Positions 1 through 34,445 of a stretch of 34,445 bases of DNA are shown piece after piece; positions within the stretch are counted from its first letter, which is position 1; each line of letters starts with the position of its first letter. The stretch covers positions 1-34,445 of the forward strand of contig JAICZD010000004.1 in assembly GCA_025933855.1 (NCBI GenBank), read 5' to 3'. Below the pieces are notes generated by a model that was given only the letters and a program-made list of their open reading frames with translations, did no database searches and was not told the DNA's origin. Both the position numbers and the translations under genes were made by a program. The stretch comes from Modestobacter sp. (GTDB lineage Bacteria > Actinomycetota > Actinomycetes > Mycobacteriales > Geodermatophilaceae).

Positions 1-390
1 CGTGTCGATCAGCGGCCACAGCAGCGGCAGCACGGTCCGGTCGACGAAGATGACCTCGTCCTCGGCGTGGTTTGCGATGTAGGTCAGCTGCTCGGGGAAC
101 AGCCGGATGTTCAAGGTGTGCACCACCCGGCCGGAGCAGGGACCGGCGAAGTACAGCTCGAGGTGGCGGGCGGAGTTCCAGGCGAAGGTCGCGATCCGGC
201 CGTCGGCGCTGATCCCGAGCCCGTCGAACACGCCGCCCAGCCGGCGGGTGCGCTGCGCCCACTCGGCGTAGCTGGACCGGACCTTGCCGCTGGGGTTGTT
301 CGTCACGATCGGGACGTCGCCGTGGTGCTGCTCGGCGTGCCGGAAGATCATGTCCACCGTCAGAGGAACGTCCTGCATCAGCCCGCGCAT
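1..390 (-). CDS. Long-chain fatty-acid--CoA ligase / AMP-binding protein, N-terminal part (runs off window start)
   Basis: Minus-strand translation MRGLMQDVPLTVDMIFRHAEQHHGDVPIVTNN...FAWNSARHLELYFAGPCSGRVVHTLNIRLFPEQLTYIANHAEDEVIFVD is typical of the acyl-CoA synthetase N-terminus; open to the window edge. Confidence 0.8.
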   Translation of the reverse strand, partial: MRGLMQDVPLTVDMIFRHAEQHHGDVPIVTNNPSGKVRSSYAEWAQRTRRLGGVFDGLGISADGRIATFAWNSARHLELYFAGPCSGRVVHTLNIRLFPEQLTYIANHAEDEVIFVDRTVLPLLWPLIDT

Positions 391-532
391 GGCCGCATGG
401 TGCCAGTGACCCGCCGCACGATCCAGGGAATGCCGCGCGGCCCGGCGGCGGGCGCCCCGTGCGGTGACCGGCGACGGACCCGTTACGAGACCGTGACGCT
501 CCTTTGCGGGCGAGCCCTTGACGGGACACCCA

Positions 533-546
533 TGTTAACGCTCACA
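533..546. promoter_or_regulatory. Putative LacI-type (arabinose regulator) operator upstream of the sugar-binding protein gene
   Basis: TGTTAACGCTCACA matches the perfect palindrome TGTTAGCGCTAACA at 6013-6026 in 12/14 positions; 84 bp upstream of the GTG start. Confidence 0.65.
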
Positions 547-616
547 ATTGCGCTCGCTCGCTGTTGCGGGCCTGCGCCGGCCAACTCGGCGGCAGATGTC
601 TCGAGGAGGAGATTCA

Positions 617-1771
617 GTGAGCAGGAAGCTCAGGTTGACCGCCCTGGCGGGCGCACTCGCGATGGGGCTGGTGGCCTGTGGCGGCAGCGGCGCGGGAAGC
701 AGCTCGTCGGCCGGCGAGAGCGCCGCCCCCGCGGACCAGACCATCGGCGTGTCCATGCCGACCCAGACCTCCGAGCGGTGGATCGCCGACGGCAACGCCG
801 TCAAGGACCAGCTGGAGAAGAAGGGCTACAAGGTCGATCTCCAGTACGCCAACAACGACATCCCCACCCAGTCCCAGCAGGTCGACCAGATGATCACCCA
901 GGGCGAGGACCTGCTGGTCGTCGCCGCGATCGACGGCACCGCGCTGAGCAGCCAGCTGCAGGCCGCCGCCGACGCCGGCATCCCGGTGATCAGCTACGAC
1001 CGGCTGATCCGCGACACCCCGAACGTCGACTTCTACGTCAGCTTCGACAACTACAAGGTCGGCGTCGCGCAGGGCACCGCGCTGCTCACCGGCCTGGGTC
1101 TGCTGAACAAGGACGGCTCGAAGGGCACCGCCACCGGGCCGTTCAACATCGAGCTGTTCGCCGGCTCGCTGGACGACAACAACGCCGGGTTCTTCTTCAA
1201 CGGTGCCGTCGACACCCTCAAGCCCTACCTCGACGACGGCACCCTGGTCGTCAAGTCCGGCCAGACGAGCATCGAGCAGGCCGCGACGCTGCGCTGGGAC
1301 CAGGAGACGGCGCAGAAGCGCATGGAGGACCTGCTGACCAAGTCCTACAACGACGGGTCCAAGGTCGCCGGCGTGCTCTCGCCCTACGACGGCATCTCCC
1401 GTGGCGTCATCACCGCGCTGCAGAACGCCGGCTACGGCCCGACCCTCACGTCGCAGCCCCTGGCGATGCCGGTCATCACCGGTCAGGACGCCGAGATCGC
1501 CTCGGTCAAGCTGATCAACGACGGGGTCCAGAGCTCCACCGTCTTCAAGGACACCCGCACGCTGGCCGCCCAGGCCGTGACCGCCGCCGAGGCGTTCCTC
1601 AAGGGCGACAAGCCGGAGGCCAACGACACCAAGACCTACGACAACGGTCAGAAGGTCGTCCCGTCGTACCTGCTGCCGATCCAGACCGTCTACAAGGACG
1701 ACATCCAGAAGGTCCTGATCGACTCCGGCTACTGGACGGCCGACGAGGTCGCCAAGGGCCAGGCGGGCTGA
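617..1771 (+). CDS. chvE: Sugar ABC transporter substrate-binding lipoprotein, ChvE-like (multiple monosaccharide/arabinose type)
   Basis: GTG after GAGGAGGAG; signal [23 protein letters not shown] with lipobox LVAC; periplasmic sugar-binding fold; followed by GguA/GguB-type genes. Confidence 0.85.
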
Positions 1772-1789
1772 CGGTCCGACCCCTGAGTT

Positions 1790-1828
1790 CCGGCCGGGCC
1801 CGGTGGCACGACCCCCGGGCCCGGCCGG
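1790..1828 (+). other. Intercistronic perfect GC hairpin between binding-protein and ATPase genes
   Basis: CCGGCCGGGCCCGG (1790-1803) and CCGGGCCCGGCCGG (1815-1828): 14-bp perfect inverted repeat, 11-nt loop. Confidence 0.75.
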
Positions 1829-1893
1829 CACCACCCCGGCCGCAGGCCGGCCCAGCAGGACCGGGCGGAGCACCCCCGGCCGGCGCACACTCT

Positions 1894-1930
1894 CAGCCAC
1901 ATCACCGCGCAGCCACATCACCGCGCAGCC
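1894..1930 (+). repeat. 16-bp tandem direct repeat, about 2.3 copies
   Basis: CAGCCACATCACCGCG CAGCCACATCACCGCG CAGCC read directly. Confidence 0.9.
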
Positions 1931-1964
1931 CCAACACCGTGACGGACGAAGGACGACGCAGTCC

Positions 1965-3503
1965 ATGGACGACCACATCCTCGAGATGCGCTCCATCACC
2001 AAGACCTTCCCGGGCGTGAAGGCGCTGTCGGACGTGTCGCTCGCGGTCCGCCGCGGCGAGATCCACGCGATCTGCGGAGAGAACGGCGCCGGCAAGTCGA
2101 CGCTGATGAAGGTCCTCTCCGGCGTCTACCCCGCGGGCAGCTACGAGGGCGAGATCGTCTTCGACGGTCAGCCCGTCCGCTTCGCGGGGATCCGCGACAG
2201 CGAGCACATGGGGATCGTGATCATCCACCAGGAGCTCGCGCTGGTGCCCTACCTGTCGATCGCGGAGAACATCTTCCTCGGCAACGAGCGCCGCGGCCGG
2301 GGCGGGCTGATCGACTGGAACAAGGCGAACGCCGACGCCGCCGGGCTGCTGGACTCCGTCGGCCTGCGGGAGAACCCGGTGACCCCGGTCGGGCAGCTCG
2401 GCGTCGGCAAGCAGCAGCTCGTGGAGATCGCCAAGGCGCTGTCCAAGGACGTCAAGCTGCTCATCCTCGACGAGCCGACCGCCGCGCTCAACGACACCGA
2501 CTCCGCGCACCTGCTCGGCCTGCTCCGGCAGCTCAAGGAGCGCGGGATCACCTGCATCATGATCTCGCACAAGCTCAACGAGATCACCGCGATCGCCGAC
2601 AACGTGACCATCATCCGGGACGGCAAGACCGTGGAGACCCTCAGCCTGCACGCCGGCGAGGTCACCCAGGAGCGCATCATCCGCGGCATGGTCGGCCGGG
2701 ACCTGGAGTCCTACTACCCCGAGCGCGAGTCGCACCCCGGGGAGGAGGTGCTGCGGGTCGAGGACTGGACCGTCAAGCACCCCACCCAGGACCGGCTGGT
2801 GGTCGACCACGCCAACTTCTCCGTCCGCGCCGGCGAGGTGGTCGGGATCGCCGGGCTGATGGGCGCCGGGCGCACCGAGCTGGCGATGAGCATCTTCGGC
2901 CGCTCCTACGGCCGGGACATCACCGGCCGCGTCTACATGCACGGCAAGGAGGTCAGGGCGCGCACCGTCGCCGAGGCCATCGACCGCGGCATCGCCTACG
3001 CCACCGAGGACCGCAAGAAGTACGGCCTCAACCTCATCGAGGACATCCGGCGCAACGTCTCGGCGGCCGCGCTGTCCAAGCTCGCCACCCGCGGCTGGGT
3101 GAACGGGAACGAGGAGACCAAGGTGGCCGAGGACAGCCGGCGGGACATGAACATCAAGGCCCCCAGCGTGTCCTCGATCGTCGGCAAGCTCTCCGGTGGG
3201 AACCAGCAGAAGGTCGTGCTGTCCAAGTGGCTGTTCACCGACCCGGACGTGCTCATCCTCGACGAACCCACCCGGGGCATCGACGTCGGCGCCAAGTACG
3301 AGATCTACACGATCATCAACAAGCTGGTCGCAGCCGGGAAGGCCGTCGTGGTCATCTCCTCCGAGCTGCCCGAACTGCTCGGGATCTGCGACCGGATCTA
3401 CACGCTGTCCGCCGGCCGGATCACCGGCGAGCTGCCGGTGCATGAGGCCACCCAGGAGAGCCTCATGGTGCTCATGACCAAGGAGAGGGAGCTCGCAGCA
3501 TGA
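1965..3503 (+). CDS. gguA: Sugar ABC transporter ATP-binding protein (two ABC domains; GguA/MmsA/XylG-like)
   Basis: Walker [10 protein letters not shown], signatures LGVGKQQ and LSGGNQQK, Walker [12 protein letters not shown] and [11 protein letters not shown]; starts [24 protein letters not shown]. Confidence 0.9.
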
Positions 3504-4753
3504 CCAGGACCGTGCCGCCGGAGACCAACGACACCCCCGCGGAGGTGCAGGCCACCCCGACGGCCGCCCTGCACGGCGGTACCAGCGACCTGCGCGAGCT
3601 GATCACGCGCAACATGCGGACCAGCGGCATCTACGTCGCGTTCGTGGCGATCATCGCGCTGTTCGCGGTCCTCACCGGGGGCACGTCGCTCAGCCCCGGC
3701 AACATCACGAACATCGTCCTGCAGTACTCCTACATCCTGGTGCTGGCCATCGGCATGGTCATCGTGATCATCGCCGGGCACATCGACCTGTCGGTCGGGT
3801 CGGTCGTCGCGCTGACCGGTGCGGTCTCCGCCGTCCTGGTCATCCAGCATGGGATGCCGTGGTGGGTCGGCGTCCTCGCGGCCATCGCCGTGGGCCTGGC
3901 AGTGGGCGCGTGGCACGGCTTCTGGGTCGCCTACGTCGGCATCCCTGCCTTCATCGTCACCCTCGCCGGCATGCTGCTGTTCCGCGGCCTCACGCTGCAG
4001 GTGCTGCACAACATCTCGCTGTCGCCGTTCCCCCCGGCGTACGGCAAGGTGGCCAGCGGCTTCCTCAACGGGCTGATCGGCGGCAACGGCTACGACGCCT
4101 TCACCCTGCTCATCGGCGTGCTGGCGGTGGCCGGCTACGCGGTCAGCGGCTTCCGCACCCGGCTCGCGCGGATCCGCTACAAGCAGCCGGTCGAGTCCTT
4201 CCCGCTGTTCGTCGCTCGGGTGGTCGCCGTCGGCGCCGTCGTGATGGCCTTCGCCTGGCAGCTGGCCCACGCCCGTGGCCTGCCGATCGTGCTGATCATC
4301 CTGGGCGTGCTCGTCGTGGCCTACGGCGTCATCACCAACCGCTCGGTCTTCGGCCGGCAGGTCTACGCGATCGGCGGCAACCTCTCGGCCGCGACGCTGT
4401 CCGGCGTGAAGGTCAGGATGGTGAACTTCTGGATCTTCGTGAACATGGGCTTCCTGTCCGCGGTCGCCGGGGTCATCTACTCCTCCCGGTCCAACGGTGC
4501 CCAGCCCGCGGCGGGCAACATGTTCGAGCTCGACGCCATCGCCGCCGCCTTCATCGGCGGTGCCGCGGTCACCGGCGGCGTCGGCACGGTGGTCGGCGCC
4601 ATGGTCGGTGGTCTCATCATGGCCGTGATGAGCAACGGCATGCAGCTGATGGGCATCGACCAGTCCGTCCAGTCGGTGGTCAAGGGTCTGGTGCTGCTGC
4701 TGGCCGTCGCCTTCGACGTCTACAACAAGCGCCGCGCCGGCTCCTCCCGCTGA
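3500..4753 (+). CDS. gguB: Sugar ABC transporter permease (GguB/MmsB/XylH-like)
   Basis: ATGA overlap with previous gene; multi-TM protein with [19 protein letters not shown] and [13 protein letters not shown] motifs typical of BPD_transp_2 permeases. Confidence 0.9.
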
Positions 4754-4765
4754 GCCGCCCGGTCG

Positions 4766-4801
4766 TCGCGCACCCCGGCGCACCGGCGCCAGGGTGCGCG
4801 A
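4766..4801 (+). terminator. Terminator-like hairpin after the transporter genes
   Basis: TCGCGCACCC (4766-4775) / GGGTGCGCGA (4792-4801) perfect 10-bp inverted repeat starting 13 nt after the gguB stop; no T tract. Confidence 0.5.
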
Positions 4802-4938
4802 GGACCGCGGCCGACCCCGGTGACGCACCGATCCGCCGGTGTGTCGATCCGGTGGTCGCGCCCGGACGTCGACCCGGCACGCCGGTGCCAACCCGAGGGC
4901 CGGTCCGGCTGCCCGTCGGTCCGAGGAGAGGAGTCACG

Positions 4939-6018
4939 GTGGAGCCCAGGAGCGTCTCTCGCGCGCTCGTCATGTCCGACGTCGCGGCGCGGGCGGGCGT
5001 CTCCCACCAGACCGTCTCGCGGGTGATCAACGGCCACCCGCACGTCGCCGCGGCGACCCGCGAGCGGGTGCAACGGGCGATCGAGGAGCTCGGCTACCGG
5101 CCGAACACCGCCGCCCGGGCGCTGGTCACCGGCTCGACCCGGACCCTCGGCCTGGTCACCTCGCACATCAACCAGTACGGCCCCGCCCAGACCCTGCTGG
5201 GCCTGGAGGCGGCGGCCCGCGCGGCGGGCTACTCGCTGAGCGTCGCGATCCTGGACGACGACACCGTGGACGCCATGCGGGAGGCCGTCGACCGGTTCGT
5301 CGCCCAGTCCGTCGACGCGGTGGTGGCGCTGTCCACCTACGGGCAGGCCGTGGAGGCGCTGCGCCGGTTCGACGCGCCGGTGCCGCTGATCGCCGTCCAG
5401 GTGGGGCGGGACGAGCAGCGCCCGACCGTGTGGGTGGACCAGGAGGCCGGCGGGGGGCTGGCCACCCGGCACCTGCTGGACCTCGGGCACCGGACGGTGC
5501 ACCACATCTCCGGCCCGGCGGACTCGCTGGAGGCCCGGGGCCGGATCGTCGGCTGGCGCCGGGAACTGGTCGCCGCCGGAGCCGTCGTCCCGCCGATGCT
5601 GCACGGTGACTGGTGGCCGGTCACCGGGTACGCCGCCGGCCGGGAACTCGCCGCGCGGATCCGGAGTGGCGGGCCGGGCCCCGACGTCACCGCGGTGTTC
5701 GTGGCCAACGACCAGATGGCGCTCGGCCTGCTCAACGCCCTGCACGAGGCGGGGGTCTCGGTACCCGACGAGGTCAGCGTCGTCGGCTTCGACGACGTGC
5801 CGGAGGCGGCCTACTACACCCCGCCGCTGACCACCGTGCGGCAGGACTTCGCCGAGCTGGGCCGGCGCGGGGTCGAGCTGATCCTCTCCCGGCTGCGCGG
5901 CGAGCACATCCACGTCGACGCGGTGACCCCGCGGCTGGTCGTGCGGTCGAGCACCGCGGCGCCGCCGTGCGCGCGGCGGCCGGCGGGTTCCCGGCACGCT
6001 GGCGAGCAGGTATGTTAG
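4939..6018 (+). CDS. LacI-family transcriptional regulator (probable arabinose regulator)
   Basis: HTH MSDVAARAGVSHQTVSRVINGHPHVAAATRERV and sugar-binding domain; GTG start after GAGGAGAGGAG. Confidence 0.9.
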   Translation: MEPRSVSRALVMSDVAARAGVSHQTVSRVINGHPHVAAATRERVQRAIEELGYRPNTAARALVTGSTRTLGLVTSHINQYGPAQTLLGLEAAARAAGYSLSVAILDDDTVDAMREAVDRFVAQSVDAVVALSTYGQAVEALRRFDAPVPLIAVQVGRDEQRPTVWVDQEAGGGLATRHLLDLGHRTVHHISGPADSLEARGRIVGWRRELVAAGAVVPPMLHGDWWPVTGYAAGRELAARIRSGGPGPDVTAVFVANDQMALGLLNALHEAGVSVPDEVSVVGFDDVPEAAYYTPPLTTVRQDFAELGRRGVELILSRLRGEHIHVDAVTPRLVVRSSTAAPPCARRPAGSRHAGEQVC

Positions 6019-6026
6019 CGCTAACA
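6013..6026. promoter_or_regulatory. LacI-type operator upstream of araB
   Basis: Perfect 14-bp palindrome TGTTAGCGCTAACA with central CG-containing core; overlaps the regulator stop codon; 60 bp before the araB ATG. Confidence 0.85.
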
Positions 6027-6085
6027 AATCGTAGCCCCCGGCTTCGGCTGCACCCTCGGCGACGCTGCTCCCTGGAGGAGAACTG

Positions 6086-7843
6086 ATGCCCCACGAGCGG
6101 GATCCCCACGTCATCGGCGTGGACTTCGGAACGCTGTCGGGACGCGCCGTCGTCGTGCGGGTGCGGGACGGGGCCGAGCTGGCCAGCGCCGTCCACCCGT
6201 ACCCGCACGCGGTCGTCGAGCGCACGCTGCCGGCGACGGGGGAGCCGCTGCCTCCGGACTGGGCGCTGCAGCTGCCCGGCGACTGGCTGGAGGTGCTGCG
6301 CACGGCGGTTCCCGAAGCGCTCGCCGCCAGCGGCGTGGCCCCCGAGGACGTCGTCGGCATCGGGACGGACTTCACCGCCTGCACCGTGCTGCCGACCACC
6401 ACCGACGGCACCCCGCTGAGCGACCTCCCCCGGTTCCGGGACCGCCGGCACGCCTATCCCAAGCTCTGGAAGCACCACGCCGCCCAGCCGCAGGCCGACC
6501 GGATCAACGCCCTGGCCGAGAAGCGCGGGGAGAGCTGGCTGGCCCGCTACGGCGGCAGGATCTCCAGCGAGTGGGAGTTCGCCAAGGCACTGCAGCTGCT
6601 GGAGGAGGACCCCGAGGTCTACGCCGCCACCGAGCGCTGGGTGGAGGCGGCCGACTGGATCATCTGGCAGCTGTGCGGCAGCTACGTGCGCAACGCCTGC
6701 ACCGCCGGCTACAAGGGCATCTACCAGGACGGGCACTACCCGTCGCGGGAATACCTGGCCGCGCTGAACCCGGAGTTCGCCGACTTCGTGGCCGGCAAGC
6801 TCGACCACCCGATCGCCCAGCTCGGCGAGCGGGCCGGCGGGCTGACCGCCGAGGCCGCGGCCTGGACCGGGCTGCCGGAGGGCATCGCGGTGGCCGTGGG
6901 CAACGTCGACGCGCACGTCACCGCGCCGGCCGCGCAGGCCACCGAGCCCGGTCAGCTGCTGGCCGTGATGGGCACGTCCACCTGCCACGTGCTGCCCAGC
7001 GACTCCCTCGCCGACGTCCCGGGGATGTGCGGGGTCGTCGACGGCGGCATCGTGCCCGGGCTCTACGGCTACGAGGCCGGCCAGAGCGCGGTCGGCGACA
7101 TCTTCGGCTGGTTCGTCGAGTACGGCGTGCCGGCGTCCTACCGCGACGCGGCCGGGGCCCGCGGCGTGGGACTGCACGAGCACCTGACCGAGCTCGCCGC
7201 GGCGCAGGAGGTCGGGGAGCACGGCCTGGTGGCGCTGGACTGGCAGGGCGGCAACCGGTCGGTGCTGGTCGACGCCGAGCTCTCCGGGGTGGTCGTCGGG
7301 CAGACCCTGGCCACCCGGCCGGAGGACACCTACCGCGCGCTGCTGGAGGCCACCGCCTTCGGCACCCGCACGATCATCGAGTCCTTCGAGACCAGCGGCG
7401 TGCCGGTCACCGAGTTCGTCGTCGCCGGCGGGCTGCTGAAGAACGCCTTCCTCATGCAGGTCTACGCCGACGTCTGCCGCCGTCCGCTGTCGGTGATCGA
7501 CTCCCAGCAGGGCCCGGCGCTGGGCTCGGCCATCTACGCCGCGGTCGCCGCCGGCGCGTACCCCGACGTCACCACCGCCGCCCGCGCCATGGGCAAGGTG
7601 CGCCGCGGCGTCTACCAGCCCGATCCGCAGCGCGCCGACGCCTACGACGTCCTGTACGCCGAGTACCTGCAGCTGCACGACCACTTCGGCCGCGGCGGCA
7701 ACGACGTGCTGCACCGGCTCCGCGCGATCCGCCGCGCGGCGGTCGCGCGGGCGGGCCGCCCGGACGCCGCGGACCCCCACGACGTCGAGACCACCTCCTC
7801 GGCCCCGACCCCCACCCCCACCCCCCCGGAGCAGCCGGCGTGA
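6086..7843 (+). CDS. araB: Ribulokinase
   Basis: FGGY-type kinase: VIGVDFGTLSGRAVVVRVRDG, GIGTDFTACTVLPT, GNVDAHVTAPAA, VAGGLLKNAFLMQVYADV; followed by araD and araA. Confidence 0.95.
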   Translation: MPHERDPHVIGVDFGTLSGRAVVVRVRDGAELASAVHPYPHAVVERTLPATGEPLPPDWALQLPGDWLEVLRTAVPEALAASGVAPEDVVGIGTDFTACTVLPTTTDGTPLSDLPRFRDRRHAYPKLWKHHAAQPQADRINALAEKRGESWLARYGGRISSEWEFAKALQLLEEDPEVYAATERWVEAADWIIWQLCGSYVRNACTAGYKGIYQDGHYPSREYLAALNPEFADFVAGKLDHPIAQLGERAGGLTAEAAAWTGLPEGIAVAVGNVDAHVTAPAAQATEPGQLLAVMGTSTCHVLPSDSLADVPGMCGVVDGGIVPGLYGYEAGQSAVGDIFGWFVEYGVPASYRDAAGARGVGLHEHLTELAAAQEVGEHGLVALDWQGGNRSVLVDAELSGVVVGQTLATRPEDTYRALLEATAFGTRTIIESFETSGVPVTEFVVAGGLLKNAFLMQVYADVCRRPLSVIDSQQGPALGSAIYAAVAAGAYPDVTTAARAMGKVRRGVYQPDPQRADAYDVLYAEYLQLHDHFGRGGNDVLHRLRAIRRAAVARAGRPDAADPHDVETTSSAPTPTPTPPEQPA

Positions 7844-8523
7844 CCGGGACCACCGTCGCCGTCGAGCGCGGCACCCACCAGGCGCAGCGGGAGCACGTCG
7901 CGGCGCTGCACGCCGAGCTGACCCGGTACGCGCTGGTGACCTGGACGGCGGGGAACGTCTCGGAGCGGGTGCCGGGTGAGGACCTCTTCGTCATCAAGGG
8001 CAGCGGCGTCTCCTACGACGAGCTGACCTGGGAGGGCATCACCGTCTGCGCCCTGGACGGCACCGTCGTCGACGGGGTGCGCGCGCCGTCGTCCGACACC
8101 GCCGCGCACGCCTACGTCTACCGGTCGATGCCGGAGGTCCACGGGCAGGTGCACACGCACAGCCCCTACGCCGCGGCGTGGGCCGCGCGCGGGGAGGAGA
8201 TCCCCTGCGTGCTCACCGCGATGGCCGACGAGTTCGGCGGCCCCATCCCGGTCGGGCCGTTCGCGCTGATCGGCGACGACTCCATCGGTCAGGGCATCGT
8301 CGCGACGCTGTCCGGCTCCCGCTCGCCGGCGGTGCTCATGCAGAACCACGGCGTCTTCACCATCGGGCCCTCGGCGAGGGCCGCGGTCAAGGCCGCGGTC
8401 ATGACCGAGGACGTCGCCCGCACCGTGCACCTCTCCCGCCAGCTCGGCGAGCCCATCCCGATCGCGCAGGCGGACATCGACTCGCTGTACGCGCGCTACC
8501 AGAACGTCTACGGCCAGCGTTGA
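7840..8523 (+). CDS. araD: L-ribulose-5-phosphate 4-epimerase
   Basis: GTGA overlap with araB; class II aldolase/AraD motifs [35 protein letters not shown]. Confidence 0.93.
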
Positions 8524-8537
8524 GAGAGGACCAGTCA

Positions 8538-10040
8538 GTGTCGTTCGAAGGACGTGAGGTCTGGTTCCTCACCGGCAGCCAGGGGCTGTACGGGCCGGAG
8601 ACGCTGCAGCAGGTGGCCGAGCAGTCCCAGCGGGTCGCGGCCGCGCTGGAGGACGCCCCCGAGGTGCCGGTGCGGGTGGTGTGGAAGCCGGTGCTGACCG
8701 ACGCGGCCGCCATCCGCCGCGTCATGGGCGAGGCCAACGAGGACCCGGCCTGCCTCGGCGTGATCACCTGGATGCACACCTTCTCCCCGGCCAAGATGTG
8801 GATCTCCGGGCTGGACGCGCTGCGCAAGCCGCTGCTGCACCTGCACACCCAGGCCGACGCCGCCCTGCCGTGGGCGACGATCGACATGGATTTCATGAAC
8901 CTCAACCAGGCCGCGCACGGCGACCGGGAGTACGGCTTTCTGCTCACCCGGCTGCGGGTGCCGCGGACGACGGTGGCCGGGCACGTCGGCAACCCCGGCG
9001 TCCGGGCGCGGATCGGATCGTGGGCGCGGGCCGCGGCCGGCGCCGCGGCGGCGCGCGGGCTGAAGCTGGCCCGGTTCGGCGACAACATGCGGAACGTCGC
9101 GGTGACCGAGGGCGACAAGGTCGAGGCCGAGATCCGGTTCGGGATGTCGGTGAACACCTGGGGCGTCAACGACCTGGTCGACGTGGTCGACAGGGTGCCC
9201 GACGCGGCCGTCGACGCGCTGGTCGCCGAGTACGCCGACCTGTACGAGATGGACGCCGCCGTCCTGCCGGGCGGCGATCGGCACGAGAGCGTGCGCTACC
9301 AGGCCCGGATCGAGGTTGCGCTGCGCAGCTTCCTGACCGACGGCGGGTTCGGGGCGTTCACCACGAACTTCGAGGACCTCGGCGGGCTGCGGCAGCTGCC
9401 GGGCCTGGCCGTGCAGCGGCTGATGGCCGACGGCTACGGCTTCGGCGGCGAGGGCGACTGGAAGACCGCCGCGCTGCTGCGGGTGCTGAAGGTCGCCGCC
9501 ACCGGGTTGCCGGGCGGCACGTCGTTCATGGAGGACTACACCTACGACCTGTCGGCCGACGTCCCCACCATCCTCGGCGCGCACATGCTGGAGGTCTGCC
9601 CGACCATCGCCGGCGAGCGCCCCCGGGTCGAGGTGCACCCGCTGTCGATCGGCGGCCGGGAGGACCCGGCCCGGCTGGTGTTCACCGCCGCGCCGGGCGA
9701 TGGCGTGGTGGTCGGCTGGTCCGACCTCGGCGACCGGTTCCGCTGGGTGGCCAACGAGATCGAGGTCGTGCAGCCGGCCGAGCCGCTGCCCAATCTGCCG
9801 GTGGCGCGGGCCGTGTGGCGGCCGCAGCCGGACTTCTCCACCGCGACCGAGGGCTGGCTGACCGCCGGCGGGCCGCACCACACCGTGCTGTCGACCGCGC
9901 TGCGGGCCGAGGAGCTCACCGACCTGGCCGAGGTGTTCGCCACCGAGCTGGTGCTGATCGACGCCGACACCACCCGGCGCGGCCTGGCCAAGGAGCTGCG
10001 CTGGAGCGCGGCCTACCACCGCCTCAACCAACGCCTCTGA
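8538..10040 (+). CDS. araA: L-arabinose isomerase
   Basis: [61 protein letters not shown]; canonical AraA blocks. Confidence 0.97.
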
Positions 10041-10041
10041 C

Positions 10042-10116
10042 GAAGGACCCCTCGCCGCCGGCCCCCTCCTGGGGCCCGGCCCGAGCGTGCGAGGGTCGGG
10101 GAGGAGGGGGTCCTTC
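10042..10116. repeat. Copy 1 of a dispersed intergenic hairpin repeat (convergent araA / P450 gap; terminator-like)
   Basis: GAAGGACCCC...GGGGTCCTTC outer arms; core CCGAGCGTGCGAGGGTCGGGGAGGAGGGGGTCCTT shared with 11390 and 17859. Confidence 0.75.
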
Positions 10117-10153
10117 CACTCGCGGCGGGCCCCTGCGAGGGGGCCGAGGGCAC

Positions 10154-11359
10154 TCAGCCGGTGAGCACCAGGGGCAGCTCCTGCAGCCCGCGGATCACGA
10201 ACTCGGGACGGCGGACGGCGGGACCCCCCAGCTCGAGCGCCGACGTGCGCCGCAGCAGCGCGCCGAAGGAGGCCTGCAGCTCCACCCGGGCCAGCGGCGC
10301 CCCGATGCAGAAGTGCACACCGGCGCCGAAGGAGATGTGCGGGTTCTCGGTGCGGCCGACGTCCAGGGTGTCCGCGCCGGCGAACACGGCGGGGTCGCGG
10401 TTGGCGCTGCCCAGCAGGGCGGCGATCTTCTGCCCCCGCTCGACGGTCACCCCTCCGATGGCGACGTCCTCGGTGGCGGTGCGCTCGAACAGCTGCAGCG
10501 GCGAGTCGAACCGCATCAGCTCCTCGACCGCCGTCGGCAGGAGGTCCGGCGCCGCGCGCAGCCGGGCCAGCTGGTCGGGGTGCTCGAGCAGGGCCAGCAG
10601 GCCGTTGCCGGTGACGTTGACCGTCGCCTCGTGCCCGGCGTCGAGCAGCAGGATGCAGGTGGTGACCAGCTCGTCCTCGGTCAGCCGGTCACCCTGCGAG
10701 TCGCGGACGGTCACCAGGTGGCTGATCAGGTCCTCGCCCAGGCGGGTGCGTCGTTCGGCGACGAGACCGCGCAGGTACCCGACGAACTCGGCGGCGGCCC
10801 GCTCGGCGCCGTCCTCGATCTGCGGAGTGCGGCCGTACTCGTACATCTTCACGATCGCGTTGGACCACGGCCGCAGCAGCGGGCGGTCGGCCTCCGGCAC
10901 GCCGAGCAGCTCCGCGATCACCGCTACGGGCAACTGGCCGGCCATCCCGGTGAACAGGTCGACCGGGGCGGTTCCGGCCGACCGCTCGACCATGCCGTCC
11001 ACCAGCCGGTCGGCCAGCGCCTGCACCCACGGCCGCAGCCGTTCCACGTGCCCGCGGGCGAACGCCGTGCTGATCAGCCGGCGCAGCCGGGTGTGGTCGG
11101 GCGGCTCCATCTCCAGGATGGCGTTGCGGTGGATCAGGTTGAACGCCTCGAACCGCTCCGCCGGCTCCTTGTCCGACCAGATCCGGCCCAGCCGCCGGTC
11201 CCGCAGCACCGCGTTGGCCGCCGCGTGGGTGAACGCCAGCCAGAGACCCAGACCCTCGTGCCACTGCACCGCCGCCGTCGCGCGGGCCGCGGCGAAGGCC
11301 GGGTACGGGTCGGCGACGACGGCCGGATCGGTCAGGTCCAGGGGAGCAGCCGGCGACAC
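10154..11359 (-). CDS. Cytochrome P450
   Basis: Heme loop ISFGAGVHFCIGAPLAR, I-helix LLDAGHEATVN, K-helix ELMRF. Confidence 0.95.
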   Translation of the reverse strand: MSPAAPLDLTDPAVVADPYPAFAAARATAAVQWHEGLGLWLAFTHAAANAVLRDRRLGRIWSDKEPAERFEAFNLIHRNAILEMEPPDHTRLRRLISTAFARGHVERLRPWVQALADRLVDGMVERSAGTAPVDLFTGMAGQLPVAVIAELLGVPEADRPLLRPWSNAIVKMYEYGRTPQIEDGAERAAAEFVGYLRGLVAERRTRLGEDLISHLVTVRDSQGDRLTEDELVTTCILLLDAGHEATVNVTGNGLLALLEHPDQLARLRAAPDLLPTAVEELMRFDSPLQLFERTATEDVAIGGVTVERGQKIAALLGSANRDPAVFAGADTLDVGRTENPHISFGAGVHFCIGAPLARVELQASFGALLRRTSALELGGPAVRRPEFVIRGLQELPLVLTG

Positions 11360-11389
11360 CCCGGCAGCGTACGGAACGGCACCTGCGCA

Positions 11390-11433
11390 GGGTCCCGCCG
11401 CAAGCGTGCGAGGGGCGGGGAGAAGGGGTCCTT
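11390..11433. repeat. Copy 2 of the dispersed intergenic repeat (divergent P450 / DUF5926 gap)
   Basis: GGGTCCCGCCGCAAGCGTGCGAGGGGCGGGGAGAAGGGGTCCTT, same core as copies 1 and 3. Confidence 0.7.
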
Positions 11434-11445
11434 ACGCTGGCTCCC

Positions 11446-12375
11446 ATGGCCCGCACCACGACCCGCCGTCCCGCAGCCTCCGCCACCGGGGAGATCAACC
11501 CGAAGGCGCCCTGCCCCTGCGGCTCCGGTCGCCGCTACAAGCACTGCCACGGGTCGGGCTACGCCCCGCCGGTCCGCCGGCCGTTCCAGGGCCTGCCCGG
11601 CGAGGCCGACTGGGTCGCGCTGCGCGAGCTCGTTCCCGCGGCCACGGCCGTGCTGACGACGACGGACGGCCGCTCGGTGACCCTGGCCAGCGTGCTGCCC
11701 GGCGGCGCGCCGGCGCTGGTGCGGGCCACCGGTGAGATCCTGCTCGGAGTCCAGCTGCCGACGTCCTCCGACGACGTCAGCCGCGACCTCGGGACGGCGC
11801 TGGCCGCGGCGCTCGCGGCACCGGCCGGTGCGCCGGTCGACCCCGGGCCCGTCGGCGGCGCCGGGTCGGCCGGTCCGCGGCTGCAGGAGCTGCTGGACCT
11901 GACCGCTCCGCTGCAGGTCACGGTGCACGAGGACTTCGCGTTCTGGCTGGAGGGCACCGACGCCGGCCCGGAGGCGCGGGCCGCGCTGCAGCACGCCAAC
12001 GAGCTGGCGCTGCCCACCGTGCGGCTGGCCGGCCTGGACGCGGCCTACTGGGTGCGGCCCAGCCCCGACCGGGCGCACGTCCGCTGGGTGCGACCGGAAC
12101 CCGAGGAGCAGCTGCTGGACGCGCTGGCCCGGTTGTCCGCCGCCGAGCAGCTGACCCTGGGGGAGGGGACCCGCTACGCCGGCGCCTTCCGCGCGCACGG
12201 CCTCGTCGTCCCGGTGTGGGACGTGCCGGCCGGCACGCCGGCGCAGGAGTGGGCGGGACCGGCCACCGGGCTGCAGTCCCGGCTGGAGTCGGTGCTCGGC
12301 TCGACCGAGCCGCTCAGCGCCGACGAGCGCCGGGCCAGGGCCGGCCTGCTCTCCCGGCAGATCACGCTGCGCTGA
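11446..12375 (+). CDS. DUF5926-family protein with N-terminal SEC-C zinc-binding motif
   Basis: NPKAPCPCGSGRRYKHCHGSGY SEC-C motif at the N-terminus; remainder resembles the actinobacterial DUF5926 family. Confidence 0.8.
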   Translation: MARTTTRRPAASATGEINPKAPCPCGSGRRYKHCHGSGYAPPVRRPFQGLPGEADWVALRELVPAATAVLTTTDGRSVTLASVLPGGAPALVRATGEILLGVQLPTSSDDVSRDLGTALAAALAAPAGAPVDPGPVGGAGSAGPRLQELLDLTAPLQVTVHEDFAFWLEGTDAGPEARAALQHANELALPTVRLAGLDAAYWVRPSPDRAHVRWVRPEPEEQLLDALARLSAAEQLTLGEGTRYAGAFRAHGLVVPVWDVPAGTPAQEWAGPATGLQSRLESVLGSTEPLSADERRARAGLLSRQITLR

Positions 12376-12448
12376 GAGGCCGATCCCGGCAGCGGGCCGG
12401 GGGACCCGCCTACCGTGGGGCCGGTACGGCGACCGAGGGAGGACGACG

Positions 12449-13435
12449 GTGGGGCACGAGCACGGCGGGATGAGCGGCATGACCCTGCCGGACCTGCCGC
12501 CGACCGCGGGACGGCTGCTGGCCCTGTACCCGGGGGCCGCCTCCCCGGTGGCCTGGGTGGCCGTGGGCCTGGCGGTGCTCTACCTGGCCGGGCTGGTGCG
12601 GCTGCACCGGCGCGGGATCGGCTGGCCGGTGCTGCGCACGGTCTCCTTCCTGGCCGGTTGCGCCAGCGTCTTCTACGTCGGCGCCAGCGGGCTGCAGACC
12701 TACGGGATGGCGCTGTTCAGCGTGCACATGGTGCAGCACATGGTGCTCACCATGATGTCGCCGCTGGCCCTGCTGATCGGGGCGCCGGTCACGCTCGCGC
12801 TGCGCGCCCTGTCCACCTCCCGCGGGCCGGCCGGGGCACCGCGGCGGCTGGTGCTGTGGGGCCTGCACAGCCGGCTCGGGCAGGTCGTGGCGAACCCGGC
12901 GTTCACCGTGCCGCTGTTCATCGCCAGCCTCTACGGGGTCTACTTCACCCCGATCTTCGACGACCTGATGCGCACGGCGCCCGGGCACGCCTTGATGCTG
13001 CTGCACTTCCTGGTCACCGGGCTGCTGTTCTTCGGCCCGATCCTGGCCGTCGACCCGTGGCCGCGCCGGTCCGGGCACGCCGCCCGGATGTTCGAGCTGA
13101 TGCTGCCCGCGCCGTTCCACGCCTTCTTCGGCGTCATCGTGATGATGAGCAGCCACCTGCTGGTCACCAGCTTCGTCGCCACCCCGACGTCCTGGGGCAT
13201 CGACCCGCTGTCGGACCAGAGCGCGGCCGGCGGCATCGCCTGGGCCTTCGGCGAGCTGCCGACCGTGCTGGTGCTGACGGTCGTGTTCTTCCAGTGGAGC
13301 CGCTCGGAGGAGCGGGCCAACCGCGCGGCGGAGCGGGCCCGGGACCGGGCCATCGCGCGCGGCGAGAGCGGCGAGGACCCCGCGCTCACCGCGTACAACG
13401 AGCACCTGCGGAAGCTGGCCGCCCAGAACCCCTGA
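12449..13435 (+). CDS. Cytochrome c oxidase assembly protein, CtaG/caa3_CtaG-like membrane protein
   Basis: Multi-TM with GMALFSVHMVQHMVLTMMSPLALLIGAP and PAPFHAFFGVIVMMSSHLL, characteristic of this family. Confidence 0.87.
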   Translation: MGHEHGGMSGMTLPDLPPTAGRLLALYPGAASPVAWVAVGLAVLYLAGLVRLHRRGIGWPVLRTVSFLAGCASVFYVGASGLQTYGMALFSVHMVQHMVLTMMSPLALLIGAPVTLALRALSTSRGPAGAPRRLVLWGLHSRLGQVVANPAFTVPLFIASLYGVYFTPIFDDLMRTAPGHALMLLHFLVTGLLFFGPILAVDPWPRRSGHAARMFELMLPAPFHAFFGVIVMMSSHLLVTSFVATPTSWGIDPLSDQSAAGGIAWAFGELPTVLVLTVVFFQWSRSEERANRAAERARDRAIARGESGEDPALTAYNEHLRKLAAQNP

Positions 13436-13485
13436 GGGGAGTCCCTGGGTGACGGTTTCCGTCACTGAGGGACTCCGGTCAGGGG
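13429..13485. terminator. Symmetric bidirectional terminator shared by the ctaG-like gene and arcA
   Basis: Nested arms CCCCTGA/TCAGGGG, GAGTCCCT/AGGGACTC, GTGACGG/CCGTCAC around a TTT loop; both stop codons lie in the outer arms. Confidence 0.85.
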
Positions 13486-14729
13486 AGGGGGTCGCGGAGC
13501 ACCGGGCAGGACATGCAGCGGGGGCCACCCCGGCCGCTGCCCAGCTCGGAGCCGGCGATCCGGACCACCTCGATGCCGGCGGCCTCCAGCGCGGCGTTGG
13601 TGACCGTGTTCCGCTCGTACGCCACCGCGAGTCGCGGCGCCACGGCCAGGGTGTTGTTGCCGTCGTCCCACTGCTCCCGCTCGGCGGTGACCGGGTCCAG
13701 CCCGGTGTCGATGACCCGCAGCCGGTCGATGCCCATCGCGGCCGCGGCGGCCACCAGGAACGGTTGCGGGCCGGACACCGCGAGCTCGGCGGCGTCGGCG
13801 TCGTCCGGCACCGCGTCCCCGGCGGTCACCGTCCAGGCCTGCAGGTCGTGCGCGACGGCCGGGTACATCACCATCGCGTCGGCGTCCACCATCGTGCAGA
13901 TGGTGTCCAGGTGCATGGTGGCCCGCTCCTGGGCGATCGGGACGACGAGGACCGTCTGCGCGAGCCCGCGGGCGAACACCCGCCGGGCCAGCCGCTCCGC
14001 CCCGCCGGCGGTGGTCCGCTCACCCACCCCGACGGCCAGCACGCCGGTCGCCAGGGCCATGACGTCGCCGCCCTCCAGGTGCTCCAGGTCGGCCTCGTAG
14101 AGCTGCTGCACGCCGGCGAAGCGCGGATGGTGCGCGTACAGCGCGGCGGTCAGGGCGCTCTCCCGGTGCCGGGCGGGCATGGCGAGCGAGGTGACCGCGA
14201 CCTGGTCGCCGACCCACACCGAGGAGTCCCGGGTGAACATCAGGTTGGGCAGCGGCGGGACGACGAACTCCCCGCGGCTCATCAGCTGGTAGGCCAGCCC
14301 CCGGCCGCCGCGCAGCTCGTCATGGGCGACCCCGGAGACCAGCGCCCGGGCCAGGTCCTGCGGTGCCAGGCCGGCCAGGTGCGCGGTGGTGGCGTGCCGC
14401 AGGGTGGCGCCCAGCCGCGGGTCGTCGATCGCCGCGGCGATCACCTCGTCCCGGGCCGGCGGCAGGGCCATCACATCGGTGAGCAGCCGGTCGAGGTACA
14501 GCACCTCCACGCCGCGCTCGCTCAGCGCGGCGGCGAACGCGTCGTGCTCCTCCTGCGCCCGGGCCACCCACGGGACGCCGTCGAAGAGCAGCTCGTCGTT
14601 GTTGCGGGGGGTCAGCCGGCGCAGCTCGGCGCCGGGGCGGTGCAGCAGCACCGTGCGCAGCCGACCGACCTCGCTGGTCACCTGGGATGCCGGAGCGATC
14701 ATGCTGCCGAGCCTGCCCGATCGGGGCAT
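13479..14729 (-). CDS. arcA: Arginine deiminase (start could be the internal ATG at 14702)
   Basis: [47 protein letters not shown]-terminal [15 protein letters not shown] with catalytic Cys. Confidence 0.92.
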
Positions 14730-14765
14730 CCGGCGCCGCTCGTCGGGTGACGCAGGCCCGGAGGG

Positions 14766-15131
14766 TCAGGCGCTGGCGGCGGCGCCCGGCGGGGGCGTGT
14801 CGGTCGCCGCCCACCGCAGCACGCTGGTCAGCCCGCTCTGCTCCATCGTCCGCCGCACCGGTGCCGGAGGTGCGACCACCTCGAGCTCGCCGCCGGAGCG
14901 CCGCTGCTTGCGGGCCAGGTGCAGCAACAGCTCGCGCCCCGCGGCGTCCAGCGACCGCACCGCACTGAGATCGACCCGGGAGGGCCACGCGGCCGGCCGG
15001 ACGCCGAGCCGGAACTGCCGCACCGCATCCCGGCCGATGTCGCCGACGAACCGCACGAACCGGACCGGACCGGCCTCCTCGAGGGCGATCGTGCCCGGGA
15101 GCCCGGGACGTCCGGGGGCTGAGGGCGTCAT
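14766..15131 (-). CDS. STAS-domain protein (anti-sigma-factor-antagonist-like)
   Basis: RVDLSAVRSLDAAGRELLLHLARKQRRSGGELEVVAPPAPVRRTMEQSGL is STAS-like. Confidence 0.75.
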   Translation of the reverse strand: MTPSAPGRPGLPGTIALEEAGPVRFVRFVGDIGRDAVRQFRLGVRPAAWPSRVDLSAVRSLDAAGRELLLHLARKQRRSGGELEVVAPPAPVRRTMEQSGLTSVLRWAATDTPPPGAAASA

Positions 15132-15204
15132 GGCCGTCCCGATACCCCGGTGACCCGGCGGAAACTCGCCCGCCGGCGTGTCGCACCCCGTCCGGGTGAG
15201 CTGC

Positions 15205-16953
15205 TCAGTCGGGGAGCAGGACGCCGGGGTTGCAGATCGACCGCGGATCCAGCTGCTGCTTCACCGCCCGCAGCACGTCCACGCCGAGCTCACCCACCTC
15301 CCGGGCCAGCCAGGGCCGATGGGCCACGCCCACCGCGGAGTGGTGGGTGAGCGTGCCGCCGGCGGCCAACAGGGCGTCGGTCGCCGCCCGCTTCGCGGTC
15401 AGCCACTGCTGGATGGGCAGATCGTCGTCGCGGTCGGCGAGCACCGTGACCGACAGCGACGCGCCGGTCGGGTAGCCGTGCGAGAGGTCGCTCAGCACCA
15501 GGGGACGCCGGCCCGGCCCGGCCAGCGAGTCGTGCAGCGCCCGGCGGACGGCGTCGTACACCCGGGGCAGCGCCGTCCAGGTAGCGGCGGTCTCCAGGGT
15601 CTCCACCAGCAGCCCGGCGTCCAGCAGCCGGTCCCGCAGGTACGGAGCGGCGAACCGGTGCCGCACCCAGGCCTCGCCGACCCGGTGGCCCAGCCGGATC
15701 GCCCCGTCGTCCCGCAGCACCGAGGTGGCCGCGCGCCGGCGGGCGCGGACGATCGGTGGCAGCCCCTCCCAGCCGACGACGAGCAGGCAGGCCTGCCCGC
15801 GGCGGCGGCCGCGCAGCCCGGACCGCAGCCCGGACCGCAACCCGGCCCCCAGCCGCCCGGTGCGGAGCCGGGAGCCGCCGTCCGCGGACTGCAGCAGCGT
15901 CCCCCGGCTCGCGTCGGGGTCGGCGAGCCGGACGACGTCGGGCAGCAGGTCGTGCCGGGCCAGCCGCTGCAGCCCCGCCAGCCCGGCGGCCCAGCTGCGG
16001 AACGACCAGCCCTCGTAGCGCGTCGTCGGCGGGGCCGGGCGCACCCGCAGCCGCAGCTCGGTGATCACGCCCAGGGTGCCCTCCGAGCCGAGCACCAGGC
16101 CGAGCAGGTCCGGGCCGGCCGCGGAGGCGGGCGGTGTGCCGAGTTCCAGGACGCCGACCGGCGTGGCGAGCGTGAGGCCGGCGACCAGGTCGTCGAACCG
16201 GCCGCCACCGGTGGCGGCCGAACCGGCCGACCGGGTCGCCGCGTAGCCACCCAGGGTGGCGAACTCCCAGCTCTGCGGCAGGTGCCCGAGGGTGAGCCCC
16301 TCGCGGGCCAGTTCCTCCTCCAGCGCCGGCCCGCGCATCCCCGGCCCGACGGTGACCAGCGACGACGGCACGTCCAGCGCGCGCACGCCGTTCATCCGGC
16401 GCAGGTCGACCGACACCACCGGCCGGTCGTCGACGTCGGTGCCGGCCAGCCCGCCGACCACGCTGGTCCCGCCGCCGAAGGGGACGACGGCGATGCCGTG
16501 TGCGCTGCACGCCCGCAGCAGGGCGGCGGTCTGCTCGGTGCTGCCCGGGGTGAGGACGGCGTCGGGGGCGTCGGAGGCGTCCCCCGCGCGGCGGCGCAGC
16601 AGGTCCAGGTAGCTCTTGCCGCCGGCGTGGGTGAGCCGGCTGGTGCGGTCGTCGGCGACGTTCTCCTCCCCCAGCAGCTCCGCCAGCGCGCTGCGGGCCG
16701 CCGCCGGCAGCCGGGGCGGCGGCAGCTGGATCGTCGAGACCGGTACCGGCGGGGTCGACCGCGGCGTCCAGCCGAGCTCCCGGGAGAGGTACCGCCGCGT
16801 GGCCCGGGGCAGCGCGGTGGTTGCATCCGGGTCGGTCGTGAGCTGCAGGACGCCGTCCGCCGGGTCGCCGCCATCCTCGCGCTCGGCGACCGTGGCCACC
16901 CGGGCGCCGGCCGGCCCCCACCCCTGGACCGTCAGTTCCGGTTGGTCGACCAC
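15205..16953 (-). CDS. FAD-linked oxidase (alkylglycerone-phosphate-synthase/glycolate-oxidase-like)
   Basis: FAD_binding_4 motif AVVPFGGGTSVVGGLAG, GSEGTLGVITELRLRVRP; C-terminal THHSAVGVAHRPWLAREVG and QLDPRSICNPGVLLPD. Confidence 0.87.
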   Translation of the reverse strand: MVDQPELTVQGWGPAGARVATVAEREDGGDPADGVLQLTTDPDATTALPRATRRYLSRELGWTPRSTPPVPVSTIQLPPPRLPAAARSALAELLGEENVADDRTSRLTHAGGKSYLDLLRRRAGDASDAPDAVLTPGSTEQTAALLRACSAHGIAVVPFGGGTSVVGGLAGTDVDDRPVVSVDLRRMNGVRALDVPSSLVTVGPGMRGPALEEELAREGLTLGHLPQSWEFATLGGYAATRSAGSAATGGGRFDDLVAGLTLATPVGVLELGTPPASAAGPDLLGLVLGSEGTLGVITELRLRVRPAPPTTRYEGWSFRSWAAGLAGLQRLARHDLLPDVVRLADPDASRGTLLQSADGGSRLRTGRLGAGLRSGLRSGLRGRRRGQACLLVVGWEGLPPIVRARRRAATSVLRDDGAIRLGHRVGEAWVRHRFAAPYLRDRLLDAGLLVETLETAATWTALPRVYDAVRRALHDSLAGPGRRPLVLSDLSHGYPTGASLSVTVLADRDDDLPIQQWLTAKRAATDALLAAGGTLTHHSAVGVAHRPWLAREVGELGVDVLRAVKQQLDPRSICNPGVLLPD

Positions 16954-17052
16954 CGCTCCAGTCTGCCGGGAACCGACCCGGCCGCCGGTGTGCTGCACCC
17001 GGGCGCGGCGCTTCCCGGTGGGCTGCCCTCCGGCCGGCGCGGGGATGCCAGG

Positions 17053-17856
17053 GTGTTCCCCGTGGACACCTACACGCACGGGCACGCGGACGCCGTGCTG
17101 CAGTCGCACCGCTGGCGGACGGCGGAGAACTCGGCCGGGTACCTGCTGCCCGCCCTCCGCCCCGGGCTGGACGTCCTGGACGTCGGCTGCGGACCCGGCA
17201 CGATCACCGTCGACCTGGCCCGCCGGGTGGCGCCGGGCCGGGTGCTCGGGCTGGACGTGTCCGCGGCGCCGCTGGCCGAGGCCCGGGAGCTGGCGGCTCG
17301 GGCCGGCGTCCCGGTCGAGTTCGCGGTCGGGGACGCGTACGCGCTGGAGGCCGGCGGCGGCTCGTTCGACGTCGTCCACGCCCACCAGGTGCTGCAGCAC
17401 CTGACCGACCCGGTCGCCGCGCTGCGCGAGATGGCCCGGGTGTGCCGGCCCGGCGGCGTGGTCGCCGTCCGCGACGTGGACTACGCCGCGACGACGTGGT
17501 TCCCCGCCGACGAGGGCCTGGACCGCTGGCTGGCGCTGTACCGGCAGGTCGCCCGGCGCAACGAGGCCGAGCCCGATGCCGGACGGCGGCTGCTGTCCTG
17601 GGCGCACGCGGCCGGCCTGCGCGACACGGTGGCGACCACGACCGCCTGGTGCTTCGCCACGCCCGCCGAGCGGGAGTGGTGGGGCCGGTCCTGGGCCGGC
17701 CGGGCCACCACGTCGGCGTTCGCCGAGCAGGCGGTGTCCTACGGCCTGGCGACCCCGGACGAGCTCGACGACATCGCCGCGGCCTGGCTGCGCTGGGCCG
17801 CCGCGGACGACGGCTGGCTCGGAATGCTGCACGCCGAGCTGCTGATCCGCATCTGA
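17053..17856 (+). CDS. Class I SAM-dependent methyltransferase
   Basis: Motif I VLDVGCGPGTITVDLARRV, FDVVHAHQVLQHLTDPVAALREMARVCRPGG. Confidence 0.9.
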   Translation: MFPVDTYTHGHADAVLQSHRWRTAENSAGYLLPALRPGLDVLDVGCGPGTITVDLARRVAPGRVLGLDVSAAPLAEARELAARAGVPVEFAVGDAYALEAGGGSFDVVHAHQVLQHLTDPVAALREMARVCRPGGVVAVRDVDYAATTWFPADEGLDRWLALYRQVARRNEAEPDAGRRLLSWAHAAGLRDTVATTTAWCFATPAEREWWGRSWAGRATTSAFAEQAVSYGLATPDELDDIAAAWLRWAAADDGWLGMLHAELLIRI

Positions 17857-17858
17857 CA

Positions 17859-17911
17859 GGCCCCGTCCAGGGGCCCGCCCCGAGCTTGCGAGGGGTGGGG
17901 AGGACGGGGTC
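17859..17911. repeat. Copy 3 of the dispersed intergenic hairpin repeat (convergent gap; terminator-like)
   Basis: Outer CCCCGTCC/GGACGGGG, inner CCCGCCCC/GGGGTGGG (one G-T wobble), loop GAGCTTGCGA. Confidence 0.8.
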
Positions 17912-17916
17912 CGTCA

Positions 17917-18681
17917 TCAGCCGGCGGACCGGCGCGCGGCGTTGGCCTGGACGGCGGTGCTCACGTACTCCGCGAGCCCGGGCGCGATCTGCTCGTAGTG
18001 GGCGGTGAACCGCTCGTCCTCCACGTACATCCGGCCCAGCCCCGCGTGCATCTCCGGCGGGCAGTCGTAGAAGTTGCGGCTGATCTGCTGCCGGTGCTCC
18101 TCGGCCAGGTCCATCGCCGCGGGCGAGTCGGCCGGAACGCCGTCCGCGAGGGCCGCCGCGAACCGGCGCTCGACGTCCTCACCCTCGGCCTTGATCCGCA
18201 CCCAGTCGTCCTTGGTGTACGCCGACGTCCGCCGCTGGGACTGCGCCCATGCCTCGGTGTCGCACCAGCGCTCCTCGGCCTCGGCCTGGTACTCCTCCGA
18301 GAACCCGTCGCCGAAGACCTCGAACCGTTCCTCCGGGGTCAGCGAGATACCCATCTGCCGTGCCTCCATCTCCTTCTCCACGGCCGCGACCATGGCCTGG
18401 GTTCGCTCGAGCCGCTCCCGCAGCAGCCGGTGCTGCCGGCGCAGGTGCGCCGCCGGGTCGGCGTCGGGGTCGTCCAGCAGGGTCGCGACCTCCTCGAGGG
18501 GGAACCCGAGCTCGCGGTAGACCAGCACCTGCTGCAGCCGGTCCAGGTCGCGCAGGTCGTAGCTGCGGTAACCCGCGGACGTGCGCTCGCTGGGCCGGAC
18601 CAGGCCGATCCGGTCGTAGTGGTGCAGGGTGCGCACCGTCACGCCGGCCAGCCGGGCCAGCTCGCCCACCGTCCAGCTCAT
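17917..18681 (-). CDS. MerR-family regulator with TipAS-like C-terminal domain
   Basis: MSWTVGELARLAGVTVRTLHHYDRIGLVRPSERTSAGYRSYDLRDLDRLQQVLVYRELGF; C-terminal AYTKDDWVRIKAEGEDVERRFAAAL...FYDCPPEMHAGLGRMYVEDERFTAHYEQIAPGLAEYVSTAV. Confidence 0.93.
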   Translation of the reverse strand: MSWTVGELARLAGVTVRTLHHYDRIGLVRPSERTSAGYRSYDLRDLDRLQQVLVYRELGFPLEEVATLLDDPDADPAAHLRRQHRLLRERLERTQAMVAAVEKEMEARQMGISLTPEERFEVFGDGFSEEYQAEAEERWCDTEAWAQSQRRTSAYTKDDWVRIKAEGEDVERRFAAALADGVPADSPAAMDLAEEHRQQISRNFYDCPPEMHAGLGRMYVEDERFTAHYEQIAPGLAEYVSTAVQANAARRSAG

Positions 18682-18713
18682 CCCTCCCCCTCTCCCTTCT
18701 TCGGACGGCCACC

Positions 18714-18744
18714 AGCAGACAGCCTGACGTCGCGTCAGGGTCAA
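18714..18744 (-). promoter_or_regulatory. MerR-type promoter/operator: dyad inside a long -35/-10 spacer
   Basis: Minus strand TTGACC (18744-18739), dyad CCTGACG-CGA-CGTCAGG (18723-18739 on the plus strand), weak -10 candidate TCTGCT at 18719-18714 giving a 19-nt spacer. Confidence 0.65.
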
Positions 18745-18759
18745 GCACGTTCCGTCCCG

Positions 18760-18785
18760 CGGGCAGGAATGGGCATTTCTGCCCG
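18760..18785. promoter_or_regulatory. Near-perfect 26-bp palindrome upstream of the haloalkane dehalogenase gene
   Basis: CGGGCAGGAATG GG CATTTCTGCCCG, arms match 11/12. Confidence 0.65.
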
Positions 18786-18825
18786 GCGTGATTGGCAGGG
18801 CGCGGCCGCGGGGCACTCCTCGAGC

Positions 18826-19722
18826 ATGGCCGCCGACCGGAGTCCCGTGCCCGCCGCCGACCCCCGTCCGCGGTCCCGGGTGCGTGTCGAGGACCAGGAG
18901 ATGGCCTACGTCGAGACCGGCGAAGGGGATCCGATCGTCTTCCTGCACGGCAACCCCACGTCGTCCTACCTGTGGCGGAACGTGATCCCGCATGTGCAGC
19001 ACCTCGGGCGGTGCATCGCGCCGGACCTGATCGGCATGGGGGAGTCCGGCAAGCTCCCCGACCCCGGGCCCGGCACCTACTCCTTCGCCACCCACGCCCG
19101 CTTCCTGGCCGGGTTCCTCACCGCGGTGCGGGCCACCGAGCGGGTCACCCTGGTGCTGCACGACTGGGGGTCGGCGCTGGGCTTCGACTGGGCATCCCGG
19201 CACCCCGGCGCGGTGCGCGGCATCGCGTTCACCGAGGCGATCGTCACGCCGCTGCTCTGGGCGGACTGGCCGCGCGAGGGGAAGCGCATCTTCCAGGCCA
19301 TGCGCGGCGAGGACGGCGAGCGCCGGGTGCTGGAGGACAACGTGTTCGTCGAGCGCATCCTGCCGGCGTCGGTGCAGCGCGGGCTGTCGCCGGAGGCGCA
19401 CGAGCGGTATCGCGCACCGTTCCGGGAGCCCACCGACCGCTGGCCGACGCTGGAGTGGCCGCGGCAGATCCCCATCCAGAACGTGCCACCGGACATGCAC
19501 GACCTCGTCGACCACTACGGCCGCTGGCTGGCCACCACGCAGGTGCCCAAGCTGTTCCTCGATGCCGAACCGGGGTTCCTGCTGGTGGGCCGCCAGCGGA
19601 GGGTCGTCCGGCGCTGGCCGGCGCTCACGGAGGTCACCGTGCCGGGATCGCACTTCGTCCCCGAGGACTCACCCGACGAGATCGGCCAGGCGCTCGCCCG
19701 GTGGATCCGGACGCTGACCTGA
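18826..19722 (+). CDS. dhaA: Haloalkane dehalogenase (HLD-II-like, DhaA/LinB type)
   Basis: HGNPTSSYLWRNVIPHV, VLHDWGSALGFDWASRHPGAVRGIAFTEAI, GSHFVPEDSPDEIG: Asp nucleophile, Asn/Trp halide-binding residues, Glu and His positions. Confidence 0.9.
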   Translation: MAADRSPVPAADPRPRSRVRVEDQEMAYVETGEGDPIVFLHGNPTSSYLWRNVIPHVQHLGRCIAPDLIGMGESGKLPDPGPGTYSFATHARFLAGFLTAVRATERVTLVLHDWGSALGFDWASRHPGAVRGIAFTEAIVTPLLWADWPREGKRIFQAMRGEDGERRVLEDNVFVERILPASVQRGLSPEAHERYRAPFREPTDRWPTLEWPRQIPIQNVPPDMHDLVDHYGRWLATTQVPKLFLDAEPGFLLVGRQRRVVRRWPALTEVTVPGSHFVPEDSPDEIGQALARWIRTLT

Positions 19723-19744
19723 CCCCGACAAGGGGTTCTCAGTC

Positions 19745-20401
19745 TCAGGCGGAGCGGCCGGCACCCTGCCGGCCGAGCCGCGCCGCCGCCATCGCCCGGT
19801 CGGCCGCGGCCAGCAGCGACTCGGGCGTGGAGTCCCGCCGGGACAGCGCGACCCCCACGCTGATGCGCACCGGGACGACCAGGTCCGCGGACGGGCGCAG
19901 CGGCGCGGCGAAGGCGGCCGCGATCCGGTCGGCGATGCGCTCGGCACGGGGAGCGCCGGACACTCCGGGGCACAGCACGACGAACGTCTGGCTGCCGATC
20001 CGGGCGACCAGGTCACCCTGGCGGACGGCGGCCACCAGCCGGGCGGCGGCCTCGGTGCGGGCGGTGTCGGCCACGGTCGGACCGTGCGCGTGGTCCAGCG
20101 CGGTGACCCCGTCGGTCTCGCAGCAGAGCAGGGCCAGCCGGTTCCCGTCGGCACCGGCCGCGGCCAGCGACAGCTCCAGGCGGTCGACCAGCAGGCTGCG
20201 CACCGGCAGCCCGGTGAGCGGGTCCGGCATCGTCCGGCGGCGCAGCCGGGCGGCGAACTCGTGCTGGGCGGCCACCACGGCCGCCGTCTGCACCGGCAGA
20301 TCCGGCGCTCCTGCCGTCCGCACCCCGTCCATGACCACTCCCGTCGCGTCCCCGGCCGGTTCCCGGCCCGTGGGGTGGACGTCGGCCCGCCGGCCGGTCA
20401 C
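19745..20401 (-). CDS. GGDEF-domain protein with degenerate active site (GSQTF)
   Basis: DPLTGLPVRSLLVDRLELSL...VRQGDLVARIGSQTFVVLCPG...VRISVGVALSRRDSTPESLLAAADRAMAAAR; overall GGDEF fold motif order with altered A-site. Confidence 0.85.
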   Translation of the reverse strand: MTGRRADVHPTGREPAGDATGVVMDGVRTAGAPDLPVQTAAVVAAQHEFAARLRRRTMPDPLTGLPVRSLLVDRLELSLAAAGADGNRLALLCCETDGVTALDHAHGPTVADTARTEAAARLVAAVRQGDLVARIGSQTFVVLCPGVSGAPRAERIADRIAAAFAAPLRPSADLVVPVRISVGVALSRRDSTPESLLAAADRAMAAARLGRQGAGRSA

Positions 20402-20403
20402 CT

Positions 20404-20453
20404 TGACGCCGGCGGACTCCGGCCTGCCTCCAAAGGGGCGGCCGGAGGCGTCA
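20404..20453 (-). other. Intercistronic hairpin between the GDT1-like gene and the degenerate GGDEF gene
   Basis: Outer TGACGCC/GGCGTCA and inner GGCCGGAG/CTCCGGCC arms; outer arm contains the upstream gene's stop codon. Confidence 0.55.
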
Positions 20454-21050
20454 GCCGGCCAGCGAGCGGGCGGTCTCCACGGCGGCGATGACGGCGAACA
20501 CCAGGAACAGCCCGGCCGCGATCCGGTGCAGCAGGGCCACCGGCAGCCGGTCGGCGAGCTTGCGGCCCAGGAACGCGGCCAGGCCGGAGATCACCAGCAG
20601 CGCGGCCCAGGCGCCGACGAAGACCGACAGCGGCTCGGCGTAGCGGGCAGCCAGACCGGCGGTGGCCAGCTGGGAGAGGTCGCCCCACTCGGCGGCGAAC
20701 AGGACGCCGAAGGAGATAACCGCCGCGCGGAGGAACGACGTCTGCTCCCGGGCGAGCGTGGTCGCGGCCTCGTCCTCGCCACCCTTGCGGGCCTCGCGCC
20801 ACAGCAGCACGGCCCCGGTCAGGAACAGCACGGTCACCACCCCGCTGACCACGGCGTCGGGTAGCAGCGACAGCAGCGAGCCCGCGGTGACCGCGATGAC
20901 GACCTGCAGGCCGAAGGCCAGACCGACGCCGACGAAGACGGGCAGCGGTGCGAACCGGGTGGCCAGCACCAGGGTGGCGAACAGCGTCTTGTCCGGCAGC
21001 TCCACGGGAAGGATCAGCACGAAGGCGGCCAGGACGACCGAGAGGACCAC
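20451..21050 (-). CDS. TMEM165/GDT1 (UPF0016) family cation transporter, putative Mn2+ exporter
   Basis: Two family motifs ELPDKT and EWGDLSQ in a multi-TM protein; GTG start at 21050 chosen because the longer ORF start overlaps the riboswitch. Confidence 0.87.
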   Translation of the reverse strand: MVLSVVLAAFVLILPVELPDKTLFATLVLATRFAPLPVFVGVGLAFGLQVVIAVTAGSLLSLLPDAVVSGVVTVLFLTGAVLLWREARKGGEDEAATTLAREQTSFLRAAVISFGVLFAAEWGDLSQLATAGLAARYAEPLSVFVGAWAALLVISGLAAFLGRKLADRLPVALLHRIAAGLFLVFAVIAAVETARSLAG

Positions 21051-21084
21051 GGAGAAGCTCTTCTCTGTACGCGCGTCCGGGCGG

Positions 21085-21235
21085 ATGCAGAGGTGAGCCT
21101 CCGACCGGCAGCGCACCGACGGGTGGACTGCAGGGCCGAAGGTCTCGCCCACCCGCGCCGCGGCGCGGGCCCGCTGACCGGGTGCACCAGCGCACCAGCA
21201 TGTCGACCAGCGGTCGGGGGGCTACTCCCCTTCTC
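21085..21235 (-). ncRNA. yybP-ykoY (manganese) riboswitch
   Basis: Minus strand shows GAAGGGGAGTAGC (21221-21230 core), GGTCAGCGGGCCCGC, GGTGGGCGAGACCTTCGGCC and the closing arm GGCTCACCTCTGC (about 21090-21099), which pairs with AGGGGAGTAGCC; lies upstream of a GDT1-family gene. Confidence 0.88.
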
Positions 21236-22436
21236 GGTCCGCCAGCCTAGCCGATGCCCCGGGGAAGGCTGCTCCGGGGAAGGCTGCGTGCGCCGCGGCG
21301 GTCGCGGCCCGCAGCACCTCCTTGACCGGCAGCTGCAGGGTGGCGGCCAGCGCGGCCACGTCGTCGAACTCGACGCTCACGTTGACCAGCCGGCCGGACG
21401 AGCGGGCCAGCTTGACCCCGATCCGGCCGCCGAGCACCGTCACACTGTCCTCGGTGCGGTCCAGCGCGACCTTGTCCACCGGCTGCCGGCGCAGCCCGAT
21501 GGTCGAGGTGGCGGCGAACAGCACCTCCTGGACGGCGTCCACCGCGGCGGGCGGGCACAGCACCGACAGGGTGTGCGCCGGGCGGCCCTTCTTCATCAGG
21601 ATCGGGGTCAGCCAGGCGTCCGAGGCGCCGGCGCCCAGCAGGTCGGTGAGCACACCCGGCCACACCCGGGGGTCCAGGTCGTCGACGTTGGCCGCCAGCA
21701 GCAGCGCTCCGGCCGGGCCGGCCGGTTCCCCCAGCACCAGGCGCAGCAGGTTGGGCAGCTCGGCGGGGTCCCGCCCGCCGGCGCCGCTGCCCACCCGCTG
21801 CACCCGCATCGGCGGCAGCGTCGTCCACTCGTCGACGCAAGCGGCCAGCAACGCCGCGCCGGTGGGCGTGCAGGTCTCCGCCGGCACCGGCCCGGCCAGC
21901 ACCGGAACGCCGGCCAGCAGCTCGAGCACCGCCGGACCGGGCACCGGCACCACGCCGTGCGCGCCGCGGGCCGAGCCGCTGCCCAGGGCCACCGGTGAGG
22001 CGGTGAGCCGGTCCAGGGCGAGGTGGGCGAAGCCGGCGACGACCCCGACGACGTCGGCCAGGGCGTCGAGCGCGCCGACCTCGTGGAAGTGCACGTCCTC
22101 GGCGGGAACGCGGTGCACGCGCCCCTCCGCGACGGCCAGCCGCTGGAAGACCGCCAGCGCGCCGTCGCGGACCGCGGCCGGCAGCGGCGCGGCGGACAGC
22201 AGGGCCCGGACGTCGGCCCAGGTGCGGTGCACGTCGCTGGGCGGGGTGTGCACGTGCACCCGGGTGCCGCCGAGCCCGTGCCGGGTGACCGGCTCGGCGG
22301 TCAGCGTCACCGGCTCGACCGGGAGCGCGGCGACGGCAGCGGCGAGCACCTCCAGCGGCACTCCGGCGTCGACCAGCGCGCCGAGCAACATGTCCCCGCT
22401 CGCCCCGGCCGCCAGATCCAGCCACCCGATCGTCAC
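21222..22436 (-). CDS. larC: Nickel pincer cofactor biosynthesis protein LarC (single continuous LarC1+LarC2 ORF)
   Basis: WLDLAAGASGDMLLGALVDAG, EDVHFHEVGALDALADVVG, ETCTPTGAALL, NVDDLDPRVWPGVLTDLLGAGASDAWLTPILMKKGRPAHTLSVLC. Confidence 0.92.
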   Translation of the reverse strand: MTIGWLDLAAGASGDMLLGALVDAGVPLEVLAAAVAALPVEPVTLTAEPVTRHGLGGTRVHVHTPPSDVHRTWADVRALLSAAPLPAAVRDGALAVFQRLAVAEGRVHRVPAEDVHFHEVGALDALADVVGVVAGFAHLALDRLTASPVALGSGSARGAHGVVPVPGPAVLELLAGVPVLAGPVPAETCTPTGAALLAACVDEWTTLPPMRVQRVGSGAGGRDPAELPNLLRLVLGEPAGPAGALLLAANVDDLDPRVWPGVLTDLLGAGASDAWLTPILMKKGRPAHTLSVLCPPAAVDAVQEVLFAATSTIGLRRQPVDKVALDRTEDSVTVLGGRIGVKLARSSGRLVNVSVEFDDVAALAATLQLPVKEVLRAATAAAHAAFPGAAFPGASARLADREGE

Positions 22437-22453
22437 CGGGTCATCATGCGCAC

Positions 22454-23065
22454 ATGGGGTGGTTCGACGAACCGGGCGCCTGGAGCCGGTACAACGCCGG
22501 CCAGGAGCAGCGCCCGCCGCGGCCGCTGGTGCAGGTGCTGCTCGAGCACGCGGGGGACGGCGCCGGCCGGCCGGCGCTGGACCTCGGCTTCGGCGCCGGG
22601 GTGGAGACCGCCCGGCTGCTGCGCCGGGGCTGGCGGGTGCTGGCCGTCGACGCCGACCCGGCGGCCGGGCCGTCCCTGCTCCGCCGGCTGCCGGCCGGGG
22701 ACGCCGCCCGGCTCACCGTCCGCACGCAGGACTTCGCCGCGCTCGACCGGCTGCCCGAGCTGCACCTCGTGCACGCCGCCTGGTCGCTGCCCTACGCCGG
22801 CCGGCACCTGCCGCGGGTGTGGGAGGTGCTGATGGCCGCCCTGCTGCCGGGTGGCTGGCTGGCGTGCGACCTGTTCGGCGAGCGGGACACCACGGCGGAC
22901 GCCGACGACATCGCGAAGCTCACCGATCGGGAGGTGGAGGAGCTGCTGCGCGGGGTGGACGTCGTCCACCGGGAGACCCTGGAGGTGGACGGGACGGCGT
23001 TCACCGGCCCGCAGCACTGGCACGTGCACTCGGTGGTGGCCCGTCGGCTGCCCCATGGGGACTGA
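22454..23065 (+). CDS. Class I SAM-dependent methyltransferase (TehB-like)
   Basis: MGWFDEPGAWSRYNAGQEQRPPRPLVQVLLEH...ALDLGFGAGVETARLLRRGWRVLAVDADPAA motif I. Confidence 0.8.
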   Translation: MGWFDEPGAWSRYNAGQEQRPPRPLVQVLLEHAGDGAGRPALDLGFGAGVETARLLRRGWRVLAVDADPAAGPSLLRRLPAGDAARLTVRTQDFAALDRLPELHLVHAAWSLPYAGRHLPRVWEVLMAALLPGGWLACDLFGERDTTADADDIAKLTDREVEELLRGVDVVHRETLEVDGTAFTGPQHWHVHSVVARRLPHGD

Positions 23066-23094
23066 ACCGGCGTGCGGCGCCCGCGGGACGGTGG

Positions 23095-26000
23095 CTACCT
23101 CGCGGTGCGGCGGGCGATGCGGGCGGCGAAGACGCCGGCCGACCAGCCGTTGTCGATGTTGCTGACCACCACGCCCGGCGCAGCCGAATTCAGCATGGTC
23201 AGCAGCGCGCTGAACCCGCCGAACGCGTTGCCCTGACCGGTGGAGGTCGGCACGGCGACGATCGGCACGTCGGTCAGCCCGCTGATCACGCTGGCCAGGG
23301 CGGCGTCCAGACCCGCCACGACGACCAGGCAGTCGGCCTCGGTGAGCAGCGAGCGGTCGGTCAGCAGCGGCCGGATCCGGCTGCCGCCGACGTCGTCGAC
23401 CCGGACGACCTCGGTGCCGGTGACCCGGGCGACGAAGGCGGCCTCGGCCGCGATCGGGGTGTCGCCGCTGCTGGCGCAGAGCACGCCCACCCGGCCCACC
23501 GGTTCCGGCAGCGGGCCGACGGCGGCGGACATCGCGGCGGCGTCCATCGTGGTGTACGCGTCGTGCTCGCTGGCCAGCGCGACCAGCGTGTCGGCGCCGG
23601 CCCGGACCACCACGGCGGGACGGTCGGGGAACTCCCGTCGGGCCGCACGCACCAGGGCCAGGACCTGCTCGGTGCTGCGCCCGGTGCCCCAGATGATGTC
23701 CGGCCCGAACGAGGCGGTCTCGTTCGGCACGGGAACGCCCGCCGGCGCCACGGGTACCGGCGTGCCTGCGGCTGCGGTGACCTGCCCGGTCGCGGAGCCG
23801 GTCACCGTGCTGGCGGGGGCCACCGGGGTTACCGGGGCTACCGGGGCCAGCGGCGGGATGGCGGCGGGGCCGACCGTCCGGCCGGCCGTGCGCGGCGGGC
23901 CGAAGAGCTCGTCCAGCGGGCTGCGGGGGCGCACCGGCTCGTCGGCCGGGGGCTCGACCAGCAGCGGGGCGAAGCCACCGGCGTCGTCGGCGGGGTCGTG
24001 CTCCGGCCGGTCGGCGGGGATCTCGTCCAGCGGGTGCGCGCTCACGGCAGCGACCCTAACCGCCGGCGCAGCCGTTCCCGGGACCTCGGCGGCGGTCGTG
24101 TCGGGGCTGCTCACCGCACCCTCCGGCATCGTGCCGTCGAGCGCCGTGCCATCCACGACGGTGCCCTCGACGGCGAGGGCGGGGCCGTCGCCGGCGCGGG
24201 TCTGGGTCACTCCGGACAGCCGCACGACGCGGTCCCGGCCGCCGCGCTTGGCCTCGTACAGCACCCCGTCGGCGGCGGCGAACAGCGTTCGCCGGTCGTC
24301 ACCGCGGGCGGCCGAGGCGACGCCCACGCTGATCGTGACCGGGACCTCGACGTCCAGGGCCGACCAGTCGTGCGCGGCGATCGCGCGGCGGATGCGTTCC
24401 ATCGCCCGCTCCGCCTGCTCGGCGGTGGTGTCCGGCAGCAGGATGACGAACTCGTCCCCGGCCCAGCGGCACACCTCGTCGGTGTCCCGGCAGCCATCGA
24501 CGAGCAGCTGCCCGACCGCCCGCAGCACGGCATCGCCGCCGGGATGGCCGGCGGCGTCGTTGATCGACTTGAACCGGTCGATGTCGACGACCGCCAGCGC
24601 GGGCGCGCCGCAGCCGAGCAGGCCGTCCAGCCGGGCCTCGGCGTAGCGGCGGTTGGGGAGGTGGGTCAGCGGGTCCTCGTAGGCCTGCCGGCGCAGCTGC
24701 CCGGCGGCCCGCTCGGTCTCCAGCAGGCTCTTGCGCCGGCCGAACAGCTCCACCCAGCGGGTGCGCCGCTCGTCGACCCGGTCCAGCTCGTCGGCGAGGT
24801 AGGCCTGCAGGTACGGCAGCGCGCGGGCCGCGTCGTCCAGCTCGGCGTGCAGGGTGCACAGCTCCCGCAGCGCCGCCCGGCGCACCCGCGGCAGGCCGTT
24901 CTCGGTGGCCAGGGCCAGGGCGGTGGCCAGGTGGTCGTCGGCCGCCGGCCCGTCGCCGGCCCGGCGCCGCGCCCGGCCCCGCCCCCGCTCCGCGGCGGCG
25001 CGCCGGGCCCGGTCCTCCGGCGCGGGGGCCGCGGTCCCCCCCGACCGCAGCAGCGCGACCGCCGCGGGATGGTCCCCGAGCCCGACCAGCGCCCAGCCGT
25101 GCACCACCTGCGCGTCGAGCACGCCGGGATCACCGGCCGTCAGCCGGCCGAGCGCCCGGACGGCGAGGTCGCGGGCCCGCGCGAAGTGCGGCGCGGCGGC
25201 CTCGGGGCCGCCGTCCTCGAGCAGGCCCTCGCCGATCTCCGCGCAGAGCGCGGCGAGCTGGGTGGCGGCGTCGGCGGCGAGCGCGCGCGGACGGGGCCCG
25301 GACGCGCCCGCGGTGATCGCCAGCTCGGCAGCGGCCTCCGCGGCGTCCGCGGCGCGGCGCTGGTAGTCCAGGGCCAGCGGCATCAGCTCGAGGTCGGCCA
25401 GGACGCCGGCCAGCGAGCCGAGGGTGTGCACGAGCAGCGGGGTCGCCGGCAGGTTCGGGTCCAGCAGGCTCGCGGCCTCCACCGCCTCGTCCATGGCCGC
25501 GTCGACCCGGCGGGACAGCAGCTCGATCCGGGCGTGCCGGACCAGCCCCGCGGCGCGCTGCAGGTCGTCGTCCTGACCGTCGAAGGCCGCCCGGGCGGAG
25601 CGGACCAGCGCGATGGCCCGCGCGGCATGGCCGGCGGACTCGGCTCGGGCTCGGGCGTGGGCGTGGAGGTCGGCGTCGGAGTCGGACGCGCCGGCGTCGG
25701 GCCGGTCGCCGTGCAGCTCGGCGACGCCCTCGTGCAGGTCCAGCGCGCCGTCCTGCTCCGGGCCGCCCTCGGTCAGCGGCTCGCCGAGCAGCGAGTAGCC
25801 GGCCAGCCGCAACCGGCGTACCAGCAGCTCCGCCCGCAGCGTGTCGGCCCAGGCGCGGGCCAGCGAGGTCAGCGGCGCGCCGCCCAGCTCACCGACCGCG
25901 GTGGTGTGCGGCGGCAGGGAGCTGTCGATGTCGGACAGCAGCGCCTCGGCGGTGTCCAGTTGCCAGGTGGCCAGCGCCGAGCTCACCTGCTGGTGCAGGA

Positions 26001-26127
26001 CCCCGGGTGGCACGAGCGCACTGTGCCTGGTTCGCGCCGCGGAGTCACGCACCGCGCCGGTGGCACGCCGGGCACGACCCGGGGTGCCGGTCGAGCTGCG
26101 CTGCCCGCGGGGGGTGCGCAGTGTCAC
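23095..26127 (-). CDS. Multidomain protein: helical-repeat-like N-terminus, GGDEF (AGDEF) domain, low-complexity linker, C-terminal LarB/PurE-like domain
   Basis: One uninterrupted 1010-aa frame: DPLTHLPNRRYAEARL...RDTDEVCRWAGDEFVILLP, then about 160 aa of Pro/Ala/Val/Thr-rich linker, then FGPDIIWGTGRSTEQVLALV...GVLCASSGDTPIAAEAAFVARVTGTEVVRVDDVGG...VVVAGLDAALASVISGLTDVPIVAVPTSTGQGNAFGGFSALLTMLNSAAPGVVVSNIDNGWSAGVFAARIAR. Confidence 0.87.
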   Translation of the reverse strand: MTLRTPRGQRSSTGTPGRARRATGAVRDSAARTRHSALVPPGVLHQQVSSALATWQLDTAEALLSDIDSSLPPHTTAVGELGGAPLTSLARAWADTLRAELLVRRLRLAGYSLLGEPLTEGGPEQDGALDLHEGVAELHGDRPDAGASDSDADLHAHARARAESAGHAARAIALVRSARAAFDGQDDDLQRAAGLVRHARIELLSRRVDAAMDEAVEAASLLDPNLPATPLLVHTLGSLAGVLADLELMPLALDYQRRAADAAEAAAELAITAGASGPRPRALAADAATQLAALCAEIGEGLLEDGGPEAAAPHFARARDLAVRALGRLTAGDPGVLDAQVVHGWALVGLGDHPAAVALLRSGGTAAPAPEDRARRAAAERGRGRARRRAGDGPAADDHLATALALATENGLPRVRRAALRELCTLHAELDDAARALPYLQAYLADELDRVDERRTRWVELFGRRKSLLETERAAGQLRRQAYEDPLTHLPNRRYAEARLDGLLGCGAPALAVVDIDRFKSINDAAGHPGGDAVLRAVGQLLVDGCRDTDEVCRWAGDEFVILLPDTTAEQAERAMERIRRAIAAHDWSALDVEVPVTISVGVASAARGDDRRTLFAAADGVLYEAKRGGRDRVVRLSGVTQTRAGDGPALAVEGTVVDGTALDGTMPEGAVSSPDTTAAEVPGTAAPAVRVAAVSAHPLDEIPADRPEHDPADDAGGFAPLLVEPPADEPVRPRSPLDELFGPPRTAGRTVGPAAIPPLAPVAPVTPVAPASTVTGSATGQVTAAAGTPVPVAPAGVPVPNETASFGPDIIWGTGRSTEQVLALVRAARREFPDRPAVVVRAGADTLVALASEHDAYTTMDAAAMSAAVGPLPEPVGRVGVLCASSGDTPIAAEAAFVARVTGTEVVRVDDVGGSRIRPLLTDRSLLTEADCLVVVAGLDAALASVISGLTDVPIVAVPTSTGQGNAFGGFSALLTMLNSAAPGVVVSNIDNGWSAGVFAARIARRTAR

Positions 26128-26158
26128 GAAGTGCCCCTGCGGTCGCCCGCGCTCGGGC

Positions 26159-27931
26159 TCACGAGGCGACCTCGCCGTCGTCGAACGCCCAGCCCGGCGG
26201 TCGGGTTGCCCGGCTGCCCAGCACGTCGGCGACCAGCTGGTCGACCGACGCGTGCAGCGCGGGGGCAGGCCCGCGCGGCCGCGCCGCCGGCGGTCCGGTG
26301 GAGCCGGCCCGGACCCGGTTGCGCCCGCTGCGCTTGGCCGCGAACAGGTGCAGGTCGGCGGCGTCGAACAGCGTCCGCCACGACCCGGCCGTGCCGGGGG
26401 AGCCGGGGACGGCGGTCGCGACGCCGATGCTGACCGTCAACGGCCGGGACAGCTCCGCCGCGGCCCAGTCGTGGTCGGCGACGGCGGTCCGCAGCCGCTC
26501 CATGGCCACCACGGCCTGCGGCTCGGCGGTGGACGGCAGCAGCACCAGGAACTCGTCGCCGGCCCAGCGGTAGACCTCGTCGCCGTGCCGGCTGTGCCGC
26601 CGCAGCAGTTCCGCCACCCGGCGCAGGGCCACGTCGCCGTGCAGGTGGGAATGGGCGTCGTTGACCGCCTTGAAGCCGTCGACGTCGACCACGGCCAGCG
26701 ACACCGGCCCGCGGTGGAAGTCCAGCTCGGCCAGCCGTCGCTCGGCGCTGCGCCGGTTGCCCAGCCCGGTGAGCGGGTCCTCCAGGGCGTGCCGGCGCAG
26801 CACCGCCGTCTGCCGCTGCGCGTCGTGCAACCGGCTGCGCCGCACGAACATCTCCGCCCACACCTCCTGGCCGCGCAGGTGCACCCGGGTGGTCTCGGCG
26901 CGGTAGGCATCCAGCCAGTGCAGCGCCTCGACGGTGCGGCCCGCCGCCGCCGTGGTCTGCCCGAGCTCGAGCAGGCACTGCCGGTAGCGACGGTGGTCCT
27001 CGACGGCGGCGAAGGCGCCGGCGGCGGCGACCAGCAACTCGGTGGCCTCTTCCTCGGCCGGCTGCCGGGCGGCGCCGGGGGCTTGCAGCCGGACCAGCAG
27101 CCGGGCGAGCACCAGGTCCGCGTAGCCCAGCAGCCACAGGCCGCCGTCGGCCGCCACCCGGCCGCGGACCCGGCGCAGCGGGGCCAGCGCGTCCTGCGGC
27201 CGGCCGGTGAGGCTCATCGCCCAGGCGGTGACGACGGCCAGCAGGTCCTCGTCCGGCTCCGGCGGCGTCCAGGACAGCTCCCGCGCAGCACTCGCGCAGG
27301 TCAACGCCGTCTGCGCGAGATCGCGCGACCGCCGCTCGTCCCCCCGGCGGTGCACCGTCTGGGCCAGCTCCGCGTGCTGCTGGGCGCACAGCCGCAGCAG
27401 CTGCCAGCGGTCGTCCAGGCCCGGCAGCGCCTGCGCCACCCGTGATCCGCGCAGCGCCTGGTCGGCGGCGAGCTCCTCCAGGTCCAGCAGGGTGAGGGCG
27501 AGCGACAGCCAGGAGTGCGCCTGGTGCAGCGCACGGGTGGGTTCCGCGCCGCCGAGCTGGTCGGCCAGCAGGCTGGCGTCCACGGCCAGGCGCAGAGCGG
27601 CGTCCAGCCGGTCCGCCCCCACCTCGACGTGGGCCAGGTAGGCCAGGGTCAACGCCCGCTCGGCCGTGGGCGGGCAGTGGTCCAGAGCGGCGCGCGCGGC
27701 GGTCACGGCGACCGCCGCGGCGTCCGGGTCGCCGTCCAGGAGCCGCGCCCGAGCGGTGAAGGCGCTGCCCCAGGCGTCCCAGTGCGGCCGACCGGTGCCG
27801 GAGAAGGAGCCCGCCACCCGGTCGAACTCGTCGGCGAAGCCACGGGCGTCCGGCACGCCGCTGGCGGCCAGCAGCTGCCAGCGGGCCGACTCGAGCGCCT
27901 GCTCGTCGACGGCGTCGGACCGCGGGGTCAC
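26159..27931 (-). CDS. GGDEF (AGDEF) diguanylate cyclase-like protein with TPR-like N-terminus
   Basis: DPLTGLGNRRSAERRLAELDF...AVVDVDGFKAVNDAHSHLHGDVALRRVAELLRRHSRHGDEVYRWAGDEFLVLLPS; GTG preceded by GGAGGAG. Confidence 0.9.
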   Translation of the reverse strand: MTPRSDAVDEQALESARWQLLAASGVPDARGFADEFDRVAGSFSGTGRPHWDAWGSAFTARARLLDGDPDAAAVAVTAARAALDHCPPTAERALTLAYLAHVEVGADRLDAALRLAVDASLLADQLGGAEPTRALHQAHSWLSLALTLLDLEELAADQALRGSRVAQALPGLDDRWQLLRLCAQQHAELAQTVHRRGDERRSRDLAQTALTCASAARELSWTPPEPDEDLLAVVTAWAMSLTGRPQDALAPLRRVRGRVAADGGLWLLGYADLVLARLLVRLQAPGAARQPAEEEATELLVAAAGAFAAVEDHRRYRQCLLELGQTTAAAGRTVEALHWLDAYRAETTRVHLRGQEVWAEMFVRRSRLHDAQRQTAVLRRHALEDPLTGLGNRRSAERRLAELDFHRGPVSLAVVDVDGFKAVNDAHSHLHGDVALRRVAELLRRHSRHGDEVYRWAGDEFLVLLPSTAEPQAVVAMERLRTAVADHDWAAAELSRPLTVSIGVATAVPGSPGTAGSWRTLFDAADLHLFAAKRSGRNRVRAGSTGPPAARPRGPAPALHASVDQLVADVLGSRATRPPGWAFDDGEVAS

Positions 27932-28044
27932 GTGCTCCTCCAGTCAGCTGTCGGACTCCGCAACGGGTGCGGCGCCGGCCGGTGACGTGGCAGCTCCCCC
28001 CGCGCCGGGGTCATCGCCCGGAGCGGCCGCACTACCCTCGCCGG

Positions 28045-28995
28045 ATGCCGAGTGACGCTTCGAGCACAGCACCGACGAGGTTCGCCTTCCTCGGCCCCGA
28101 GGGTACCTTCGCCGAGGCCGCGCTCGGCATGCTCGGGGCTTCCGCGCAGGGGTCCGGCCGGCCCGAGTCCAGCGTGGCCGCGGCGCTGGCCGGGGTGCGG
28201 GCGGGGGAGTACGACGCGGCATTGGTGCCGATGGAGAACTCGGTCGAGGGGTCGGTGCCGGCCACCATGGACGGCCTGGTCAGCGGTGATCCGCTGGTCA
28301 TCACCCGCGAGGTGTTCCTGGACGTGGCGTTCGTGCTCGCCGTCCGGCCGGGGACGACGGCGGCCGGCATCCGCACCGTCGCCAGCCACCCGCACGCCCT
28401 CGCCCAGTGCCGCGGACGGATCGCCGCCCTGCTGCCGGACGCCGACGTGGTCGTCGCCGCCTCGACCGCGGACGCGGCCCGCCGGGTCGCCGCCGGGGAG
28501 TGGGACGCCGCCGTGTGCGCGCCGATCGCGGCCTCCCGCTACCGGCTCGACGCCCTGGACACCGATCTGGCCGACCACCCCGGCGCGGTGACCCGGTTCG
28601 TGCTCGCCGCCCGGCCCGGGCCGCTGCCCTCGCCCACCGGCGCGGACAAGACGACGGTCACCGTGGTGGTCCCCGACCGCACCGGAGCGCTGCTGGACCT
28701 GCTGGCCGAGTTCGCCGTCCGGGGCATCAGCCTGACCCGGATCGAGTCGCGCCCGACCCGGGAGCGGCTGGGCGTCTACTCCTTCTCCATCGACTGCGAG
28801 GGCCATGTGGCCGACCGCCGGGTGGGCGACGCGCTCGCTGCTCTGCACCGGCTGTGCGCCGAGGTCCGCTTCCTCGGCTCCTATCCGCGGGCCGACGCCC
28901 AACCGGCCAAGCCGGTGCCGGAGCGGGCGGGGGACGCGGCCTTCACCGAGGCGGAGGCCTGGCTGGCGCGGATCCGGGAGGGCTCGGCGGCATGA
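28045..28995 (+). CDS. pheA: Prephenate dehydratase with C-terminal ACT domain
   Basis: FAFLGPEGTFAEAAL, ALVPMENSVEGSVPATMDGL, SHPHALAQCR, DRTGALLDLLAEFAVRGISLTRIESRPTRERLGVYSFSIDCEGH. Confidence 0.95.
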   Translation: MPSDASSTAPTRFAFLGPEGTFAEAALGMLGASAQGSGRPESSVAAALAGVRAGEYDAALVPMENSVEGSVPATMDGLVSGDPLVITREVFLDVAFVLAVRPGTTAAGIRTVASHPHALAQCRGRIAALLPDADVVVAASTADAARRVAAGEWDAAVCAPIAASRYRLDALDTDLADHPGAVTRFVLAARPGPLPSPTGADKTTVTVVVPDRTGALLDLLAEFAVRGISLTRIESRPTRERLGVYSFSIDCEGHVADRRVGDALAALHRLCAEVRFLGSYPRADAQPAKPVPERAGDAAFTEAEAWLARIREGSAA

Positions 28996-29235
28996 CGGTA
29001 CGACGCACCGCCACCCTCGACCGCCCGCCATCGTCACCCAGTGTCGCCTAAAGCAGACACAAAGCAACTCCTCGCGCCGGACCGGTTCGTCACGTCGTGG
29101 AATCGGCACGGATCGGCGTGTCGCTGCGCCGTGCCAGCCGCGTGATCTGCTAACGGCGGCCCCTGCCGTTGTGCGATTCGCTGTCGCCCGCCGGCGCTCC
29201 GCGGTCGCCATGACTGCCGACCGGACGCAAGGGCC

Positions 29236-29571
29236 TCAGAGGTAGAGGCCGGTGGACTCCTCGATCCGCTCGGCCGCCACGGCGTGCACGTCGCGCTCGC
29301 GCAGGATGATCAGGTCCTCGCCGTGGACCTCGACCTCGTGCTGGTCCTCCGGGGAGAACAGCACCCGGTCGCCGACCTTGATCTGCCGCACGTTGGGGCC
29401 CACGGCGCGGGCCTCGCCCCACACCAGCCGCTTGGCGACCGAGGCGGTGGCGGGGATGAGGATGCCGCCGCTGGAACGCCGGTCGCCGTCCTCCTTGCGC
29501 AGCGACACCAGCAGCCGGTCGTGCAGCATCTTGATCGGCAGCCCGCCGGCGGTGTCGTCGTCCCTAGGCAC
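29236..29571 (-). CDS. GroES-like (Cpn10 family) co-chaperonin paralogue
   Basis: IKMLHDRLLVSLRKEDGDRRSSGGILIPATASVAKRLVWGEARAVGPNVRQIKVGDRVLFSPEDQHEVEVHGEDLIILRERDVHAV is Cpn10-like but divergent from canonical GroES. Confidence 0.83.
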   Translation of the reverse strand: MPRDDDTAGGLPIKMLHDRLLVSLRKEDGDRRSSGGILIPATASVAKRLVWGEARAVGPNVRQIKVGDRVLFSPEDQHEVEVHGEDLIILRERDVHAVAAERIEESTGLYL

Positions 29572-29647
29572 GTCGGTTCACGCTACCCGCCTCGTCTCCC
29601 GGAACTTGAGCCCGAAAAAGTCCCGGGAACGTGCCGGAGCGGCCCGA

Positions 29648-31535
<1,888 letters not shown>

Positions 31536-31546
31536 AAGGAGCCGTC

Positions 31547-31921
31547 ATGCCCGTCCTCCCCGCACCCGGAGCGCCCACGCACGAGCTGGGCGGCGCCCGG
31601 TTCACCTCGCTCGCCACGCCCAGCCGGGGGTCCACGGACACCAGCGTCTGGTCGGTGGAGCTCGCGGCCGGAACGCCGGGGGCGTCGCACCGGCTGACCC
31701 GGGAAGAGGTCTTCGTCGTGCTCGACGGATGCGCCGAGGTCCTGCTCGACGGGGAGCGGTCCACCGCCGGCCCCGGCGACGCGATCGTGGTGCCCCCGGG
31801 CGTTCCGTTCGCCCTCGCCGCGGTCGGCGAGGCGCCGCTGCGTGCGGTGTGCTGCCTGCCCGTCGGCGGCCAGGCGCAGCTGCCGGACGGCGCGCCGTTC
31901 ACCCCGCCGTGGGCCCGGTGA
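31547..31921 (+). CDS. Cupin-domain protein
   Basis: GASHRLTREEVFVVLDGCAEVLLDGERSTAGPGDAIVVPPGVPFALAAVGEAPLRAVCC cupin motifs. Confidence 0.9.
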   Translation: MPVLPAPGAPTHELGGARFTSLATPSRGSTDTSVWSVELAAGTPGASHRLTREEVFVVLDGCAEVLLDGERSTAGPGDAIVVPPGVPFALAAVGEAPLRAVCCLPVGGQAQLPDGAPFTPPWAR

Positions 31922-32379
31922 GCGAGCCGTCGGTTCCGCTGGCCAGGCTCTTCGCCATCGGCTACCGGTCGCTGGTCGACGGCCTGCACGAGGAACTGCC
32001 CCGGCGCGGGTGGCCCGACGTCCGCCCCGCGTTCGGGTTCGTCCTGCTCGCCCTGCGGGACTCCCCGGCGTCCCTGCGCGACCTCCCGGGGATGCTCGGG
32101 ACCAGCAAGCAGGCGGTGTCCAAGCTGGTGGAGGCGATGGTGGCCGCCGGCTACGTCGAGCGCGACGCCGATCCCGACGACGCCCGGGCCAAGCGGGTGC
32201 AGCTGTCCGACCGCGGCCGGCAGCTGCTGGCCGCGGTCGAGGAGGTCTACGCGGAGCTGGAGCGGAACTGGGCGGCGGCGCTCGGCGAGGAACGGCTGCA
32301 GGCACTCCGCGCGGACCTCGTCTCCGTGCTGAGCGCGACCTCCGGCGGCCGGCTGCCCGCGGTGCGCGCCGTCGGCTGA
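31918..32379 (+). CDS. MarR-family transcriptional regulator
   Basis: SLRDLPGMLGTSKQAVSKLVEAMVAAGYVERDADPDDARAKRVQLSDRGRQLLAAVEEVYAELE; GTGA overlap with cupin gene. Confidence 0.92.
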   Translation: MSEPSVPLARLFAIGYRSLVDGLHEELPRRGWPDVRPAFGFVLLALRDSPASLRDLPGMLGTSKQAVSKLVEAMVAAGYVERDADPDDARAKRVQLSDRGRQLLAAVEEVYAELERNWAAALGEERLQALRADLVSVLSATSGGRLPAVRAVG

Positions 32380-32427
32380 TCGCCGGTGCCGACCGGGTGC
32401 GCTCCCGCAGCCACCTACGATCGGGGG

Positions 32428-33732
32428 GTGATCGACCTGCGACTCCTCCGCGAGCACCCCGAGACCGTCCGCGCCAGCCAGCGTGCCCGGGGTGCCGACG
32501 AGTCCCTGGTCGACGCGCTGCTGGCCGCCGACGCCGACCGGCGCGCGGCGGTCAAGGCCGCCGACGACCTGCGGGGCGAGCAGAAGGCCGCCTCCCAGGC
32601 CGTCCGCGGCGCCTCGAAGGAGGAGCGACCCGGCGTCCTGGAACGGGCCAGGGCACTGGCCGCCGAGGTGAAAGAGGCCGAGGAGGCCGAGCGGGCCGCC
32701 GACGCCGCCCTGCGGGCGCTGCACCTGCGCATCCCCAACGTCGTGCACCCGGACGTGCCGCCCGGCGGTGAGGACGACGCGGTGCCGCTGCGCACCGTCG
32801 GCGAGGTGCCGGTCTACGACTTCCCGGTCCGCGACCACCTGGAGATCGGCGAGGCGCTCGGCGCCATCGACATGGAGCGCGGGGCCAAGGTCTCCGGCGC
32901 CCGCTTCTACTTCCTCACCGGCCCCGGAGCGCTGCTGGAGTTCGCGCTGGCGCAGCTGGCGGTCACCCGCGCCGTCGCCGCCGGCTTCACCCCGGTGGTG
33001 GCCCCGGCGCTGGTGCGGCCGGAGGCGATGGAGGGCACCGGTTTCCTCGGCGAGCACGACGAGGAGGTCTACCGGATCGAGCGCGACGACCTGTACCTGG
33101 TGGGCACGTCGGAGGTCGCGCTGGCCGGCATGCACGCCGACGAGGTGCTCGACCTGTCCGCCGGGCCGCGGCGCTACGCCGGCTGGTCCTCCTGCTTCCG
33201 CCGCGAGGCCGGCTCCTACGGCAAGGACACCCGCGGCATCATCCGGGTGCACTGGTTCGACAAGGTCGAGATGTTCAGCTTCTGCGCGCCCGAGGAGGCC
33301 GCCGCCGAGCACCGCCGGCTGCTGCAGTGGGAGGAGGAGTTCCTGCAGGCGCTCGAGCTGCCCTACCGGGTGGTCGACATCGCCGCCGGCGACCTGGGCA
33401 CCAGTGCCGCGCGCAAGTTCGACATCGAGGCGTGGTTCCCCAGCCAGGGCACCTACCGGGAGCTCACCAGCACCTCCGACTGCACCACCTTCCAGGCCCG
33501 CCGGCTGGCGATCCGCCACCGGGACGCCGACGGCCGGCCGCAGGTGGCGGCGACCCTCAACGGCACGCTGTGCGCCATCGCCCGCACCATCGCCTGCCTG
33601 CTGGAGGTGCACCAGCGGGCCGACGGCGCGGTGCACGTGCCGGCGGCGCTGCGGCCGTGGCTGGGCGGTCACGAGCTGCTGACCCCCGGGATGGCGCTGG
33701 CGCCGGTCGCCGGCGCGGCGCTGCCCGCATGA
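32428..33732 (+). CDS. serS: Seryl-tRNA synthetase
   Basis: [23 protein letters not shown]-terminus; class II motifs [34 protein letters not shown] and [17 protein letters not shown]. Confidence 0.97.
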
Positions 33733-34445
33733 CCGCACACCTCCCCGCCCGCGCGGCGAACGCGCTGACGGCGCCGGCGGTGGTGTCCGGCTCCGAGGAC
33801 GTCGTCGACCTCGCGGACCTCCCCGCCCGGCTGGGCGGCTGGCGTCCCCGGCTGGTGGCCAGCGACCTGGACGGGACGCTGCTCACCTCCGCCGGCGAGG
33901 TCAGCCCGCGCACCCGCGCGGCGCTGGACGCCTGCTGGGCCGCCGGCATCCCGGTCGTCGGGGTGACCGGTCGTGGCCCGCGGCTGCTGGAGAGCGTGCG
34001 CGGCGCACTGGCCGGGCAAGGGATCGCGGTGCTGGCCCAGGGCGGCTACGTCGTCCGCTTCGGCGGGCCCGGCGGCCGCGACGAGGTGCTGCGCACCGTC
34101 GGGATGTCCCGGGCGGACGCCACCGCGGTCATCGGCGCCATCGAGGACGTCGCCGGCGAGCTGATCGTCGCGGTCGAGGACGCCGCGGAGCAGGCCGAGG
34201 CGCTCAAGCCGCTGCGGGTGCAGCACGGCTTCGACTGGCCGTATCCCGAGCCCGCCCACCTGCTGCCCCGGCACGAGGTGCTGCCGGTCGGGTCGGTGCT
34301 GAAGGTGTTCCTGCGGGCCTCCTCCCTGGGCCAGGACGAGCTGCTCGCCCGGGCCCGGCAGGTGGCGGACCCGTCGGTCGCCGAGGTCACCCACGCCGGG
34401 CTGGGCTTCATCGAGGTGCTGCCGCCGGGGGTCACCAAGGCCACC
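33729..34445 (+). CDS. HAD-superfamily (Cof-like) hydrolase, partial at window end
   Basis: ATGA overlap with ser[46 protein letters not shown]; open to the window edge. Confidence 0.9.

Follow-up and report, generated by a model that had tools for sequence, protein, structure and literature searches.

A predicted diguanylate cyclase of the Geodermatophilaceae carries a LarB-derived domain that appears to have lost catalysis

We analysed a window of 34,445 nucleotides from Modestobacter sp. (assembly GCA_025933855.1, contig JAICZD010000004.1, positions 1–34,445), and all coordinates given here are positions in this window. The minus strand is open throughout positions 23095–26127 and encodes a protein of 1010 aa from a GTG whose status as the start codon is uncertain (the frame between stops extends to 26436). 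The N-terminal part, which the preliminary description of this DNA had overlooked, is a predicted TPR alpha-solenoid (residues ~40–470; 24718–26010). It was modelled by AlphaFold2 as all-helical (pLDDT 85.6) and has the helix-turn-helix repeat solenoid of TPR proteins, resembling LGN, Rap and MalT domain III in Foldseek; matches to Pfam TPR families are weak in most homologues, and the best is TPR_MalT with an E-value of 5.8e-10. It is followed by a GGDEF domain (residues 482–633; 24229–24684; Pfam E 3.9e-38, 131.2 bits versus a cut-off of 23.8), in which the I-site RDTD (residues 547–550; 24478–24489) and the A-site AGDEF (residues 556–560; 24448–24462) were found where they had been described before. 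An in-frame linker with conserved short motifs (residues 641–807; 23707–24207) lies within a region predicted to be disordered (residues 617–807, pLDDT <50) and leads into a LarB-like domain of the PurE/AIRC superfamily at the C terminus (residues 808–1006; 23110–23706). This domain is matched by NCBIfam LarB (NF033503; residues 809–1006, E 6.3e-49), by Pfam AIRC (residues 880–1006) and, in a phmmer comparison, by the solved LarB of L. plantarum (7mj0; E 1.5e-36). From the full-length AlphaFold model, which is of poor quality (pLDDT 62), we took no more than the linker disorder and the secondary structure within the LarB domain.

Directly upstream on the same strand (26159–27931) lies a gene for a protein of 590 aa, a TPR-GGDEF paralogue which corresponds to the fusion protein minus its LarB domain and also carries an AGDEF motif (Pfam GGDEF E 5e-30); both genes are probably part of the same operon. 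Downstream, and again on the minus strand, we found larC (nickel insertion; 21222–22436; TIGR00299 E 2.5e-58). Between the fusion and larC, the opposite strand carries a methyltransferase-like gene (22454–23065, plus strand) that occurs only in this Modestobacter genome and a few close relatives. A third GGDEF-family protein is encoded near a GDT1-type gene (19745–20401, minus strand; Pfam E 3.8e-22) and has a degenerate active site with IGSQTF replacing GGDEF.

Taken by itself, the open frame is weak evidence for a fusion, because the GC content is 77–78% and a spurious frame of 1703 aa runs antisense to it. The proposal of the preliminary description that GGDEF and LarB are joined in a single ORF without an intervening stop was nevertheless confirmed by the relatives. 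One scan recovered 78 loci with the same protein in Modestobacter, Blastococcus, Geodermatophilus, Klenkia, Goekera and Trujillonella, and both domains share one frame in essentially all loci not truncated by a contig end, at about 80 loci. This rules out an assembly error or frameshift as the source of the fusion and disposes of the concern, raised earlier, that orthologues might be encoded as two separate genes. The linker stays in frame despite 62 distinct aligned lengths among 82 rows (most of them 66–172 aa), shares the motifs GGFAPLLVEP and PLDELFG, and has a GC3 of 0.92 in the fusion frame. We regard the fusion as real because of these loci, the conserved frame and motifs of the linker, and the purifying selection on the LarB part described below. 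Hence, we give next to no credence to the view that it is not one functional protein, be it that the frame is artefactual or that an internal start yields a LarB product of its own. That view could draw on a GTG at residue 672, which is preceded by a Shine-Dalgarno-like GGAGG, and on two one-contig genomes (G039, locus L124; G055, locus L125) in which the frame is broken at different places. However, no Shine-Dalgarno-like start was seen close before the LarB domain, and the two breaks are probably assembly indels, since larE is likewise broken in G055.

The distribution of the fusion protein was determined with a profile (A1) built from 29 fused LarB domains, which gave at least 245 bits for fused copies and at most 236 bits for stand-alone LarBs. 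It placed the protein in about 88 of the 99 Geodermatophilaceae genomes, to which a divergent fused copy in G002 (L150) is to be added, while three genera of the family (g6, g8 and g10) have stand-alone LarB only. Among 200 order-level and 395 class-level genomes, no fused domain was found outside the family. For these genomes, a widespread occurrence in Actinobacteria is thereby ruled out, and the co-occurrence of both domains in one protein, for which the preliminary description had suggested a search across this group, holds within Geodermatophilaceae but was not seen beyond.

The cyclase half of the protein is well preserved. In 36 aligned homologues, the GGDEF columns for metal and GTP binding, D515, D517, F519, K520, N523, D524, H528, D532 and D558-E559 are invariant, and the I-site RxxD is present in 81 of 81 aligned rows; the A-site reads AGDEF in 76 of these rows and AGDEY in five. 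Moreover, the AGDEF enzyme VCA0965 is active as a diguanylate cyclase (PMC3974145). Because the catalytic columns and the I-site are intact and VCA0965 is active, the fusion protein is probably an active, feedback-inhibited diguanylate cyclase, with the caution that AGDEF is a minority motif and that five homologues carry AGDEY. It thus has the complete catalytic columns and the RxxD I-site in common with the diguanylate cyclases (PF00990; PleD, VCA0965), but is set apart from them by its C-terminal LarB-type domain.

The C-terminal domain is homologous to LarB over ~200 aa, with 39% identity to the L. plantarum protein; its profile match begins at position 12, and a short N-terminal segment of LarB is absent. 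At 166.5 bits (171.5 bits in a six-frame search), it stays below the LarB family cut-off of 175 bits. PurE/AIRC proteins (PF00731) have the same superfamily fold, but the match to 2ywx is weak (E 5e-7) and the fused domain resembles LarB far more closely; the Modestobacter genome has another PurE-type match apart from it (G000:C5). For a comparison of residues, we aligned 33 stand-alone and 74 fused LarB domains. Position 221, that of the catalytic Cys of L. plantarum LarB (the number was read from the 7mj0 alignment and agrees with the Rankin 2021 work), is Cys in 33 of 33 stand-alone LarBs and in none of the 74 fused domains. The latter have Ala (54), Ser (9), Gly (4), Thr (3) or Pro (2) instead, and two rows are without a residue at this position, one owing to a gap and one to truncation by a contig end. 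In the window protein the position is occupied by Ala982 (23182–23184), a loss that the motif quoted in the preliminary description, MLNS..PG, had hidden under its dots. Ser127 is missing as well from all 74 fused domains, 71 of which have Gly or Ala, including Gly888 (23464–23466) in the window. In LarB, an S127A change is reported to slow NaAD hydrolysis. The loss of Ser127 is supporting evidence only and not decisive, because L152, a Cys-bearing LarB, also has Ala there. For LarB itself, the title of Rankin 2021, a paper cited in PMC11796402, gives a cysteinyl-pyridine intermediate as the mechanism; Cys221 is the residue that forms this covalent adduct.

Taken over its full length, the domain is conserved, with a mean column identity of 75%. 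The core residues Asp128, Glu134, Pro199-Thr200-Ser201, Asp231 and Gly233 are kept in common with LarB, whereas patches conserved in LarB (154–156, 158–159, 204–205 and 234–235) are altered. Furthermore, several residues are conserved in the fused set only, namely Arg817 (LarB Lys57), Gly915-Ser916-Arg917 (23377–23385; replacing LarB Val154-Ala155-Gly156), Cys933 and Ala942 (Gly181), and H855 is nearly invariant together with the polar or charged R817, R917 and C933. The idea that Arg917 mimics the phosphate-binding Arg of PurE (SAHR) was dropped, as phmmer and MAFFT align this loop differently. Judged from its sequence, the fused domain appears to have lost LarB catalysis.

The phylogenetic profile points in the same direction. 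A Cys-bearing LarB and LarE occur together in 66 of the 99 genomes and are both absent from the other 33 (the Cys of the stand-alone LarBs was read in 33 sequences rather than for all 66 genomes; G070 matches LarE only partially, and the completeness of G057 is 73%). The fused protein is kept in 32 of the 33 genomes without these proteins, and no genome combines LarE with a fused LarB alone. In the Modestobacter genome, NPN is served by another Cys-bearing larB, which shares a contig with larE (G000:C66). Because of the 66/66 co-occurrence and the retention of the fusion in NPN-less genomes, the fused LarB, by this profile, in no genome takes the place of LarB and is independent of the NPN pathway; together with the missing residues, this rules out a functional LarB enzyme as far as sequences can tell. 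Moreover, we compared G049 and G044 (loci L129 and L130), two members of the window's genus that lack the NPN pathway. Their dN/dS (Nei-Gojobori, absolute values being rough at 77% GC) is 0.084 for the LarB domain versus 0.434 for the linker, and the fused domain therefore looks to be under purifying selection in NPN-less genomes. As a separate observation, a LarA match (PF09861) was found in only 30 of the 99 genomes versus LarB plus LarE in 66, and in many Geodermatophilaceae NPN would seem to be made for some other user protein.

Our data also indicate how the fusion may have arisen. The fused domains group in a single clade with 100/100 support, and each of the 200 bootstrap trees gives them one origin. 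Where a fused locus has sufficient flanking sequence, a TPR-GGDEF paralogue almost always lies upstream of the fusion, a pairing conserved across the family, and the usual gene order in the fusion-bearing genera is paralogue, fusion and often larC, which adjoins the fusion in many relatives (about 30–250 bp) and does not occur at the locus in many others. The basal genera g8 and g10 as well as outgroup families have a stand-alone, Cys221-bearing larB adjoining larC, with no GGDEF gene found upstream of it, which is likely the pre-fusion state. Tree and synteny are most simply explained if, early in the history of the Geodermatophilaceae, the ancestral larB of a larB-larC operon had a TPR-GGDEF gene joined to its front end. 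The fused LarB would then have lost catalysis, with NPN synthesis, where kept, being served by a second Cys-bearing larB elsewhere, and many loci would later have lost larC while retaining the fusion. Today, 25 genomes have the fusion without any larC, and seven have larC without LarB or LarE, in five of which it has diverged (120–158 bits). Several Blastococcus-type genomes without LarB and LarE (loci L126, L132 and L133) retain an intact, diverged larC adjoining the fusion; the product of this larC has ~60% identity to the window LarC versus the usual 74–85%; these genes may be decaying or repurposed.

We consider it reasonably likely that the protein acts as a diguanylate cyclase under the control of two modules, the N-terminal TPR solenoid and a C-terminal, LarB-derived noncatalytic control domain that binds a ligand, oligomerises, or both. 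The LarB pocket would still accommodate a small molecule, for which NaAD, NAD or another pyridine nucleotide is the simplest candidate. Either such binding or an oligomerisation of the PurE kind would alter the pairing of the GGDEF domains and thereby set the c-di-GMP output, with the TPR domain as a putative second input for peptides or proteins. This suggests that an old enzyme, LarB, has been turned into a sensor or scaffold for a signalling enzyme. Binding of NaAD or NAD is the simplest guess but is not assured, because several LarB-conserved patches are changed, and the LarB-like domain may be only structural. We put forward tentatively an exaptation of LarB, within one bacterial family, into an allosteric receptor for pyridine nucleotides that directly controls c-di-GMP synthesis. 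The preliminary description had proposed a coupling of c-di-GMP signalling to Lar-type chemistry or sensing; of these, sensing is the best reading, whereas chemistry is at odds with the absence of Cys221 and with the genomes that have the fusion and no NPN pathway.

Three other readings were weighed against a regulated cyclase with a ligand-responsive LarB-like domain. In a rather doubtful but serious one, this domain is a ligand-free scaffold that pairs the GGDEF domains by PurE/LarB-type oligomerisation, and the TPR region is the sensor. Retention of the core residues (D128, E134, PTS199–201, D231 and G233) along with loss of the catalytic ones would fit this, as would the likeness of the solenoid to the peptide- or protein-binding TPR proteins Rap and LGN; however, the new, nearly invariant polar and charged signature (R817, R917, C933 and H855) exceeds what a scaffold apparently needs, and conservation extends over the whole domain. 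Extremely improbable, in spite of the clear LarB homology and of larC adjoining the fusion in the window and many relatives, is a bifunctional enzyme that still makes P2CMN or a related nucleotide and ties NPN synthesis to c-di-GMP: no fused copy has retained the catalytic Cys or Ser127, LarE is never accompanied by a fused LarB alone, 32 genomes have the fusion without LarE, and the fusion stays at the many loci from which larC is gone. The position of larC directly after the fusion in many loci, and its retention without LarB or LarE in some genomes, might instead indicate that the fused protein physically works with LarC and links c-di-GMP signalling to nickel handling. We regard this as very unlikely, since descent from a larB-larC operon explains the adjacency, the fusion often occurs where larC is lacking altogether, and most of the remaining LarB/LarE-less larC genes have diverged.

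Like other enzyme-derived regulatory (pseudoenzyme) domains, the LarB-like domain of our preferred reading, the regulated cyclase, has lost catalytic residues while fold and conservation are kept. No LarB-derived example of such a domain was found in the literature searched. Nor did this search, which covered only a minority of subscription papers, reveal a LarB-GGDEF fusion, in agreement with the earlier impression that the architecture had not been described, and a review of c-di-GMP sensory domains names no LarB, AIRC or PurE sensor (PMC8846402). The novelty would lie in a diguanylate cyclase carrying a new type of control domain. If this domain is a pyridine-nucleotide receptor, an input to c-di-GMP signalling would read the status of the NAD pathway through a dead enzyme, while basal genera still display the larB-larC operon as it was before the fusion. 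A diguanylate cyclase regulated by a LarB-derived domain would also illustrate, with good sampling, how an enzyme turns into a regulatory module in nature; present-day genomes show each stage, from the ancestral state through the fusion and the loss of catalytic residues to the later independence from the pathway.

Geodermatophilaceae are actinobacteria of soil and rock and are hardy against desiccation and radiation. The c-di-GMP effector RsiG is present in the family in its twin-motif form in 16 of 16 species (PMC8325347), and because the fusion protein is near-universal there, its input signal would be relevant to the life cycle of these bacteria. For annotation, fused proteins are a trap, as they could be mis-scored as the LarB of the NPN pathway; the fused domain of one relative (G049) exceeds the LarB family cut-off with 178.7 bits.

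Follow-up and report, generated by a model that had tools for sequence, protein, structure and literature searches.

A LarB-like domain without the catalytic residues of LarB, joined to a predicted diguanylate cyclase in Geodermatophilaceae

The LarB domain normally starts nickel cofactor synthesis. In a Modestobacter genome of the Geodermatophilaceae, a family of soil and stone bacteria, one gene joins such a domain to a GGDEF diguanylate cyclase, and alanine stands where LarB proteins carry a cysteine. Is the fused domain still an enzyme, and if not, what has kept it in the protein? The window analysed here is the whole 34,445-nucleotide stretch of contig JAICZD010000004.1. The host genome is a metagenome-assembled genome and 70% complete, but the main statements are based on relatives whose genomes are near-complete. 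The analysis computed homology, fold, residue loss, conservation, selection and co-occurrence.

The fusion gene and its neighbours

The fusion protein is ordered from a helical region through the GGDEF domain and a disordered linker to the LarB-like domain. Amino acid (aa) positions are counted from the GTG start as residue 1.

23095..26127, minus strand: fusion gene, 1010 aa (open reading frame with GTG start at 26127)
24739..26001, minus strand: N-terminal helical-solenoid region, aa 43-463 (AF2 model)
24229..24684, minus strand: GGDEF diguanylate cyclase domain, aa 482-633 (Pfam E 3.9e-38, 131 bits)
24478..24489, minus strand: inhibitory-site motif RDTD (RxxD), aa 547-550 (conservation in 28 fusions)
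24448..24462, minus strand: active-site motif AGDEF, aa 556-560 (conservation in 28 fusions)
23704..24210, minus strand: low-complexity disordered linker, aa 640-808 (pLDDT about 30 in AF2, dN/dS 0.77)
23107..23703, minus strand: LarB-like domain, aa 809-1007 (phmmer to PDB 7mj0, and Foldseek)

The helical region has pLDDT values mostly of 75-95 and is TPR-like by look; a Pfam search of the fusion protein gave no match within it (aa 43-463). A long helix (aa 433-483) of the AF2 model runs into the GGDEF domain. The cyclase part is predicted from its sequence to be active. Among the 28 fusions compared, A556, G557, D558 and E559 are invariant and F560 is nearly so, and R547 and D550 are invariant in the RxxD I-site, which lies five residues ahead of AGDEF.

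The C-terminal domain matches Lactobacillus plantarum LarB (PDB 7mj0) from end to end, with a phmmer E value of 3.8e-36. The NCBIfam LarB model covers aa 809-1006 at 166.5 bits, under its curated cut-off of 175, and the Pfam AIRC model matches aa 880-1006 at 37.5 bits, with a cut-off of 30. Modelled alone the domain has a mean pLDDT of 77, and a Foldseek search with this model returns LarB structures as the top PDB matches (TM 0.68-0.76).

Of 37 relatives, 36 have an uninterrupted reading frame through the linker, as do all 36 named loci. One single-contig genome (G170, locus L049) has a slip in the C/G-rich linker, either an error or a real frameshift, that puts the LarB-like domain in a different frame from the GGDEF part. 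Separate translation of the LarB-like domain from an internal start was considered and rejected, the linker having no conserved start codon. A near-complete genome (G260) with no LarB-like domain in view was likewise set aside as a case of natural loss, its gene running into a contig end.

Three genes neighbour the fusion.

21222..22436, minus strand: LarC (PF01969, E 5e-128)
22454..23065, plus strand: small methyltransferase-like gene (Methyltransf_25, 27.7 bits, cut-off 27)
26159..27931, minus strand: tandem GGDEF gene without a LarB domain (PF00990, E 5e-30)

This LarC is the only LarC match in the host genome. The methyltransferase-like gene, encoded on the strand opposite to both, separates the fusion from larC and occupies the same place in locus L135. 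In nearly all relatives the stretch immediately upstream of the fusion has a GGDEF match with about 53% identity, and the tandem pair suggests that the cyclase was duplicated before or around the fusion. Elsewhere in the window, an open reading frame with MerR DNA-binding and TipAS antibiotic-recognition domains (17917-19653, minus strand) overlaps an alpha/beta hydrolase-like open reading frame on the opposite strand (17998-19722); it is likely that one alone of the two is real.

Loss of the LarB catalytic residues

Residues were matched through the phmmer sequence alignment to L. plantarum LarB (PDB 7mj0). The title of Rankin 2021, cited in PMC11796402 and PMC9283937, names a cysteinyl-pyridine intermediate for LarB, and we take the roles of Cys221, Ser127 and the other LarB residues as background, in part from the titles of papers and PDB entries (S127A variant complexes). 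Four sites are altered in the fusion.

23461..23475, minus strand: degraded AGTSD block, aa 885-889 (ASSGD), with Gly888 for Ser127
23368..23394, minus strand: degraded DVGVAGxHR block, aa 912-920, with Arg919-Pro920 for His158-Arg159
23233..23235, minus strand: Gln965 for Tyr204
23182..23184, minus strand: Ala982 for the catalytic Cys221 (phmmer alignment to 7mj0)

The minus-strand open reading frame reads LLTMLNSAAPGVVVSNIDNG, where the codon at 23184-23182 is GCT and encodes Ala982; ASSGDTPIAAEA and DDVGGSRIRPLL are also present in it. An earlier note, made from the letters of this stretch, had proposed that the usual LarB cysteine is alanine here and that the AGTSD and YDVGVAGIHRL blocks are altered, and the alignment bears out both.

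We compared 38 fusions (the window and 37 Geodermatophilaceae genomes) with 61 stand-alone LarBs of the order. At the Cys221 position the fusions have Ala in 28, Thr in three, Ser in three, Pro in two and Gly in two. Because Cys is missing from 38 of 38 fusions and present in 61 of 61 stand-alone LarBs, Ala982 is not a matter of chance or assembly error. The Cys221 equivalent is also kept in 20 more LarBs sampled across the phylum. In a second set of named genomes, from Modestobacter, Blastococcus, Klenkia, Geodermatophilus and Goekera, none of the fusions has Cys at this position; it occurs only in one stand-alone Frankiaceae LarB and in the phylum-wide control read alongside.

The other sites follow the same pattern. 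Ser127 is kept in none of the 38 fusions (Gly or Ala instead), His158 in 11%, Arg159 in none and Tyr204 in none, and four of the 38 have gaps in the DVGVAGxHR block. Stand-alone LarB has 60 positions with a conservation of 95% or more. The fusions retain 27 of these at the 90% level and lack 10 altogether. Most affected are the pocket loops as marked by the analyst, with 9 of 29 such positions retained at 90%, compared with 18 of 31 elsewhere. The equivalents of D128 and E134, the PTS motif and the NID-G core are retained, so some ligand could still bind.

Two other cysteines were considered as substitute nucleophiles and ruled out by their conservation pattern. The earlier note had named the cysteine of VLCAS (Cys884) as a possible replacement; with Cys in 28, Ser in five, Arg in three and a gap in two of the 38 fusions it is not a conserved one. 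Cys933 is present in 37 of 38 fusions and also in 17 of 61 stand-alone LarBs.

The lar pathway, origin and selection

A second, canonical larB, whose presence had been suggested as a check, was found in the host genome on contig C66 (L002:1201-1908), with the reading MLTACAPG and every motif intact. LarE lies about 2 kb away on the same short contig, and a LarA match on contig C164. With this LarB and LarE, the LarC of the window and the LarA match, the host genome has a complete pathway without counting the fusion.

LarB-like, LarC, LarE and LarA proteins were sought in 115 Geodermatophilaceae genomes, and a LarB-like match was found in 114. Co-occurrence was counted in the 94 crown genomes that are at least 90% complete and have the fusion: canonical LarB and LarE are both present in 58, LarB without LarE over the cut-off in one, LarE without LarB in none and neither in 35 (Fisher p 4.7e-25 for the LarB-LarE association, among genomes that are not phylogenetically independent). 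An active fusion should let some genomes drop canonical LarB yet keep LarE; none did, so the fusion is no stand-in for LarB. Twenty-nine of the 94 have no canonical LarB, LarC, LarE or LarA at all. The fusion outlives the lar pathway.

Two further observations concern single genomes or small groups of them. Five near-complete genomes (G201, G106, G194, G210 and G213) have LarC without LarE or canonical LarB, at low LarC scores (312-362 bits, as against about 430), and this LarC may be decaying or repurposed. One genome (G276) has canonical LarB, LarC and LarA together with a LarE match of just 81 residues, possibly a truncated LarE.

In the tree the fused domains form one clade (support 100/100), and its stem has a length of 1.06 changes per site. 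The clade sits among LarBs encoded directly before LarC, including those of deep Geodermatophilaceae genera, and in many genomes the fusion is still followed by LarC. Canonical LarBs of Geodermatophilaceae make up two further clades: those of the first lie next to LarE, those of the second in LarE-LarB-LarC islands. On the best reading, a single fusion event took place ahead of the split among the Geodermatophilaceae crown genera, and the fusion became fixed in them. The tree and the larC synteny favour the LarB-LarC lineage as the parent of the fused domain; this parentage is probable and no stronger, because descent from the LarE-linked LarB is not rejected by the AU test (p 0.114) and the stem is long. 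On the simplest account, the old LarB of a LarB-LarC pair would have joined a neighbouring cyclase gene, itself beside a GGDEF relative, and a second LarB would have kept or taken over the lar pathway. At several loci (L118-L123 and L079) LarE, LarB and LarC form an island of their own; its LarB belongs to another clade, its LarE is just 39-46% like that of the window genome, and such islands look like pathway replacement or transfer.

The LarB-like domain is under purifying selection. Within Modestobacter its dN/dS is 0.15, near that of the GGDEF domain (0.13) and of canonical LarB (0.11), with 0.30 for the helical region and 0.77 for the linker; a pair of Modestobacter genomes that lack all lar genes gives 0.09 for the LarB-like domain. 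About 31 positions are conserved in fusions but not in stand-alone LarB, the strongest mostly outside the loops of the Cys, Ser, His and Tyr sites, and especially in the first helix.

23626..23673, minus strand: first helix of the LarB-like domain, aa 819-834 (TEQVLALVRAARREFP), newly conserved in fusions

There T819, Q821-R827, R830 and P834 are conserved at 97% or more in fusions and below 80% in stand-alone LarB.

Possible roles of the fused domain and comparison with known systems

It is highly probable that the domain is a dead LarB which now serves the cyclase as a non-catalytic part, and its most likely role is a regulatory one. The LarB/PurE fold would have been retained and the NaAD-carboxylase machinery lost. 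The earlier note had held that the domain may not be a working NaAD carboxylase/hydrolase, and the residue losses in all fusions support this reading of the sequence, as do the separate canonical LarB and the absence of any genome with LarE and the fusion alone. Among the roles it offered, a pseudoenzyme is best supported, a ligand sensor is less likely and a PurE-like enzyme finds no support.

For the mechanism, the N-terminal helical region may receive a signal and drive the GGDEF domain by way of the long helix (aa 433-483). The C-terminal LarB fold, tethered by a flexible linker of about 160 residues, would assemble the protein or dock it to a partner and so control GGDEF pairing. LarB assembles into oligomers, GGDEF domains function as pairs, and a PurE octamer is among the structural matches of the domain (PDB title 3oow). 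On the grounds that its relatives oligomerise and GGDEF domains pair, we infer that the dead domain acts by assembly or docking, a proposal that is quite possible and that we make tentatively.

The main rival is the use of the dead domain as a sensor, its pocket binding a pyridine or adenine nucleotide (NaAD, NAD or AMP) without turnover and reporting NAD status to the cyclase. NAD and AMP are found in LarB structures (PDB titles 7mj1 and 7mj0), the key residues of the D128 and E134 equivalents, PTS and NID-G are retained in 97-100% of fusions, and dead enzymes are frequently reused as sensors. However, the fusions differ from one another in the loops round the Cys, Ser, His and Tyr sites, four of the 38 having gaps there, and the strongest new conservation lies mostly off the pocket loops, so that we find sensing unlikely. 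Doubt is greater for the specific form in which the pocket binds NaAD or NAD and gates the cyclase, with c-di-GMP output tracking pyridine-nucleotide status family-wide; if true, a c-di-GMP input domain would have been recruited from nickel-pincer cofactor synthesis.

That the domain is instead a decaying relic, by chance in frame with the cyclase gene, would suit the long, fast stem (1.06) and the scrambled active-site loops, but is very unlikely given a dN/dS of 0.15 against 0.77 in the adjacent linker (0.09 without lar genes), a frame free of stops and frameshifts in 36 of 37 relatives and 31 newly fixed positions. A LarB still working with another nucleophile is scarcely credible: most fusions do have Cys884 near the old Ser loop, and 37 of 38 have Cys933, but Cys884 is Ser, Arg or missing in 10 of 38, Cys933 is not new, LarE never occurs with the fusion alone in the 94 genomes, and Ser127, His158 and Tyr204 are lost as well. 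A new PurE-like or other carboxylase activity is just as improbable, for although PurE proteins are fold relatives and the AIRC score of 37.5 bits is barely above the cut-off of 30, PurE structures rank far under LarB (TM about 0.5), 34 of 38 fusions have no His at the site aligned with that of the PurE SAHR motif, and a genuine PurE (214 bits) is encoded on contig C5 of the host genome.

With the domain read as a non-catalytic part, an enzyme of a rare cofactor pathway would have turned into a signalling component through one fusion, with catalytic residues lost in all members examined. It would have remained under purifying selection, gained a newly conserved surface and outlasted its original pathway. 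For annotation, 'LarB' or 'AIR carboxylase' matches on fusion proteins should be left out of counts of NPN synthesis, and Geodermatophilaceae that have the fusion alone should be scored as pathway-negative.

We found no description of a diguanylate cyclase with a C-terminal LarB-fold module in the literature searched. The nearest known system is LarB itself (NaAD carboxylase/hydrolase, NF033503; PDB 7mj0, 7mj1 and 8soq), which the fused domain resembles in whole-domain homology, predicted fold and the larC that often adjoins the fusion. Unlike LarB, it lacks Cys221, Ser127, His158-Arg159 and Tyr204, falls below the family's curated cut-off, is joined to a cyclase and is no substitute where LarB is absent; 35 of the 94 fusion genomes have no LarE, and 29 of those no LarC either. 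The canonical LarB of the host genome on contig C66 shares the fold and 49% identity (alignment A2), but keeps the Cys and all motifs and shares its contig with LarE. PurE, or AIR carboxylase (PF00731), is alike in superfamily fold and in the weak Pfam match, whereas its SAHR histidine is not kept in fusions and the true PurE is elsewhere in the genome. On the cyclase side, VCA0965, a cyclase with AGDEF that is active, resembles the fusion in having a GGDEF domain with AGDEF and RxxD (PMC3974145); compared with cyclases of this type, the fusion has an added C-terminal LarB-fold module.
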